Positions 1 to 64,000 of a DNA stretch of 64,000 nucleotides are shown piece by piece. The notes beneath the pieces are model-generated. The model worked only from the letters and a program-made list of their open reading frames with translations. It searched no databases and was not told the DNA's origin. This DNA comes from Paludibacter propionicigenes WB4 (lineage in GTDB: Bacteria > Bacteroidota > Bacteroidia > Bacteroidales > Paludibacteraceae). Numbering within the stretch: the first letter of the stretch is position 1; every line of letters begins with the position of its first letter. The translations under genes were made by a program, and so were the position numbers. Where the stretch lies: positions 124,001 through 188,000 of the forward strand of contig NC_014734.1 of NCBI RefSeq assembly GCF_000183135.1, given 5' to 3'.

Positions 1-914
1 TATGAAGTTTGTTTTTGGAAAATATAAGATTCAAGTTTTGCAATATCATAGGCTGGACATGCTCCTTCGTGCGAAGCTACAAAGGCTCCTAGTCCGGTGG
101 CGTAGATCATGCATGTTTCAGGCGATTCGCCTTCAAATTTCTTTGCTAAAAATGCCGCTAAGAATGAGTCACCGCTTCCACAGGTATCTGCTACTTGTAC
201 TTTGAAGGCAGGGAATGAGTATGATATTGATTTTGTGTAATAGCTTGCACCTTCTGCACCTTTGGTGACGATTACTTCATCGATATTGAATTCATTCTGT
301 AAAAATCGAACTGAAGCTTCTTCGTCAAATTTGTTATTGGAAAACCAGGTGATGATTAATCCCAATTCTGATTCATTCAGCTTTAGTAGATTGCATTTTT
401 TGAGTAAGTATTCAATTGTTTCTGGCGAATAAAATGGTTGACGCAGGTTGATGTCGAATACATTAAACTTTGCTTTTTCTATGAGTTGATATAGTGTTTC
501 GCGCGATGTTTCATTTCTTGTGACGAGGCTTCCATACACAAAGGCATCTGCTTCGCTTACAAGACTGTCGTTGTCAACTCCGGACGTGATATAATCCCAC
601 GAAACTGGTGAATGAATGGAGTAACTCATTTCGTTTCCGGGGAGTACGGTAGCTATAACCTTGCCGGTTTCATAAGCCTGATCAATCTGACAGTTTTCGA
701 TGGGAATGTTCCATTCTGTAAGCAATTTCAGCAACTTTTCACCTGCTTCGTCATTTCCTACGCGACTAATCATTCGGCTGTCAACTCCAAATTTGCGTAA
801 ATGATATGCTACATTCATAGGTGCTCCACCTGGCTTTGTTTTTGTGGGGAAGATATCCCATAATATCTCTCCGTAACATACTACCGTTTTCTGTTTTTCA
901 TTTGTTGTTTTCAT
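1..914 (-). CDS. PfkB-family sugar kinase (fructokinase-like), 3' end at the window edge
   Basis: ATP-dependent kinase of the ribokinase/PfkB family, probably phosphorylating fructose or a similar sugar in the cytosol. I translated it from the ATG at 914; the frame stays open to position 3 (304 codons), and bases 1-2 would complete either a TAA/TAG stop or a Tyr codon, so it is nearly complete. The N-terminal family signature GGAPMNVA is at about residues 29-36, and the C-terminal DTCGSGDSF motif holds the likely catalytic base Asp249. It lies 71 bp downstream of the lacI-type gene on the same strand, with the shared operator at 955-970 in the gap, so repression by that regulator and induction by a sugar are likely. 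Substrate is inferred from family resemblance only. Confidence 0.85.
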   Translation of the reverse strand, partial: MKTTNEKQKTVVCYGEILWDIFPTKTKPGGAPMNVAYHLRKFGVDSRMISRVGNDEAGEKLLKLLTEWNIPIENCQIDQAYETGKVIATVLPGNEMSYSIHSPVSWDYITSGVDNDSLVSEADAFVYGSLVTRNETSRETLYQLIEKAKFNVFDINLRQPFYSPETIEYLLKKCNLLKLNESELGLIITWFSNNKFDEEASVRFLQNEFNIDEVIVTKGAEGASYYTKSISYSFPAFKVQVADTCGSGDSFLAAFLAKKFEGESPETCMIYATGLGAFVASHEGACPAYDIAKLESYIFQKQTS

Positions 915-954
915 GTTCTTAGATTTTTTTGATTATTTAATTTGAATCTAGCTT

Positions 955-970
955 GTTTAATCGTTTAAAC
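955..970. promoter_or_regulatory. LacI-type operator copy 1
   Basis: The 16-mer GTTTAATCGTTTAAAC is a near-perfect palindrome (14 of 16 positions) centred on CG, as is usual for LacI-family operators. It begins 41 bp upstream of the kinase ATG and is identical to the copy at 2037-2052 in front of the regulator gene. Function is inferred. Confidence 0.75.
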
Positions 971-985
971 ATTCGAGTAAAAAAA

Positions 986-1987
986 TTATTTTTGATTTAT
1001 AGATGAATTTCTAATTACCAGTTCTGTTTCAAGTTCAATTGATTCGTTGTTTTCTTTGTCATCAATCGTCTTTAAAAGTAACTTTATGGATTCACTTCCC
1101 AATTCGTTTAAAGGCTGTTTTACATAGCTTATCGGAGCGTAAAACAAGTCAAATGCATCTGTTTCATCAAAGCCAACAACAGCGAGCTGTTCGGGAATTC
1201 TAATACCAATTTTGTTGATATATTTTAATCCGGAAACTGCCAATAAGTTTGAAGTGAAAAATATGGCATCAACAGGATTTGGGTCGGCCAGAAACCAATC
1301 AATGGCAGCAATAACGTCTTCATTGATTGAATTGATTTTAACTTCACCTACAAGTGCATTATCGGCTAATAAATCCACGGCACCCCTGATACGTTCGTTC
1401 AAGTGAAACAGTGAGGTTTTATATGCAACTACTCCAATGCGTTTCCGCCCATTATCAAGCAAATGTTGAATGGCTTTTTGCGCAGCACTAAAGTTATTAA
1501 TACTAACTGAATTGGTTTTGATGTCTGGGTAGTAGCGGTCAATCAATACAAAGGGCACATTGATTTTTTTAAGATGTTGAACCTGGGATTCAGTCTGTTC
1601 GGGTAAAGCTATGATTAATTCATCTACCTGACGGTCAAGGAAAAGCTTGATTAAATCACTTGTTTTTTCGATACTTTCGTCGGAACTTCCAAAAATCACA
1701 GAGTAACCGTAATTTTTAGCTTCATCTTCAATGATACGTGCTATTTGGGAAGAAAAGGGGTTGGATATATCAGCTACAATTAAGCCAATGGTAAAAGTCT
1801 TTTGTGCTTTCAGGCTTCGTGCAATTTGATTGGGACGGTAGTTAAGGTCTTCTGCAGCTTGTCTGATTTTAGCTGCTACATCTTTATTAATTCTGTCTTT
1901 TAACTTATTGTTCAACACGTACGATACCAGAGCAGTTGAAACTCCAACATGTTCTGCTATGTCTTTGAGGGATACATTCTTTTTCAT
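986..1987 (-). CDS. LacI-family transcriptional regulator
   Basis: A 333-residue sugar-responsive repressor. The N-terminal helix-turn-helix (about residues 5-26, VSLKDIAEHVGVS) is followed by the hinge region (NQIARSLKAQ, about 53-62) and a periplasmic-binding-protein-like effector domain to the C-terminus. Length is normal for the family. It precedes the PfkB kinase on the same strand and has the same 16-bp operator upstream as that gene, which suggests autoregulation and control of a small sugar-use operon that continues beyond the window start. The effector sugar cannot be read from the sequence; fructose or a fructose-containing sugar is the natural guess from the neighbouring kinase. 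Confidence 0.92.
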   Translation of the reverse strand: MKKNVSLKDIAEHVGVSTALVSYVLNNKLKDRINKDVAAKIRQAAEDLNYRPNQIARSLKAQKTFTIGLIVADISNPFSSQIARIIEDEAKNYGYSVIFGSSDESIEKTSDLIKLFLDRQVDELIIALPEQTESQVQHLKKINVPFVLIDRYYPDIKTNSVSINNFSAAQKAIQHLLDNGRKRIGVVAYKTSLFHLNERIRGAVDLLADNALVGEVKINSINEDVIAAIDWFLADPNPVDAIFFTSNLLAVSGLKYINKIGIRIPEQLAVVGFDETDAFDLFYAPISYVKQPLNELGSESIKLLLKTIDDKENNESIELETELVIRNSSINQK

Positions 1988-2027
1988 GAACGTAGATGAT
2001 TTTTTGTGTTGAACAGATTTATTGGCA

Positions 2028-2052
2028 CAAATATATGTTTAATCGTTTAAAC
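2028..2052 (-). promoter_or_regulatory. lacI promoter -7 box with operator copy 2
   Basis: On the minus strand TATATTTG (2035-2028) fits the Bacteroidetes -7 consensus TAnnTTTG. The operator GTTTAATCGTTTAAAC (2037-2052) lies immediately upstream, inside the -33/-7 spacer, where a bound repressor would block polymerase. No good -33 TTTG was found at 19 bp. Confidence 0.65.
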
Positions 2053-2174
2053 TGATTTGTTTTCGGCAGAATATTATTATATATTGATTTAAATATACAT
2101 TAATTCACATTTATATCGTCGGAATCTGAAGTTGAGCCTTGGTTACAAGGCTTTACATTGTATGAAGCAAATAA

Positions 2175-2204
2175 AAAAGGAAGCTCATTACTGAACTTCC
2201 TTTT
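2175..2204 (-). terminator. Terminator after tRNA-Met
   Basis: AAAAGGAAG (2175-2183) pairs with CTTCCTTTT (2196-2204) across a 12-nt loop. It starts 5 bp past the tRNA 3' end and gives a U-rich tail on the minus strand. Confidence 0.75.
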
Positions 2205-2209
2205 GTGTG

Positions 2210-2283
2210 TAGCGGGAACGAGAGTTGAACTCGTGACCTCCGGGTTATGAATCCGACGCTCTAACCAACTGAGCTATCCCGCC
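2210..2283 (-). tRNA. tRNA-Met (anticodon CAU)
   Basis: A 74-nt cloverleaf on the minus strand. The acceptor arm GGCGGGA pairs with TCCCGCT (G-U at 1-72), the D arm is GCTC/GAGC, the anticodon loop is TTCATAA, the T arm is ACGAG/CTCGT, and the discriminator is A. CCA is not encoded. The absence of a 1-72 mismatch argues against initiator tRNA, so elongator Met is most likely; a CAU tRNA-Ile2 (lysidine-modified) is the alternative. The base of the anticodon stem has a U-G pair and an A-C mismatch next to the loop. Confidence 0.88.
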
Positions 2284-2438
2284 ATTTTTCTAAAGCGGTG
2301 CAAAGATAGGCTTTTTGGCGTATTTGACAAAGGGTTTCGCTTAAAAAAATGGAATTTGTTCTTGAACGCAAAGCAGGAAGAACTATAAACATTTGATATT
2401 TAAAGCGTAACTATCAACTAATAACTGTCAATTATCCA

Positions 2439-4553
2439 TTAAAATGTTGGTTTCATACCCAGATTATACATTACAAACGACCACATATCGGTTTGTGCCT
2501 CGATAACCTTGCCTACCGGTTTGCCGGCTCCATGACCCGCTTTTGAGTCAATTCTGATTAAAGTTGGTTTTGTTCCGGCATTGAGTGCTTGTAACGTGGC
2601 GGCAAACTTAAAGGAGTGAGCCGGTACCACGCGGTCGTCGTGATCGCCTGTCATAACCAAGGTGGCAGGATATTTTACACCAGCGCGGATATTGTGCAGT
2701 GGCGAGTAGCCTTTCAGGTACTCAAACATTTCTTTGCTCTCACCGCTGTTACCGTAGTCGCTCGTCCATGACCAACCGATAGTGAACAAATGGTAGCGGA
2801 GCATATCCAGTACACCTACTTCGGGGATAGCCACTGCATACAGGTCGGGGCGCTGAGTCATGCAGGCACCAATCAGCAATCCACCATTGGAACCACCGTC
2901 TATAGCCAATTTCTTTTTGGATGTATAACCTTTGGCGATAAGGTATTCGGCGGCGGCAATGAAATCGTCAAACACATTTTGTTTCTTCATTTTTGTTCCG
3001 GCCAGATGCCATGCTTCGCCATACTCGCCACCACCGCGCAGGTTGGCCACCACGTATATTCCTCCATTTTCAAGAAACGGTATACGTGCTACACTGAATG
3101 TTGGATTCAGGCTGATATTGAAACCGCCGTAAGCGTAGAGCATAAGCGGATTTTTACCGTCTTTTTTCATCCCTTTCTTGTAGGTGATAGACATTGGTAC
3201 GCGGGTACCGTCTTTGCTGGTATAGAATACCTGCTCGCTGACATAGTCTTCGGGGCGGAAAGATACTTCCGATTTTTGAAACAGTTCTGATGTGTTTTTT
3301 GCAGCATCGAAGCGGTAAATAGTAGCCGGGAATGTATAGGAAGTGAACGTGTAAAAAGCTTCGTTATCGTCTTTGTCGCCCGAAAATGCGCTAAGTGAAC
3401 CGAGCGTAGGGAGTTGCACCTCGTAGAGTTTCTTACCGCTGAAGTCGAAACCGTAGGCATGATTGGTAGCGTCTATCATATATTCCGCCAGAATTTTTCC
3501 TCCGATAATGGAGACTTTCTCCAACACGTTGGCAGTTTCGGGAATAATTTCTTTCCAGTTTTCGCGGGCAGGGTTTGCCGGATCAATTTCCATCAATCGT
3601 TGTTTTGGCGCTTTCCAGTTGGTGAGGATGTATATTTTACCGTTAACATGGTCTATCACCGAGTAATCGTTATCGAAGCCGGTAACCAAAGGAATAAATG
3701 TCGATTCAGGTTTGCTGAGGTCTTTCATTAGCAAGCTGTTTCCGGTAGTAGTTTCGGTAATGGATATAAAAAGAAACTTTTCGTCATCAGTTATGCCGGC
3801 ATAGCATTCTCTGAGCGGGTGTTGTTTGTCCTCGTACACCAGCTTATCTTGCTTTTGGTCCTGACCAATGGTGTGAAAATATACTTTTTCGTACTCGTTT
3901 TTGTTTGAATACTCTTTGCCCGGTTCCGGTGCATCGAAGGCGCTGTAATAAAACCCGTTGCCCTGCCAGTTTATTTCCGAAGATTTAGACCATTTGATAT
4001 GGTCTGAAAGCAGTTTCTTACTTTCTATATCCATCACGAAGATTTCGTTCCAGTCTGAACCGCTGCGGGCTATGGAGTATCCCAGGTATTTTCCGTCTTT
4101 CGAAAATGCCAGGTTTGCCAGCGCCACTGTACCATCTGCAGAGAGCGTATTAGGATCCAGTAATAATTCAGGCTCCGATTTCAGCGTTTTCTGACGATAA
4201 AGTACGCTCTGATTCTGAAGTCCGTTATTTTTAAAATAGAAATACACGCCGTTTTTCTTGAATGGCGAACCGTATTTCGGGTAGTTTGTCAGAGCGGTCA
4301 ATCGTTTTTTCAGATTATCGCGGAAAGGTATTTGCGTCAGATATTTCGAAGTAACTTTGTTCTGGGCTTTTACCCACGTGGCAGTTGCCTTCGAGGTGTC
4401 ATTTTCGAGCCAGCGATAAGGCTCAGCTACTTTTACACCGAAATAAGTATCTACCACCTTACCTTTGGCGGTAGGCGGATATTTTATTTTCGATTGAGAA
4501 AAACATGTTGTGATGATTGACATGCCAATAAAGATTGAAATTAAATGTTTCAT
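2439..4553 (-). CDS. Secreted prolyl oligopeptidase (S9A)
   Basis: Serine peptidase cutting after proline in short peptides, 704 residues. An N-terminal signal peptide (about residues 1-19, ending CFSQS) implies periplasmic or exported location. The middle is the beta-propeller (about 80-420) and the C-terminal third the alpha/beta hydrolase. The triad is visible: nucleophile Ser555 in GGSNGGLL, Asp in the GDHDDRVVP motif, and His674 in AGHGAG. Length matches the family. It stands alone between the tRNA and the CCA-adding enzyme gene, each separately spaced, so it is probably transcribed singly. Role is probably peptide scavenging. Confidence 0.95.
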   Translation of the reverse strand: MKHLISIFIGMSIITTCFSQSKIKYPPTAKGKVVDTYFGVKVAEPYRWLENDTSKATATWVKAQNKVTSKYLTQIPFRDNLKKRLTALTNYPKYGSPFKKNGVYFYFKNNGLQNQSVLYRQKTLKSEPELLLDPNTLSADGTVALANLAFSKDGKYLGYSIARSGSDWNEIFVMDIESKKLLSDHIKWSKSSEINWQGNGFYYSAFDAPEPGKEYSNKNEYEKVYFHTIGQDQKQDKLVYEDKQHPLRECYAGITDDEKFLFISITETTTGNSLLMKDLSKPESTFIPLVTGFDNDYSVIDHVNGKIYILTNWKAPKQRLMEIDPANPARENWKEIIPETANVLEKVSIIGGKILAEYMIDATNHAYGFDFSGKKLYEVQLPTLGSLSAFSGDKDDNEAFYTFTSYTFPATIYRFDAAKNTSELFQKSEVSFRPEDYVSEQVFYTSKDGTRVPMSITYKKGMKKDGKNPLMLYAYGGFNISLNPTFSVARIPFLENGGIYVVANLRGGGEYGEAWHLAGTKMKKQNVFDDFIAAAEYLIAKGYTSKKKLAIDGGSNGGLLIGACMTQRPDLYAVAIPEVGVLDMLRYHLFTIGWSWTSDYGNSGESKEMFEYLKGYSPLHNIRAGVKYPATLVMTGDHDDRVVPAHSFKFAATLQALNAGTKPTLIRIDSKAGHGAGKPVGKVIEAQTDMWSFVMYNLGMKPTF

Positions 4554-4629
4554 AATAACGCTTATTTATGATTATTGATCAGATTCAGACATCTGCTCCA
4601 TTGCCTGCCAGAATCTGTAACTTTGTTTT

Positions 4630-6039
4630 TTATTTTTTATCTGTAACGCCCAACTCTTTGGCTATTTGCAGCATATAAGCATGTGCCGCTTTATATTCGT
4701 TGGGGATGATACCATCCAGAATGGCATCTTTTATACGCATTTTTATATCGCCGACAATGGCCGAAGCCGGAAGATTAAAAGTCTCCATAATCTCCTGACC
4801 GCTAATCGGTGGTTGAAAGTTTCGAACCCGGTCTTTTTCTTCTATTTCTTTTAATTTGTTGCGTACCAACTGAAAATTAGAACGGAATCGTTTTACTTTC
4901 TCAGGGTTTTTGGACGTGATATCTGCTTCGCACAGCGTCATCAAATCGTCAATGTCATCGCCCGCTTCGAACAGCAGTCGCCGAATGGCCGAGTCGGTTA
5001 TCTCTTCTTCGCTCAGCACAATGGGACGCATGTGGAGCGAAACCATTTTCTGAACATATTTCATCTTCTCGTTGGTAGGCAATTTCATTTTACGGAAAAT
5101 CTCCGGAATCATTTTTTCGCCTATAAAGTTGTGGTTATGAAAAGTCCAGCCCAGTCGACTGTCAAATCGTTTGGTGCGTGGCTTTCCTATGTCGTGTAGC
5201 AGCGCCGCCCAGCGTAACCAAAGATTATCGGTCATTTCACAGAGTCCGTCGAGCACGGCCAGTGTATGATAGAAGTTGTCTTTGTGACCGATACCATCTT
5301 TTGTCTCTGCACCTTTGAGCGCCAGTACTTCAGGAAAAATTAATTCCAGCAGTCCGGTCTTTTCCAATAAAATAAACCCTACTGATGGTTTACGCGACGC
5401 CATAATTTTGTTCAATTCGTCGGCAATTCGTTCTTTGGAAATAATTTCGATGCGCTCTTTGTTCCGAACTATGGCATCGAAGGTATTTGTTTCGATAAAG
5501 AAGCCTAGCTGAGCCGAGAACCGAATACCGCGCATCATGCGCAGTGGGTCGTCAGAGAAAGTTATGTCAGGATTGAGCGGTGTGCGGATAACAAAATTTT
5601 TCAAATCTTCAATTCCGCCAAACGGATCCACCAATTCGCCATATCGGTCTTTGTTCAGGCAAATAGCCAGTGCATTGATGGTAAAATCACGTCGGTTTTG
5701 ATCATCTTCCAGTGTACCGTCTTCCACTATCGGCTTGCGCGAGTCGCGTTGGTACGATTCTTTGCGGGCACCCACAAATTCTACTTCCAGGTCGTTCAGC
5801 TTTACCTGTGCCGTACCAAAGTTTTTAAAGACAGTGAGTTTAGCTTTTTTTCCGAGTTTCAATGCCACTTTTTCGGCCAGTGCAATGCCGCTGCCTACCA
5901 CCACTACATCTATATCTTTCGATGGTCTTTTTAGGAAAATATCGCGGACAAAACCACCGATAACGTAGCATTCCTGTTGTTGTTCGTCGGCAGCTTCGGA
6001 GATGATTTTAAATATATTATCTTGTAGAAATTCTTGCAT
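4630..6039 (-). CDS. cca: CCA tRNA nucleotidyltransferase with HD domain
   Basis: Adds or repairs the 3' CCA of tRNAs, which matters here because the tRNA at 2210-2283 lacks an encoded CCA. Class II polymerase-beta-type nucleotidyltransferase: GGFVRDIFL and the metal-binding DIDVVVVG lie in the first 60 residues, RDFTINALA follows, and an HD phosphohydrolase motif (HDIGKP) lies in the C-terminal half. I place the start at the ATG at 6039 (469 residues); a GTG at 6066 would add nine residues. The C-terminus is lysine-rich. No operon partner is evident. Because class II CCA enzymes and poly(A) polymerases look alike, the CCA role rests partly on this being the only such gene seen here. Confidence 0.9.
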
Positions 6040-6228
6040 AAAGTCCTTATCCGGTTTTGAGAACACAAAAGTAAGTGAATAAATTCAAACGGAGAAATCA
6101 AACTGTCTGCTGAAAGAATAAAATTGGAATGTAAATGCAAAAAAGAATACGTTTAACTGTTTCACCAGCTAACCCAGGCTATTATGTTGTGTTGAATAAG
6201 TCGGTTGTCTGTTTGTATATTTATACTT

Positions 6229-6627
6229 TCAGTTTCGCTGTATGAATTTCTTGTTTTTCTCTTTGGTATAGCTGTTTTCAGCGATAAGCACTGGAATAAC
6301 TACAATAATTACCGAGAATGCAAATCCGATAAGCACCAACTTGTACCAGTTTAAGTTTGGAGACAACTCATGTTTAAATACTAGCAATGCAGATAGTACT
6401 CCCCAAATAAGAAGGAAAATGAACACAATAGGTTTTGCTCGTTTTCGGTTAGGTGTGTTTGTCGGGTTTGCGTTATTCAATTCCAAAACATGATTCCGAT
6501 AATAAAGATAAATAAGCGCACTTAATACGAGAGTGATTTTCATCGAAATCATGTAGATTAAAACTACTACGATAATCAGACTCAGAATATAATAAAATAT
6601 GGTAGTAGATAAAGAAGATGTTTTCAT
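6229..6627 (-). CDS. Small membrane protein, unknown
   Basis: A 132-residue protein with about four hydrophobic segments (roughly residues 10-27, 29-44, 68-84 and 95-116), a polar Asn/Pro/Lys/Arg-rich cytoplasmic-looking linker at about 50-66 and a basic C-terminal tail. I do not recognise a family. It lies in an AT-rich pocket with a second small membrane protein (6773-7123) and a DUF2059 protein on the same strand. A hairpin between the two membrane-protein genes suggests they are not simply one transcript. Confidence 0.65.
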   Translation of the reverse strand: MKTSSLSTTIFYYILSLIIVVVLIYMISMKITLVLSALIYLYYRNHVLELNNANPTNTPNRKRAKPIVFIFLLIWGVLSALLVFKHELSPNLNWYKLVLIGFAFSVIIVVIPVLIAENSYTKEKNKKFIQRN

Positions 6628-6726
6628 AGAATATAATCTGAAAAAGGTTGGTAATTTATGGTTTAATAAATATCCTAGTCTGTGGTTTCAGCTTTAATGA
6701 ATATGTTTTGGTGCTTAGTTCTAATA

Positions 6727-6757
6727 TACGCACAACCACCTGAAGCGGTTGTGCGTA
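6727..6757. terminator. Perfect 11-bp hairpin between two membrane-protein genes
   Basis: TACGCACAACC (6727-6737) pairs exactly with GGTTGTGCGTA (6747-6757) over a 9-nt loop. It starts 16 bp past the end of the 6773-7123 gene. The following U tract is weak, so it may end or attenuate transcription. Confidence 0.55.
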
Positions 6758-6772
6758 ACATAACAGATAATC

Positions 6773-7123
6773 CTACATTTTGCTAAAATAAAGTGCCACA
6801 TACATAAACAGGACAATAAATATCAATATGCCTGTAAGAATGGCAAATATCTTAGTGACTCTTTTATTTTTCTTGAAAGGAATCAACCAATGAAAAAGTG
6901 TGAATGTTGGCAAAAAGCATAATATGAAAAGTCCTTTTGCATCCGAAGGGTTTTTTAGCGATAATAAATAAAACACGATGTAATAACACAGCATAAAAAC
7001 TATTATAAAGCGGGCATAATTGCCCGATAGCTTTTTTGTAGTAGCTGAGTACAAAAAATATATAATTGCGATTAAAATAAATATAATTACATCGCCATTA
7101 AAGAGTATGCTAAATTTTTCCAT
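6773..7123 (-). CDS. Small membrane protein, unknown
   Basis: A 116-residue protein that is mostly membrane: four hydrophobic stretches (about residues 10-25, 38-55, 66-83 and 90-113) separated by short basic loops (TTKKLSG, KKNKR). No enzyme motif or known family is apparent. The ATG at 7123 is 39 bp downstream of the DUF2059 gene on the same strand, so co-transcription with it is plausible. Confidence 0.65.
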   Translation of the reverse strand: MEKFSILFNGDVIIFILIAIIYFLYSATTKKLSGNYARFIIVFMLCYYIVFYLLSLKNPSDAKGLFILCFLPTFTLFHWLIPFKKNKRVTKIFAILTGILIFIVLFMYVALYFSKM

Positions 7124-7162
7124 GATTTTTATTGATTTATTTTAGTTAAGAATCTGCAGAGC

Positions 7163-7636
7163 TTACTCCGCAGGTTTCAACTTAAGTGCCGAATCAGCGA
7201 TACTTTTCTGCAATTCGGGTATGTACTTTTGCATGAGTATTTTGGTCATTTCCATTTGCATCTCAGGTTGTTTTTCAATCATTTTCTTTCCAGTAGGGGT
7301 ATTGTAAAAAACAATCAGATCTTTTATCTCGTTTTCGGTAAATAACTTATCGTAAATAACTACTAGATCTTCGTCAAGCATTTTTTTGCACATATCTTTG
7401 GCTGAATTCATCAACGAACTCATGAACTGATTTAGAGCTTCAGATTTAGCTGGGTCAATATTTCCTTTAGGTAGTTGTGCTGTGATTGTCGGAATGATGG
7501 CTCTAAATGTTTTTTCCATAGTCGAATCAACTTGCATTGAGTGGAATAATTGTTTAATGGATTCTTGTTTGGTTTGAGAAAATGAAGTAAAAGTTGCAGC
7601 TGCAAAGATGATTGATAAAAGGATGGTTTTTTTCAT
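7163..7636 (-). CDS. DUF2059 domain protein, exported
   Basis: A 157-residue protein with a signal peptide (about residues 1-20, ending TSFSQ). The mature part is helical and matches the DUF2059 pattern: a conserved FTENEIKDLIVFYNTPTGKK segment (about 98-117) followed by a Met/Gln-rich helix. Function is unknown in the family; export to the periplasm is inferred from the signal peptide. It heads a short same-strand run with the small membrane proteins downstream. Confidence 0.8.
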   Translation of the reverse strand: MKKTILLSIIFAAATFTSFSQTKQESIKQLFHSMQVDSTMEKTFRAIIPTITAQLPKGNIDPAKSEALNQFMSSLMNSAKDMCKKMLDEDLVVIYDKLFTENEIKDLIVFYNTPTGKKMIEKQPEMQMEMTKILMQKYIPELQKSIADSALKLKPAE

Positions 7637-7987
7637 GATTATTTATTGTTGATTTATATGTATGTATTTTATAAATATGGAAAGTTAGTGAATTGTAGTA
7701 TACTGTGTTAATGCTCGATAGCAAGGGTTTGATAATAAGTTGGGTAATGAATACATATTTCTTAACGTAAGTGAAGTACAAATATAAATAACAAATTTTA
7801 TATATCAAAATTTTAATCACTGTAAATTTGCTTTATTTGTGTAATATTCTAAATGAGATACAACAATTAAAGAGGCCTTTTTAATATTTTGGTAAATGTT
7901 ATTATTCATGGAACTTTGCAACATAGCAATATATTTTCGGGTACAGAGTAGGTTGAATTCGGTTGACTGTAGGAAATATATATCACA
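7637..7987. other. AT-rich intergenic region
   Basis: About 350 bp between the DUF2059 gene start and the alpha-glucan operon terminator. It is AT-rich with many short open frames, none with coding character. It probably holds the DUF2059 promoter, but I could not place a convincing -33/-7 pair. Confidence 0.4.
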
Positions 7988-8021
7988 AAAAACCCGCTAT
8001 GATTTTTCATAGCGGGTTTTT
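7988..8021 (-). terminator. Terminator of the alpha-glucan operon
   Basis: AAAAACCCGCTATGA (7988-8002) pairs with TCATAGCGGGTTTTT (8007-8021) around a TTTT loop. It begins 22 bp past the GH57 stop and is followed by U residues on the minus strand. Confidence 0.85.
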
Positions 8022-8043
8022 GTTAACGTACTTAAAGATGAGT

Positions 8044-9321
8044 TTACTCTTCTGTCTTTTTGGCTTTTCTGGCACGGAGTTTTTTCAGTTCTTCTTCCAG
8101 TTTTTCAATTTCCTTTTCCTGATTATTGATGGTTTTAAGCAGTTCGTTCAACTCCTCGTTTTCGATAGTGGTAGGATATTGTTCATCCACTCGTTCCAGA
8201 AAATCGGCCAGTATGTTCATGTAGTTCATAAAAGCGTCGTACGGGGTCTCAAAGTTGGTTCCCCAGGCATCCTTGTGACTCATGTAGCGGAAATGATCTG
8301 TTGACTGTAGTGTCAGCCAGTCGCGCAGCAGGGGCTTGTCGGTACACATACGTACTCGCTCGCCAACAGCGTATAACTTGTTTAAAGCTTCTTGCTGGAG
8401 GTCGTTCCCCATCCAGGGTGTCAAATCCTTATCGGTGCCAACCCAACTGATAGGGTATGGAACGGACAATGCACCGGCTGAGTCGCTCTTTTTGCTCAAT
8501 TCAGACGGAAGCACAAAGTTCATTTGTTGCTCCAGCGCATGATACGGCAATGCTTTGAGAAATTCGAAGATACCCGATTGGGCAGATTGAATCATACCCA
8601 GTACCTCGTATCCCATTCCAAGGTTGATAACTGCTTCTTCGGCTGGGAGGGCGGCAATGGAAGCAATGAAACTTTCGGCAGTCATAGACATATTCGAAAA
8701 CCGGAAGGCAATATCGTCGCTCAGGCGGTTATTCCTGACTAATAGTTTTAATTTTGGGAGGTAGGAGTGATTGTAAACATAGTTTGGGCTTTTCCAGCCT
8801 AAAATATGTTTGGCTTCATCTATCATCATGGTTTTATATCCCATTTTATAGACGAGTTCACCTACCTCGTCGGAATAAATAAGCTCCGAGTTGAATAGTG
8901 CCGTCGGGCGTTTGCCAAAAAGTGCTTCTATTTTGTCGGCATGCATTTTCACTTGTCGTTCAAATTCGTTGGCATCGAAAATAGAAGATAATGAATGAGC
9001 ATAAGGTTCGGCAAAAAACTCAACGCTGCCGGTTTTAGCGAGGTCTTTGAAGCTGTCTATAACCTCAGGGGCATATTGCTCAAGCTGTTCGAGGGTTACG
9101 CCCGAAATAGAGAATGCACAGCGGAATTTGCCGTTAGAACTTCGGATCATTTCTGAGATGGTTCTGTTGGCAGTAAGGTACGATTGCTCAACCGCATTAC
9201 GCATCCGATCTTCTGTCTGAAAATCATCGTAATAGTAATGATCTTTACCTATTTCGAAAAAACGGTAGCGTTTCAAGCGAAACGGAAGATGAATTTGAAA
9301 ATAAAAACAAATGTTTCTCAT
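8044..9321 (-). CDS. GH57 glycoside hydrolase (alpha-amylase-like)
   Basis: A 425-residue cytosolic enzyme (no signal peptide) of glycoside hydrolase family 57, acting on alpha-1,4-glucans. The N-terminal FQIHLPF segment carries the usual HxP-type motif. NSELIYSDEVG contains the probable nucleophile Glu146, and GYKTMMIDEAKH follows. The last 40 residues (about 385-425) are Glu/Lys-rich and predicted coiled coil, an appended tail. It is the last gene of a three-gene minus-strand set (GH133, GT4, GH57) seen widely in Bacteroidales, presumably for storage-glucan turnover. Exact product specificity is unknown. Confidence 0.88.
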   Translation of the reverse strand: MRNICFYFQIHLPFRLKRYRFFEIGKDHYYYDDFQTEDRMRNAVEQSYLTANRTISEMIRSSNGKFRCAFSISGVTLEQLEQYAPEVIDSFKDLAKTGSVEFFAEPYAHSLSSIFDANEFERQVKMHADKIEALFGKRPTALFNSELIYSDEVGELVYKMGYKTMMIDEAKHILGWKSPNYVYNHSYLPKLKLLVRNNRLSDDIAFRFSNMSMTAESFIASIAALPAEEAVINLGMGYEVLGMIQSAQSGIFEFLKALPYHALEQQMNFVLPSELSKKSDSAGALSVPYPISWVGTDKDLTPWMGNDLQQEALNKLYAVGERVRMCTDKPLLRDWLTLQSTDHFRYMSHKDAWGTNFETPYDAFMNYMNILADFLERVDEQYPTTIENEELNELLKTINNQEKEIEKLEEELKKLRARKAKKTEE

Positions 9322-9410
9322 GTTATTATCGATATTTGCCTTGCCTTAGCAAGACGATATTTACTTATATTTCTTTTAGTTACTGAATGGTTTGATAACG
9401 CTAAACCTCA

Positions 9411-10661
9411 TTACATAACACTTTCATAAATTTTACGCACCTTTAATCCGGCATCGTACCAGCTAATGTTATTTACCTCCTCGCGCCCAAGCTCGCGTAA
9501 ACTGTTGTACATCGCCGGGTTTTTTACAATGGCATAAATGGCATCTGCCATAGCGTCAATGTCCCAGTAATCGGTTTTAATGGCATGTGTCAGAATTTCT
9601 GCACAGCCCGATTGTTTTGATATAATAGTCGGCGTACCAACCTGCATCGCTTCAAGTGGCGAAATACCAAAGGGCTCAGAAACTGATGGCATAATGTAAA
9701 CGTCACTCTCAGCAAGCATTTCGTGTACTTGATTTCCTTTCAAAAAGCCGGTGAAATGAAACCGATCGGCTATTCCGCGTTTTGCAGCAAGATCTATCAT
9801 TGCCTGCATCATATCGCCGCTACCAGCCATTACAAATCGCACTCCACTTGTTTTTTGCAGTACCAGATGAGCTGCTTCAACAAAGTATTCAGGTCCTTTT
9901 TGCATTGTAATGCGTCCCAGAAAAGTGACCACTTTGTCCTTTCGGGGAGATTTTGTAAATGAGTCGATATTTTTCAAGGGATCTACAGCATTATGTACTG
10001 TGGTTACCTTTCGTGGATCCTGATGGTATTTTTCGATTACAATTTTTCGGGTCAATTCGCTCACCGTCATGATATGGTCGGCCATATCCATACCCCGTTT
10101 TTCAATTCCATAAACGGTTGGGTTTACCTGTCCGCGGCTTCGGTCAAAATCGGTGGCATGAACGTGAATAACCAGCGGTTTTCCGCTGATTTGCTTGGCA
10201 AAAACTCCTGCAGGATAGGTCAGCCAATCGTGCGAGTGGATAATATCAAACTCGGTCTGATGTGCCAAAACACTTGCCACCGCCTCATAATTCGATATTT
10301 CCTCAATCAAATTATCGGGATAGCGCCCCGAGAAATCGATACAGCCCAAATCGTTGGTGTATATCCTGCTATAGTCGTATTTTATGCCGTTGCGAAGCGA
10401 GAAATATTCGTCAGGAGACATAATCCAACCAATTCGTTGATTTACGTAATCCCAGGTGTTTTCTTTCCATACCACCGGAACGTTGCAGGCACCTATTATT
10501 TTTAAAAAACTCTGATCCTCGTCACCATGCGGTTTGGGAATTACGAAGGTGATTTCCATATCCTCCTGCAATGCCATTCCTTTCGTCAACCCATAGCTTG
10601 CCGTTCCTAATCCACCCAGGATATGGGGAGGAAATTCCCAACCAAACATTAATGCTTTCAT
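9411..10661 (-). CDS. GT4-family glycosyltransferase of the alpha-glucan operon
   Basis: A GT-B glycosyltransferase of 416 residues. It opens with a glycogen-synthase-like MFGWEFPPHILGGLGTA motif, has HSHDWLTYPAG in the N-terminal lobe, and the donor-binding SEPFGISPLEAMQ in the C-terminal lobe. I chose the ATG at 10661 because homologous proteins begin MKALMFGWEFPP; in-frame ATGs at 10694 and 10712 would add 11 or 17 residues. It sits between the GH133 and GH57 genes. Probably it builds or extends an alpha-glucan, but acceptor and donor are inferred from context. Confidence 0.85.
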   Translation of the reverse strand: MKALMFGWEFPPHILGGLGTASYGLTKGMALQEDMEITFVIPKPHGDEDQSFLKIIGACNVPVVWKENTWDYVNQRIGWIMSPDEYFSLRNGIKYDYSRIYTNDLGCIDFSGRYPDNLIEEISNYEAVASVLAHQTEFDIIHSHDWLTYPAGVFAKQISGKPLVIHVHATDFDRSRGQVNPTVYGIEKRGMDMADHIMTVSELTRKIVIEKYHQDPRKVTTVHNAVDPLKNIDSFTKSPRKDKVVTFLGRITMQKGPEYFVEAAHLVLQKTSGVRFVMAGSGDMMQAMIDLAAKRGIADRFHFTGFLKGNQVHEMLAESDVYIMPSVSEPFGISPLEAMQVGTPTIISKQSGCAEILTHAIKTDYWDIDAMADAIYAIVKNPAMYNSLRELGREEVNNISWYDAGLKVRKIYESVM

Positions 10662-10756
10662 GCGTTCATTTTTATTTTTTAATAGTTGTCGCATGGAACT
10701 CGCAACGAACATGGCTTTTTTTGTTTAAAACTCTGTTTTATAGCTCGTTTCATGTA

Positions 10757-12697
10757 TTATTCTTTTTCGTATTTTTCCAATAAGTCTAACACTCTCAATA
10801 TCTCAGCCACACTCATGGCAAACGACATTCCTCCATGTCCTTTAAACGGAGGATTTCCATCAAATAGTTCAGGTAGAGAACCAACGCACAATTCTGTCAT
10901 CTCAGCCTCAAAACCGACAAGCATTCTTTCAAGGAAAGATTTACCACTTTGTTTGTAAATTTTCAAGTATGCTCTGGCAAACGCACCAAAGGTATAGGGC
11001 CACACAGGACCGTTGTGGTAATTTCGATCCCGTTCCAATTGTCCGCCAACGTAATTTGGTCTGTATGAGCCGCTTTTAGGGCTTAATGTCCTTAATCCTT
11101 TTGGTGTGAGAAGTTCTTTGGTTGTAATGTCCAAAACAGATTTTTGTTGCTGTTTGTTCAATGGTGAGAAGGGTAATGCCACCGCCCAAATCATGTTAGG
11201 TCTGACTTCCCAGTCATTATAACTACCATTCACATAGTCATATAGATAAGTTCCGTTCCAGAACGTATTGGTGAATGCTTCACGGGTTATTTCGCCTTGG
11301 TAATCGAGCAAATCAGCTGCATGATCATTCCCTTTTTCGCGAGTCAGTTGTGCTGCAAATTTGAGTGCGTTGTGCCACAAAGCATTTATCTCAACCACAT
11401 AACCGGTTCGGGGAGTGATAGGGTAACCGTTTTCCATGGCATTCATCCATGTGGCGGGTTTCTCCGTTCCGTTTACATACAGCAAGCCGTTGCTGTGCAG
11501 AAAAAGATTAGGATGATTGTGCTTACGAATGAACTGAATAATATTGGTTACTAATTTTTCGTATCGGTTAACCGCTTCAGACAAAGAAACTATTTCGGCA
11601 AATTGCTGAACTGTCCATATAAACCACAGCAAAACGTCCGGATCATCAATGGCTTCAAGCTTAAAACCGGTTCTTTCACCTCCGATAAAACGCTCTATTT
11701 CCGGAATGGCAGTTTGCATAATCGCATCAAAATAGTCCATTCTGTTCACGGTGAGTGTGCAGCCCGGCAATGCAATAAATTGGTCGCGGGCTCTGGCACC
11801 GTACCATGGATAACCTGCCAGTAAATAAGTTTTATCGCCTTCTCTTTTATAAAATTGTTCGGCTGAGTTTTTAAGGCAGGCAAACATATCGGTTCTGGGA
11901 TTTCTGCGCAGCAGTTCTTCTTCCCAAAGCGATTTTAGTTTACGTGGGGAAACTTCAGACACTCCTGCCGAAAAAATAATGGACTCACCTTTTTTTATCG
12001 GCAATTCGAAATAGCCGGGTACCAATAAATCTTCTTTGTACTCATAACCACGTTCCTGCTCTTTATAGTATTCAATGTTTTTATACCAATAAGGTTGGTG
12101 GTTGTAAGTTACTTTTTTTGAAAACTGCATGTGCAGATACGGGTATTTTTCGTATAAACGCATGCTGATACCATCCTGAACTTCAGTAAATGATGTGTCG
12201 GCAACACTATTTTCATGTGTCAGCTCATTTACCCCCCGAAATGCCAACAGAGGTTTAAATCTTAATAAAGTTGCCGAATGAGCTTCAAGCAATGTATATT
12301 TAATCAGAATGCGTGGTTCAAAAGAAACTAACATTCTCTCTTTAGAAAGAATTACGCCTCCCACACGATAAATAGTACGTGAAACAATCTCGCAGTCGAA
12401 CTGACGAATGTACTTGTGTCCGTTAGGACTAAAATTATTCCCCTCAAACTTGTGAATGCCTAAATTGAACTCAGCTCCATGCTGAATAACAGTTTCGTCC
12501 AACGATGATAGCAAAACATGATTCGAATTATTTATTTCCGGAATCGGCATTACAAGCTGTCCGTGATATTTCCTGGTATTGCAATCAATTAAGGTTGTGC
12601 TGTTGTATGTTCCGGCTCTGTTGGTCCTGATCATCTCTTTTGAAAGAGATTTTTCAAGGTTTATCAGCAGGGTTTTGTCAAAATTAAGATAACTCAT
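10757..12697 (-). CDS. Glycogen debranching enzyme (GH133 amylo-alpha-1,6-glucosidase)
   Basis: A 646-residue cytosolic enzyme that removes alpha-1,6 branches from glycogen-like glucans. The N-terminal beta-rich GDE_N domain (about residues 1-230, starting NLEKSLSKEMIRTNRAGTY) leads into the (alpha/alpha)6 GDE_C domain. The active-site segment reads AGYPWYGARARDQFIALPG, where many relatives have FGxWGRDT; the Asp is kept. A second signature is NGPVWPYTFGAF near the C-terminus. First gene of the GH133-GT4-GH57 set; the gap to the next gene is 44-95 bp depending on that start. Confidence 0.92.
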   Translation of the reverse strand: MSYLNFDKTLLINLEKSLSKEMIRTNRAGTYNSTTLIDCNTRKYHGQLVMPIPEINNSNHVLLSSLDETVIQHGAEFNLGIHKFEGNNFSPNGHKYIRQFDCEIVSRTIYRVGGVILSKERMLVSFEPRILIKYTLLEAHSATLLRFKPLLAFRGVNELTHENSVADTSFTEVQDGISMRLYEKYPYLHMQFSKKVTYNHQPYWYKNIEYYKEQERGYEYKEDLLVPGYFELPIKKGESIIFSAGVSEVSPRKLKSLWEEELLRRNPRTDMFACLKNSAEQFYKREGDKTYLLAGYPWYGARARDQFIALPGCTLTVNRMDYFDAIMQTAIPEIERFIGGERTGFKLEAIDDPDVLLWFIWTVQQFAEIVSLSEAVNRYEKLVTNIIQFIRKHNHPNLFLHSNGLLYVNGTEKPATWMNAMENGYPITPRTGYVVEINALWHNALKFAAQLTREKGNDHAADLLDYQGEITREAFTNTFWNGTYLYDYVNGSYNDWEVRPNMIWAVALPFSPLNKQQQKSVLDITTKELLTPKGLRTLSPKSGSYRPNYVGGQLERDRNYHNGPVWPYTFGAFARAYLKIYKQSGKSFLERMLVGFEAEMTELCVGSLPELFDGNPPFKGHGGMSFAMSVAEILRVLDLLEKYEKE

Positions 12698-13048
12698 AAA
12701 TTTATACTAAGATTTGATATTCATATTGGGTTACACCGAAGCATTAAGAATTATTGTTATTGAGAACGTAACCTAATACTGAGTAGGAGAATTTTTTCTT
12801 ATTTTATCGACTGCAATATATAATACTTTTTTGGAAAAAAAAAGGCTTTTGTCGATAAATTTCCGCGTTTTGTAAAGGTTTCAGAATTATTTAATTTGCA
12901 CAGCAGCAAATGCTCATATATGTGTTATTAACTACTCAGCATCTTGATGTATATCTTCATATTTTATAAATTCCTATTTTTGTTTGCATAAATACGTTAA
13001 CTTCAACAGGAAATTGTAACTTTGTGCCGAAAACAAAATAGGTAATAC
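12698..13048. promoter_or_regulatory. Divergent promoter region (GH133 / rhomboid)
   Basis: AT-rich 351-bp gap between divergently transcribed genes. A plus-strand -7 box TAACTTTG lies at 13017-13024, 25 bp before the rhomboid ATG. The nearest TTTG (12983-12986) is 30 bp away, too far for a standard -33. No coding or RNA structure is seen in the rest. Confidence 0.5.
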
Positions 13049-13747
13049 ATGCTTAATGAGCCCGATAATTCTTCTGAAAAGCGTCAGTTTGTCAATGCAG
13101 CATTTATTCCGGCTATTCTGGGGCTATTGATGGTATTAAGTTTTTTGTTAGAAAAGGGGATGGATTGGGATTTCCATACCGGTGGAATTTTTCCACGCCG
13201 TGTGGAAAACATTTGGGGAGTATTTACGCTTATTTTTATTCATGCCGATTGGGGACATTTAGCCAACAATGTGATTTCTTTTGTACTTTTGAGCAGTTTT
13301 CTTTATTTCTTTTATAAGCCGATTGCCACTAAAGTATTATTGATTTCGTACGTTGTCAGTGGTTTAATTCTTTGGGTGATAGGAAGAGAAAGTTGGCATA
13401 TTGGCGCCAGCGGCCTGATTTATTCGATAGCGTTTTTTCTCTTTTTTAGTGGAATTATTCGTAAATATGTACCACTTATTGCTTTGTCGCTGGTGGTTGC
13501 GTTTATTTATGGAAGCATGATTTGGCATATCTTTCCCTTGTCGGTTGAAGATACTATATCTTGGGAAGGTCACCTCGCCGGCGGACTTGTAGGCATTGTT
13601 CTGTCAATATGGTACAGGAAGGAAGGTCCCCAGAAACCGGTAGTTCAATGGGATGAGGATGAAAATGAAACTGACGATAATATTTTAAATGAAAGCGTGG
13701 AATCATACGAAAATAATGATACAAAAACTCTGGAAATAAACGAGTAA
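13049..13747 (+). CDS. Rhomboid-family intramembrane serine protease
   Basis: A 232-residue membrane protein with about six transmembrane segments in residues 15-195 and an acidic hydrophilic tail (EDENETDDN...). The dyad is visible: Ser121 in GASG and His175 in WEGHLAGG. The HADWGHLANN motif in the second segment region supports the fold. Such proteases cleave transmembrane substrates; no substrate is suggested here. The next gene starts 2 bp after the stop, so the two are almost certainly co-transcribed. Confidence 0.93.
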   Translation: MLNEPDNSSEKRQFVNAAFIPAILGLLMVLSFLLEKGMDWDFHTGGIFPRRVENIWGVFTLIFIHADWGHLANNVISFVLLSSFLYFFYKPIATKVLLISYVVSGLILWVIGRESWHIGASGLIYSIAFFLFFSGIIRKYVPLIALSLVVAFIYGSMIWHIFPLSVEDTISWEGHLAGGLVGIVLSIWYRKEGPQKPVVQWDEDENETDDNILNESVESYENNDTKTLEINE

Positions 13748-13749
13748 AT

Positions 13750-14715
13750 ATGGAAAAAGATAAATTGAAAGAAATTAATTTGTTACAGCTTATCGCTATG
13801 CTGTTTGATTGGTTAGGCGGCTTGTTGAAATCTGTACTTGAAGGTTTAGGTTACTTGCTGAGGCTTTCTTATCGTCATGCTTTGATAACGATAATTATCA
13901 CTGGTCTGGCTGTTGGTGCCGGTTTGTTTTTGTCCAGACCCTCCGCCCGCATTTATAAAGCCGAAGCCATGGCTATGATTTATGGGTCAGAGGCGCAGAC
14001 GGTAAAGGAAATCTGCAAGCAACTTGAGAATTCAATATCTACTAACAATCTGTATTCTTTGTCGGCTACGCTTCAGATTCCTGATAGTGTTGCCCGAAAT
14101 ATTGTCCAGTTTCAATCGTTTTATGTTATAGATTATCTGAAAGATAAGATCGCTGACAGAGTGGATTTTGATAATAATCATCCATTGACAGATACGTTGA
14201 ATGTTAGAATGACAGATAGACTTTATTTCAGAATAAAAACTAAAAATACAGGTCAAATTCCAATTGTTCAAAAAGCATTGCTGAATTATTTCAACACTAA
14301 TGAGGTGATGAAAACTCAGTTTGAAAATAAGAAAAATGAATTGAAGCAAGAAATTGACATTTGCAATGCAGAATGCAAACGCATTGATAGTTTGGCTAAA
14401 GTCTCGTACTTTAAAGATGTAGACAAACAAATTAAATTTGAAAACAACAAACTGATAGTTGGAGAACAAAAGAAACAATTATTTTACGACGATTTGCTTA
14501 ATATACACAAAGCAAAATCAAAAGCTGAAATTCAGTATGTAAATTATAAACAACCGATGGCTTTGCCTTCAGGCTTTGCCGTTATTCAAATTCCGATTAA
14601 TGGCAGTGTAAAATATGGGGTTCTTGGTTTGTTAATAGGCTACTTGGTTTCGCTTATCGTAAGTGCATTGTTCGAGAATCGCAAGAAAATAGCGAAATAC
14701 CTCAATCGTAAATAG
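13750..14715 (+). CDS. Wzz-like two-TM membrane protein
   Basis: A 321-residue protein with the architecture of polysaccharide chain-length (Wzz/FepE) proteins: one transmembrane helix near the N-terminus (about residues 43-63), a large periplasmic part with a coiled-coil stretch (about 190-250), and a second helix near the C-terminus (about 285-307) followed by a short basic tail. The PSARIYKAEAMAMI segment after the first helix resembles Wzz. No other surface-polysaccharide genes are nearby. Its coupling to a rhomboid gene is unexplained. Sequence similarity is weak, so the family call is tentative. Confidence 0.65.
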   Translation: MEKDKLKEINLLQLIAMLFDWLGGLLKSVLEGLGYLLRLSYRHALITIIITGLAVGAGLFLSRPSARIYKAEAMAMIYGSEAQTVKEICKQLENSISTNNLYSLSATLQIPDSVARNIVQFQSFYVIDYLKDKIADRVDFDNNHPLTDTLNVRMTDRLYFRIKTKNTGQIPIVQKALLNYFNTNEVMKTQFENKKNELKQEIDICNAECKRIDSLAKVSYFKDVDKQIKFENNKLIVGEQKKQLFYDDLLNIHKAKSKAEIQYVNYKQPMALPSGFAVIQIPINGSVKYGVLGLLIGYLVSLIVSALFENRKKIAKYLNRK

Positions 14716-14724
14716 TAGCGGAAA

Positions 14725-16086
14725 TTATTTCAACGAGTCATCAGAAATCATCCGGATTATTTGCTCACGCAATGTTTGAGCAACAAGTAATTCGGATGAT
14801 TTTTTTTGTACCAGAATCTTGTATCGACATTTGGCAATGTGTTTCTTTGTTCTGCTGTACCAGCTTAAAGCTATTTTTCCCAAAGGAAATTGACTAAAAA
14901 AGAAAAGCAGTAAACACCACCATTCCGAACTAATCACACAGCCGAAAAGGATTGTTTGCAGAATGTAGCATAATGGAAAAGTGAGCATTCCCAATCCAAA
15001 TTGTAGCGAACTGAAAAAACCTGTAAATTCAGGTTTTATGACGTACTTCCTGATAAAAACAGGCGCAAGGAAAGGGATAACATTCAGCGCAAAACCGATT
15101 AAAAAGATGGGAAGAGTTACAATGCTCAATAATCCGTTTAAAAGCAAATTAGTTGCTGAAGCGACTTGCTTATCTAATATTCCACTTCTCAGATTAAGCT
15201 TTTTTAATGCGATGGTGTATTTTGAGCACAATTCAGCCAATGATTTCACTCGCTCGGGACGGGAACTCTCTAACGCTACTAATCTTTCTGCAACAGTTTG
15301 TCGGGCTTTAAATCTGTTTAAGGTGTTTTCCGGTAAATTTAATTCGTTCAATGTGCTTACAGTTGCGGTTTCGGTTGCAGTTTCAAAGTATTCGTAATAA
15401 TTCTCTGTAGCCAGATTGAACGATAACTTTTCCAAATCGGTTCGCAATCGATCTCTGATTTCATTGGTGGCAGTTACAGGATTTTCATTGTAACTATTCA
15501 TGTAATCAGCTACATCAATTGGTTTTCCCACATTAATGATGATGTGTTTATTGGCTTTTACAATGCTTCCAAAATCAAGTCCAACAGGAATTATCTTTAC
15601 ACTGTTTTGAACTTCCAGCTTTTGTTGTGCTGCAAATGCAATCCGAAAAATGCCTTTTACTAATGGGCGAAGTTTACGTTCAATTTCCTGATTACCTTCA
15701 GGCATTATACCCAATGCCTTTTTATTCATTAGCACTTCAACACACATATCAAATACCTCGTTGTTTCTCCCGAGGTTCTCCATGCCATCGCGCATCCTAA
15801 AGGCAGGCATGATCTTGACAAAACGTAAGAATTTAGCTGCGTTCTTATTTTTGAATAAATCTGCTCTGGCAAGGAATATAATAGGTAATGTCGATCGAAC
15901 AATAGCGTGAACCGCAATTGCATCCATCAGGGCATTTGTATGATTTGGGGCAAATATTACAGGGCCTTCAGTTGGTATATTTTCCTTTCCGGTAATTATA
16001 AATTCGCCATAATAACGCTTAAAAGAAAAGACTGTATATCTTCTGGTTAAATTAAATGCGAGAGGAAGATCGTATATGTTCGCCAT
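14725..16086 (-). CDS. PlsC-like acyltransferase with C-terminal membrane region
   Basis: A 453-residue lysophospholipid acyltransferase-type enzyme. The catalytic block is NHTNALMD: His49 and Asp55 are spaced HX5D rather than the common HX4D, as in Gat/SCT1-like LPLAT members. A PEGNQE block (about 134-139) replaces the usual EGTR. Two or more hydrophobic segments at about 300-395 anchor the C-terminal half. It presumably acylates glycerol-3-phosphate or lysophosphatidate at the inner membrane. It is convergent with the Wzz-like gene (9-bp gap) and 18 bp downstream of the BASS transporter gene, with which it likely shares an mRNA. Confidence 0.85.
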   Translation of the reverse strand: MANIYDLPLAFNLTRRYTVFSFKRYYGEFIITGKENIPTEGPVIFAPNHTNALMDAIAVHAIVRSTLPIIFLARADLFKNKNAAKFLRFVKIMPAFRMRDGMENLGRNNEVFDMCVEVLMNKKALGIMPEGNQEIERKLRPLVKGIFRIAFAAQQKLEVQNSVKIIPVGLDFGSIVKANKHIIINVGKPIDVADYMNSYNENPVTATNEIRDRLRTDLEKLSFNLATENYYEYFETATETATVSTLNELNLPENTLNRFKARQTVAERLVALESSRPERVKSLAELCSKYTIALKKLNLRSGILDKQVASATNLLLNGLLSIVTLPIFLIGFALNVIPFLAPVFIRKYVIKPEFTGFFSSLQFGLGMLTFPLCYILQTILFGCVISSEWWCLLLFFFSQFPLGKIALSWYSRTKKHIAKCRYKILVQKKSSELLVAQTLREQIIRMISDDSLK

Positions 16087-16104
16087 AGAAATTGATAGTT
16101 GTAA

Positions 16105-17058
16105 TTAATTAATTTTTAATGGTTTTCCCGACCAGTAAGTAGCAATACTAAGACCGGAGATTATATGCCATATTCCCCACCAAGCTGTGATGAACAGCAT
16201 TCCTCCAAGTGCCATATCGTGCGGAAAAATCTTTGTGTTGAAAAGCAGTACCAATCCTAAACCGGAATTCTGAATGCCCATTTCTATCGTGATTGTTCTT
16301 CTGTTGCGGTTTGAAACTTTGAATATCGAAGCAAGCGAAAAACCAGTCAGGAATGCCAGCAGATTATGTAGGAGGACAATGAAGAATACGTAGAATATGT
16401 GTTTTAGAAACAGATCCAGGTTGTTGGAGAATGCTAAAACAACCAATAGGATGAAAAAGACGATGGAGATGTATTGAATAGGTTTTTTCAATTTTTCAGT
16501 AATTCGGGGGAAGTATTTTGCAAAAAGAATTCCCAGAATTAGTGGTATGCCCAGCAGTAGAAAAACAGTTTCAAACATTTGCAGATTATCTATTTCCAGT
16601 GATTGCAATAGATGTCCGGCTTTGTTGCTAACAAAATGCATATACAAGCCTCCCCATAATGCAAAATTGAACGGCGTAGTAAATGTTGCTAATATTGTGG
16701 TGCTGGCACTTAATCCCACAGAGAGTTCTGTATTTCCCTTTGCATACGAGGTCATGAAATTGGATATATGTCCGCCCGGACAGGCTGCTACCAAGAACAT
16801 TCCCATTGCAATGGTGGGCGTAATGAAATTGTTGAGTGCTATAACAAGCAAAAAAGTCATAAAAGGTAACGCAAATATATGTCCGAACAACCCCACCAAA
16901 TAGGGCTTTGGTTCTTTGAATATTTCAATAAATTGCTTTGGTTTAATGCTTAATGCCACACCAAACATGATAAAACCCAGCACAATATTAATAAAATGCA
17001 TACCCGATGCCGAGAAATTTATTCGGATAGGATCTAATTGCTGTAAAGCTTCGTACAT
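16105..17058 (-). CDS. BASS-family sodium-coupled transporter
   Basis: A 317-residue integral membrane protein with nine to ten hydrophobic helices, of the bile acid:sodium symporter superfamily. Family marks are the ACPGGHISNFMTSYAKGN stretch (crossover region with Na+-site residues) and EMGIQNSGLGLVL near residue 255, the counterpart of the conserved E-Q/N-S motif. In bacteria such carriers move organic acids or precursors such as pantoate; no substrate is evident. Upstream partner of the acyltransferase gene. Confidence 0.88.
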   Translation of the reverse strand: MYEALQQLDPIRINFSASGMHFINIVLGFIMFGVALSIKPKQFIEIFKEPKPYLVGLFGHIFALPFMTFLLVIALNNFITPTIAMGMFLVAACPGGHISNFMTSYAKGNTELSVGLSASTTILATFTTPFNFALWGGLYMHFVSNKAGHLLQSLEIDNLQMFETVFLLLGIPLILGILFAKYFPRITEKLKKPIQYISIVFFILLVVLAFSNNLDLFLKHIFYVFFIVLLHNLLAFLTGFSLASIFKVSNRNRRTITIEMGIQNSGLGLVLLFNTKIFPHDMALGGMLFITAWWGIWHIISGLSIATYWSGKPLKIN

Positions 17059-17143
17059 AATTATCGTTTCTCTTTCTTTTTAACCCTACAAATATATGAA
17101 TTTATTACTGTTTTGCTTGTTTTTCTGTGTTGGATAAAGATGT

Positions 17144-17173
17144 TTTGTTTAATCTGATTTTTATGTACCTTTG
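17144..17173 (+). promoter_or_regulatory. Promoter of the cyclophilin lipoprotein gene
   Basis: TTTG (17144-17147), 18 bp spacer, TACCTTTG (17166-17173), 29 bp before the ATG. Matches the Bacteroidetes -33/-7 pattern. Confidence 0.65.
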
Positions 17174-17202
17174 TTTTAGTGTTTAAGTAATGTCCAAATT
17201 GT

Positions 17203-18036
17203 ATGAAATATATGCGGAAAACTATCCTTTTATTGTTATTCACAATGTTTATTGTGTCTGAATCGTGCGTTGGTAAAAAGAATAACGGAGATATTATTGT
17301 CCGTTTAGAAACTACTTACGGTACAATCAAAGTGAAGTTATATCCTGAAACGGTTAAGCATCGTGATAATTTTCTGAAGTTAGTAAATGCTGGATATTAC
17401 AATGGCGTTTTGTTTCATCGTGTAATAGCCAATTTCATGATTCAGGCAGGTGATCCAAAATCCAAAACGGCTCAAGCGGGAGAGATGCTCGGATCGGGTG
17501 ACGTAGGATATACAATTCCGGCAGAGTTTATTTATCCTCAATATTATCATAAACGCGGAGCATTGGCGGCAGCTCGTGAAGGTGATCAACAAAATCCGAA
17601 AAAAGCCTCATCGGGCTGTCAATTCTATATTGTCCAGGGCAAGAAATTTACCGATGCGCAGTTGGACAGTCTTGAAGGAGTTAGGATGGTGAAGTTGGAA
17701 GAGAAAATGTTTCAGGAAATTGGACAAAAAAAGCTGGCTGAAATAACCCGATACAGAAAAGAAAACAATCAAAAGAAACTGGATGCGATGGGCGATTCGA
17801 TTATGACGGTAGTGCAAACTCATTTAAAAAATCATCCGACCTATAAATATAGTGCTCAACAGCGTAATGATTATAAAACACTGGGTGGTTCTCCGCATTT
17901 GGATGGTAATTATACTGTTTTTGGAGAAGTGATAGATGGGTTGAATATTGTTGATAAAATTGCTAATGCAACAACTGACGACAATGATAGACCTATAGAA
18001 AACATTAAGGTCATAAAAGCTACAGTAGAAAAATAA
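17203..18036 (+). CDS. Lipoprotein cyclophilin-type peptidyl-prolyl isomerase
   Basis: Protein-folding isomerase of 277 residues. A lipoprotein signal peptide ends in SESC, so it should be anchored in the envelope, facing the periplasm. The cyclophilin domain starts at about residue 30 (VRLETTYGTIKVKLYPE), with FHRVIANFMIQAGDP, the active-site region, and SSGCQFYIVQG. A charged helical insert (about 155-215) separates it from the last strand (YTVFGEVIDGLNIVDKI), as in other Bacteroidetes members. The ATG at 17203 is used; one three codons later is equally possible. Confidence 0.92.
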   Translation: MKYMRKTILLLLFTMFIVSESCVGKKNNGDIIVRLETTYGTIKVKLYPETVKHRDNFLKLVNAGYYNGVLFHRVIANFMIQAGDPKSKTAQAGEMLGSGDVGYTIPAEFIYPQYYHKRGALAAAREGDQQNPKKASSGCQFYIVQGKKFTDAQLDSLEGVRMVKLEEKMFQEIGQKKLAEITRYRKENNQKKLDAMGDSIMTVVQTHLKNHPTYKYSAQQRNDYKTLGGSPHLDGNYTVFGEVIDGLNIVDKIANATTDDNDRPIENIKVIKATVEK

Positions 18037-18063
18037 TAGCCATATATTTTTTATATATGGCTA
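18037..18063. terminator. Hairpin between convergent genes
   Basis: TAGCCATATA (18037-18046) pairs with TATATGGCTA (18054-18063). It begins at the base after the cyclophilin stop and 15 bp before the end of the convergent DUF4301 gene. It may serve both strands, though no U tract follows. Confidence 0.6.
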
Positions 18064-18078
18064 TCAGGTTATTATTAC

Positions 18079-19596
18079 TTATTGATGTTGAGGTCTTAGC
18101 AAATCATTGACCGTTTTTACAGGATTGAATGTTTCGATCGGCACTTCTACGAAAATGGTGTTCCAATCGCTCATTGCTCCGTTCCACAGGCCAGGTAGTT
18201 CTAAAGCTTTCAATTCCTTTCCATTTTTCGATTTCAATGAAATAAATCCGGTATTTTTATCTACGTGCTTTAGTAAATCAAATTTCTCGCCTTTATAATT
18301 TTTCACCGCACAAACTAAGTCAACCGGATTAAAATGCGTAGATTTCAGCATTTTTTCTTTATCCGAAGGATTGTTGAGGTCTATTTGAGAACTTTCCAGA
18401 ATCTGAGGAGAAATTGTACCATCCGCATTTACAGTAAGAAATGGACCACCACCTGGTTCACCCACATTCTTTACCATTCCACAAACACGCATCGGACGAT
18501 TTAATTTATTGTATAAATATAAGCGTAATCCATTATTTGAAAGCTTTTCTATACCATCAGAATGGTTGTTCAGTCGTGTTTCGCAAAACTGCGCAATAAC
18601 TGAAAGTTTAGCCGCAGAAATTGATTCGTTTTCAAGTTCATGCAAGTAGCTGAAAGTCTGCTTTTGAAGATTTATCAGTATTCCGGCAATCACTTTCTTG
18701 TAAATAACTGTCAACTCTTTGAGCGAATCCGGTACGACATTATCTATGTTTTTGATAAATATAATATCGCCGCTCAGATCATTCAGATTCTCGATAAGTG
18801 CACCATGTCCACCGGGACGGAAAACCAGAGATCCTTTTTCCCTGAAAGGCTGATTATTCTCATCGGCGGCTATAGTGTCTGTAGATGGTTTTTGTTCTGA
18901 AAAACTCACGTTATAACTCACACCATATTTTTCTTCAAAAGCGTTGAGCGATTCATCCAGATGTTTTCCAAACAGCAAGCGGTGCTCTTTGGATACAGTG
19001 AAGTGAATGTTGACATTGTTTGACTTATTTGCAGCATATAAAGCTCCTTCAACAAGGTGCTCCTGTAGTGGCGTGCGTTTTTCGGTCGGGTAGGAGTGGA
19101 AGCGCAACAAACCTTTGGGCAAAGAGCCATAATTTAAACCGCTCTCCAGCAAAAGATTTGCAACAATTGGTTTGTATTGTTTGTTGCTGATCAATTCTTT
19201 TATAGATAGCTTGTTGTTTTCTAAACAAACTTTGTTCAGTTCATTATAGAATGCAAATTGCTCAATTTTATTGAAAAATGTATTTTCAAATTCGTTTTGC
19301 GGTTCGTTCTTATCACTTTCCAAAAACTCAAAAAGATCTTTGAACATTCTGCTGGCAGCGCCTGATGCCGGAACAAATTTAATGATGGTTGCTTCGGTTT
19401 GAAGGTAGTCATTCCATTGATTCAACGCATTTTTAAGTTCACTCTCATTAACTTGTATAATTCCTTTTTGTGGTTCGGCTGCATTTATTATTTTTAGAAA
19501 AGGAAATCCGGTAGCAAAGGACCGGAGTTGTTCATCAATCTGTTCAATAGAAATTCCACGTTGTTGAAGTATTTTATTATCAGCAGTGTTAAGCAT
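18079..19596 (-). CDS. DUF4301 family protein
   Basis: A 505-residue cytosolic protein matching DUF4301, which is frequent in Bacteroidetes and of unknown function. It has a nucleotidyltransferase-like look: VPASGAASRMFKDL near residue 80, the FRPGGHGALIENLNDL block near 265, and CGMVKNVGEPGGGPF near 375. By analogy with sugar-nucleotide pyrophosphorylases these glycine-rich blocks could bind a nucleotide; this is inference. It is the last of four closely spaced minus-strand genes (29-52 bp gaps) starting with the RsmF-like gene. Confidence 0.85.
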   Translation of the reverse strand: MLNTADNKILQQRGISIEQIDEQLRSFATGFPFLKIINAAEPQKGIIQVNESELKNALNQWNDYLQTEATIIKFVPASGAASRMFKDLFEFLESDKNEPQNEFENTFFNKIEQFAFYNELNKVCLENNKLSIKELISNKQYKPIVANLLLESGLNYGSLPKGLLRFHSYPTEKRTPLQEHLVEGALYAANKSNNVNIHFTVSKEHRLLFGKHLDESLNAFEEKYGVSYNVSFSEQKPSTDTIAADENNQPFREKGSLVFRPGGHGALIENLNDLSGDIIFIKNIDNVVPDSLKELTVIYKKVIAGILINLQKQTFSYLHELENESISAAKLSVIAQFCETRLNNHSDGIEKLSNNGLRLYLYNKLNRPMRVCGMVKNVGEPGGGPFLTVNADGTISPQILESSQIDLNNPSDKEKMLKSTHFNPVDLVCAVKNYKGEKFDLLKHVDKNTGFISLKSKNGKELKALELPGLWNGAMSDWNTIFVEVPIETFNPVKTVNDLLRPQHQ

Positions 19597-19625
19597 ATAT
19601 AAGTCTTTTATTATTTTCTTTTTAT

Positions 19626-20684
19626 TTATTCGGCTAATTGTATTTTCAGTGAATCTATCTCTTTTTTTCGGGTATTTAATTCTTCGATGTAGTTGGCAAT
19701 TCGCATCACGGAATCGTAATTAGGGGTAGACAACTCTCCTAAAAGTGAGAAGCATGTTTTGGCATATAGCAAGGCGTTATCTAAATTTCCTGTTATTTCA
19801 TAGGCTATAGCTAAATTGTTAGCTGCTTGAGATTTGGTCAGGCGGCTCTTTTCAGTATTGTAAGCAGTTTCCCATAAGTTTATAGCAGATTTCCAGTTTT
19901 TGACATAAACGGAATCCATTCCTTGTTTCATTGTTTTGTTTTTACTGTCGTAAAAATATCTGTCCACTTTATCCCAATATGGAATGAATCTGTCTACACA
20001 TTTACGACCTACTGCCAGTGCCCCATCTATCAGAGCATCAGTTCTTTTTGGTAGCTCTTTTACTGCCTGTTTTATATTGTCCGAACTTGATTCCCAGGTA
20101 ACAACATCCTTGAATTTTACTTTAGTTACATCCGGTTTGTTTAAATAGTGGATGCTCCAGGTACTTTCAAACTGAAGCTCAATAGTTGCAACAAAAGTGT
20201 TCTCTGCTGTGAAAGACTCTACGTATGACTCATACATATTGTCTATTACTTGTAATTTATCAAGTGAAAGAATAGCGTTGGCATGGTTGGCCTGACATAA
20301 ACTTTTGACAGTATTTTCGTCTAGTTCGGTGATTTTGGAAAAATCGTTAGTTTTATTTGTAGAATTAGGTACGAGATTAATTGTAGAAAAAAAATCTTTT
20401 CCTTCTACATCTTCCAAAAGTGCGCCTAAACAATAAATAGACAGACTATCTGTAGATATGTCAACGTTTTTTGCTTTTTTGTTCAGTTGTTCTGTCTTAT
20501 GTCCCTGATATGGTGGTTGAACCACTGTGTTGTTAACAAGCAGAAGGCTCTTTGCTTCGGGTGCAAAAGCTACCTGAGCAGGACGGAGAACATCCAGTGA
20601 TGTATAGAGTAAAGGAGTACTACAAGATGTTATAAAAACAACTCCAAAAGTAAGGAGTATGAATTTTAGTTTTTGAGTTCTCAT
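19626..20684 (-). CDS. DUF6340-like lipoprotein
   Basis: A 352-residue predicted lipoprotein: signal peptide with lipobox ITSC (Cys21). The mature part begins STPLLYTSLDVLRPAQVAF, as in DUF6340 proteins of Bacteroidales. Residues about 265-320 (WKSAINLWETAY...AANNLAIAYEITGNLDNALLYAKTC) look like TPR helices. Function unknown; probably envelope-associated. Gaps of 39 bp upstream and 29 bp downstream put it in the four-gene run. Confidence 0.8.
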   Translation of the reverse strand: MRTQKLKFILLTFGVVFITSCSTPLLYTSLDVLRPAQVAFAPEAKSLLLVNNTVVQPPYQGHKTEQLNKKAKNVDISTDSLSIYCLGALLEDVEGKDFFSTINLVPNSTNKTNDFSKITELDENTVKSLCQANHANAILSLDKLQVIDNMYESYVESFTAENTFVATIELQFESTWSIHYLNKPDVTKVKFKDVVTWESSSDNIKQAVKELPKRTDALIDGALAVGRKCVDRFIPYWDKVDRYFYDSKNKTMKQGMDSVYVKNWKSAINLWETAYNTEKSRLTKSQAANNLAIAYEITGNLDNALLYAKTCFSLLGELSTPNYDSVMRIANYIEELNTRKKEIDSLKIQLAE

Positions 20685-20723
20685 AATTAATTTGGCTATT
20701 GTACTGTAAAAATAGAAATTTTT

Positions 20724-21470
20724 TTATAATTTTAGTTCTAAACCATCATAAGCCAACTGAATATTTTCTGGTAATTGTTGGTTTACTAAGTTATGAAAGC
20801 CCATATGATGATTCATGTGTGTAAAAAAAGTCTTTTTAGCACCAATCTTTTTTGTAATTTCTAATGCTTCACTAAGCGAAATATGTGACATGTGAGGTGC
20901 CGGACGTAAGGCATTTAATACCAGAATATCCAAATTTCTTAGTTTTTCTATGCTACTTTCTTCTATTGTTTTTACATCGGTCAGATAGGCAAAATTACCA
21001 ACTCTAAATCCAAAAATTGGTAATCTTGCATGCATTACTCTTATTGGCTGAATTTCTATGTTATTCACATAGAAAGGCTTGTCGGTTATTTCATGCAATT
21101 CAATGATCGGTGAACCCGGGTATCTTTTTTCTCCAAAACAATAAGGCATATTTTTTTGAATCACTTCACAAACTTTTTTTTCGGCATAAATCTGAGATTT
21201 TCCTAAAGGCCGTAAATCATCAATCCCACCAATGTGGTCATAATGTTCATGAGTAATAAGCACTCCCGATAGTTTATCTATTTTGTAAGTCAATATCTGT
21301 TGTCGTAAATCGGGACCGGCGTCAATTAAAATCTGAGATTCACCCTCACGAATCAACACAGAGGCACGCAATCGCTTGTCTTTAATATCTGTAGATAAAC
21401 AGGTTTCACACTTACAGCCGATTTCGGGTACGCCCGTAGAAGTTCCTGTCCCAAGAAAAAGAATATCCAT
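20724..21470 (-). CDS. PhnP-like metallo-beta-lactamase-fold hydrolase
   Basis: A 248-residue metal-dependent hydrolase. The motif THEHYDHIGGIDD gives ligands His74, His76, Asp78 and His79; further ligands lie in YLTDVKTIEES and the C-terminal THMNHHMGFH. The N-terminus has GTGTSTGVPEIGCKC with Cys pairs, typical of the PhnP-like group (cyclic phosphodiesterase). No phosphonate genes are near, so the substrate is open. It follows the RsmF-like gene by 52 bp. Confidence 0.88.
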   Translation of the reverse strand: MDILFLGTGTSTGVPEIGCKCETCLSTDIKDKRLRASVLIREGESQILIDAGPDLRQQILTYKIDKLSGVLITHEHYDHIGGIDDLRPLGKSQIYAEKKVCEVIQKNMPYCFGEKRYPGSPIIELHEITDKPFYVNNIEIQPIRVMHARLPIFGFRVGNFAYLTDVKTIEESSIEKLRNLDILVLNALRPAPHMSHISLSEALEITKKIGAKKTFFTHMNHHMGFHNLVNQQLPENIQLAYDGLELKL

Positions 21471-21522
21471 AATTAATCTGAAATTTTTCGGTTCATAGTC
21501 AGTGTTACAGGTCGGCTGTTCA

Positions 21523-22854
21523 TTATAATTTCATCCTTATGCGCCATTCCTGAGGGTAAAGATTATTACATCTGTTTCCCATATTTTTTAGCCAGCCTAA
21601 AGCCTGACCTCTATAACAAACCAACAGGTAACCTCGTTTACTGTCAGGAAGAAAAATAGCTTCTTTTTTCAAAAATAAAATTGCAGTGTTTAAATCTACT
21701 TCCACCGTCTCTACAGATTCTTTATCAAGTCTCTTTGACAAGGCGACACTTGCCGAAGGTATAAAGTCAGTTCCTTTTATTTCGCCTAACAAAAGTCCTG
21801 ATTGCATGCATTTCAGTTGTTTGTTTATCAACAGATAATCATTAAGCCTGTCGGTTGAAAATGCGTTGAGCCTGTTGTTATCATTAATTATTGTCCAATT
21901 GTTTGTGTCGGTTAAGGATATAGTCGGAATGTTATTTAATGCTACAATTTTTATGCCTTTTTTATCAGTCTTAATCTTATTGCTTGTTTTATTTGTTTGT
22001 GAGGTTTTCCTTACCACAGAAATAAAAAATCCTTCTCCTTTAGTTTTATGTGGATAAAATCTGTAGCCGTAATCGCTACTTATTATGTCAGAGTTTGCCT
22101 GTAAATCAATTTTCAGAAGATCAGCACCAAGTTCTTCGCATATCCAACACACATTATTTTCATTCTCTTCCCGATTAAAGGTGCAAGTGCTGTAAACCAA
22201 GATGCCGTCTTCTTTGAGCGAGTCCCATACAGAGCTAAGTATCTCACGCTGGCGTGTAGCACATAAGCTAACATTATATTCCGACCACTCGTCGATAGCT
22301 CCTGCATCTTTCCGAAACATTCCTTCGCCTGAACAAGGTGCATCTACAACAACTGCATCAAAAAAGCCCGGAAGGTTGGAAAAATCTTTGGGTTCATTAT
22401 TCGTTACTACAACGTTCGGATTTCCCCATTTGATAAGATTTTCTGCTAGAATATATGCTCTTGATCGGATAATCTCATTGCTTACCAACAAACTGTTTTC
22501 CGATAAGGCCTGAGATAAAAGAGTTGATTTTCCTCCGGGTGCAGCACACAAGTCTAGGACTGTTCGAGCCTCTTTGAAATGTTGCATAACGGCTTGTTGG
22601 AGAAACATAGAGCTGGCTTCCTGCACGTAATAAACTCCGGCATGAAAAAGCGGATCGGCAGTAAACAGGGGGCGTTCATCCAAATAATAACCAGTCTCAC
22701 ACCAAGGAACCTGATTTTTTGATGGTGCGTAATCCATTTTGTTGTTCACTCGGATACTTGTAGGAGGAGTTTCACCAAGAGCTTTCTCAAGTGCTCCAAA
22801 ATTATCTCCCAGTAATTCAGTAGTTCGTTTAATAAAGGCTTCGGGTAAAGTCAT
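21523..22854 (-). CDS. rsmF: RsmF-like rRNA (cytosine-C5) methyltransferase
   Basis: SAM-dependent RNA m5C methyltransferase of the Sun/NOL1/NOP2 family, 443 residues. Motif I is DLCAAPGGKSTLL. Motif IV is VDAPCSGEGMFRKD, with the Cys that releases product. Motif VI is VYSTCTFNREENE, with the nucleophile Cys. The C-terminal third (about 300-443), including GWLKNMGNRCNNLYPQEWRIR, resembles the RsmF/YebU C-terminal domain rather than RsmB, so 16S rRNA is the likely target. First gene of a likely operon with the PhnP-like, DUF6340 and DUF4301 genes. Confidence 0.9.
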   Translation of the reverse strand: MTLPEAFIKRTTELLGDNFGALEKALGETPPTSIRVNNKMDYAPSKNQVPWCETGYYLDERPLFTADPLFHAGVYYVQEASSMFLQQAVMQHFKEARTVLDLCAAPGGKSTLLSQALSENSLLVSNEIIRSRAYILAENLIKWGNPNVVVTNNEPKDFSNLPGFFDAVVVDAPCSGEGMFRKDAGAIDEWSEYNVSLCATRQREILSSVWDSLKEDGILVYSTCTFNREENENNVCWICEELGADLLKIDLQANSDIISSDYGYRFYPHKTKGEGFFISVVRKTSQTNKTSNKIKTDKKGIKIVALNNIPTISLTDTNNWTIINDNNRLNAFSTDRLNDYLLINKQLKCMQSGLLLGEIKGTDFIPSASVALSKRLDKESVETVEVDLNTAILFLKKEAIFLPDSKRGYLLVCYRGQALGWLKNMGNRCNNLYPQEWRIRMKL

Positions 22855-22917
22855 TGAATCAATTCTAATTTATAGCAGGCTTAAATTTGTTGTTTTAATC
22901 GTATGTATTTCAAAAAA

Positions 22918-22948
22918 GAAAGCAGTGAGGTTGTTTGTCACTGCTTTC
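22918..22948 (-). terminator. Terminator of the small HTH gene
   Basis: GAAAGCAGTGA (22918-22928) pairs exactly with TCACTGCTTTC (22938-22948), with a run of U on the minus-strand side. It is 19 bp past the stop of the 84-residue gene. Confidence 0.85.
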
Positions 22949-22967
22949 CGGATAATTTATGAGAAAA

Positions 22968-23222
22968 TTATGCTTTGTGAGCATCAAGTATACTGATTGC
23001 CATTTCGAGAATTTTTGTGTCATCCAACATTACTAATCCACCATCGGGTCCGGGTTCTATATGTACTCCGCAACTTTTACCATCTTTGTAGTCGTGTCCT
23101 CCAAAATAATTACGCACTGTTTCTTTTTCCAGACCAAGTTCTGAAGCGATCTTAGTCATACTGCCGCTTGGAAGAGCATCTTTCACCCTCCTCAGCTCGT
23201 TGAATGTTATCGTTTTTGTCAT
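22968..23222 (-). CDS. Small helix-turn-helix DNA-binding protein
   Basis: An 84-residue protein. Residues 8-40 (NELRRVKDALPSGSMTKIASELGLEKETVRNYFGG) form a clear helix-turn-helix. The second half (GVHIEPGPDGGLVMLDD) is a short beta-like segment and a final helix. Similar proteins are conserved in Bacteroidales but their targets are unknown to me. It has its own terminator and stands alone, so it may be a stand-alone regulator or nucleoid-type protein. Confidence 0.8.
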   Translation of the reverse strand: MTKTITFNELRRVKDALPSGSMTKIASELGLEKETVRNYFGGHDYKDGKSCGVHIEPGPDGGLVMLDDTKILEMAISILDAHKA

Positions 23223-23394
23223 GACATTAAGTATTAGAATTGTTTATAAAAAAGTTTTCTAAAAGTGCAATAAACGTAATGTTTTCTTTTTAGTTTACAA
23301 AACAATTACAGGAATATTTTTCTGAAAAATACTTAATGAGATTTAAGTTTTTCGCTAATATTCAGATTATTAGTATTGTATGTATTATGCAACG

Positions 23395-24771
23395 TTATGA
23401 CTTCTTATCAGACTGAATTTGAAGATAGAATTCTGTAATCGTTCTGATTCCTTTAAAAAACAGATCGATGGGGAAATTTTCATTGGGAGAGTGAATAGCA
23501 TCTGATTCAAGCCCAAAGCCCATTAATAGAGGTTTCACTTTCAATACTTTTTCAAAGACAGGAATAACACCTATACTTCCTCCACGGCGCACAGGTAAGG
23601 GTTTTATACCAAAAATTTTAGTATAGGCAGCTTCGGCTGCTCTGTATTCAGGAGAGTCGATAGGGCAAACATAGCTTTGAGATCCGTGCAAAAAATCTAC
23701 TTTTACTTCTACGTTCTCAGATGCGATTTGCTTAATATGCTTTGTTACCAGTTCAGCAATTTTTTCGTATTGTTGATGAGGAACTAAGCGAGCGGAAAGC
23801 TTCGCAAAGGCTTTTGATGGGAGAACGGTTTTTGTTCCTTCGTCAGTATAACCGCCCCAAATACCGCATACATCCAATGCAGGGCGTATACCGGTACGCT
23901 CTATGGTGCTGTATCCTTTTTCGCCCGAAACGTTCTTGATGCTGAGCTTTTTCTTATAATCTTCTTCGTCGAATGGTATTTGAGCAATCAGTTCTCGCTC
24001 GTAATCAGAAACTTCTTCCACGTCATCATAGAAATTTGGAATGGTTATTTTTCCTTCCGAATTGGTTAGTTGAGCCAAAATCTTGGTTAGCTCCATTATC
24101 GGATTGGCCACTGCGCCTCCGAAAATCCCCGAATGTAAATCTCTGGAAGCAGAAGTGACTTCTATTTGCCAATAAGCCAGTCCTCTCAATCCGGTAGTGA
24201 TGCTTGGTGTTTCAGCCGATAGCATGCTGGTGTCAGACACTAAAATGGTATTACAACTAAGCATTTCGGCATTTTCACTACAGAATTTTTCCAGATTTTC
24301 CGAGCCAATTTCTTCTTCACCTTCCAAGAGAAATTTCACATTGTATTTCAGCTGATTGGTTTTTACAAGGTATTCAAAAGCTTTTGCATGCATAAATGAC
24401 TGACCTTTATCGTCGTCGGCTCCACGTGCAAAAATTTTACCGTCTCTTATTTCGGGTTCAAAAGGTGATGATTTCCACAATTCAAGTGGCTCAGCCGGCA
24501 TGACATCATAATGTCCGTAAACCATTATTGTAGGGAGAGCCGGGTCTGTCACTTTAGTGGCAAATACAATCGGATTACCATCAGTAGGAAATATATTTAC
24601 TTCGTCAACGCCAGCTTCGAGCAACAGTTCTTTCCATCTCTGAGCGCATTGATGTATCTCGGTTTGCCGGTGGCTGTGAGCGCTTACACTCGGTATTCTG
24701 ATAAGGCTAAATAATTCTTCAAAAAAACGATTTTGATTTTCAGTTATATAGGCGTTTATGTCTGTTTTCAT
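23395..24771 (-). CDS. M20 family dipeptidase
   Basis: Zinc metallopeptidase of family M20, 458 residues, cytosolic. Metal ligands sit in YGHYDVMPAEP (His, about residue 86) and ARGADDDKGQ (Asp, about 118); the general base Glu is in LEGEEEIGSENL. The dimerisation (lid) domain (about 185-345) contains DLHSGIFGG, and the last ligand His is in DAIHSPNE near the C-terminus. The ATG at 24771 is the likely start; a TTG three codons upstream is open but unneeded. A -7 box TATCTTTG lies upstream (minus strand, 24848-24855). Confidence 0.93.
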   Translation of the reverse strand: MKTDINAYITENQNRFFEELFSLIRIPSVSAHSHRQTEIHQCAQRWKELLLEAGVDEVNIFPTDGNPIVFATKVTDPALPTIMVYGHYDVMPAEPLELWKSSPFEPEIRDGKIFARGADDDKGQSFMHAKAFEYLVKTNQLKYNVKFLLEGEEEIGSENLEKFCSENAEMLSCNTILVSDTSMLSAETPSITTGLRGLAYWQIEVTSASRDLHSGIFGGAVANPIMELTKILAQLTNSEGKITIPNFYDDVEEVSDYERELIAQIPFDEEDYKKKLSIKNVSGEKGYSTIERTGIRPALDVCGIWGGYTDEGTKTVLPSKAFAKLSARLVPHQQYEKIAELVTKHIKQIASENVEVKVDFLHGSQSYVCPIDSPEYRAAEAAYTKIFGIKPLPVRRGGSIGVIPVFEKVLKVKPLLMGFGLESDAIHSPNENFPIDLFFKGIRTITEFYLQIQSDKKS

Positions 24772-24946
24772 AATGCTCAATAATAATGATTTACGACTAA
24801 ATGTTTGTCAGTCGTTTTATTTGTATTTTGTTCAAAAAAGTATTTTGCAAAGATACAATTTATTGTTTTACGAGATGAGTTACTTTATGGGGATTCCTTC
24901 TGAAATGTATGATATCAGTATAATGACAGAATAGAAAAATAGTTTT

Positions 24947-24987
24947 GAAAAAAAATCGCTTCGCCAGTATGTTCCGGCGAAGCGATT
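24947..24987 (-). terminator. Strong terminator after ettA
   Basis: AATCGCTTCGCC (24954-24965) pairs exactly with GGCGAAGCGATT (24976-24987) over a 10-nt loop. On the minus strand it is followed by eight T. Confidence 0.92.
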
Positions 24988-25025
24988 CTTCTGTCATGCA
25001 TTTAATTTTTTTGTTCTGCTGGTAA

Positions 25026-26696
25026 TTAAACAATCAGTTTCTTGTAGCGAATTCGTTTCGGACCTTCGTCACCCAGACGCATCTTTTTGTTTTCTTCGTA
25101 TTCTGAGTACGATCCTTCGAACACAAATACCTGTGAATTGCCTTCGAATGCGATGATGTGAGTACAAATACGATCGAGGAACCAACGGTCGTGCGATATA
25201 ACAACGGCGCATCCGGCAAAGGCTTCCAGCCCTTCTTCCAAAGCACGCAAAGTGTTTACGTCAATATCATTGGTAGGCTCGTCGAGTAGCAGCACGTTAG
25301 CTTCTGATTTCAGTGTGAGAGCCAAATGAAGTCGGTTTCGTTCACCACCGGACAATATTCCGCAAAGTTTTTCCTGATCGCCACCGGCAAAGTTGAACCG
25401 TGAAAGATAAGCACGTGCATTAATTTCTTTGCCTCCAACACGTATAAATTCTGTTCCTCCGGAAATAACCTGATAAACGGTCTTTTCGGGGTCGATATCT
25501 GCGTGGCTCTGATCTACATAACCGATTTTTACTGTTTCTCCAACTTCAAATGTTCCCTTGTCGGCCTTTTCGAGTTCCATCATCAGACGGAAAAGTGTGG
25601 TTTTACCCGCACCGTTCGGACCGATAATTCCTACAATGCCATTGGGTGGAAGCATAAAATTGAGGTTTTCGAAAAGTAATTTTTCTCCAAAAGCTTTAGA
25701 AACATCAATGGCTTCAACTACTTTGTTTCCAAGACGAGGTCCGTTTGGAATAAAAATCTCGAGCTTTTCTTCTTTTTCCTTTTGATCTTCGTTTATTAAT
25801 TTGTCATAAGCTTCCAGACGGGCTTTTCCCTTAGCATGTCTGGCTTTAGGCGCCATGCGTACCCAGTCCAACTCGCGTTCCAGCGTTTTTCTGCGTTTGC
25901 TGGCTTGCTTTTCTTCGCTGGCCATACGGGTGGTTTTTTGTTCCAACCACGAGGTGTAATTTCCTTTCCACGGAATTCCTTCGCCACGGTCCAGTTCCAG
26001 AATCCAGCCCGAAACATTATCCAGGAAATATCGATCGTGGGTAATGGCAATAACAGTTCCGGCATATTGCTGAAGGTAATGTTCCAGCCATTCTACCGAT
26101 TCGGCATCCAGGTGGTTGGTTGGCTCATCGAGCAATAATATGTCGGGCTGACGAAGTAACAAGCGACAAAGCGCTACACGGCGACGTTCACCTCCGGAAA
26201 GCACGGACACCTGAGCATCTTCATCGGGGCAGCGAAGTGCATCCATGGCACGCTCCAATTTATTATCCAGATTCCACGCATCAGCATGATCCAGCAATTC
26301 CTGCAATTCACCCTGACGTGCAATCAGTTTATCGAAATCGGCATCGGGCTCGGCAAATTGTTCGTTGATGCGTTCGTACTCGGCAAGCATATCTACTATT
26401 TCCTGAACACCTTCCTGAACGATTTCTTTTACAGTTTTAGACGGGTCGAGGTGAGGCTCTTGTTCTAAGTAACCTACCGAGTATCCGGGAGAGAAAACTA
26501 CTTCGCCATCGAAGGTTTTTTCAACTCCGGCAATGATTTTCAGCAGCGTAGATTTACCCGAACCGTTGAGACCTATGATTCCGATTTTTGCACCATAGAA
26601 AAATGAAAGATAAATGTTGTTCAATACTTTTTTTTGTGGTGAAAATGCCTTGCTGACTCCCACCATAGAGAAAATAACTTTTTTATCGTCGGCCAT
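25026..26696 (-). CDS. ettA: ABC-F translation factor EttA-like
   Basis: A 556-residue soluble protein with two ATP-binding cassettes and no membrane segments. Walker A motifs are GLNGSGKST (residues 42-50) and GPNGAGKTT in the second half; signatures are LSGGERRR and LSGGERNR; Walker B with LLLDEPTNHLD and LLLDEPTNDID. The linker between the cassettes (about 240-310) is charged and helical, and there is an EttA-type arm insertion in cassette 1. Length and arrangement match EttA, which gates ribosomes by energy state. Monocistronic, with a strong terminator. A -7 box TATCTTTG is at 26740-26747 (minus). Confidence 0.92.
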   Translation of the reverse strand: MADDKKVIFSMVGVSKAFSPQKKVLNNIYLSFFYGAKIGIIGLNGSGKSTLLKIIAGVEKTFDGEVVFSPGYSVGYLEQEPHLDPSKTVKEIVQEGVQEIVDMLAEYERINEQFAEPDADFDKLIARQGELQELLDHADAWNLDNKLERAMDALRCPDEDAQVSVLSGGERRRVALCRLLLRQPDILLLDEPTNHLDAESVEWLEHYLQQYAGTVIAITHDRYFLDNVSGWILELDRGEGIPWKGNYTSWLEQKTTRMASEEKQASKRRKTLERELDWVRMAPKARHAKGKARLEAYDKLINEDQKEKEEKLEIFIPNGPRLGNKVVEAIDVSKAFGEKLLFENLNFMLPPNGIVGIIGPNGAGKTTLFRLMMELEKADKGTFEVGETVKIGYVDQSHADIDPEKTVYQVISGGTEFIRVGGKEINARAYLSRFNFAGGDQEKLCGILSGGERNRLHLALTLKSEANVLLLDEPTNDIDVNTLRALEEGLEAFAGCAVVISHDRWFLDRICTHIIAFEGNSQVFVFEGSYSEYEENKKMRLGDEGPKRIRYKKLIV

Positions 26697-26821
26697 AATT
26701 GTATTAGCGATTTTTGATTTACGATTTTAGAATGGAATGCAAAGATACAAAGAAAGAAGGAATTGGAAAATGGGTATCGCTGTGCTTCTTGTTAGCTTAT
26801 CCATTGCCTTTTGTGTGGTCG

Positions 26822-27769
26822 TTAATAATAAGATAATGCCTGTCGGTTGGATATTTCAAATTTTTCAATCACTTTCCAAACCTGTCCCTTAATTTCTTGT
26901 GGAGTCGGATTTAGTTCTTCGGTAGTGAATGTTCCGTTTTCGATATCGATACGCTCAAAAACCATCAGGTAAAGCGAAAAAATAATTTCAAGGCTCAGCT
27001 GGCTACGCGGCTCCAGTTGCGGTTTAATGCTTTGCATTACTTCGTACGTTTTTTGGCGATAGTTATCAGCCACAGCGTAAAGTTCACGAATCATTTCCCG
27101 AAAACCGCTTGTAATTTCAGCTCCCTGAGCCATAGCCAACAGATTTTCTCTGTTAAGGCCATTTTTAGCCATCAAATCGTCGGGAAAATAATTGAGATTG
27201 TGGGTGTGATCTTTTACAAAATCCCGAATGATGTGTACCACATAGCTAAATACAGCACAGGGAGTTGCTGCTTGTTTTACATCGAATTTTGGTGCGATAT
27301 ATTCATTGTTTTCTTTTTTTAATCCGCATAAATGCACAAAGATAGACGCCGGAGCTACCGATGCGCCACTGGCATAATCAAGATAATGTTGCAATGTTGG
27401 GAATCCATCGTTGTAAACATCATAAATCATCGATTTGGCAAAGGCTTCGAGCGGCCAGGCGGGAATATGAAATCGCTGAACAGTTTGGATTATTTCGTTT
27501 TGAGTAAGGCAGTTTTCCGATGCACTCACAATGGTGTTGATCCAAGTGTTTACTTCCCGTTCAAATTGGGCTTTATCTTCATTTGCAATCGTTTTGTGTT
27601 CTGTCTTGTAATTATCAATCAGGTCGTCGATGGCACGCATGAATTTATAGCAAACCTTTGCGGCCTGATATCTTTCTTCATCCCAAAAGCGGGCGGCTAT
27701 CAATATATTCGGATGATCGATTATTTTCTCGAAATTGATAGATTGGAAAATGTCTGTATAAAGTTTCAT
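26822..27769 (-). CDS. crtB: Phytoene/squalene synthase family protein
   Basis: Head-to-head prenyl transferase of 315 residues that would join two C20 (or C15) prenyl diphosphates to give phytoene (or a C30 equivalent). The first Asp-rich motif is DDLID (residues 48-52) in FMRAIDDLIDNY; the second is RDFVKD in SYVVHIIRDFVKDH. It follows the crtI-like desaturase on the same strand, separated by a 98-bp gap that contains a long inverted repeat. The adjacent desaturase favours carotenoid over hopanoid or sterol synthesis. C30 versus C40 cannot be decided here. Confidence 0.88.
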   Translation of the reverse strand: MKLYTDIFQSINFEKIIDHPNILIAARFWDEERYQAAKVCYKFMRAIDDLIDNYKTEHKTIANEDKAQFEREVNTWINTIVSASENCLTQNEIIQTVQRFHIPAWPLEAFAKSMIYDVYNDGFPTLQHYLDYASGASVAPASIFVHLCGLKKENNEYIAPKFDVKQAATPCAVFSYVVHIIRDFVKDHTHNLNYFPDDLMAKNGLNRENLLAMAQGAEITSGFREMIRELYAVADNYRQKTYEVMQSIKPQLEPRSQLSLEIIFSLYLMVFERIDIENGTFTTEELNPTPQEIKGQVWKVIEKFEISNRQALSYY

Positions 27770-27783
27770 AGATTAAATTATAA

Positions 27784-27882
27784 ACCCCTAACCCCTAAAG
27801 GGGAACTTAGCTACCGTCGTCTGGTTTTTGTTAAGATATAAGAGACATACCTAACATAAATTCCCCTTTAGGGGTTAGGGGT
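27784..27882. repeat. 22-bp exact inverted repeat between crtI and crtB
   Basis: The left arm at 27784-27805 (starting ACCCCTAACCCCTAAAGG) is the exact reverse complement of the right arm at 27861-27882, with a 55-bp spacer. The right arm overlaps the crtI 3' end, supplying its last codons and stop. The left arm ends 15 bp before the crtB start. Related sequences occur in the ilv operon. Confidence 0.9.
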
Positions 27883-29369
27883 AGATTTTTCATTTTTCAG
27901 TATTCTCTCGCTTGTTAGTTTGGCCGATAGGAGCACCAGCGGAACTCCATTGCCGGGATGCGTGCTTCCTCCCACGAAATAAAGGTTCTTATATTTTTTG
28001 TGGTTGTTGTGCGGACGGAAATATCCCATTTGAAAAATAATATGGCTTAAGCTCCCGAATACCGAACCATTGGTAACATTGCAATAGCTTTCCCATGTCT
28101 TTGGAAGGTAACACGTTTCAAACTTTATATGTTCTTCTATGTCGGTCATTCCGGCTTCTTTTAGTCGACGGATTACTCCTTCGCGCGCCGTTTGTTTTAG
28201 TTTTTGCCAATCTTGTTCCAGGTTTCCAGCCAGTTGCGGAGCGGGTACAATGATTGAGAGCGTATCTTCATTTTCGGGAGCTGCCGACTTATCGGTTCGT
28301 GTCGGAGCATGTATGTAAAAGCTGGGATTGTCTGATAATGATTTTTCATCAAAAATCTTCTCCATGCCTTGTTTGTAAGGGTCGTTCAGAAAAATGCTGT
28401 GATGATCCAGTTGCGGATAAATTTTATCCATTCCCCAATGAAAAACAATGGCAGAGCAGGAATATTCTTTCTTTTTCAGCCGTGCCGCTACTTTTTTATC
28501 GGGTAGAAGCTCCGAGTATACATAGGGTAAATCGGCATTAGCTATCACCAGATCAGCATTGATTATCTTGCCGTTTTCCAGTTGAATTCCATTCGTTTTA
28601 TTGCCGCTTACAATGATTTTAGCTACCGGTTTCTTATAATGAAACTTCACTCCCAGCGGCAGTGCTTTTTCAAGTAATTTGGTCACGACCTTGTGCATTC
28701 CGCTTTGAGGAAACAAAGCTCCTTCGGTGATTTCGGCAGCGGGTAGCATGGAGAAAAATGCCGGCTGTTTGTAGGGGTTTTGCCCCACGTAGATATTCTG
28801 AAAAGTAAACGCCATTTGCAGACGGCGGTCTTTAAAGAAACGTTTGATGTAATCAGTGTGTTTTATCCAGGTTTTCAGTTTGATAAGTAACCATACACTC
28901 TTCATATTTATAAACTGAAACATGTGATAAAAGTTCCTGTTCAGTAAGCCGTCCATTGATTGATGAAAGAAACCATAGCCTTCTTTTATGTATCGTTCGT
29001 AATGCGCATTGCTTCCGGGTTCTATAGCTTCCAGTTGCGATTTCATTCTCTCCGGTTTACGAGTAAAAGCAAAGTCGGAACCATCGCTGAAGAATAATTT
29101 ATATACAGGTTCCAACGAAGTAGTTTCAAGTTCTTTGTCCATGTCCATGCCCAGTGCCGAAAAAATCTCGCGGTAGAGCGATGGCATGAGCAAGATGGTA
29201 GCTCCCAGATCGAACCGGTGTCCGGCTTGCAGCATTTGACCACACCGGCCACCCGGGTTGGCATTTTTCTCGTATACTTCTACGGCAAAGCCTTTTTGTG
29301 CCAAAAAACGGCGGTGGCTATTCCGCCCACACCTGCACCTATTACGACTGCTTTTTTCTTCTCATTCAT
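27868..29369 (-). pseudogene. crtI: Phytoene desaturase (CrtI family), interrupted by a 1-nt frameshift
   Basis: FAD-dependent carotenoid desaturase of about 500 residues. From the ATG at 29369 the frame reads MNEKKKAVVIGAGVGGIATAVF, the dinucleotide-binding GxGxxG motif, then stops after about 29 codons. One frame over, reading from 29304 continues it as LAQKGFAVEVYEKNANPGGR to the stop at 27868 (478 residues, including the C-terminal GGSTHPGNGVPLVLLSAKL motif). The join falls in a run of six A (plus strand 29303-29308); seven would restore a full protein. Either a sequencing or assembly slip, a true null allele, or slippage-dependent expression. All downstream domains look intact, which favours a recent or artefactual change. 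A -7 box TATCTTTG lies at 29399-29406 (minus). Confidence 0.88.
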
Positions 29370-29456
29370 TGGTTACCTATAACTCTGTTGCGTTTTTGCA
29401 AAGATACAAAAAAGCTGTAATGCAAAAGACTCTAATAAACTATAAACATGCTTATG

Positions 29457-29499
29457 AAAAAAATAGTGATAAAATGACTTTCTATCACTTTATCACTAT
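29457..29499 (-). terminator. Terminator of the RDD gene
   Basis: ATAGTGATAAA (29463-29473) pairs exactly with TTTATCACTAT (29489-29499); seven T follow on the minus strand. It lies 27 bp past the RDD stop. Confidence 0.85.
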
Positions 29500-29525
29500 C
29501 TGTTGTCTCATTCGTTTCGATATAA

Positions 29526-30155
29526 TTATTCTACTTCTTCGGTATCTGTCTGGCTTATTATCTCTCTGATTTTATCGAGCATCACTGCTTTTACAACCAC
29601 TGTTCCGGCTATAAAATCGTGTGTTGACCGTTTTCTGGCATTGGAAACCAAAACAATAAGTCCACTGAGTGTCCATAGCCCGCTTAGCCATGACTCTACC
29701 TTATTGGGAATAGGATTAATACTTCCAAGTAACTGATTTCTTTTGAGAAACCCTAAACTTGTATAGGTAGCGTCGTCAATCATGTTTAGTGTCAGAATCA
29801 TTACGTAAACACCCAGAATGGCCAGAAAGAATTCAACGGAATACCTGTAGCAAGCAGCACGCCAATCAATGTCATCACCGTTTTTTTGTATTATTTTTAT
29901 TCCCATAATCAATTTACCGGGTGTTCCTCCGTAAATTTTCACCAGCACCACTTCGTAAATAACATATACGAGCAAGCTGGGTACAACGGCATAAAAATAG
30001 GCCGACTTACTTAAACCGTTCACGTACATCATAAGCCCCACAATTGGCAACATTATAATGATATCTAAAATTTTGGCTGCTAAGCGAGGTCCAAATCCGG
30101 CATAAACATCTCCGTTTAATCCGGAGAATCTTTTTGGCAATAGTTCATTTTTCAT
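29526..30155 (-). CDS. RDD family membrane protein
   Basis: A 209-residue membrane protein. The RDD pattern is present: an Arg-Asp containing first helix (GPRLAAKILDIIIMLPIVG, about residues 24-42), then a second (about 55-72), the GTPGKLIMGIKII loop, and two further hydrophobic segments (about 108-124, 160-170). The N-terminal PKRFSGLNGDVYAGFG precedes it. Some RDD proteins act in ion or stress transport; no specific role is shown. It is separated from crtI by a terminator. Confidence 0.85.
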   Translation of the reverse strand: MKNELLPKRFSGLNGDVYAGFGPRLAAKILDIIIMLPIVGLMMYVNGLSKSAYFYAVVPSLLVYVIYEVVLVKIYGGTPGKLIMGIKIIQKNGDDIDWRAACYRYSVEFFLAILGVYVMILTLNMIDDATYTSLGFLKRNQLLGSINPIPNKVESWLSGLWTLSGLIVLVSNARKRSTHDFIAGTVVVKAVMLDKIREIISQTDTEEVE

Positions 30156-30302
30156 TTTTAGTTCTTTGTTAAGTTTGTTTTTTGTATTTAGAATCAGTGT
30201 AATTTCTTTTCAAAATTTACGATGCAAATTTATAGAATATAACATTAACATCCAAATTTTTTTGGAAGAAAATAAATATGTTTTTTAGCATAAATAACAA
30301 AA

Positions 30303-30329
30303 CCCCCGAAAGTACTGGGCTTTCGGGGG
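30303..30329. terminator. GC-rich terminator after the epimerase gene
   Basis: CCCCCGAAAG (30303-30312) pairs exactly with CTTTCGGGGG (30320-30329) over a 7-nt loop. On the minus strand it is followed by TTTTG-TTATTT. It lies 47 bp past the epimerase stop. Confidence 0.88.
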
Positions 30330-30376
30330 GGTGTTATTTTATTTGTCGCGAATGCTAAAGAGCGACCAATCGAAAC

Positions 30377-31360
30377 TTATAATTTCCGGAAATCATTGAT
30401 GATTTTATTCATTACATTGTTGATGTGTTCGTCCGGTTCTTCGTTTATCATATTTTCTTTATACCAATCTACTATTTCTTTTGCTCCTTGTCGGAATCCG
30501 ATGCGGGGGTTGAAGTCGGGAACATAGTTGCGGATTTTGGTATTATCGAAAATCATACTGTGCGTTTTATCACCCAGCAAACTATCGCCCATATTTTTGT
30601 CGTAACGGGCAATTACTTCGGATGGAACATGCACCAGATGAGGAGTAACCCCAAGTTCGGCAGCCATAATGCCGAAAATACTATCCCACGATAGCCATTC
30701 GTCGGATGTGATATGAAATGCTTCGTTGATGGCGGCATTATTGCCCAGCAACCCGACTAAACCTACCGCAAAATCGGCATGGTGAGTCAGTGTCCAGATA
30801 GACGACCCATCACCATGAACCACCACCGGCAGCCCTTTCAGCATTCTGTGCAGCACGGTGTATCCGCCTTCAAGTGGGATGAGCGTTTTACTGTACGTGT
30901 GCGATGGGCGAACAATGGTATATGGAAATCCATTTTTCTGAAATTCTGCTTTAAGCAAACTTTCACAGGCAATTTTATTTCGGGAATACTCCCATACGGG
31001 GTTGCTCAGCAGAGTTTCCTCGGTTACGGGGAGCTTTTCGGGTGGAGTTTGGTATGCCGAAGCCGAACTGATAAACACAAACTGATCTGTTTTGCCTGTG
31101 AAGAGCTCTATGTCCTGCTGGATATGTTTCGGCAGAAAAGCAATAAAATCAACTACCGCGTCAAAGTGATGGCCGACAATGGCTTGCTCCACCTCACCCG
31201 GGTTTCTGATATCGGCAATAATTGTTTTGGCTCCTTTTATAGCGTGCGTACTTGCGCTGAATCCCCGGTTTAAATGATATAAATCAATACCCCGACTGAT
31301 TGCCCGTTCAGAACATGCCGAACTGATATTGCCCGTTCCTCCAATAAATAATACTTTCAT
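30377..31360 (-). CDS. NAD-dependent epimerase/dehydratase (extended SDR)
   Basis: A 327-residue Rossmann-fold protein of the extended short-chain dehydrogenase type. The N-terminal FIGGTGNISSACSERAI is the dinucleotide-binding loop, the catalytic pair is YSRNK (about residues 124-128), and FISSASAY supplies the Ser. Similar proteins are labelled sugar-nucleotide epimerases or, in chloroplasts, RNA-binding CSP41-type; the substrate is not deducible. No sugar-nucleotide genes adjoin it. It is followed by a strong terminator. Confidence 0.85.
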   Translation of the reverse strand: MKVLFIGGTGNISSACSERAISRGIDLYHLNRGFSASTHAIKGAKTIIADIRNPGEVEQAIVGHHFDAVVDFIAFLPKHIQQDIELFTGKTDQFVFISSASAYQTPPEKLPVTEETLLSNPVWEYSRNKIACESLLKAEFQKNGFPYTIVRPSHTYSKTLIPLEGGYTVLHRMLKGLPVVVHGDGSSIWTLTHHADFAVGLVGLLGNNAAINEAFHITSDEWLSWDSIFGIMAAELGVTPHLVHVPSEVIARYDKNMGDSLLGDKTHSMIFDNTKIRNYVPDFNPRIGFRQGAKEIVDWYKENMINEEPDEHINNVMNKIINDFRKL

Positions 31361-31416
31361 ATCAACCCATTTTAGTGAATGTTGTGTTTTTTGTCAATAT
31401 AGCGATCAGCCTTTTT

Positions 31417-31512
31417 TCAATTTCTTGGCTCTCTTTTCTTCCTTTTTTTTCTTTCGGAGTTTTGAGAGGCTCTTTTTTTTACTGTTTTCTTTGCGTCCTG
31501 AGATTTTGCCAT
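31417..31512 (-). pseudogene. Lysine-rich micro-protein, probably frameshifted
   Basis: From the ATG at 31512 the frame reads MAKSQDAKKTVKK and then 18 more residues to a TGA at 31417 (31 residues). Two A8 runs lie inside. In neighbouring frames the same DNA reads KEPLKTPKEKK and then EEKRAKKLKKG before a stop. Both resemble the short, Lys-rich proteins (MAKS...KKEP...KEKK...KRAKK) that I associate with Bacteroidetes; this is recollection, not a search. One A fewer in each run would join all three parts. Coding is likely; the exact frame is uncertain. Confidence 0.45.
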
Positions 31513-31844
31513 GATTTCTACGTTTTAATAGTTTGTATTTGTGTTTAATCCCGCCAATTGATTTGATAGTTATTTCCGCTCTTTTGTTTTATATTGGGAA
31601 TACTTAATGATATTTTTTATCGCAGTAGCACACATAGAAATAATGAGAGAAAAAGACTTAGGTCAGATAGTAAAAGTATCTTGACGATACTTTTGCTCAG
31701 TCTGTAATTATCCCGATATTCGGGATGATACTATGTGTTCTTGGTCTTATATTTTCTATTTAAAAAACTAGTGTGATCTATGTGGCAAAAACATATCAAG
31801 AGAAATTACTATTCGCTTTAGTTTCCTGTGAAAGATTGAAATTG
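31513..31844. other. Intergenic region with two hairpins
   Basis: About 330 bp between the micro-gene and the GH19 gene. AGTAAAAGTATC (31669-31680) pairs, with one mismatch, with GATACTTTTGCT (31686-31697). A 17-bp palindrome ATCCCGATATTCGGGAT follows at 31710-31726. They may form the GH19 3' end, but neither has a clear U tract. No coding sequence is supported. Confidence 0.45.
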
Positions 31845-32726
31845 TTATTGCCCAAAAGGTTTCTGGTCGGTGCAGGTAATGTTTTCGCCCGGCGAAACAT
31901 GAAAGTAGTTGCAAAAATACCTATAATATTCGTAACGGTACGAAGTTTTTTCCAGTTCATTGCCATTTCCGCATTCCACGCCGCCGTTTATCACGTTCAG
32001 CGTTGCACCAAATCCGGGTACGCGTCCCTTTTGCAGGTCATTGGCAGTAGGTTTCCATTTTCCGGTCATTATATCGTGACACGATGGTTTCGGAAATTGG
32101 GGCGTCATCCAAAACCAGAGAGCCGATGCAAATGCTAATTCGCCATCTTCCGCCAGCAGTTCGGGATGCTGTAGCAAGGTATCTTTAGATCCAAACCATG
32201 CTTCACTGAATTGTCCGTAGTTATAATTCCAGCTCAATTGTTTAGGCCCGCGCCCGTAATAGTATTTACCTGCCACCGGAGGATAGTTTTTCTTCGACGA
32301 ATCGGCATAGGGATTGATTATCCCCTGTTGGTTTTCTTCAACATAGCGAAGTCCCCATTTGAAATAGCCGCCCGGAGCCTCTGCCCAGCCTCCGCTAGTT
32401 TCCTGAGCAATATTGGCCAAAAAAGCTGACAGTTCACGCTTTTGAGTCTCGCTATCACTGTTCAGGAAATCGGGAAAATGTTTTGCCGCCTCTACCAGTG
32501 CTTTGAATGAATAAAAATCGCCGGTTACTTTTAGCGGGTCGATGGAGTTGCATCCGTATCGGTTCGGGAAAAGTTTATTCCACTTAGCTTCGTTCAGAAG
32601 TTTAGTCAGTTTGGTTTTTTTGTGTTGGTTGTCCAACAGTCGTATTGGTTCTTTCGTAGAAATGGTTGTTTGCGAAAACCCGTTAATAGTGAGGATAGAT
32701 AGGAGAATGATTAAAGCTTTTTTCAT
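31845..32726 (-). CDS. Exported GH19 chitinase-like protein
   Basis: A 293-residue protein with a signal peptide (about residues 1-18, ending NGFSQ). The GH19 fold is shown by FLANIAQETSGGW (catalytic Glu in the AQETSG context), YYGRGPKQLSWNYNYGQF, and GFGATLNVINGGVECG near the C-terminus. GH19 enzymes cleave chitin or peptidoglycan; in a Bacteroidales background a role on chitin-like polymers or in wall lysis are both open. It starts 33 bp after the globin gene stop on the same strand. Confidence 0.88.
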   Translation of the reverse strand: MKKALIILLSILTINGFSQTTISTKEPIRLLDNQHKKTKLTKLLNEAKWNKLFPNRYGCNSIDPLKVTGDFYSFKALVEAAKHFPDFLNSDSETQKRELSAFLANIAQETSGGWAEAPGGYFKWGLRYVEENQQGIINPYADSSKKNYPPVAGKYYYGRGPKQLSWNYNYGQFSEAWFGSKDTLLQHPELLAEDGELAFASALWFWMTPQFPKPSCHDIMTGKWKPTANDLQKGRVPGFGATLNVINGGVECGNGNELEKTSYRYEYYRYFCNYFHVSPGENITCTDQKPFGQ

Positions 32727-32759
32727 CGAAAGAATAAGTGATGTTGATTATTTTCGGAG

Positions 32760-33245
32760 CTATATTTTTCCTTTAATTTTAAATGTTCCGCCGGGTGTGT
32801 TGACCATCCAATTGGAAAAGACGTTGATATAATTCCAGAACGAAAGTACTAAATTTTCAGGAATATCAAGTTCGAGCAGCACTTTTTTATAACAATTTAG
32901 CCAAACCACTCTTCCTTCGGGAGCAATGGAAAACTGAGAGTGCCTGTCCATCATCATAGGCCTTCCTCTGCGTTGGTTGAAATAATCAGGTCCTCCGCAA
33001 ATCTGAATCATAAAATCGGCAGAGTTTTGTTTGGCTATTTCAAGTTCGGCATCGTCTTTTGGGAATAATTTTTTGATGTCACTCGCGCGCAGCAGGTCGT
33101 AATGTTTACTGACCATATTGCGTATCCCTTTTTCGCCAAGTGCTTTGTAAAAATCCGGATCCGGTTTCGTAACGTCGGGGCGTTCACCGAATTGATAAGA
33201 GTTTATTTTTAAATCCATCGTGTTTGTATTTTTTGTTAGCGACAT
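32760..33245 (-). CDS. Truncated haemoglobin (globin-like)
   Basis: A 161-residue haem protein of the bacterial globin type. The GGPDYFNQRRGRPMMMDRHSQFSI block carries the probable proximal His in RHSQF and the conserved FxxRRG lead-in; further C-terminal helices follow (VWLNCYKKVLLEL, NLVLSFWNYINVFSNWM). An N-terminal extension of about 20 residues precedes the fold; an internal ATG at residue 10 is an alternative start. Probable role in oxygen or NO handling. It is placed before the GH19 gene and after dxs, from which it is separated by a terminator. Confidence 0.85.
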   Translation of the reverse strand: MSLTKNTNTMDLKINSYQFGERPDVTKPDPDFYKALGEKGIRNMVSKHYDLLRASDIKKLFPKDDAELEIAKQNSADFMIQICGGPDYFNQRRGRPMMMDRHSQFSIAPEGRVVWLNCYKKVLLELDIPENLVLSFWNYINVFSNWMVNTPGGTFKIKGKI

Positions 33246-33310
33246 TTCCTGTTTTTATACTGAAATAAATGCAATTAAATAACTCCATCCGGCGGCTGAT
33301 TGTTCGGCTT

Positions 33311-33352
33311 TAAAACAGATTAGCTATAGAATCTGTTCTATAGCTAATCTGT
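33311..33352 (-). terminator. Terminator after dxs
   Basis: ACAGATTAGCTATAGA (33315-33330) pairs exactly with TCTATAGCTAATCTGT (33337-33352); a 16-bp stem, 6-nt loop, then TTTT on the minus strand. Confidence 0.88.
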
Positions 33353-33370
33353 CTCTTCTTGTTCGTTTTT

Positions 33371-35311
33371 TTATACTTTCAGTTTTTCGTGCTTCAGGTT
33401 TTTCGAACAACCTATCCAGTCTGTTATACTTTTGGCTATTCCTTCAGCATCAAGACCCAGCATGTTGTATAGTTCCTCAGGTGTTCCGTGTTCAACAAAG
33501 CTGTCCGGTATACCAAGTCGCTTAAGCCGCGGTGTGTAATTATGTTCCGACATGAATTCCAGCACGGCACTACCAAATCCTCCCTGAATAACGCCATCCT
33601 CTATCGTTACTATTTGCTTGAATTTTTTGCCAATTTCGTGAAGCATTGCTTCATCTATCGGTTTAAGGAAGCGTATATCGTAGTGTGCCACGGATATCTC
33701 CCATTCATTTTCCATTTGTTCAATAGCCTTTTGGGCATTGGTAGCCATGGTGCCTATGGTCAGTATTGCCAGGTCTTCACCTTCTTTGAGGCATTCTCCT
33801 TTGGCAATTTCCAGCGCTCTCATGGGTTGTCGCCAGTCAACAATAGTTCCTTTGCCACGCGGATAGCGAATTACAAACGGTCCCATGTCGGGTTGCTGAG
33901 CTGTGTACATCAGGTTTCTGAGTTCAATTTCGTTGCGGGGTGCAGCTATAGTCATATTCGGAATGCAACGCATGTAGGCCAGGTCAAATAATCCATGATG
34001 GGTGGCTCCATCGGAACCAACTATTCCGGCTCTGTCCAGACAGAACACCACGTTCAGATTTTGCAACGCCACATCGTGAATCACGTTATCGTAAGCACGT
34101 TGCATAAACGAAGAGTAGATATTGCAAAACGGCAATAAGCCTTCTTTAGCCATTCCGGCCGAAAAAGTTACGGCATGACCTTCGGCTATTCCTACATCAA
34201 AAACTCTATCGGGTAATTCCTGTTGCATGAAAGTCATCGAACAGCCTGAGGGCATGGCGGGAGTTATTCCCATTATTTTTTCGTTGCTCAAAGCCAGCTT
34301 TAGCAAAGTTTTTCCAAAAACATCCTGAAAGAGTGGGGGAGTAGGGTTGTTTGGCACACAAGTGTTTCGTTCGCCGGTTTCTACATTAAATTTACCGGGA
34401 GCATGCCATACAGTTGCCGACTTTTCAGCCGGTTCATATCCTTTCCCTTTTTTCGTGATGACGTGCAGCACTTTGGGGCCTTTGAAATTTTTAATCTCGG
34501 ACATTATTCGGACCAATCCGTCTACGTCATGACCATCCACCGGTCCAAAGTAGCGGATATTCATTCCTTCGAAGATATTATTCTGGTTGGATAAGGTTGC
34601 TTTTACGCTGTTGTTGAATTTCGTTATCCGTTGAATGTTGTTATCGGTAATGATATTCATCTTTTTCAGCAGATTAGCCGCTCTGAATCTTATCTTATTA
34701 TAGGTGCGCGAGGTGGTAATGTCTACCAGGTATTGCGTAAATCCGCCCTGGACAGGGTCAATTGCCATCTGGTTGTCGTTCAGAATAATCAGCAGGTTGT
34801 TTTTGTTTACCGATGCATTGTTTAATCCTTCGAAAGCCAAACCGCCTGTCATGGCTCCATCACCGATTACAGCCACCACATTCCGGTTTTTCTCTTCTTT
34901 AAGCAGCGACGCTACAGACATACCCAATGCTGCCGATATAGAGGTGGATGAATGCCCTACACCAAAAGAATCGTATTCGCTTTCTTTGGGAGTGGGAAAA
35001 CCACATAAACCTTTAAATTGCCTGTTTGTATAAAATTGATCGCGTCGTCCGGTCAGAATTTTATGTCCGTAAGCCTGATGGCCAACATCCCATATAATGC
35101 GGTCGTGAGGCGTATCGAAAACGTAGTGGATTGCCACCGTAAGTTCAACCACACCTAGATTGGAACCTAAATGTCCCGGGTTCTTTGATACTTCATCGAT
35201 AATAAATTGTCGAAGATCATCGCAAACCGCCGGAAGTTCATTTCTGCTAATTGCTTTTAAATCAATAGGTGAGTTTATGTGGTTAATATATTGATAGTCT
35301 TTTTTTTCCAT
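33371..35311 (-). CDS. dxs: 1-deoxy-D-xylulose-5-phosphate synthase
   Basis: First enzyme of the MEP isoprenoid pathway: condenses pyruvate and glyceraldehyde 3-phosphate, with thiamine diphosphate, in the cytosol. 646 residues, normal length. The ThDP motif is [19 protein letters not shown] (about residues 147-165); the pyrimidine domain has [14 protein letters not shown] with the conserved Glu; the C-terminal transketolase domain contains [11 protein letters not shown]. It is divergent from the ilv operon (about 230 bp to its promoter). It supplies precursors for crtB/crtI nearby. Confidence 0.95.
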
Positions 35312-35516
35312 GATATTGTCAAAATAGCTTACAAAAATAATATAAATTTGCCATCATTTTCCATCTTAGACTGCTTATCTTTGTGGCAGATATATTTTTC
35401 ATATAACACATTCGCACCCAAATTGCTCATTTTATATAGAATAATGATTTTTTCGAATAAAATAAGCCCGATTCCTTACAATCTATACAAAAATAACAAT
35501 TATTTCTTCCAAACTA

Positions 35517-35547
35517 TTTGAGGTTTCAATTTCTTGCCTTATCTTTG
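35517..35547 (+). promoter_or_regulatory. ilv operon promoter
   Basis: TTTG (35517-35520), 19-bp spacer, TATCTTTG (35540-35547). This is a full match to the Bacteroidetes -33/-7 pattern, and places the transcript start a few bases before the leader peptide ATG at 35570. Confidence 0.85.
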
Positions 35548-35569
35548 CAGCCGAAAAACAAACAAAATT

Positions 35570-35638
35570 ATGACTTCTCAACGCCTTTATACAATTCTTG
35601 TACTCGTCGTGCTTCTTTTGGTCAACAATCAGAGGTGA
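35570..35638 (+). CDS. ilvL: ilv leader peptide (attenuation)
   Basis: A 22-residue ORF too short for routine calling: M-T-S-Q-R-L-Y-T, then ten consecutive branched-chain residues (Ile9 to Val18: I-L-V-L-V-V-L-L-L-V), then N-N-Q-R and TGA. Eleven of 22 residues are Ile, Leu or Val. It starts about 22 nt after the -7 box and ends 32 nt before a strong terminator in front of ilvD. Together this is what a ribosome-stalling sensor of charged tRNA-Leu/Val/Ile looks like. The product itself is probably not functional as a protein. Confidence 0.9.
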   Translation: MTSQRLYTILVLVVLLLVNNQR

Positions 35639-35710
35639 GATGGTTACGTGTATAAATGTATGTTAAATACAAAAAACCTTTCTCACCATAACGGAGAAAG
35701 GTTTTTTATT
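35634..35710 (+). promoter_or_regulatory. ilv attenuator: terminator and competing antiterminator pairing
   Basis: Terminator stem: AAAAAACCTTTCTC (35671-35684) with GAGAAAGGTTTTTT (35694-35707), 14 bp, 9-nt loop, ending in the U run. The segment GGTGAGA (35634-35640), overlapping the leader stop codon, is exactly complementary to TCTCACC (35681-35687) in the terminator 5' arm and loop. A ribosome stalled on the Ile/Leu/Val codons would leave GGTGAGA free to break the terminator; one reaching the stop would cover it and let termination occur. The mechanism is inferred; the complementarity is direct. Confidence 0.85.
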
Positions 35711-35796
35711 TTGAGGGATTGCCCAAAGCCCTTATGGGATTTGGAAATGATGAGTTACTAACTAATTAAAATTCCCCTTAGGAATTACGAGGCTAT

Positions 35797-37629
35797 ATGA
35801 AACAAGAATTACGTAGTGCTACAAGCACAGGTGGTCGGAGAATGGCCGGAGCCCGCTCCCTTTGGCGTGCAAATGGTATGACTGACAAACAAATGGGAAA
35901 ACCTATTATTGCTATTGTAAATTCATTTACACAGTTTGTTCCCGGACATGTTCATTTGCATGAAATAGGTCAGAAAGTAAAAGCTGAAATAGAAAAACTT
36001 GGTTGCTTTGCAGCTGAATTTAATACGATAGCCATCGATGATGGAATAGCCATGGGACACGATGGAATGCTATATTCATTGCCATCGCGCGATATTATTG
36101 CTGACAGTGTGGAATACATGGTGAATGCTCATAAAGCTGATGCCATGGTTTGTATCAGTAATTGCGATAAAATTACTCCGGGAATGTTGATGGCAGCAAT
36201 GCGACTAAACATCCCGACTATTTTTGTTTCGGGAGGACCAATGGAGGCAGGAGAACTTGATGGAAAACATCTCGATTTGATTGACGCCATGGTACAATCG
36301 GCTGACGAAAGCGTATCCGATGATCAGGTGAAACGCATAGAGAATGCCGCTTGTCCAACTTGCGGATCTTGTTCAGGAATGTTTACGGCTAACTCCATGA
36401 ACTGCCTGAACGAGGCAATCGGACTGGCTTTGCCCGGAAATGGAACAATCGTAGCCACTCACGCAAACCGCACGCAACTATTCATCGATGCAGCTAAAAA
36501 GATCGTTGAGAATGCTAATAAATACTACTTTGATGGCGATGACAGCGTTTTGCCACGTTCCATCGCTACCCGTCAGGCTTTTCTGAATGCCATGAGGCTT
36601 GATATTGCCATGGGCGGATCTACCAATACAGTTCTTCATATTTTGGCTGTAGCACATGAGGCTGAAGTTGAGCTGACCATGGACGATATGGATTTCCTTT
36701 CTCGCCAAACTCCCTGCTTATGTAAAGTGGCTCCAAATTCTCAAAAATATCATATTCAGGACGTAAATCGAGCCGGTGGAATTTTGGGAATTCTGGCAGA
36801 ATTAAGCAAAGGTGGTTTACTTGATACTTCGGTTCGCCGGGTAGATGGTTTGACTTTGGCTGAAGCCATTGAACAATTTGATATTACCAGTCCTAAGGTT
36901 TCTGCCGTAGCGATTGAAAAATATAAGAGCGCACCTGCTCACAAATTCAATCTGGTAATGGGCTCTCAGCATACACAATATCCCGAACTGGACGGCGATC
37001 GAGTCAACGGTTGTATCCGTGACATTGAACACGCTTACACCAAAGATGGTGGATTGGGTATACTGAAGGGGAACATTGCGCAGGATGGATGCGTTATTAA
37101 AACCGCCGGTGTCGACGAAAGTATCTGGAAGTTTAGCGGACCAGCTAAAGTTTTCACTTCGCAGGATGCTGCGTGTGTGGGAATTTTGAAAGGCGATGTG
37201 GTTTCGGGCGATGTGGTGGTAATTACACACGAAGGTCCAAAAGGAGGACCGGGCATGCAGGAAATGTTATACCCAACGTCTTATATCAAATCAAAACATC
37301 TTGGAAAAGAGTGTGCTTTGATTACCGATGGTCGTTTTTCCGGTGGAACATCCGGCTTGTCTATCGGACATGTTTCGCCGGAGGCAGCATCCGGAGGAAA
37401 TATAGGATTGATTCAGAATGGTGATATTATCGAAATAGATATTCCAACCCGTTCAATTAATGTGAAAGTAAGCGAGCAAGAATTGCAAAAACGTCGCGAA
37501 GCTGAATTAGCCCGTGGCAAAGATGCATTCAAGCCTAAAGATAGAAATCGTGTCGTTTCAAAAGCCCTTCGTGCATACGCCAGCTTGGTAAGCTCTGCCG
37601 ATAAAGGTGCTGTGAGGATGATAGATTAA
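35797..37629 (+). CDS. ilvD: Dihydroxy-acid dehydratase
   Basis: Dehydrates 2,3-dihydroxy-3-methyl(butano/pentano)ate to the 2-keto acids leading to valine, leucine and isoleucine. 610 residues. Iron-sulphur cysteines are in [12 protein letters not shown] and [19 protein letters not shown], with the substrate-loop [20 protein letters not shown] near the C-terminus. First structural gene of the operon, 158 bp after the leader stop, preceded by a short AATTCC/GGAATT inverted repeat (35770-35786). Downstream, a 27-bp inverted repeat separates it from ilvB. Confidence 0.96.
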
Positions 37630-37630
37630 A

Positions 37631-37746
37631 AACCCCTAAATCCCCTAAAGGGGACTTTTTGGAGGGTTTGCGTTTTGAGAATTTTATGATTTGTGAATAA
37701 CTTTATTATTTCACTCTTTAAGTCCCCTTTAGGGGATTTAGGGGTT
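37631..37746. repeat. 27-bp exact inverted repeat between ilvD and ilvB
   Basis: The left arm at 37631-37657 (AACCCCTAAATCCCCTAAAG...) is the exact reverse complement of the right arm at 37720-37746; the spacer is 62 bp. The left arm begins one base after the ilvD stop and the right arm ends 8 bp before the ilvB ATG. It belongs with the repeat at 27784-27882. It could fold in the polycistronic mRNA. Confidence 0.92.
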
Positions 37747-37754
37747 ATTATATT

Positions 37755-39455
37755 ATGGAAACAAAAACTAAAATAACAGGAGCTCACGCTTTTATGCAGG
37801 CTCTCGTAAAAGAAGGCGTAGATACCATATTTGGTTATCCGGGCGGTGCTATTATGCCCGTTTTTGATGCGCTTTACGATTACGATAAACATATAAATCA
37901 TATTCTTACACGTCACGAACAAGGAGCAACACATGCTGCTCAGGGTTACGCGCGTGTTTCGGGCAAAGTAGGGGTTTGTCTGGTTACTTCGGGACCTGCT
38001 GCAACCAATACCATTACCGGCATAGGCGATGCCATGTTGGACAGTACACCCATGGTGGTTATCACCGGTCAGGTTGCTACACCACTCTTAGGTACCGATG
38101 CTTTTCAGGAAATCGATGTGGTTGGTATCACACAGCCTATTACTAAATGGGCTTATCAGATTCGTCGCCCCGAAGATATAGCCTGGGCTGTTGCCCGTGC
38201 TTTTTACATAGCGCGTACCGGCCGTCCGGGTCCGGTTGTTCTTGACTTAGCTAAAAGTGCCCAAACTCAGGAAGTGGAATTTGAGTATAAACCCTGCACT
38301 TTTATTCGGAGTTATTTGCCAATTCCCGAATTACAACCTTCGCAGATTGAGGCTGCTGCTGCATTGATTAATGGAGCCAAAAAACCTTTTGCGTTGGTAG
38401 GTCAGGGAGTTGTATTGGCAAATGCAGAAGAGGAATTGAAAGTATTTTTAGAAAAAGGAAATATCCCGGCAGCCTGGACACTGCTTGGTGCTTCGGCTAT
38501 GTCAAGTGATTTCCCTTTGAATAAGGGTTTCTTGGGAATGCACGGAAACGTGGCTCCAAACATGAAGACCAATGAGTGCGATGTGTTGATAGCTATCGGG
38601 ATGCGTTTTGATGACCGTGTAACCGGTGATTTGAAAACGTATGCCAAACAGGCGAAAATTGTACATTTAGATATTGATGCGGCTGAAATTGGCAAGAACG
38701 TAATTCCTGATGCTCCGGTATTGGGAACGGCTAAAGAAACATTGCCGGCATTGACAGCTAAAATTAAAGAAGCGAAACATACTGAATGGATTGCTTCGTT
38801 TGAAGAATACGAAAAACTTGAATTTGAAAAAGTAATACAACGCGAAGTTTATCCTGAATCGGGTGAAATTACGATGGGTGAGGTTATTCATAAGGTATCG
38901 GAAGCTACCAAGAATAATGCGGTTATCGTAACGGATGTGGGACAAAATCAAATGCTTGCTGCACGATATTCAAACTATTCGCAGACTCGAAGTTTAGTTA
39001 CCTCCGGTGGTTTAGGTACCATGGGATTTGGTATTCCGGCTGCTATGGGTGCTAAAATGGGCGCTCCTGATCGTACGGTGTGTATGTTCAGTGGTGATGG
39101 CGGCTTCCAAATGACTATTCAGGAGCTGGGAACAATCATGCAGGAGCAAATCGGAGTGAAAATGATTATTTTGAACAATCATTTCCTTGGGATGGTGCGT
39201 CAATGGCAGGAAATGTTCTTCGAAGAACGTTATTCATTTACCGAAATGGTAAACCCCGACTTTATTGCTATTGCCAAAGCATATCGGATTGATGGAACCG
39301 AAGTTCATAAACGTGAAGAACTTGATGCTGCTATTGCTGACATGCTGAAAGATGATAAACCATATCTATTGGTTGTAAATGTAGAGAAAAAAGGCATGGT
39401 ATTCCCTATGGTTCCGGCCGGTGCTTGCGTTACTAACATTTTATTGGGAGATTAA
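37755..39455 (+). CDS. ilvB: Acetolactate synthase large (catalytic) subunit
   Basis: ThDP-dependent acetohydroxyacid synthase, 566 residues: makes acetolactate or acetohydroxybutyrate, the first common step of branched-chain synthesis. FGYPGGAIMPVFDAL with the catalytic Glu in HEQGATHAAQGYARVSG (about residues 55-70) opens the protein; the metal/ThDP site is GDGGFQMTIQELGT...NNHFLGMVRQWQ. Its stop is 4 bp before the small subunit start, so translation is coupled. Confidence 0.96.
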   Translation: METKTKITGAHAFMQALVKEGVDTIFGYPGGAIMPVFDALYDYDKHINHILTRHEQGATHAAQGYARVSGKVGVCLVTSGPAATNTITGIGDAMLDSTPMVVITGQVATPLLGTDAFQEIDVVGITQPITKWAYQIRRPEDIAWAVARAFYIARTGRPGPVVLDLAKSAQTQEVEFEYKPCTFIRSYLPIPELQPSQIEAAAALINGAKKPFALVGQGVVLANAEEELKVFLEKGNIPAAWTLLGASAMSSDFPLNKGFLGMHGNVAPNMKTNECDVLIAIGMRFDDRVTGDLKTYAKQAKIVHLDIDAAEIGKNVIPDAPVLGTAKETLPALTAKIKEAKHTEWIASFEEYEKLEFEKVIQREVYPESGEITMGEVIHKVSEATKNNAVIVTDVGQNQMLAARYSNYSQTRSLVTSGGLGTMGFGIPAAMGAKMGAPDRTVCMFSGDGGFQMTIQELGTIMQEQIGVKMIILNNHFLGMVRQWQEMFFEERYSFTEMVNPDFIAIAKAYRIDGTEVHKREELDAAIADMLKDDKPYLLVVNVEKKGMVFPMVPAGACVTNILLGD

Positions 39456-39459
39456 AATA

Positions 39460-40008
39460 ATGGAAACTAAATTATACACGATTACCATCTTTTCGGAAAA
39501 CACAGTGGGTTTGTTGGGGCAGATAACCATTATTTTTACCCGACGTTCCATTAATATCGAAACGCTTTCTGTGTCTCCATCGGCTATTAAAGGTATTCAT
39601 AAGTTTACAATAACGCTTTTTGCTACGGAAGATATAGTGTCGAAAGTGGTGAAGCAGATTGATAAACGAATTGATATATTAAAAGCATATTATAATACGG
39701 ATGAAGATTTGGTTTTCCAGGAGATAGCTTTATACAAAGTTGCTACTGAAAAACTGCTCGAAAAAGGCTCAATAGAAGATCTTGTCAGAAAATATCATAT
39801 CCGTATTCTGGAAATGAATAATGATTTTGTAGTTTTGCAAAAGGCCGGTCATTATAACGAAACCCAGCAAATGTTTGAGGAGTTGAGCGGGTCGATAGGT
39901 GTATTGCAGTTTATTCGTTCAGGACGTGTGGCTATTACCCGATCGAAGGTAGAGCGCCTGAGCGATATGCTGAACGCAATACAGGAAAAGTACGGAGAGA
40001 ATAATTGA
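39460..40008 (+). CDS. ilvN: Acetolactate synthase small (regulatory) subunit
   Basis: A 182-residue regulatory subunit giving valine feedback control. The ACT domain (about residues 1-75) reads YTITIFSENTVGLLGQITIIFTRR, with the Gly-Leu-Leu-Gly turn for effector binding; the C-terminal domain (about 90-182) follows. I place the start at the ATG at 39460 (METKLYT), directly after ilvB; an upstream in-frame ATG inside ilvB is unlikely. Confidence 0.93.
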   Translation: METKLYTITIFSENTVGLLGQITIIFTRRSINIETLSVSPSAIKGIHKFTITLFATEDIVSKVVKQIDKRIDILKAYYNTDEDLVFQEIALYKVATEKLLEKGSIEDLVRKYHIRILEMNNDFVVLQKAGHYNETQQMFEELSGSIGVLQFIRSGRVAITRSKVERLSDMLNAIQEKYGENN

Positions 40009-40021
40009 AAACATCGTTTCA

Positions 40022-40768
40022 ATGTCGTTAAAAAAAACATATTCATTTCAGATTCAACCGCAGTTTGTCGATTTTCAATTTCGTGCAACAATGTCTTCGT
40101 TGGGAGATATTTTGCTTACAACGGCTCAGTTTAATGCTGATGACAATGGTTTTGGACTGCGTCGCCTGAACGAAATGGACTGCTCGTGGGTGCTTACGCG
40201 TATGGCCATTGAGATGAACCGGTTTCCGGAACAATACGAGAATATTGAAGTGGAAACATGGGTGGAAGAAGTTGGGCGGGCCAACACGACTCGTAATTTT
40301 TGTATTCGGGATGCTAAGGGTGAAATTATTGGTAATGCATGTTCGGTATGGGTGTTTTTTGATATGAAAACGCGCCGCGCCAAGGATTTGCAAACGCTTG
40401 AGGGTATTCATGACTTTGCAAACGGCGAAGAAGGATTGATTGATAAACCCATTAAATTAGGAGCTGTTGATGGTGATGAATACGATGGTTTCAAGGTGAA
40501 ATACAGTGATATTGATATAAACGGACACGTTAATAGCATACGGTATATTCAATGGATAAGCGATTGCTTTTCATTGAGTTGTTACCGGAAATATCAGGTG
40601 AAGCGATTTGAAATAAACTATGTACACGAAATGCTGTATGGCGATTTTGTGGAAATTGTGGGGATGAAGGTTGAAGATAATGACTTTCGTTTTGAGATAA
40701 AGAAGGATGACAAAATTGCCTGTCGGGCAAGAGTGGTACTGATTCCTAACACTTCTACGGATCTCTGA
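40022..40768 (+). CDS. Acyl-ACP thioesterase (double hot-dog)
   Basis: Hydrolyses acyl-ACP to free fatty acid. 248 residues with two hot-dog halves: N-terminal FQIQPQFVDFQFRATMSSLGD and W-x-L-x-R (WVLTRMAIEMNRFP), then the C-terminal YSDIDINGHVNSIRYIQWI, which bears the Asn/His catalytic residues of the FatA/FatB type. It lies 13 bp after ilvN and before ilvC, a placement kept in many Bacteroidales. A link between branched-chain keto-acid supply and branched fatty acids is possible but inferred. Confidence 0.9.
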   Translation: MSLKKTYSFQIQPQFVDFQFRATMSSLGDILLTTAQFNADDNGFGLRRLNEMDCSWVLTRMAIEMNRFPEQYENIEVETWVEEVGRANTTRNFCIRDAKGEIIGNACSVWVFFDMKTRRAKDLQTLEGIHDFANGEEGLIDKPIKLGAVDGDEYDGFKVKYSDIDINGHVNSIRYIQWISDCFSLSCYRKYQVKRFEINYVHEMLYGDFVEIVGMKVEDNDFRFEIKKDDKIACRARVVLIPNTSTDL

Positions 40769-40834
40769 ATTTTGAGAAAACAGTAATTAGAACAAAATAT
40801 AACAAATAGTATAAACAATTAAAAACTACCCAAA

Positions 40835-40863
40835 AATTCCCCTTATTCAGGGGTTAGGGGTTA
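40835..40863 (+). repeat. Single related repeat arm before ilvC
   Basis: A degenerate member of the CCCCTAAAGGGG repeat set: AATTCCCCTTATTCAGGG then GTTAGGGGTTA. It ends 8 bp before the ilvC ATG. No partner arm is seen. Confidence 0.75.
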
Positions 40864-40871
40864 TTTGTAAC

Positions 40872-42350
40872 ATGGCAAATTATTTTAGCTCACTTCCTCA
40901 TCGCCTGAAAGTTCAGGAACTAGGAAAATGTGATTTTATGCAAAGCAGCGAATTCGCTGATGGAGTGAAAAAACTTATTGGAAAAAAGATCGTGGTGGTA
41001 GGCTGTGGTGCACAGGGTTTGGCTCAGGGTCTTAACATGCGCGACAGTGGTTTGGATATTTCTTATGCATTGCGTCAGGTAGCTATCGACCAAAAAAGGG
41101 CTTCTTATGAAAATGCTAAAAACAACAACTTTGTAGTCGGATCGTTCGAAGAATTGATTCCTACTGCCGATTTAGTAATGAATCTGGCACCTGATAAACA
41201 ACATACTTCGGTAGTAAATCAGGTAATGCCTTTGATGAAAAAAGGAGCTTGTTTATCTTATTCGCATGGTTTCAATATTGTGGAAGAAGGAACTCAAATC
41301 CGCAAAGATATTACAGTTATCATGGTGGCTCCAAAATCGCCTGCATCCGAAGTTCGTGCCGAATATCTTCGCGGTTTCGGTGTTCCTACGCTGATTGCCG
41401 TTCACCCGGAAAATGATCCGAATGGCGACGGATTGGAAATAGCCAAAGCTTATTGCGTGGGTACTGGCGGTCACAAAGCCGGTGTACTTCACTCTTCTTT
41501 CGTGGCTGAAGTAAAATCGGATTTGATGGGTGAGCAAACTATTCTTTGCGGACTGCTGCAAACCGGTTCTATCCTTTCTTTCAACAAAATGGTTGAAAAA
41601 GGAATTGATCCTGCTTATGCATCGAAGTTGGTTCAATATGGTTGGGAAACTATTACCGAAGCCTTGAAAATTGGTGGTATCACCAATATGATGGATCGTC
41701 TTTCTAATCCTGCTAAAATTGAAGCGTTTAAATTGGCTGAAGAGCTTAAAGATATTATGCGTCCATTGTTTATCAAGCACATGGATGATATTTTGTCTGG
41801 CGAATTCTCTAAAACCATGATGGAAGACTGGGCTGCAGGCGACAAAAACTTGTTGACATGGCGTGCCGAAACAGGTGAAACAGCATTCGAAAAAACTCCT
41901 GCAGGTGATGTTGAAATCTCGGAACAAGAGTATTTTGATAATGCTACATTGATGGTTGCGTTTATCAAAGCAGGTGTTGAGTCGGCTTACGAAACTATGA
42001 CTTGTTCGGGTATCAAGAACGAATCGGCTTACTACGAATCGTTGCACGAAACTCCACTTATTGCCAACACCATTGCACGCAAGAAATTGTTCGAAATGAA
42101 CCGCGTTATCTCCGACACGGCTGAGTACGGTTGCTACTTGTTCGATCATGCATGTAAACCGCTTTTGGCTGACTTTATGAAGAAAATTGATACCAACGTT
42201 ATTGGTAAAAACTTCAATGCTAGCAGTAACGGACGTGTTGATAACTTCGAATTGGTAAAAGTCAATGCGGCTATCCGTAATCATTCAATCGAAATTTGTG
42301 GTGCTGAGCTTCGTGCTGCCATGACTGCGATGAAAAAAATTGTAGAATAA
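40872..42350 (+). CDS. ilvC: Ketol-acid reductoisomerase (class II, long form)
   Basis: Isomerises and reduces acetolactate with NADPH. 492 residues marks the class II (long) type. The Rossmann loop is [20 protein letters not shown] (about residues 43-62); Mg-binding acidic residues lie in [15 protein letters not shown] (about 215-229), and a second knotted domain occupies the C-terminal half. Last gene of the operon, followed by a hairpin and terminator. Confidence 0.95.
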
Positions 42351-42358
42351 TAACCGTA

Positions 42359-42380
42359 GAGACGCAAGGTCTTGCGCCTC
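42359..42380. repeat. Short palindromic repeat after ilvC
   Basis: GAGACGCAAG (42359-42368) pairs, with one mismatch, with CTTGCGCCTC (42371-42380). I associate this type of sequence with short intergenic repeats in Bacteroidetes. A similar element, TTGCG...CGCAA, lies near 42512-42528. Confidence 0.5.
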
Positions 42381-42398
42381 CAACATAACGATAATCAA

Positions 42399-42432
42399 AC
42401 AAGAGCTGTTTCAGATTGGAGACAGCTCTTGT
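42399..42432 (+). terminator. ilv operon terminator
   Basis: ACAAGAGCTGT (42399-42409) pairs exactly with ACAGCTCTTGT (42422-42432), 48 bp past the ilvC stop. The U-rich stretch after it is interrupted. Confidence 0.75.
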
Positions 42433-42602
42433 TGCATTTGTTCTGTTTGTATAAATGATTTTTTGAAGTTTTCGTGGCTAACGGAAATAAGAGGTTTGTT
42501 CAAAGTAACCTTGCGCCAATGACGCAAGCATCTGATAATTAGTGTCTGCGTTAACTATACAAGTTAGGCGAATTGATTGAATTCTACTGTAAATAGGTTA
42601 AT

Positions 42603-43508
42603 TTATAGTGTGGTATATTTTAAGTCATTATGTATTTTATTTTGAATACTCTCAGGAATTTTTTTGAAAGATTGCCAACTTAAAAACCCATTATTATTAA
42701 ACCCGACATTTAAAATTTCAAATTCGATAGAAAAGTCTAATTTATGAAGTTTTTTAACGTTTAGTTGTATCACATATTCCAGTTCCATCTCTTGCAGAAC
42801 AAAGTTAGGATGAATGGCAAAATTCAATTTATTGTTATCTGTTCTTATACTGGGGTATAATAACATGTCTGCAGAGTACTCATTCATACCATACAAATGG
42901 TCGTAACCAATAAAAGATGTAACATAGTGTTGTTCTTTTACAAAACACTCACTTAAATAAACAAAAGCATCGTATGCCTTTCTTTGCAAATTCTCGTTTT
43001 CGCTAAATAAATCTTTAAATTTATCAAATGATACAAAATGACTTTCTGAATCTGAATTTTCAGGCATGTTTTTAGCAAATGTAAAAGTTGCTAGTTTGAC
43101 TTCTTTATTTCCTCTTACTATCCATTTGCTTAAATAGTAAACTTTATCCTTAAAGTCATCTTCATTAACCATTTCGAAAAAGGGTGTTGTTGGAGATTCG
43201 CTACAGTAGAAAACAGGATGGTATGGAATGTTGGCTCGTCCAAATTTAGTAAGTGCAGATGGAGGGTAAGAAAACTCAGATATTAGCCCGATATTCATAT
43301 AATGTCTAGATTCGGTTAATCTCCAATAACTCGTATTATTAATACAAATAGGTCTGAAAAGGATTGGAAATGAATTTTTTGAGTGTTCTAGTAATACCGA
43401 CTTCAATTCTTCAGAAGGTAAGTTTTCGATTTTTTTTAGTTTTTCAATTTCCTTGATGTAATCTTCTACTGAAAAAATATTGTCGTCCATTATCTTATTT
43501 TTTAGCAA
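42603..43508 (-). CDS. Possible RES-domain protein
   Basis: A 301-residue protein in an AT-rich pocket. The stretch FRPICINNTSYWRL...KFGRANIPYHPVFYCSESPTTPFFEM (about residues 52-113) resembles a RES domain, with its Arg, GR-N, YxxES and Glu pattern; RES proteins are NAD+-degrading toxins when paired with an Xre antitoxin. No antitoxin gene flanks it, so a solitary or unrelated member is possible. Start alternatives are the ATG at 43508 or the one encoding MDDN at 43490. The family call is tentative. Confidence 0.55.
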   Translation of the reverse strand: MLKNKIMDDNIFSVEDYIKEIEKLKKIENLPSEELKSVLLEHSKNSFPILFRPICINNTSYWRLTESRHYMNIGLISEFSYPPSALTKFGRANIPYHPVFYCSESPTTPFFEMVNEDDFKDKVYYLSKWIVRGNKEVKLATFTFAKNMPENSDSESHFVSFDKFKDLFSENENLQRKAYDAFVYLSECFVKEQHYVTSFIGYDHLYGMNEYSADMLLYPSIRTDNNKLNFAIHPNFVLQEMELEYVIQLNVKKLHKLDFSIEFEILNVGFNNNGFLSWQSFKKIPESIQNKIHNDLKYTTL

Positions 43509-43593
43509 AGTTCTATGATTGCAAAGAGAAAAACCATTATTTCAGTATTGTTACCTCGCTATCATAAGCAAAGAAACTTCTTTTAACTGCCAT

Positions 43594-45348
43594 TTAATCA
43601 ATTTCAAGTTGTAATCCGTTTTTCAGAATATCAAGTGCCGGGTTTTGTTCAGCCATTATTCTGTAGCGGTCTTCGGGTGATGTAGCGCGCTGTACGGCAG
43701 TTTCCTCCATTACTTTAATCGTCATTTTGACGTGCGAATTTTCCAGTCGGGCATGGATAAAGCTTTGAATATCCTGTTGGAGACGTTTCAATTCTTTTTC
43801 CTGCAGGATGTTGCTTACCGTAATCTCGAAAGTGGTTTTTGACGTCATTTTCGGATATGTGCTCAAAAAGAGACTGGTCATTCTACCCTGTTCGGGGATG
43901 GTTTCGGCAAATTGCTGCCAGGCTTGTAGCAATGCTTCTTCGCTAAAATCTTTATTCAACACCGATGAAGGTGCTTCGTTTACCGTTTCGTTTGCTGCTG
44001 TTTGCTGCTCTATGTTGCTTTTTCCGGGTGCTGTTATCGATATACTTCCCGGACGGACAAAACTAGGTTTTGAATCAGCTACTACATCTTTGGGTTTGGG
44101 AGTTATTACAGGTCGTGTAACAGGCGGGGCTGTTTGCACAGGTGTCGTTACTTTGTTTACTACAGGTTGTGCTACAGTTGGCTCCGAAGTTGCCGCTACC
44201 TGAATTTTTTGAATTGGCGCAGGCTTTTCGTCAGTTAGTATGGACTTTTTTTTTTCATCCGTCAGTTGGCACAGACGAATTAAAGCCAGTTCTACCAGCA
44301 GTCGTTTATTCTTACTTTGTCTGTAGTCAATATCGCAATCATTGCTTATTTTAAGTGCCTGAAACAGAAAATCGGGCGAGCAATTCTGAGCCTGTGTTTT
44401 ATAACGTTCTCCAATGTCGGCTCCCACTTCAAGCAAGCTTATCGTTTGTGGATCTTTGCTTACCAGTACGTCGCGCAGGTGAGAACTGAGTCCGGTGATA
44501 AAATGATGCGCATCAAAGCCTTTGTTCAATACTTCATTGAATAATAGCAGCGACTGGCTTACATCACCTTTCAGGAAGGCTTCCACAAGCTTGAAATAAT
44601 ACTCATAATCCAACACGTTGAGATTCTCAATTACGCCCTGATATGTAATGTTGTTGCCACAGAAGCTCACCAACTGGTCGAATATCGATAATGCATCGCG
44701 CATTCCACCGTCGCTTTTCTGGGCTACTACATTCAGTCCGTTTACATCTACCGTTACGCCTTCTTTTTCGGCCACCATTTGCAGATGTTTAACCGTATCG
44801 GCCACCGTTATCCGGTTGAAATCGTAAATCTGGCAACGCGAGAGAATCGTAGGGATAATCTTATGTTTTTCAGTAGTAGCTAAAATAAAAATAGCATGTG
44901 CAGGTGGCTCCTCCAGAGTTTTCAAAAAAGCGTTGAATGCACCTTGCGACAGCATGTGAACCTCGTCAATGATATAGACGCTATACTTTCCAATTTGTGG
45001 TGGTATGCGCACCTGATCGGTCAGCGATCGGATATCGTCTACACCATTATTCGAAGCTGCATCAAGCTCGTGGATATTGTACGAACGTTGCTCGTTAAAC
45101 GATACACAGGATTCACACTCATTGCAGGCTTCAAAATCGGAAGTAAGATTCTGGCAGTTTATGGTTTTGGCAAATATACGCGCACAGGTAGTTTTACCAA
45201 CTCCACGCGGTCCGCAAAACAGGTAAGCATGGGCCAAATGATTGCTTTTGATGGCGTTTTTGAGGGTTACAGTCAATGAAGATTGACCGACAACCGAGTT
45301 AAACGTCGATGGGCGATATTTGCGCGCCGAAACAATGAAATTTTCCAT
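43594..45348 (-). CDS. dnaX: DNA polymerase III subunits gamma/tau
   Basis: Clamp-loader ATPase, 584 residues. Walker A is GPRGVGKT (residues 46-53). Zinc-finger cysteines are Cys65, 75, 78 and 81. Walker B is IIDEVHMLS and sensor 1 ILATTEKHKI. A Pro/Thr/Val-rich linker (about 370-450) precedes the tau-like C-terminal domain. The ATG at 45348 (MENFIVSARKYRP) is chosen because homologues begin there. A -7 box TATATTTG is at 45379-45386 (minus). I see no clear frameshift signal for gamma formation. Confidence 0.94.
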   Translation of the reverse strand: MENFIVSARKYRPSTFNSVVGQSSLTVTLKNAIKSNHLAHAYLFCGPRGVGKTTCARIFAKTINCQNLTSDFEACNECESCVSFNEQRSYNIHELDAASNNGVDDIRSLTDQVRIPPQIGKYSVYIIDEVHMLSQGAFNAFLKTLEEPPAHAIFILATTEKHKIIPTILSRCQIYDFNRITVADTVKHLQMVAEKEGVTVDVNGLNVVAQKSDGGMRDALSIFDQLVSFCGNNITYQGVIENLNVLDYEYYFKLVEAFLKGDVSQSLLLFNEVLNKGFDAHHFITGLSSHLRDVLVSKDPQTISLLEVGADIGERYKTQAQNCSPDFLFQALKISNDCDIDYRQSKNKRLLVELALIRLCQLTDEKKKSILTDEKPAPIQKIQVAATSEPTVAQPVVNKVTTPVQTAPPVTRPVITPKPKDVVADSKPSFVRPGSISITAPGKSNIEQQTAANETVNEAPSSVLNKDFSEEALLQAWQQFAETIPEQGRMTSLFLSTYPKMTSKTTFEITVSNILQEKELKRLQQDIQSFIHARLENSHVKMTIKVMEETAVQRATSPEDRYRIMAEQNPALDILKNGLQLEID

Positions 45349-45531
45349 AAACCGAATTCTTTTTTCTGCTTTTGAATGCAAATATACTGAAAATAGATGG
45401 TTCGGTTCGCACAAAAAAAAGATTTCTGAAAAAAAAGGATGAACGTAAAATTTGCTTACCTTTGTCAAACAAATATAGATGTTGTCAGACGCCTGAATCC
45501 AGCTTTTTTGCGCTGGTTTGATTGCAATATT

Positions 45532-45837
45532 ATGCCTGAAATAAAGACTAAAGGGAATAGACTCAGAAAGATACTTTTAAATAAATATCTTATTGTGTTT
45601 TTGATTTATGCTGTGCTCGTTACTTTTTTCGACGACCATAGTTTAATTCATCGTTGGCAGTCTCATCAACGCATCGTGGAGATGGAAAAAGAGTTGAAAT
45701 TCTTTCAGGATGAGATAAAAACCAATAAACAAAAGAAAAACGAACTTCAGTCCAGCAAGGAAAATCTGGAAAAATTTGCCCGCGAACATTATTATATGAA
45801 AAGGGAAAACGAAGATATTTTTATAATCAAAGAATGA
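45532..45837 (+). CDS. Septum-formation initiator (DivIC/FtsB-like)
   Basis: A 101-residue cell-division protein. One transmembrane helix (about residues 18-37) is followed by a Lys/Glu-rich coiled coil (about 47-85), then the conserved KFAREHYYMKRENEDIFII end found in DivIC/FtsB. It acts in the divisome with FtsL and FtsQ at midcell. The ATG at 45532 (MPEIKTKG) is the likely start. A -7 box TACCTTTG lies at 45457-45464. Its stop overlaps the next gene by 4 bp (ATGA). Confidence 0.85.
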   Translation: MPEIKTKGNRLRKILLNKYLIVFLIYAVLVTFFDDHSLIHRWQSHQRIVEMEKELKFFQDEIKTNKQKKNELQSSKENLEKFAREHYYMKRENEDIFIIKE

Positions 45838-46172
45838 ACAACCAACAATTTCTGAAATTACTTTTTATAACGGGCGGAACGTTGACTCTGGCCGGTGCTT
45901 TGTGCAAACCGCTCAACGTAGCTTATGCTCCTTATATTTTTTCTACAGGTGCTGCTCTATTGATTATTTATCAGCTGAAAAGTGCGTTTGATAACAAGTC
46001 GGCTGATACACGCCAACGACGTTTGGGAGCCAGTGGCTTTTTATCCAGCGTTGCTCTGGGTTTGGCTGGTTATTTTATGTTTACGGGTACCAAGTATTGG
46101 GTACTCATGCTGTTGATTTATGCGCTTTCCACTCTTTTCCTTAGTTTCAGAGGAGGAGCTGCAAAACAATAA
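45834..46172 (+). CDS. Small membrane protein, unknown
   Basis: A 112-residue protein with about four transmembrane helices (about residues 8-22, 28-46, 65-82 and 85-104). The ATG overlaps the DivIC-like stop (ATGA), so the two genes are translationally coupled and a role in division or the envelope is possible. I do not recognise a named family. It ends before a bidirectional terminator. Confidence 0.8.
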   Translation: MNNQQFLKLLFITGGTLTLAGALCKPLNVAYAPYIFSTGAALLIIYQLKSAFDNKSADTRQRRLGASGFLSSVALGLAGYFMFTGTKYWVLMLLIYALSTLFLSFRGGAAKQ

Positions 46173-46186
46173 AATTTTATTACAAC

Positions 46187-46224
46187 AAAAAGCGCTAATC
46201 TAAAATTTTAGATTAGCGCTTTTT
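46187..46224. terminator. Bidirectional terminator
   Basis: A perfect 38-bp palindrome centred at 46205/46206 (AAAAAGCGCTAATCTAAAA and its complement) sits between the convergent DivIC and OmpH transcription units. T runs occur on both strands. Confidence 0.9.
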
Positions 46225-46242
46225 TGTTCTTCTTTATGAAGG

Positions 46243-46848
46243 TTATTTCTTTGCCGCATAACGTTCGTTAAGCGCTTTGGTTACTTCTTCGGTAATATCA
46301 TAGCCTTTGTCAGCATATAAAACGTTATCACTCGATGTATTGCTAATAATTAATTGGTATTTATGGTCTTTGTTAAACTGTTTCATAAATACATTAATGG
46401 TATCGCGCAGTTGTTCGCTCATTTTTTGTTGAATCTGCATTAATTGTTTACTCAGATTGCCATCCAACTCCTGAAGTTCTTGTTGTTTCTTTTGTAAACG
46501 AGCTTGTTCTTGTTCTGCACGGTCACGACTTAAGAAAGCATTGTTGTTTAATTTTCGTTGAAATTCGTCCATTTCTCCTTTTAATTGAACGGCTTTCGAA
46601 TTAATCGTAGCACGAGATTCCTCTTGTTTTTTGATAAGAGATTCGTTAGCGTCTTTTGCAAATTGATAATGCAATAGCAATGAGTCAACATTTACATAGG
46701 CAATGGGTAATTTGCCGGATATAATGGTGTCTTTCCCTGTTACAGCATGCTTTGTGGCTGAATTTGATTTATTACTTAGTACTAACACAAAAAGAACTAC
46801 AATAGCTACTGCCAGCACGGCATTAATGATGAGAGATAAGTTTTTCAT
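46243..46848 (-). CDS. OmpH/Skp-family periplasmic chaperone-like protein
   Basis: A 201-residue protein. A hydrophobic N-terminal segment (about residues 6-26) anchors or exports it; KLPIAYVNVDSLL (about 48-60) is the OmpH strand, and a long Gln/Glu/Lys coiled coil (about 70-150) forms the tentacle-like arms. The C-terminal HKYQLIISNTSSDNVLYADKGYDIT completes the fold. It should bind unfolded outer-membrane proteins. A -7 box TATCTTTG lies at 46920-46927 (minus). Confidence 0.88.
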   Translation of the reverse strand: MKNLSLIINAVLAVAIVVLFVLVLSNKSNSATKHAVTGKDTIISGKLPIAYVNVDSLLLHYQFAKDANESLIKKQEESRATINSKAVQLKGEMDEFQRKLNNNAFLSRDRAEQEQARLQKKQQELQELDGNLSKQLMQIQQKMSEQLRDTINVFMKQFNKDHKYQLIISNTSSDNVLYADKGYDITEEVTKALNERYAAKK

Positions 46849-47061
46849 TCGCCTAATTAATCTAATGTTGTTTTTAGAGATTTTGATTCAATTCCAACGC
46901 TTTCTTTGAAATCCGACTGCAAAGATAATTTTTTTGAAACATTTCAGTACAAAGGGCATCCGATTTTTAGGAAAAAGAATGTTTAGTTGTATTTATTAAC
47001 TATTGTAGCTCGAATTGCTAAAATTGATAACAGAATAATTTTCATTCTTTTAGGATAAGAA

Positions 47062-47095
47062 AAAGGCGAAATGAGGTTTAGTTCATTCCGCCTTT
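47062..47095 (-). terminator. Terminator of the superoxide dismutase gene
   Basis: AAAGGCG (47062-47068) pairs with CGCCTTT (47089-47095), extended by AATGA/TCATT with one mismatch. Located 22 bp past the stop. Confidence 0.75.
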
Positions 47096-47117
47096 GAAGT
47101 TGATTTTTCGTGTGTTT

Positions 47118-47693
47118 TTAATATCTCTCCGAAACTGTTTTCCAGTCTACTAAATCCCAGAGCGCAGCCACATAATCAGGGCGGCGATTTTGATAATCGA
47201 GATAATAGGCATGTTCCCAAACATCAAATGTAAGAAGTGGAGTCAATCCACGTGTGATTGGGTTGCCGGCGTTACTTTCTTTTACAATAGATAATTTGCC
47301 TTCAGCATCTTTTACCAACCAAGCCCAACCTGAACCGAATACAGATACTGCCGCTTTGTTGAATTCTGCTTTAAAATTATCCAGCGACCCCCAGGCTGCA
47401 TCGATAGCTTTTGCTAGTTTTTCGCTTGGTACGCTTCCTTTGTTGGGTGTCAGCGTTAGGAAATAAAATGTGTGATTCCAGATTTGCGCTGCATTATTGA
47501 ATATCGGACCTTCCGACTTTTTTACGATTGATTCCAGATCAGAATTTTCAAATTCAGTTCCTTCAACTAGCCCATTTAGGTTGTTTACATAGGTTTGATG
47601 ATGTTTTCCATAATGAAAACTTATTGTTTTCTCGCTGATTACTGGTTCTAGTGCGTTGTGTGCGTAAGGTAATTCGGGCAATGAAAATTTCAT
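47118..47693 (-). CDS. sodB: Superoxide dismutase (Fe/Mn type)
   Basis: A 191-residue cytosolic enzyme converting superoxide to peroxide and oxygen. Metal ligands: His27 (SFHYGKHH), His in IWNHTFYF, and Asp/His in DVWEHAYYLDY. The NAAQIWNH context with Gln is usual in Fe-type enzymes; a cambialistic (Fe or Mn) enzyme is possible. Length is normal. An oxidative-defence gene in a presumably anaerobic or microaerobic organism. Confidence 0.94.
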   Translation of the reverse strand: MKFSLPELPYAHNALEPVISEKTISFHYGKHHQTYVNNLNGLVEGTEFENSDLESIVKKSEGPIFNNAAQIWNHTFYFLTLTPNKGSVPSEKLAKAIDAAWGSLDNFKAEFNKAAVSVFGSGWAWLVKDAEGKLSIVKESNAGNPITRGLTPLLTFDVWEHAYYLDYQNRRPDYVAALWDLVDWKTVSERY

Positions 47694-47957
47694 GACTTAA
47701 TTGTTTTATGAGTTAATAAATTATATAAAGTTTTTCTTTTCTTATTCTAAAACGTCATTTAGCGACATTTTGTTTGAACGAGACCATGTTTTTTTGTGAA
47801 TTTTTTCGATACTATTGTTTAACTGCTTTTTTCTTATCATCTTTGCACTTCATACCGACTTAGTTGAAATTTTAAGCAAGCGAGTATACTACTCTTGTTT
47901 TGTAAGTCCGAAATATAAAAGCAAATATTGTACAATTAAATAAATAAACAAAGAAAC

Positions 47958-48434
47958 ATGAAAACAATCCGTTTAATCTTGGCACTTGCTGTAGTCATGC
48001 TGGCTACTTCAGCTTGTAAAACAAAGCAGAAAATAGCCGAAATTCCTGCCGGCGCAAATATTCAGGCTGCTGCCCCAAAAACAACTGTTACAAATACAAT
48101 AGCCGCTCCTTCTCCTACCTATCAAGCTCCGGAAAATGTAAAAACAGCTGAAAATGAAGTTACCCGTAACGAAAATTTTAGTTTAGTAGATGGCGAAGCC
48201 GGATCACTAAATTATAAATATCACGTTGTTGTTGGTAGTTTCGGTAAACAAACCAATGCTAAAGGACTTCAAACTACTCTGAAAGCTGAAGGAAACAAAG
48301 CTTTAATCGTTGTAAACGAAAAAGGTATGTACCGTGTGCTTATATCTTCTTTTAATGACTACAATCAGGCTCATGCCCGTATCAAAGAAATTTCTAACAG
48401 ATTTCCTGATGCGTGGGTTCTGGTACAAAAGTAA
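47958..48434 (+). CDS. SPOR-domain lipoprotein
   Basis: A 158-residue lipoprotein: signal peptide with lipobox TSAC (Cys20). A low-complexity Ala/Thr/Pro linker (about 25-75) follows, then a C-terminal SPOR domain (about 85-157: YHVVVGSFGKQTNAKGLQTTL ... MYRVLISSFNDYNQAHARIKEI), which binds denuded peptidoglycan at division sites. Likely involved in envelope or septal maintenance. Confidence 0.88.
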   Translation: MKTIRLILALAVVMLATSACKTKQKIAEIPAGANIQAAAPKTTVTNTIAAPSPTYQAPENVKTAENEVTRNENFSLVDGEAGSLNYKYHVVVGSFGKQTNAKGLQTTLKAEGNKALIVVNEKGMYRVLISSFNDYNQAHARIKEISNRFPDAWVLVQK

Positions 48435-48457
48435 AAGATATTTTTCATAACAATACG

Positions 48458-48489
48458 AAGAAGAGAAAGCAGAAATGTTTTCTCTTCTT
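48458..48489 (+). terminator. Terminator after the SPOR gene
   Basis: AAGAAGAGAAA (48458-48468) pairs with TTTCTCTTCTT (48479-48489); T-rich downstream. Confidence 0.7.
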
Positions 48490-48494
48490 TTGTT

Positions 48495-49859
48495 TTATGC
48501 CCGCCGAGGCGTTGTGGCCTTGAACCTCCTGACAAAAAGGAAAATTGTAACATAGGCTACGATCGATGCCAATCCATCAGATACCGGCATAGCAGTCCAT
48601 GCTCCTGTAACCCCCAAAAAGCGAGGGAAAATTAGTAAACAAGGAATCAAAAATAGAAACTGTCGCGTCAGACTCAAAAATATTGAAACCTTGGCTTTAC
48701 CAATGGACTGGAAAAAATTGGTAATTACTATCTGCGAACCAATAATGGGAAACATAATAACTGATATCTGAAGAGCTTTTGCAGCTATTGCCTGTAATTT
48801 GGCATCGGTGGTAAATAGTCTGGCAATAAGTGTTGGTGCAAATGTTCCAATCAAAAATCCCAGTGTAGTTATGCAGGTTCCGATCACTATGGCATACTTA
48901 AGTGTCTTAAACATGCGCTCAAAGTTCTTTGCACCATAATTAAACCCGACAATGGGTTGCGTACCCTGATTCAGACCAATAATAATCATTACTATCAGGG
49001 TGTTTATACTGTTGATAATACCGAATGCTCCAATTGCCAAATCGCCACCATAATGAATTAATGTAGTATTGACTAATATGACGACGAAACAGGTGGCCAG
49101 TTGCATGCTGAAAGGTGAGAGTCCAATGCTGATGATAGATAGTATTATTTTTTTTTCTAATTTGAAGTTCTTGCGGTAGAACCGAATATTGGAATCCGGT
49201 TTGAGAAAATGTGTCAAAACCCAGATTGTTCCTACGAAGTATGAGATATTTGTAGCATGTGCCGCACCCTGAATGCCCCAATGAAATACGAATATAAATA
49301 TCGGAGCCAGAATTGCATTGAGTACAGCACATATAATCATAGTGTACATGGCTTTGTGAGGATAGCCCGAAGCTCGCATAATATTGTTAAAACCGTAGCT
49401 TAACGCTGAGAAGATTCCACCGGGAATAATTACCCGCATAAAATCCTCTGCATATCGTGTGGTGTTTTCGGTTCCTCCAAACAGGTGCAATAAATCATGC
49501 ATGAATATGTACGAAAGGATAATGACCGTGCCGGATATAATAAAGGTGAGGGTAAGCGCATTGCCCAGAATCTTTTCTGCTTTTTCTTTGTTGTTTTCAC
49601 CCAGGGTAATGGATATTCTGGCAGCCGAACCTGCACCCACCAGCATGCCCGATGCCATAAGCAGAATCATAAAGGGAAAGGTTAGTGCCAAACCTGAAAT
49701 GGCTAACGGACCAACTCCCTGCCCGATAAAGATTCTATCTACAATATTGTATAACGACATAACCACAGTTCCCACAATCGCAGGGAGTGAGTACGTCCAG
49801 ATGAGTTTGCCGATCTTTTCGGTTGCAAGATTGTTTGTAATTTCGGCCTGACTCGTCAT
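48495..49859 (-). CDS. MATE-family multidrug exporter
   Basis: A 454-residue inner-membrane protein with twelve transmembrane helices in two six-helix halves. The family's first-helix block reads SLPAIVGTVVMSLYNIVDRIFIGQGVG (about residues 24-50). Probably exports cationic toxins or drugs by Na+ or H+ exchange. Substrate unknown. Transcribed alone, convergent with the SPOR gene. Confidence 0.92.
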   Translation of the reverse strand: MTSQAEITNNLATEKIGKLIWTYSLPAIVGTVVMSLYNIVDRIFIGQGVGPLAISGLALTFPFMILLMASGMLVGAGSAARISITLGENNKEKAEKILGNALTLTFIISGTVIILSYIFMHDLLHLFGGTENTTRYAEDFMRVIIPGGIFSALSYGFNNIMRASGYPHKAMYTMIICAVLNAILAPIFIFVFHWGIQGAAHATNISYFVGTIWVLTHFLKPDSNIRFYRKNFKLEKKIILSIISIGLSPFSMQLATCFVVILVNTTLIHYGGDLAIGAFGIINSINTLIVMIIIGLNQGTQPIVGFNYGAKNFERMFKTLKYAIVIGTCITTLGFLIGTFAPTLIARLFTTDAKLQAIAAKALQISVIMFPIIGSQIVITNFFQSIGKAKVSIFLSLTRQFLFLIPCLLIFPRFLGVTGAWTAMPVSDGLASIVAYVTIFLFVRRFKATTPRRA

Positions 49860-50023
49860 AAATAATAGTTGAATTGAAATTAAAACCCCGCGAAAGCTGA
49901 AATTGTTTAATGAAAAAACTTCTGTTATTATTTAAAGTTGGAAACGAATTCCTCTCGAATTTAAAACAAAGTCACTTGCTCGGTTTGAGTAACTATAAAA
50001 TGATATAGTTTTCGTAAAAGAAT

Positions 50024-51349
50024 CTATAGAAGATCACTCGCCAATTCGGATAAAAAGCTTCTTTCGCCTTTCACCAAATTAATGTGAGCAAAGATGTTTT
50101 GCCCGCGCATGCGATCAATCATATAGACCAGTCCATTAGAAAACATGTCCAGATAAGGCGAATCTATTTGTTGTACATCGCCCGTGAAAACGATTTTTGT
50201 ACCTTCTCCGGCTCTTGTAATAATTGTTTTTACCTCGTGAGGTGTAAGGTTTTGAGCTTCGTCCACAATGAAAAAAGTTTCGCTCAGGCTTCGTCCGCGG
50301 ATATAGGCCAGGGCTTCGATTACCAGTTGTTCGTTACGTTGAAGTTCTTCTATCAGTCTTATTTCCTTACCCTGATAGGAGAAATTATGTTTTATCACAT
50401 TCAGGTTGTCGAACAGGGGTTGCATGTAGGGAGCCACTTTTTGCTTCTCATCTCCGGGTAAAAATCCTAAATCTTTGTTTCCCAACGCTACAATAGGTCT
50501 GGCCAGCAAAATTTGCTTGTACGATTCGTTTTTCTGCAAGGCGGCAGCAAGTGCAAGCAAAGTCTTTCCTGTTCCCGATTTTCCGGTTAGTGCCACCAGT
50601 TTAATGTCTTCGTCAAGTAACACATTCATTGCAAAAGCCTGTTCAGCATTCCGGGGTTCTATGCCAAAGGAGCGCTCTTTTTCTACACGTTTTACCATAC
50701 CTATCTGAGGATTGTAACGTGCCAACACGCTTGAACGAACACTTTTAAGTATGAAACATTCCTGAGGCTCAATGTCTGATGCGAAGTCAAGATCCTCAAC
50801 CGGGATGGTGCCATCGCCAGTGTATAATTTATCTATCAACTCAGGTGCAATATTGTCATAGGTCTCATAATTTTTCTCAAAAACATTGAAATCGGTTACT
50901 TTATCGTTGATGTAATCTTCTGCTTCCAGCCCGAGCGAAAGGGCTTTCATTCGTAAATTTATGTCTTTGCTTACGAGAATTGTTTTGTTCTTCTTTTTAT
51001 CTTCGCGCAAGACATAAGTTGCGGCAAGAATACGGTGATCGGGCGTTTTTTCAACAAATGATTTTGAAATAACTTCCGGATATTCACCACCGGTAATGAT
51101 AAAAAGCTTACCTTTCCCGGCTCCAAGGCTTGCTCCTTTTGTAAATAATTGATCATCCGCTATTAAATCCAGTTCGCGGGTAAATTCTCTGGCATTGAAA
51201 TTTATTTGTTCGTTCCCTTTTTTAAAGTGATCAAGCTCTTCAAGTACTACTATTGGAATGTAAATATCATTTTCTTCGAAATTATGAACGCATTTATAAT
51301 CGTGTAAGATAACGTTAGTGTCTAAAACAAAATTTTTCTTAGTACCCAT
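50024..51349 (-). CDS. PIN-PhoH ATPase fusion (YlaK/PhoH2-like)
   Basis: A 441-residue two-domain protein. The N-terminal PIN nuclease domain (about residues 1-140) starts NFVLDTNVILHD, with acidic metal-binding residues and a DKVTDF end. The C-terminal PhoH ATPase (about 230-441) has Walker A TGKSGTGKT and Walker B FFIVDEAQNLT. Such proteins are proposed RNA helicase-nucleases. No toxin-antitoxin-like partner is adjacent. Confidence 0.9.
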   Translation of the reverse strand: MGTKKNFVLDTNVILHDYKCVHNFEENDIYIPIVVLEELDHFKKGNEQINFNAREFTRELDLIADDQLFTKGASLGAGKGKLFIITGGEYPEVISKSFVEKTPDHRILAATYVLREDKKKNKTILVSKDINLRMKALSLGLEAEDYINDKVTDFNVFEKNYETYDNIAPELIDKLYTGDGTIPVEDLDFASDIEPQECFILKSVRSSVLARYNPQIGMVKRVEKERSFGIEPRNAEQAFAMNVLLDEDIKLVALTGKSGTGKTLLALAAALQKNESYKQILLARPIVALGNKDLGFLPGDEKQKVAPYMQPLFDNLNVIKHNFSYQGKEIRLIEELQRNEQLVIEALAYIRGRSLSETFFIVDEAQNLTPHEVKTIITRAGEGTKIVFTGDVQQIDSPYLDMFSNGLVYMIDRMRGQNIFAHINLVKGERSFLSELASDLL

Positions 51350-51717
51350 ACTTGTTTAACTTGTTGATAATGAATAATAAATAATTAACATCACATTTGA
51401 CAATAAAAATAGGCATTATTGCTGAATAAAATGCTGTTTTTGTATATATAGTTTTCAACATTATGGAGGCAGCAAATCCTATAAAGTAAAGAAGCACTCA
51501 CCGCATTAAAATGTCAGTACGCCGTTTGGCTGTTTAGTTGAAGCTTTTCTTAATTTATTGCTATGAGATTCTTAAAAATAGAACAAATTGTTTGATTTTA
51601 TGTTTTAAAACATGTAAATCGATGTTTTTTGCTGTTTAAATTCGTCTGGAAATACGAAGTTAACAATAATTCCAATCTAAATGTATTACATTTGCAATCA
51701 TTTTAAAATTAAAATTC
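51350..51717. promoter_or_regulatory. Intergenic region and glycogen synthase promoter
   Basis: AT-rich 368-bp divergent gap. TACATTTG (51687-51694) is a -7 box 23 bp before the GT3 ATG; no -33 TTTG lies at the right distance. I see no further structure. Confidence 0.55.
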
Positions 51718-53370
51718 ATGTCGAAAACATTGAATCCGGAATATATTTTTGAAACCAGTTGGGAGGTGTGTAATATGGTTGGAGGTATCTACACGGTATT
51801 GTCAACTCGTGCTGCTACTTTGCAACAGTCGCATCCTGACAAACTGATATTTATCGGACCCGATGTTTGGTTGGATAAGCCCAATCCATTGTTTGAAGAA
51901 ATTCCCGATTTATATAAGGATTGGAAAGAATTTACGGATGCAGAGTATGGCTTGAAAATACGTATAGGCAGATGGGATATTCCCGGAAAACCTATCGCTG
52001 TACTTGTTAACTTTTTGCCGTTGATGGCTCAGAAGAACGAGATTTATGGTCGGGTTTGGGAACTGGTGGGTGTCAATTCAATAGCCGCTTACGGAGATTA
52101 TGATGAATCATCGATGTTCGGTTATTCCACCGGTATGATTATCGAAAGTTATTATCGTTTTTTTAAGTTGACTTCCGATAATCAGGTAGTTGCGCACTTT
52201 AATGAGTGGATGACTACCTTTGGGGCTTTTTATATACAAAATGGTGTACCCGAAATAGCTACATTATTTACAACTCATGCTACTTCTATCGGCCGATCAA
52301 TAGCCGGAAATCATAAACCTTTGTACGATTACCTTGCGGAATATAACGGCGACCAAATGTCATACGAGTTGAACATGGTTTCAAAACATTCTACCGAAAA
52401 GGTGGCAGCTCATACAGTCGACTGTTTTACTACGGTGAGCGAAATTACTGGAATTGAATGTGAACAACTGCTAGACAAAAAGCCGGACGTAATTACTCCC
52501 AATGGATTTGAGGATGACTTTGTACCACAAGGAAAGAATTTCGCACAAAAAAGAAAAGAAGCCCGGGAAACGTTACGAAAAGTAACGGAAACATTATTAG
52601 GGTATGAACTATCGTCTGATGCGCTGTTGATAAGCACTGCCGGACGATACGAATATAAAAATAAAGGTATTGATACTTTCCTTGAATCGTTGAAAATATT
52701 GTCTGAAAAGGAATTGACTAAAGAGATAGTGGCATTTATCATGGTGCCGGGACATATAAAAGGATCAAGATTAGACTTGATTTCCAGTTTACAACATCCT
52801 GAAATTAAACTGGATTCTACCAACAGATTCACTACTCACGAACTTTATGATTATTATAATGATAATGTGATGTCTGCCATTCATTGGTTTCACTTTAATA
52901 ATCAAGCATCGCAACGTGTGAAGATTGTGTTTGTACCTTCGTATCTGAATGGGGCTGATGGAGTTTTTAATAAATCGTATTACGATTTGCTTATAGGAAT
53001 GGATCTAACGGTATTTCCATCTTATTATGAACCTTGGGGTTACACTCCTTTGGAGAGTGTAGCTTTTGCCGTGCCAACTATTACTACAGATCTCTCGGGA
53101 TTTGGTCAGTGGGTTTCTCATAATCCTCAGCCAATTAAAAATGGAGTTGGAGTGATTCACAGATCAGATTATAATGGTTATCTGGTGGCTACTCAAATAG
53201 CAGAAATGATTTTTGACTTTGCGGCTTATGATGAAACAGAAATAAAAAAAGTTCGTAAAAGAGCTTCAGTTATAGCAGAAAAAGCTCTTTGGAAGCATTT
53301 TATTCATTTCTATGATAATGCTTACCACATAGCGCTCACCAATAGAAATAAAAGATTGAGTATTGGATAA
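51718..53370 (+). CDS. Glycogen synthase (GT3, eukaryote-like)
   Basis: A 550-residue GT-B glycosyltransferase of family GT3, the animal/fungal type, rather than bacterial GlgA (GT5). It begins NPEYIFETSWEVCNMVGGIYTVLSTRA, with the donor-site motif PSYYEPWGYTPLESVAFAVPT near residue 432. It polymerises glucose from a nucleotide sugar into glycogen. The phosphorylase follows by 191 bp on the same strand, and the debranching/GT4/GH57 operon lies at 8-12.7 kb, so synthesis and breakdown are both present. Confidence 0.93.
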   Translation: MSKTLNPEYIFETSWEVCNMVGGIYTVLSTRAATLQQSHPDKLIFIGPDVWLDKPNPLFEEIPDLYKDWKEFTDAEYGLKIRIGRWDIPGKPIAVLVNFLPLMAQKNEIYGRVWELVGVNSIAAYGDYDESSMFGYSTGMIIESYYRFFKLTSDNQVVAHFNEWMTTFGAFYIQNGVPEIATLFTTHATSIGRSIAGNHKPLYDYLAEYNGDQMSYELNMVSKHSTEKVAAHTVDCFTTVSEITGIECEQLLDKKPDVITPNGFEDDFVPQGKNFAQKRKEARETLRKVTETLLGYELSSDALLISTAGRYEYKNKGIDTFLESLKILSEKELTKEIVAFIMVPGHIKGSRLDLISSLQHPEIKLDSTNRFTTHELYDYYNDNVMSAIHWFHFNNQASQRVKIVFVPSYLNGADGVFNKSYYDLLIGMDLTVFPSYYEPWGYTPLESVAFAVPTITTDLSGFGQWVSHNPQPIKNGVGVIHRSDYNGYLVATQIAEMIFDFAAYDETEIKKVRKRASVIAEKALWKHFIHFYDNAYHIALTNRNKRLSIG

Positions 53371-53440
53371 TTTTTTATAGGTGAGGATCTTCGTTCTCTG
53401 CAATCGTTTGAAATGAATATCGATTTTTTTGAGTATCTTG

Positions 53441-53473
53441 TTGCCAGTTCATTTCATATTTTGCGTATTTTTG
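53441..53473 (+). promoter_or_regulatory. Possible glgP promoter
   Basis: TTG (53441-53443) and TATTTTTG (53466-53473), spacing 22 bp, about 90 bp before the phosphorylase ATG. A loose match. Confidence 0.4.
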
Positions 53474-53561
53474 TATTGAAATATATTAATAAATTACAAC
53501 AATTGCTTTTTTAATTATTATTCTTGGAATAACGTATTAGTTACTAAATAGATAAAAGCGT

Positions 53562-56126
53562 ATGAAAATCAAAGTTAACAATGTCAATGATGTGAACTTA
53601 AAGGAAATCAGTGTAAAGTCGCACTTGCCTGCAAGTTTGAATAAATTAGATGAAATTGCTCAAAATATCTGGTGGACCTGGAATAGTCATGCTAAAAGTT
53701 TGTTTCGTCAAATAGATAAACAGGCTTGGATTGAGGCTTCATCAAATCCTGTTTTACTACTGAATATTTTGAATTACGAAAAACTGGTTGCTTTAGGTCA
53801 GGATGCTGCATTCATTAAAAAGGTAGATGCTGTTTATGATGATTTTCAGGCTTACATGAATGTTCCAAAAAATACGAAAGTACCTTCGATAGCTTATTTC
53901 AGTATGGAATACGGACTCACCGAGGTTCTGAAGATTTATTCAGGAGGTTTGGGTGTGTTGGCCGGAGATTATCTGAAAGAAGCAAGTGATTGCAACGTTG
54001 ACCTGACCGCAGTCGGATTTTTATATCGCTATGGTTATTTTACTCAATCTCTGTCTGTAGATGGTCAGCAAGTTGCTGTTTATGAGGCTCAGAATTTTAA
54101 TAATTTGCCAATTCAGCAACTGAAAGATGCTAACGACGAGCCGATAGTGGTTGAAGTTCCCTATCCCGGACGTACAGTTTACTCACACGTATGGAAAGTT
54201 TCGGTTGGGCGTATAGCTCTTTATTTGCTTGATACCGATAACGATATGAATAGTGAATACGATCGCTCTATTACACACCAACTTTATGGTGGCGATTGGG
54301 AAAATCGTATGAAACAAGAGATTATGCTTGGAATTGGTGGTATTCTGACTCTGAAAAAACTGGGAATAGAGAAAGAAGTTTATCACTGTAATGAAGGACA
54401 TGCTGCACTGATAAACACCCAACGCTTGGTTGATTTGATTGCAGATAAGAATCTGACATTTAATCAGGCGCTTGAGATTGTTCGTGCAAGTTCGCTTTAT
54501 ACGGTTCATACACCGGTTCCTGCCGGACATGACAGCTTTGAAGAAGGATTATTCCAAAAATATATGAGCGAATATCCGGCTAAACTTCAGTTGAGTTGGG
54601 ACGACTTTATCGATATGGGTCGTGAGCACCCCGGAGATCATAACGAAAAATTCAGCATGAGTACTTTTGCATGTAATACCTGTCAGGAAGTGAATGGTGT
54701 TAGCTGGTTACATGGAAAAGTGTCTCAGGAAATGTTCAATCCTATCTGGAAAGGTTATTTCCCAGAAGAATTGCACGTTAGTTACGTTACGAATGGAGTT
54801 CACTTACCTACATGGACTTCTTCAGATTGGAAAGCAATTTACGAAAAATATTTTACTAAGGCTTTTTATGCTGATCAGTCTAATATGAAAATTTGGGAAG
54901 GTGTGTATCAAATTCCGGATGAAGAAATTTGGCATACCCGTATGAATTTGAAAATAAAACTGATAGATTATATTAAGGATCAGTTCCGCGAAAACTGGTT
55001 GAAAAATCAGGGTGATCCATCGCGCATCGTATCGGTACTGGAAGCTATCAATCCCAAAGCGTTGATTATTGGATTCGGTCGTCGTTTTGCTACTTATAAG
55101 CGCGCACATCTTTTGTTCACAGACCTGGAGCGTTTGGAAAAAATTGTAAATGATCCTCTTCATCCTGTTCAGTTTTTATTTACAGGAAAGGCTCACCCTG
55201 CTGATGGTGGCGGACAAGGATTGATTAAACGAATTATCGAAATATCGCGTATGCCTCAGTTCCTTGGAAAAGTTATTTTCCTTGAAAACTACGATATGCG
55301 ATTGGCAAAACGCTTGGTTTGTGGAGTTGATATATGGTTAAATACACCGACTCGTCCTTTGGAGGCTTCTGGAACTTCAGGAGAAAAGGCTCAAATGAAT
55401 GGCGTGTTGAATTTCTCCGTTCTTGATGGCTGGTGGCTTGAAGGATACGTGAAAGGTGCCGGTTGGGCATTGACAGAAAAGCGTACTTACGAAAATGATA
55501 TGCATCAAGATCAACTCGATGCAGCAACCATTTACAGTATGCTGGAGAATGAAATAATACCATTGTATTTTGCCAAAAATACTAAAGGATATTCGCCGGA
55601 GTGGATACAGGTTATCAAAAATTCATTAGCTCAAATCACACCTCGCTTTACTACAAAGCGTATGATTGATGACTATATTGCTCGTTTTTATACCAAACTG
55701 GCTACACGTTCAGCATTGTTAAAGACGAATGATTATGCCAAAGCAAAAGAAATTACTGCATGGAAAGAAAAAGTTGCTGCTGGCTGGGATAAAATTCAGA
55801 TAGTTTCAATGGATGTGCCTGATAAATTAATCCATAATCCACAAGTTGGTGAGATTAACACAATTGATATTGTTATTGATGTTCATGAAATTAATGATAA
55901 TGGTATTGGAATAGAGCTTGTTGCTACTAAATTAGGAAAGAACAATGTGGACACTCTCTATAATGTAGAAGAGCTCAAACTGGTGAAAACAGAAGGAACG
56001 AAACTGTTCTTTAGTATTGAATATCAGTTGAATATGGCGGGGTCATTTAAGTATGGTTTCCGTATGTTCCCTAAAAACGAAGATCTTCCTCATCGTCAGG
56101 ATTTCTGCTATGTACGTTGGATTTAG
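53562..56126 (+). CDS. glgP: Alpha-glucan phosphorylase (GT35)
   Basis: An 854-residue pyridoxal-phosphate enzyme releasing glucose 1-phosphate from alpha-glucans. The N-terminal [13 protein letters not shown] and [30 protein letters not shown] are typical of the short TIGR02094-type phosphorylase. The pyridoxal-Lys block reads [25 protein letters not shown], with Glu where many relatives have Met before the Lys. A strong terminator follows. Confidence 0.93.
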
Positions 56127-56140
56127 AGTGAATTTAATTT

Positions 56141-56181
56141 CAAACAAAAAGACCGGATATATATCTGGTCTTTTTTGTTTG
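56141..56181 (+). terminator. Terminator after glgP
   Basis: CAAACAAAAAGACCGGAT at 56141-56158 pairs with ATCTGGTCTTTTTTGTTTG at 56163-56181, with one G-U pair and one bulge, 15 bp past the stop. It provides T-rich ends. Confidence 0.85.
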
Positions 56182-56218
56182 AAATACTTCTTAATTTTCA
56201 GGATTTGAGCAGGATGTA

Positions 56219-56986
56219 TCATCGGGTAAAGACGAATTTACTTTCTGTAGATAGTTGTGGACTGAACCAATAACCTTCCGCGTTAAATCCTTTCAGATCT
56301 TCCACATTGTCAATCTTATTCTCAATTACATATCGTACCATCATACCTCGTGCTTTTTTGATGTATATCACTATCGGTTTGTATTCATCGTTCTTGTATT
56401 GCAAAAAGTCAAAGTCTATGACATTGGCTTGAAGCAGTTTTTTATTGATAGATTTCATGTATTCTCCGGATGCCAGGTTGAGCAGAGTTTGCGAACCACC
56501 AGATGCTTTAACTGCATCATTAAGAGCTTCGGTAATTTTATTCCCCCAGAATGCATATAAATTATTGCCGGCATCGGTTTTTAATCTTGTGCTTACGTCT
56601 AAACGATAGGGCTGAATCAAATCAAAAGGGCGAAGAACTCCGTAAAGTCCGGACAAAATGCGTAAATGTGACTGCAAGTATGTAAGATTCTCAGAAGACA
56701 GACTTTTTGCGTCCAACCCATGGAAAACCTCTCCATTGAAAACAAATACGGCCTGTTTTGCATTTTTGCTTGTAAAAGGACGTTGCCAGTTGAAGTGACG
56801 GTCAACATTAAGTTGAGCCAGGTTACTGTTCACATCCAGCAATTTGGCTAATTCAGATAGTGATAATTCCTTTATTTTGTTGATGAGTAATTCTGCCTCA
56901 TCCATGTATTGAGGTTGAGTATGTTTTTTTACAACATCTTGAGGCTCAAAATTCTGTATTTTTGCAGGTGATAAGAGAAGCAGCAT
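56219..56986 (-). CDS. yaaA: YaaA-family peroxide-stress protein
   Basis: A 255-residue cytosolic protein matching YaaA/DUF328: MLLLLSPAKIQNF at the N-terminus, FNGEVFHGLDAKSLS near residue 86, GVLRPFDLIQPYRLDVSTRL near 125, and KARGMMVRYVIENKI near 218. In Escherichia coli YaaA limits iron-driven DNA damage under peroxide. Transcribed alone on the minus strand. Confidence 0.92.
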   Translation of the reverse strand: MLLLLSPAKIQNFEPQDVVKKHTQPQYMDEAELLINKIKELSLSELAKLLDVNSNLAQLNVDRHFNWQRPFTSKNAKQAVFVFNGEVFHGLDAKSLSSENLTYLQSHLRILSGLYGVLRPFDLIQPYRLDVSTRLKTDAGNNLYAFWGNKITEALNDAVKASGGSQTLLNLASGEYMKSINKKLLQANVIDFDFLQYKNDEYKPIVIYIKKARGMMVRYVIENKIDNVEDLKGFNAEGYWFSPQLSTESKFVFTR

Positions 56987-57063
56987 ATTTTTCGGTTTTT
57001 AGTTTTTCAAAGCTACACATTTTCACTCAATTATCAAATTCTAAAATCATAAATGCATAAAAA

Positions 57064-57097
57064 AAGAACGGACTTACTTTTCAGTAAATCCGTTCTT
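57064..57097 (-). terminator. Terminator of the phosphofructokinase gene
   Basis: AAGAACGGA (57064-57072) pairs with TCCGTTCTT (57089-57097), extended by TTAC/GTAA, 24 bp past the stop; T run on the minus strand. Confidence 0.82.
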
Positions 57098-57121
57098 CTG
57101 ATATATACTCCTGATAAGGTG

Positions 57122-58777
57122 TTATTTTTCTTGTTCCAACAATAAAGTTCTTGTTGGTTGGTCGCACACTTCAGTTGGTCCGTAGTATTGAATTGGTCCC
57201 GGATAGATGTAGCTTGATTTTTCATCACCCCAGCTTTCGCGGTGTTTCGCAAAGTATTGGAATGGAGCGCCATCAAGTTGAACCAATGCTTTCTGAATAA
57301 CAGGTTTCATTTTTCCGTGACGTTTTTCCATATTCATCATCATGGTGATAGGCACACCACCAGCAATCCATTCGGCAGCAGGAGCTGTAAGATTACGAAC
57401 CGAAGACATGTATCCGGTTTTTCCTTCAGAGATAAGAACCGAAGCAGTATAACCTAATGAATATGTGTAATCGGCATCAAAGTTTGAAGGGATAGCACAA
57501 CGGCCTTCGTAGCCAAAGAAGTGATTAAGAGCGGAGAATTTGCCTTTGTAAGAACCTTCGGCTTTCAATTGAGCCAAACGTTTAGCAACCATTTCGATTA
57601 ATAATTTCTCGGTTTCAATCAGAGACACCTGAACATTACCGTGTGGGTCGCGATCCAATGTTAATTGTTTTGCGATTCCTTTTGGTAAGCTGCGGTAAAC
57701 TTCTGCACTAACTGGAGACAACATACCTTTTACATATTGACGTTTTTCTTCGTCTGTATTCAATGCATTGAAATCTTCGTTGTGAGCCAGTAAGTCGTTT
57801 AATTCGGAAATTAATTTTTTTACCGCCGGAATGAATTCGATCAAACCTTCTGGAATTAAGATTGTTCCGAAGTTTAACCCGTGTTCTGCACGATGAACAA
57901 TAACTTTAATAATATCGTCAACTACATCGTTCAATGTTTGGTTTTTAGCCTCAACTTCTTCAGATACAATACAGATGTTTGGCTGACTTTGCAAAGCGCA
58001 TTCGAGCGTAATGTGTGATGCTGAACGTCCCATTAAACGAATAAAGTGCCAGTATTTTTTAGCTGAGTTTGCGTCACGTTGGATGTTACCGATTAGTTCA
58101 GAGTATACTTTACAAGCAGTATCAAAACCGAAAGAAGTTTCGATCATTTCGTTTTTCAAATCACCATCAATAGTTTTAGGACAACCGATCACCTGGATTC
58201 CGGTCTTTTTCTGAGAATAATACTCTGCCAATACACAAGCATTGGTATTTGAATCATCTCCTCCAATAATAACGATAGCATTGATACCTAATTTTTTGCA
58301 AATCTCAGTTCCTTTGTCATATTGCCATTCTTCTTCAAGTTTGGTACGACCTGAACCAATAATGTCAAATCCACCGGTATTGCGATATTCATCAACGATT
58401 TCTTTTGTAAGCTCGATATAATTATGATCAACCAATCCGCTTGGACCAGCCAAAAAACCATATAATTTGTTGTTAGGATTAAGCGCTTTTAATCCATCAA
58501 ATAATCCGCAAATTACATTGTGTCCACCGGGGGCTTGTCCACCAGATAAAATAACACCGGCAGCTACTGCAGGATATTCTTTCTTAACTCCTGCTTCAAA
58601 AGAGATTAACGGCATTCCGTAAGTGTTCGGAAACAATGTTTTAATGTCAGCCTGGTCAGCAACTGATTCGGTGGCAGCACCTTCTTTTAAAACAACATTG
58701 CCTTTAAGAGCAGTGGGCAACTTTGGTTGGTAGCTTGCACGTGCAATTTGCAAAGGACTTTTGATCATTGGTTTCAT
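57122..58777 (-). CDS. pfp: PPi-dependent 6-phosphofructokinase (PFP)
   Basis: A 551-residue cytosolic enzyme interconverting fructose 6-phosphate and fructose 1,6-bisphosphate with pyrophosphate. GGDDS (residues 172-176) and PKTIDGD (200-206) carry the Asp and Lys that favour PPi over ATP; MGRSASH lies downstream. The long form (about 550 residues) fits the plant-beta-like PFP common in Bacteroidetes. The ATG at 58777 (MKPMIKSP) is chosen; 27 further upstream codons are open but probably untranslated. Confidence 0.93.
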
Positions 58778-58858
58778 GTTCTGTATAGTTATAATTGTTT
58801 GATATTCAAATATATGTTTCTGCGTAAATTTGCTGACAAAATTAATGAAAAATTTCAA

Positions 58859-59213
58859 TAATACAAGTAAGTAAATGGTTAGAATATCCGATTATTTATA
58901 GCCTTGAAAGTTATGAAGTTTTTATTTTACGGAATGGTGTATATTTATTGAATAATTTTACTACCTTTGCACCCGATTTATAAACAACTATACGTTGTGA
59001 GTAAATATCCGATTTATACTGCTTTAACCAGAGCAGTCTGCTTAAAAAAGGGTACACGTTTTTTGAAACGAATGAAGCCCGAATCCAATTTTTGTTCTTT
59101 TTAAGAATAGAATGTACATGAGGGTTCTATGAGATGAAAAAATTCAATGCGAATTTGAACTCATAAAAATATCGCCGGATGACTACTCGTAAACGTGTAC
59201 TAAAAACAAACAA
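58859..59213 (+). promoter_or_regulatory. Helicase promoter and long leader
   Basis: TACCTTTG (58962-58969) is a -7 box; no -33 TTTG at 19 bp. It would give a leader of about 240 nt before the ATG at 59214. Such long leaders occur on cold-responsive helicase genes, but I see no clear hairpin or leader peptide here. Confidence 0.45.
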
Positions 59214-61079
59214 ATGACATTTAGAGAATTGAATTTGAAGGACGATATATTATCGGCCATCGAAGAACTTGGGTACGCGCAACCTATGCCCGTACAGGAA
59301 AAAACCATCCCTTTCATGCTTGAACAAACGGCTGATTTGGTGGCTTTAGCGCAAACGGGTACTGGTAAAACTGCAGCTTTTGGGTTGCCGGTACTGAACA
59401 TGATAGATGCTGGTCGCAAACAGGTGCAGGCTTTAGTGTTGGCTCCTACACGCGAATTGTGTATTCAGATAGCAAACGACTTGAAAGGCTATTCAAAGAA
59501 TATGCGCGGTATGCGTATCGTGCCGGTTTATGGAGGTGAAGATATTCGTACGCAACTACGTCAGTTGGATACTGCTCCTCAAATTATCGTAGCTACTCCC
59601 GGTCGTCTTATCGATCTGATTGAGCGTGGAAAAATCGAATTAGGAGCTATTGACTTTTTGGTTCTTGATGAAGCTGATGAAATGCTCAATATGGGTTTCA
59701 AGGAAGATATTGAAACTATTTTGGAGCGTACTCCGGAAACGCGTCGTACGATGCTTTTTTCGGCTACAATGCCTAAGGAAATAGCCAATATAGCTAAACG
59801 CTATATGAAGAATTACGAAGAAATAACTGTTGGAACTAAAAATGCAGGTTCGGAAAATGTAGAACATATATATTACGTATCGCAAGCCAGACAACGTTAT
59901 TTAGTGTTGAAACGTATTGTAGATTTAAATCCGGATATTTACGGTATTGTATTCTGTCGTACCCGTCAGGAAACCAAAGAAGTAGCGGATAAACTGATGC
60001 ACGATGGTTATAATGCAGATGCACTACACGGAGACCTTTCTCAGGCTCAGCGGGATAATGTGATGCAAAAATTCAGAATCAGAAATATTCAGTTGCTTGT
60101 TGCTACCGATGTTGCTGCACGTGGATTGGATGTTAGTGATCTTACCCACGTAATCAACTATAACTTGCCGGATGATGTAGAGGTTTATACACACCGAAGC
60201 GGTCGTACAGGTCGTGCCAATAAAAAAGGTATAGCTGTATCTATTATCCATTCTAAAGAGCGATTCAAAATCAAAGATATTGAACGTATGCTTCGGAAGA
60301 CCTTTATTCAGGAGCAAATTCCTAATGGATTGGAAGTGTGTAAGAAACAATTGTTTTATATGATTGACCGCATGGAAAATGTGGAAGTTAGCGAAGAACA
60401 GATTGAAACTTATATGCCTCAGATTATGAAACAATTGGAATATCTGAGCAAGGAAGAATTGCTCAAACGCTTTGTTTCATTGGAATTTAACCGTTTTTTG
60501 AGTTATTACAAGAATGCCGAAGATTTGAACTTGCCGGAACGTAGCGAACGTGGTGAGCGAGGTGAACGTAATGGCGATAGAAATGATCGTGGTTCTAAAT
60601 CCGGTGGCAAGGTTAGATTGAAAATGAATGTAGGTGAGCGCGAAGGTATCGATCCAAAACGTTTTCTGGGAATTATAAATGATGTAACCGGCGATAAGTC
60701 GATTAGTATCGGATCAATAGAAGTAACCAACAAATTTACATTCTTCGATGTTTTCTCCGATCAGGTAGAAAAAGTAGTGATGGCGTTTGCCGGTGAAACC
60801 GATTATATTGTAGCTGAAGCCAAAGGAAGTAAATCTTTCGAAGGTGGTGGTAGCCGTAAACCTGAGTATCGTGCTCGTGGAAGTTATGGCGGTAGCCGTT
60901 CAGGAGGCGGATATCGTGGAGGTGATCGGGAATCGCGTCCGGCTGCAACAGCAGGTGCCGGTGAAAAACCATGGCGTAACCGTGATTTGGGCGATAGAAG
61001 TAGCCGTCCTTCAGGAGGAAGTGACCGTAGAAGTAGCTCAAGCTATAAAGGCGGTTCTTCTTCATACAAGAAGAGATAA
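59214..61079 (+). CDS. DEAD-box RNA helicase (DeaD/CsdA-like)
   Basis: A 621-residue ATP-dependent RNA helicase. All core motifs are present: Q motif region MPVQEKT, Walker A AQTGTGKT, VLDEADEML, SAT, and HRSGRTGRA. After the core a DbpA-type RNA-binding domain (about residues 462-545) begins VRLKMNVGEREGIDPKRFLG. The last 70 residues are Arg/Gly/Ser-rich (YRARGSYGGSRSGGGYRGG). Probable role in ribosome assembly or cold adaptation. Followed by a strong terminator. Confidence 0.94.
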   Translation: MTFRELNLKDDILSAIEELGYAQPMPVQEKTIPFMLEQTADLVALAQTGTGKTAAFGLPVLNMIDAGRKQVQALVLAPTRELCIQIANDLKGYSKNMRGMRIVPVYGGEDIRTQLRQLDTAPQIIVATPGRLIDLIERGKIELGAIDFLVLDEADEMLNMGFKEDIETILERTPETRRTMLFSATMPKEIANIAKRYMKNYEEITVGTKNAGSENVEHIYYVSQARQRYLVLKRIVDLNPDIYGIVFCRTRQETKEVADKLMHDGYNADALHGDLSQAQRDNVMQKFRIRNIQLLVATDVAARGLDVSDLTHVINYNLPDDVEVYTHRSGRTGRANKKGIAVSIIHSKERFKIKDIERMLRKTFIQEQIPNGLEVCKKQLFYMIDRMENVEVSEEQIETYMPQIMKQLEYLSKEELLKRFVSLEFNRFLSYYKNAEDLNLPERSERGERGERNGDRNDRGSKSGGKVRLKMNVGEREGIDPKRFLGIINDVTGDKSISIGSIEVTNKFTFFDVFSDQVEKVVMAFAGETDYIVAEAKGSKSFEGGGSRKPEYRARGSYGGSRSGGGYRGGDRESRPAATAGAGEKPWRNRDLGDRSSRPSGGSDRRSSSSYKGGSSSYKKR

Positions 61080-61098
61080 GAATTTGCTTAGATAAAAG

Positions 61099-61134
61099 AA
61101 AGACGGATAACTCAGATGTGAGTTATCCGTCTTT
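61099..61134 (+). terminator. Strong terminator after the helicase
   Basis: AAAGACGGATAACTCA (61099-61114) pairs exactly with TGAGTTATCCGTCTTT (61119-61134) over a 4-nt loop, then more T. Confidence 0.93.
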
Positions 61135-61270
61135 TTTTATGCCTGGGAGTAATGTGTAATTGCGTTTGATGCTTTTTCACGGTTTTATGTTTCGATATGG
61201 TGTTCATGTTTGTCGAAAAGTAATAAATTGTTATTGTGTTCTTGTTTTATTGTATTTTTGATAGCTTTTA

Positions 61271-61301
61271 TTGATAAAATATATCACTATGTCTACTTTT
61301 G
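61271..61301 (+). promoter_or_regulatory. Probable ethanolamine operon promoter
   Basis: TTG (61271-61273), 20-bp spacer, TACTTTTG (61294-61301), about 133 bp before the permease ATG. I looked for a cobalamin riboswitch in the leader and saw none. Confidence 0.5.
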
Positions 61302-61434
61302 CATTTGAATAACATATTTATGATATCTATTGTTTTAAAAATGGATCATAATGGTATTTTTATAAGAGAAGTTCAATGTTCTTATTTTGTTTGCAAGAAA
61401 AGGACATATTTTATAATTCAAAAAACAATTACGT

Positions 61435-62808
61435 ATGGAAACTACAAAAAAACAAAACGCGCCAACATTGGAACGTAAGCTCGGACCGGTATCTTTATGG
61501 GGTTTGGGAGTCGGATTTGTTATCTCGGGAATGTATTTCGGATGGAATCTGGGATTACCTGTAGGCGGAACTCTGGGATTAGCTATTGCTACTCTTTTTA
61601 TTATTGTCATGTATTTGTGCTTTACATTTAGTTATACGGAGTTAGCTTGTGCTATTCCTAAAGCTGGTGGTGCCTTTGTGTACGGCAGAAAATCACATGG
61701 AAATAGTTTTGGATTTTTGGCAGGTATGGCTCAGGTTGTTGAGTTTGTGTTTGCACCTCCTGCAATTGCAGCTGCCATCGGGGCTTATTTCCATTTGTTT
61801 TTGCCGGAGTATTCCACCACGTCAATCGCCGTAGTAGCTTATCTTCTTTTTACAGCATTGAATGTTTCAGGTGTCAAGACTGCTGCCCGGTTCGAATTGT
61901 TTGTAACTATACTTGCCGTTGGAGAGCTTTTAATCTTTTCGGGGGTAACATTACCTAAATTTGAGATGTCTAATTTGTCAATCAATGCATTTCCGAATGG
62001 AATTGGTGGAATATTTGCGGCTATACCTTTTGCTATTTGGTTTTTTCTGGCTATTGAAGGTGTTGCAAATGTTGCGGAAGAGACAATTAACCCACAGCGA
62101 AATGTACTAATCGGTTTAGGTTCGGCAATTTTTACTCTAGTTGTGTTGGCCATATTGACTTTTGTATCTTCCATTGGTGTAGGTGGTTGGGAAGCCGTAG
62201 TTTATCCAGCTCCGGGTGCTGCTGCTACAGACTCACCGTTACCACTGGCTTTAACTCAAATAGTAGGCAATAGCAGCTTTTTGTATCACATGCTTATTTT
62301 TATTGGTTTGTTTGGACTGGTTGCCTCATTTCATGGTATTATATTGGCCTCTGGACGTGCTGTTTATGAAATGGGAAAAGAAAACTTTCTTCCACCTGTA
62401 TTGGGTAAAATCAGTAAGAAATTCCACACTCCGGCAGTTGCATTAATTGTAAATATGTTTATCGGAATTATAGCTCTTTTCTCAGGTCGTACTGGAGAAA
62501 TCATTACGATTTCGGTTTTCGGAGCTCTTACATTGTACATAGTATCGATGTTGTCAGTATTAAAACTGAGAAAAAGTGCACCTGAACTTGAAAGGCCTTT
62601 CAAAGTTCCGTTTTTCCCATTGACTCCAATTGTTGCGTTAATTATTGCTGTTATCTCATTGGTGGCTGTGGTTTATTACAACTTACAATTGGCCGGAATA
62701 TATGTAATTATAATGGCTGTGTCATTTGCATGGTTTAAAATAGCATCCTATCAAAAAGCTAAGTTAGGGGAAGAAGAAGTTGTTTCAGAGGTTGTGACAA
62801 AAGATTAA
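61435..62808 (+). CDS. eat: Ethanolamine permease (APC family)
   Basis: A 457-residue transporter with twelve transmembrane helices. It opens SLWGLGVGFVISGMYFGWN, typical of the ethanolamine permease group (TIGR00908). It imports ethanolamine, the substrate of the enzyme encoded next. Its TAA overlaps the eutB ATG by one base (TAATG), so the genes are co-translated. Confidence 0.9.
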   Translation: METTKKQNAPTLERKLGPVSLWGLGVGFVISGMYFGWNLGLPVGGTLGLAIATLFIIVMYLCFTFSYTELACAIPKAGGAFVYGRKSHGNSFGFLAGMAQVVEFVFAPPAIAAAIGAYFHLFLPEYSTTSIAVVAYLLFTALNVSGVKTAARFELFVTILAVGELLIFSGVTLPKFEMSNLSINAFPNGIGGIFAAIPFAIWFFLAIEGVANVAEETINPQRNVLIGLGSAIFTLVVLAILTFVSSIGVGGWEAVVYPAPGAAATDSPLPLALTQIVGNSSFLYHMLIFIGLFGLVASFHGIILASGRAVYEMGKENFLPPVLGKISKKFHTPAVALIVNMFIGIIALFSGRTGEIITISVFGALTLYIVSMLSVLKLRKSAPELERPFKVPFFPLTPIVALIIAVISLVAVVYYNLQLAGIYVIIMAVSFAWFKIASYQKAKLGEEEVVSEVVTKD

Positions 62809-64000
62809 TGATGAAAAGATCTACTAGTATCGGTTTTAATACATATTCATTCAATTCACTGAAAGAATTGCTTGCTAAAGCATCTCCTGAGCGATCAGGA
62901 GACTCTTTGGCGGGTGTTTCGGCAGGCTCCAATGAAGAAAGAGTTGCGGCGCAGATGGTGTTGGCCGATACATTTTTATCCGATTTTTTAAAAGAAGAGA
63001 TTATTCCGTATGACGATGATGAAGTAACCAGAGTAATTTTTGATACGCATGATTTCGTTGCATTTCAACGAATTTCTAACCTGACTGTGGGTGAATTTCG
63101 AAACTGGTTATTAATGGATGAGACTGATGAAGCAGTTTTGAGAGAGATTGCCCCGGGATTAATTCCGGAAATGGTAGCAGCTGTTTCTAAGATTATGCGT
63201 AATCAGGATCTGATTCAGGTCGCATCCAAAATCAGTGTAATTACTTCATTTCGAAATACTATCGGATTAAAAAACAGAATTTCCGTAAGACTCCAACCCA
63301 ACGATCCTACGGATGATATGAAAGCTATTGCAGCCAGTGTGCTGGATGGGCTTTTTTATGGATGCGGAGATGCGGTTATTGGAATTAATCCGGCGACAGA
63401 CAATTACCAGCAGGTTTGTAAATTAATTCATATGCTGGATGAATTGAGGGAGAAATTTGAGATCCCGACGCAAAGTTGTGTACTTACGCATATCACTACC
63501 ACAATCAAAGCCATTGAAAATAAAGTTCCGGTAGATTTGGTTTTTCAGTCCATTGGAGGAACCCAGGGCGTAAATGAGAGTTTTGGAGTGAATTACAATC
63601 TTTTAAAAGAAGGTTACGAAGCGGGATTGAGTATTAACAGGGGAACGATAGGAAATAATTGCATGTACTTTGAAACAGGTCAGGGAAGTGCATTATCAGC
63701 CAATGCTCATCACGGGGTAGACCAACAAACTATTGAAACGCGTGCTTATGGACTTGCTCGTTGCTTTAATCCCTTGTTGGTTAATACTGTGGTTGGGTTT
63801 ATTGGACCTGAATACCTTTATGATGGTAAGCAGATTATTCGGGCAGGATTAGAAGATCATTTCTGTGGCAAATTATTAGGTTTGCCCATGGGAGTTGATA
63901 TTTGTTATACTAATCATGCCAAAGCCGATCAGGATGATATGGATGTGTTGTTGACTTTACTCGGAGTTGCCGGTTGTAATTTTATAATGGGTGTGCCCGG
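62808..64000 (+). CDS. eutB: Ethanolamine ammonia-lyase large subunit, 3' end missing
   Basis: Translated by me from the ATG at 62808; an ATG at 62811 is in frame. The frame stays open for 397 codons to the window end, against a usual length of about 455, so roughly the last 60 codons are outside. Family marks include TRVIFDTHDFVAFQRISNL, RLQPNDPTDD, FQSIGGTQGVNESFG and YFETGQGSALSANAHHG (active-site region). With adenosylcobalamin and EutC it cleaves ethanolamine to acetaldehyde and ammonia. eutC should follow. Confidence 0.93.
   Translation, partial: MMKRSTSIGFNTYSFNSLKELLAKASPERSGDSLAGVSAGSNEERVAAQMVLADTFLSDFLKEEIIPYDDDEVTRVIFDTHDFVAFQRISNLTVGEFRNWLLMDETDEAVLREIAPGLIPEMVAAVSKIMRNQDLIQVASKISVITSFRNTIGLKNRISVRLQPNDPTDDMKAIAASVLDGLFYGCGDAVIGINPATDNYQQVCKLIHMLDELREKFEIPTQSCVLTHITTTIKAIENKVPVDLVFQSIGGTQGVNESFGVNYNLLKEGYEAGLSINRGTIGNNCMYFETGQGSALSANAHHGVDQQTIETRAYGLARCFNPLLVNTVVGFIGPEYLYDGKQIIRAGLEDHFCGKLLGLPMGVDICYTNHAKADQDDMDVLLTLLGVAGCNFIMGVP

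What the first reader, a model, noticed from the sequence alone, without database searches (positions are those of the whole stretch)
35517..35797. A complete branched-chain amino acid attenuator ahead of the ilv operon
Directly visible: a consensus Bacteroidetes promoter (TTTG-19-TATCTTTG), a 22-codon ORF with ten consecutive Ile/Leu/Val codons (35594-35623), a 14-bp terminator with U run, and a 7-nt segment (35634-35640) over the leader stop that is exactly complementary to the terminator's 5' arm and loop. Leader-peptide attenuation of ilv is established in Enterobacteria; this arrangement in a Bacteroidetes gene order, with the antiterminator segment overlapping the leader stop codon, is a compact two-state version. 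The ribosome-sensing mechanism is inferred.
Basis: partly seen in the sequence, partly recalled or inferred. Interest (0 to 1): 0.75.

Follow-up and report, generated by a model that had tools for sequence, protein, structure and literature searches.

The report
Leader-peptide switch before ilv operon
A tiny leader gene packed with isoleucine, leucine and valine codons sits in front of a branched-chain amino acid operon and very probably lets the ribosome switch transcription on when these amino acids run short; the mechanism is of a known kind, but it recurs in many related bacteria, some of which carry two such switches in a row.

Summary
Between a Bacteroidetes-type promoter and ilvD lies a 22-codon ORF (35570-35638) with ten consecutive Ile/Leu/Val codons, an 11-bp antiterminator whose 5' arm overlaps the leader stop, and a terminator with a U run. 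By my scan 64 of 110 ilvD loci (62 without duplicates) carry such a leader, against 0 of the 17 labelled as other phyla. Antiterminator and terminator fit their own locus better than swapped partners (0 of 5000 permutations), and two antiterminator pairs change on both sides in 9 cells (0 of 500 shuffles). In a folding scan of the window's leader, stalling at any of the ten codons leaves the antiterminator free; a ribosome at the stop masks it. Best reading: classical ribosome-mediated transcription attenuation, a new member of a known kind. Extensions: the same genome has similar leaders before leuA (Leu/Ile), pheA (Phe/Tyr) and trpB (Trp, an Rfam Bacteroid-trp hit), and ten loci in related genomes carry two Ile/Leu/Val leader-terminator units in series. 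Nothing was tested by experiment.

The parts
35517..35547 (+). Predicted promoter: TTTG (-33), 19 nt, TATCTTTG (-7)
Evidence: Sequence; TANNTTTG lies within 70 nt upstream of the leader ATG in 53 of 61 related loci with enough sequence, against 4.6% of base-shuffled regions; 51 of 61 also have a TTG box at a fitting distance.
35570..35638 (+). Leader peptide ORF, 22 codons + TGA: MTSQRLYTILVLVVLLLVNNQR
   Evidence: no NCBIfam or Pfam family matches it
35594..35623 (+). Regulatory codons: ten consecutive Ile/Leu/Val codons (I L V L V V L L L V)
   Evidence: leaders with at least 7 of 10 Ile/Leu/Val plus a terminator in 64 of 110 ilvD loci
35615..35635 (+). Possible protector (1:2) hairpin, 35615-35622 with 35628-35635; the 5' arm lies in the Leu16-Leu17-Val18 codons
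   Evidence: RNAalifold consensus of 28 sequences; 99.1% of cells paired, slid versions 37.9-67.9%; 3 of 8 pairs invariant, 5 vary on one side only, none on both, 500 of 500 shuffles as high; the minimum-energy fold of the unoccupied leader contains a related, extended helix
35634..35645 (+). Antiterminator 5' arm (2), overlapping the last sense codon and the leader stop
   Evidence: Duplex with 35675-35687, -16.6 kcal/mol, 1 of 200 shuffles as good; own-versus-swapped permutation; two-sided changes in relatives
35671..35712 (+). Intrinsic terminator (3:4): stem 35671-35685 / 35693-35707, loop 35686-35692, U run from 35702; its 5' arm and loop are also the antiterminator 3' arm
   Evidence: a 12-bp core pairs in 99.7% of cells of the genus-level alignment, 49 of 500 shuffles as high
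35797..37629 (+). ilvD, dihydroxy-acid dehydratase, first gene behind the attenuator
   Evidence: NCBIfam TIGR00110 786.5 bits, cut-off 618.15
37755..39455 (+). acetolactate synthase large subunit (ilvB)
   Evidence: NCBIfam TIGR00118 704.5 bits, cut-off 538.35
39460..40008 (+). acetolactate synthase small subunit (ilvN); start placed at the first ATG of the frame
   Evidence: NCBIfam TIGR00119 74.3 bits, cut-off 56.9 (frame searched from 39454)
40022..40768 (+). thioesterase-like gene between ilvN and ilvC
   Evidence: TIGR00051 32.1 bits, below its cut-off of 68.7
40872..42350 (+). ilvC, ketol-acid reductoisomerase
   Evidence: NCBIfam TIGR00465 421.2 bits, cut-off 226.15

Best explanation
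A ribosome-mediated transcription attenuator of the ilvD-ilvB-ilvN-(thioesterase-like)-ilvC gene run. RNA polymerase starts a few bases after 35547 and a ribosome translates the 22-codon leader. When charged tRNA-Ile, -Leu or -Val is scarce the ribosome stalls inside 35594-35623, which leaves 35634-35645 free to pair with 35675-35687, so the terminator cannot close and the operon is transcribed. When the amino acids are plentiful the ribosome runs to the stop codon at 35636, covers the antiterminator arm, the terminator 35671-35707 forms and transcription ends near 35710. The sequence elements, their recurrence in relatives and their co-variation are shown; transcription start, co-transcription of the genes, translation of the leader, stalling and termination are inferred.
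For: Ten contiguous Ile/Leu/Val codons in a leader ORF directly before ilv genes. 64 of 110 ilvD loci (62 without duplicates) have an ATG leader with at least 7 of 10 Ile/Leu/Val plus a terminator: 28 of 30 from the genome search and 36 of the 63 named contigs labelled Bacteroidota, against 0 of 17 labelled otherwise, three of which have under 180 nt upstream. The antiterminator beats at least 190 of 200 shuffles in 53 of 62. Own-locus duplexes average -17.15 kcal/mol against -14.34 for permuted partners, 0 of 5000 permutations as good; likewise 0 of 5000 for the 34 loci outside the genus-level group. Two-sided changes in 9 cells of the 7-bp core in 22 of the 62 loci, 0 of 500 shuffles. Footprint scan of the window: before the terminator 3' arm is made, the antiterminator forms with the A site at codons 3-18, which includes all ten Ile/Leu/Val codons (9-18), and is gone at codon 22 and the stop; in relatives the stop masks it in 54 of 62. 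A covariance model of the leader, which knows nothing of ORFs, hits 104 of 295 genomes of the order at E <= 0.01; the 29 new loci that were fetched, one per genome from the best-scoring genomes, lie before ilvD (19), leuA (8) or ilvB (2), genes named by eye, and 27 of 29 have an ATG leader with at least 7 of 10 Ile/Leu/Val. Further leaders in the same genome match their operons: Leu/Ile before leuA, Phe/Tyr before pheA, Trp-Trp-Trp before trpB.
Against: No transcript, ribosome-profiling or reporter data. In the full-length minimum-energy fold the terminator wins whatever the ribosome position, so the switch must be kinetic. Core codons were at least 80% permissive in 46 of 62 relatives, and both criteria held in 40 of 62. 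The antiterminator did not reach the shuffle criterion in 9 of 62. Within the genus-level alignment there is one two-sided change each in antiterminator and terminator, none in the 7-bp core. The permutation and shuffle tests do not remove shared ancestry. 27 of 63 Bacteroidota-labelled ilvD contigs show no such unit by my rule, among them several labelled Prevotella or Prevotellaceae; some are cut short or use another start codon. 191 of 295 order genomes have no model match at E <= 0.01. The footprint edge (A site + 11 nt) is an assumption.
Confidence: 0.92

Rival explanations
1. The ORF encodes a small hydrophobic membrane peptide (for example a stress or toxin-like peptide) and its Ile/Leu/Val content reflects a membrane span; the terminator simply ends its own short mRNA.
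For: The run ILVLVVLLLV is hydrophobic enough for a membrane segment; the ORF has its own promoter-like site and terminator.
Against: Matching codon biases before leuA, pheA and trpB in the same genome; covariance-model hits, found without regard to the neighbouring gene, before BCAA genes in 29 of 29 fetched loci; arms that fit the terminator of the same locus; CTTTTGGTC identical in 28 of 28 genus-level sequences, synonymous sites included. That the leaders lie before ilvD is no argument, since those loci were found by ilvD.
Confidence: 0.03
2. An RNA switch that senses a ligand, tRNA (T-box) or protein directly; the ORF is incidental.
For: Alternative terminator/antiterminator structures are shared with riboswitches and T-boxes.
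Against: Only a tRNA elsewhere in the window reaches an Rfam gathering score; at 35450-35800 the 20 matches with E up to 10 all lie far below their gathering scores, and the one peptide leader among them is Phe_leader at 20.0 bits against 55. The Ile/Leu/Val run recurs while much of the leader diverges.
Confidence: 0.03
3. Leader translation controls the operon mainly through translation coupling or reinitiation at ilvD rather than through termination.
For: Short leader ORFs close to start codons are common in Bacteroidetes among others and have been proposed to aid reinitiation (PMC4833913, passages read).
Against: The leader stop is 158 nt before ilvD with a terminator between them, whereas that paper's peak for Bacteroidetes is at 11-14 bp; leader-to-gene distance varies widely between relatives; the pairing partner that recurs is the terminator.
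Confidence: 0.02

Closest known systems
Classical amino-acid leader-peptide attenuators of Enterobacteria (trp, ilvGMEDA, ilvBN, leu, pheA, his, thr; recalled, not compared by sequence except through Rfam)
   Same: Leader peptide rich in the codons of the regulated pathway, antiterminator and terminator that exclude each other, stop codon placed so that the ribosome masks the antiterminator arm; protector hairpin possible
   Different: No Rfam leader family reaches its gathering score; promoter of the Bacteroidetes type; protector weak or absent in most relatives by folding
Bacteroid-trp leader (Rfam RF01692; listed in PMC2864571, table passage)
   Same: Peptide leader of Bacteroidota before trp genes; the window's own genome carries one before trpB (L159, 62.5 bits, gathering 49)
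   Different: Codes Trp, not Ile/Leu/Val; the ilv leader does not match that model
ilvBNC attenuators of Corynebacterium / Actinobacteria (PMC11857589, PMC10272879: search listing and start of abstract; PMC1262725: listing, start of abstract and reference-list passages)
   Same: Leader ORF or alternative hairpins before ilv genes
   Different: Other phylum; not compared by sequence here
Structured 5' regions with leader-peptide clues before amino-acid operons in Flavobacterium psychrophilum (PMC9723704, passages read)
   Same: Same phylum; a leader-peptide attenuation mechanism proposed from a transcriptome map
   Different: The passages read name no ilv leader; its supplementary tables were not seen
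mgtCBR tandem attenuators of Salmonella (PMC3641672, abstract and outline read)
   Same: Two leader-ORF attenuators in one leader, comparable with the tandem arrangement in relatives
   Different: There the two units sense different signals (ATP, proline); in the tandem loci here both leaders are Ile/Leu/Val-rich. The window itself has one unit.

Membership tests
Ribosome-mediated amino-acid leader-peptide attenuator | Short leader ORF with a run of codons for the pathway's end products | tested here: met
   10 of 10 consecutive Ile/Leu/Val codons; only such ORF+terminator unit in the window
Ribosome-mediated amino-acid leader-peptide attenuator | Intrinsic terminator between leader and first structural gene | tested here: met
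   35671-35707 + U run; termination itself not measured
Ribosome-mediated amino-acid leader-peptide attenuator | Antiterminator that excludes the terminator | tested here: met
   11 bp, 1 of 200 shuffles as good; swapped-partner permutation 0 of 5000; two-sided changes 0 of 500 shuffles
Ribosome-mediated amino-acid leader-peptide attenuator | Geometry: a stall at the regulatory codons frees, and a ribosome at the stop masks, the antiterminator arm | tested here: met
   Met for the window with an assumed footprint; over relatives stop masks in 54 of 62, core permissive in 46 of 62, both in 40 of 62
Ribosome-mediated amino-acid leader-peptide attenuator | Protector (1:2) hairpin | tested here: inconclusive
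   8 bp, 99.1% of cells paired, but one-sided changes only and shuffles as high; ensemble effect in 9 of 28 and 3 of 34 loci
Ribosome-mediated amino-acid leader-peptide attenuator | Leader translated; transcription read-through rises on amino-acid limitation | not testable with these tools
   No expression data
Bacteroid-trp leader RF01692 | Match to the covariance model above gathering score | tested here: not met
   Only a tRNA reaches gathering in the window; the model hits the trp leader L159 instead
T-box or riboswitch | Match to a known aptamer or T-box model | tested here: not met
   20 matches at 35450-35800 with E up to 10, all far below gathering, no T-box among them

The most novel reading that the evidence does not exclude
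The window shows one piece of a phylum-wide system: Bacteroidota use leader-peptide attenuation as a general control of amino-acid operons (Ile/Leu/Val, Leu/Ile, Phe/Tyr, Trp, and in one genome Met/Cys before a gene that looks like an O-acetylhomoserine sulfhydrylase), and several lineages stack two Ile/Leu/Val attenuators in series before one ilv gene, with a promoter-like site before the first only or before neither, so that polymerase must pass two ribosome-controlled gates reading the same pathway: a steeper, two-stage attenuator.
Probability: 0.45. Interest if true: 0.7.

Novelty: new member of a known kind. Interest (0 to 1): 0.48.

Why it matters
Leader-peptide attenuation is textbook in Enterobacteria (recalled). 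A 2010 paper stated that, to its authors' knowledge, no such system had been shown outside Proteobacteria and Actinobacteria before the histidine leaders of bacilli that it reports (PMC2965389, passages read). An ilv attenuator that recurs through an order rich in gut and sediment anaerobes means amino-acid supply is probably read directly by the ribosome there. It gives an annotation rule for unannotated Ile/Leu/Val leaders, a ready-made amino-acid-responsive genetic part, and in the tandem loci a natural test of whether two attenuators in series sharpen the response.

Tried and rejected
One search scanned genome-search loci without turning the minus-strand ones, so its negatives among L003-L030 are wrong where the match was on minus; one search replaced it. 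L010 and L043 have a leader-like ORF with a GTG start, and L014 and L046 are cut by contig ends; none of these four counts as positive. Membrane peptide, T-box/riboswitch and reinitiation: see rivals. His and Thr attenuators were looked for in the own genome: no His-rich ORF in the upstream part of the hisG locus and no such ORF before the aspartokinase-homoserine dehydrogenase gene, by my scan with ATG starts. Of 13 own-genome hits of the covariance model, 10 were read: three are leaders (ilv, leu, phe), one is the ilv terminator on the other strand, and six look like plain terminators or chance. Of the order hits below the best, four single places were read: three leaders (leuA, ilvD, leuA) and one plain terminator, besides the two tandem places. 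Of 29 phylum-level loci read, 8 have Ile/Leu/Val leaders before ilv genes, 7 Trp leaders before trpE, 1 a Met/Cys leader, 1 an Ile/Leu/Val ORF before an unrelated gene, and 12 no such leader by my rule, two of them before a threonine-dehydratase-like gene (genes named by eye). The other hits were not read. The extra unit at L036 (-750) was set aside as probable chance. In one search the length of the trp leader was entered two codons short, so its printed distance to the stop is off; its duplex test is little affected. The 22 loci of alignment A2 were chosen by me from the 62, mostly loci whose antiterminator arm lies at the leader stop. Two papers that I recall as relevant (Vitreschak 2004, whose abstract I recall as naming some Bacteroidetes/Chlorobi candidates; Lopatovskaya 2010) are not held, so priority for Bacteroidetes attenuators cannot be judged.
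Full report
WHAT IS THERE. The window is G000:C1:124001-188000 of a single-contig genome of 3,685,504 bases, the size printed for Paludibacter propionicigenes WB4T (PMC3072083, abstract and passages); the name rests on that equality and on Paludibacter-labelled relatives. Promoter-like TTTG-19-TATCTTTG at 35517-35547; ATG 35570; MTSQRLYTILVLVVLLLVNNQR; TGA 35636-35638; Ile/Leu/Val codons 35594-35623; antiterminator arm 35634-35645; terminator 35671-35707 with U run. Behind it come ilvD, the acetolactate synthase large and small subunits, a thioesterase-like gene and ilvC. The leader peptide matches no NCBIfam or Pfam family, and no Rfam family reaches its gathering score in the leader.

MORE THAN CHANCE. 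The 171-nt leader folds at z -4.0, 1 of 200 shuffles as good. A mechanical scan of both strands of the window for such an ORF followed by a terminator finds this one only. In nine window ORFs GTC is 6% of Val codons and CTC 6% of Leu codons, yet the run uses GTC twice and CTC once; the sample is small and base pairing could equally explain it.

RELATIVES. IlvD was found in 47 of 60 related genomes (30 loci fetched) and 80 further loci came from named contigs (which kept the best 80 of a capped list). Of these 110 loci, 64 (28 of 30 and 36 of 80) have an ATG leader with at least 7 of 10 Ile/Leu/Val residues plus a terminator; two are duplicates, leaving 62. By title 17 of the 80 contigs are not Bacteroidota and none of these has it, though three of them have under 180 nt upstream; 36 of the other 63 do (titles). 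TANNTTTG lies within 70 nt upstream of the leader ATG in 53 of 61, ending 17-37 nt before it. The peptide diverges apart from the Ile/Leu/Val run; Bacteroides- and Phocaeicola-labelled loci have forms such as NLAVLHIIRVVVV.

PAIRINGS. The stretch around the leader stop pairs with the terminator 5' arm and loop better than at least 190 of 200 shuffles in 53 of 62 loci, commonly with the 5' arm at the stop codon; 9 of 62 do not reach that. The arms belong together: own-locus duplexes average -17.15 kcal/mol against -14.34 +/- 0.27 for permuted partners, 0 of 5000 permutations as good; for the 34 loci outside the genus-level group -17.67 against -13.53, 0 of 5000; against partners with clearly different terminators, own is better than the median in 54 of 62, in the top tenth in 20 and best of all in 11. 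In alignment A2 (22 of the 62 loci, my choice) the 7-bp core pairs in 84.0% of cells (shuffles 78.1%, slid versions 38.3-64.9%) with 9 cells changed on both sides (shuffles 3.3); 0 of 500 shuffles reach either value. The two-sided changes fall in the two outer pairs, whose 3' partners lie in the terminator loop of the window; the number of such pairs and of pair types is not unusual (325 and 388 of 500 shuffles as high). Relatedness is not removed by any of these tests. In the 28-sequence genus-level alignment A1 (27 of L001-L030 plus L034) the terminator core pairs in 99.7% of cells (49 of 500 shuffles as high), the antiterminator in 95.0% (22 of 500) and the protector in 99.1% (500 of 500), with one, one and no pair changed on both sides.

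GEOMETRY. Folding the RNA left free by a ribosome (front edge taken as A site + 11 nt) before the terminator 3' arm is made: with the A site at codons 3-18 the antiterminator forms (13 pairs counted); it shrinks at codons 19-21 and is gone at codon 22 and the stop. The Ile/Leu/Val run is codons 9-18, so it ends where masking begins. In relatives the stop masks the antiterminator in 54 of 62, the core codons are at least 80% permissive in 46 of 62, and both hold in 40 of 62. The full-length minimum-energy fold is the terminator at every ribosome position, so the choice has to be made during transcription.

TWO OR THREE STRUCTURES. The window's unoccupied leader has a minimum-energy fold in which Ile/Leu/Val codons pair with the antiterminator arm, and CTTTTGGTC is identical in all 28 genus-level sequences, which suggests a constraint beyond the peptide. 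The ensemble is less clear: expected antiterminator pairs without a ribosome are 8.1 against 11.9 with a mid-run stall for the window's own locus, and fall below half in only 9 of 28 genus-level loci and 3 of 34 others; by minimum-energy folds the count is 21 of 62. Many relatives may therefore lack a working protector, and failure to translate the leader would then switch the operon on rather than off, unlike trp of E. coli (recalled).

SPECIFICITY AND SISTERS. A covariance model from A1, which knows nothing of ORFs, hits 104 of 295 genomes of the order at E <= 0.01. The 29 new loci fetched, one per genome from the best-scoring genomes, lie before ilvD (19), leuA (8) or acetolactate synthase (2), judged by eye from the protein start; 27 of 29 have an ATG leader with at least 7 of 10 Ile/Leu/Val (L131 has 6; in L127 none was found). 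In the own genome the model also finds MNKNYLHILLLGIIILLQNK before leuA and MVNRFFTYFYFYFYFNR before genes whose best NCBIfam matches are prephenate dehydratase, an aminotransferase and a DAHP synthase, the last three below the families' cut-offs. The trp genes start with MNSILTVNKFWWWHLRIS (read from the sequence) before trpB, and this leader matches Rfam Bacteroid-trp at 62.5 bits. The antiterminators of leu, phe and trp were matched by 0, 0 and 8 of 300 shuffles (the trp test used nearly the whole terminator as partner). No His or Thr leader was found. Over the phylum 32 of 296 genomes hit at E <= 0.001; 29 loci were read, with 8 Ile/Leu/Val leaders before ilv genes, 7 Trp leaders before trpE, 1 Met/Cys leader, 1 Ile/Leu/Val ORF before an unrelated gene and 12 without.

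TANDEM UNITS. Ten loci carry two Ile/Leu/Val leader-plus-terminator units before one ilv gene: 3 of the 110 ilvD loci (L088, L090, L093), 6 of the 29 model loci (L128, L130, L134 = L150, L136, L139, L140) and L151, which was fetched because two hits lay side by side. They come from contigs labelled Labilibaculum, Marinifilum and Marinifilaceae and from five anonymous families, which may overlap with those. Nine of the ten were tested for pairing: 15 of 18 units have an antiterminator matched by at most 5 of 300 shuffles; the exceptions are L088 unit 1 (17), L088 unit 2 (42) and L093 unit 1 (14). A TANNTTTG site lies before unit 1 in 5 of 10 and before unit 2 in 0 of 10, which fits serial gating. 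A further pair of hits whose starts lie 158 nt apart is in a genome of another order of the class (G354). [quoted passage not shown] One full-text search ('tandem attenuators', 'leader peptide'; 15 of 3,337 papers listed) showed three papers with the phrase, of which I opened only that one.

LITERATURE. Judged by titles and abstract starts of the papers listed, and by the passages opened, I saw no description of an ilv leader in Bacteroidales. The lists were cut, and most subscription papers are not held, so this is no proof of absence. Closest are the F. psychrophilum transcriptome (passages), the B. thetaiotaomicron map, which mentions sORFs reminiscent of leader peptides (passages), and Bacteroid-trp (table passage).

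VERDICT. The finding is correct and well supported as an anatomical and comparative statement. It is a new member of a known kind, of moderate interest by itself; its setting (a suite of such leaders, possible two-state logic, and tandem units in relatives) is what deserves follow-up.

Noticed in passing
L150 (G251:C68), L151 (G141:C25), L088, L090, L093, L128, L130, L136, L139, L140: Two Ile/Leu/Val leader-plus-terminator units in series before one ilvD or ilvB gene, with a promoter-like site before the first only (5 of 10) or before neither (5 of 10).
   Followed up: partly
L114 / L162 (G000:C1 about 1806.5 kb, minus): Leader MVNRFFTYFYFYFYFNR with alternating Phe and Tyr codons, antiterminator and terminator before a prephenate-dehydratase-like gene, an aminotransferase and a DAHP-synthase-like gene: a candidate dual Phe/Tyr attenuator.
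   Followed up: partly
L112 / L161 (G000:C1:47405-47530): Leader MNKNYLHILLLGIIILLQNK (Leu/Ile, no Val) with attenuator before leuA.
   Followed up: partly
L159 (G000:C1 about 3448.5 kb): Trp-Trp-Trp leader before trpB, matching Rfam RF01692 Bacteroid-trp at 62.5 bits.
   Followed up: yes
L189 (G615:C18:56750-56886, minus): Leader MMPMCMMMCCCCAKSTC..., rich in Met and Cys codons, with a terminator-like hairpin, before a gene that looks like an O-acetylhomoserine sulfhydrylase (named by eye); seen in one genome only.
   Followed up: no
L177 (G354:C23:497055-497318): Two leaders in series with almost only Ile codons in their runs before an ilvN-like gene (named by eye) in another order of the class.
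   Followed up: no
window 40022-40768: A thioesterase-like gene (below the NCBIfam cut-off) sits among the ilv genes between ilvN and ilvC.
   Followed up: no
window 35717-35785: Short inverted repeats of the kind CCC-TTA-GGG between terminator and ilvD; by eye, similar small repeats stand near other leaders of this genome and of relatives.
   Followed up: no
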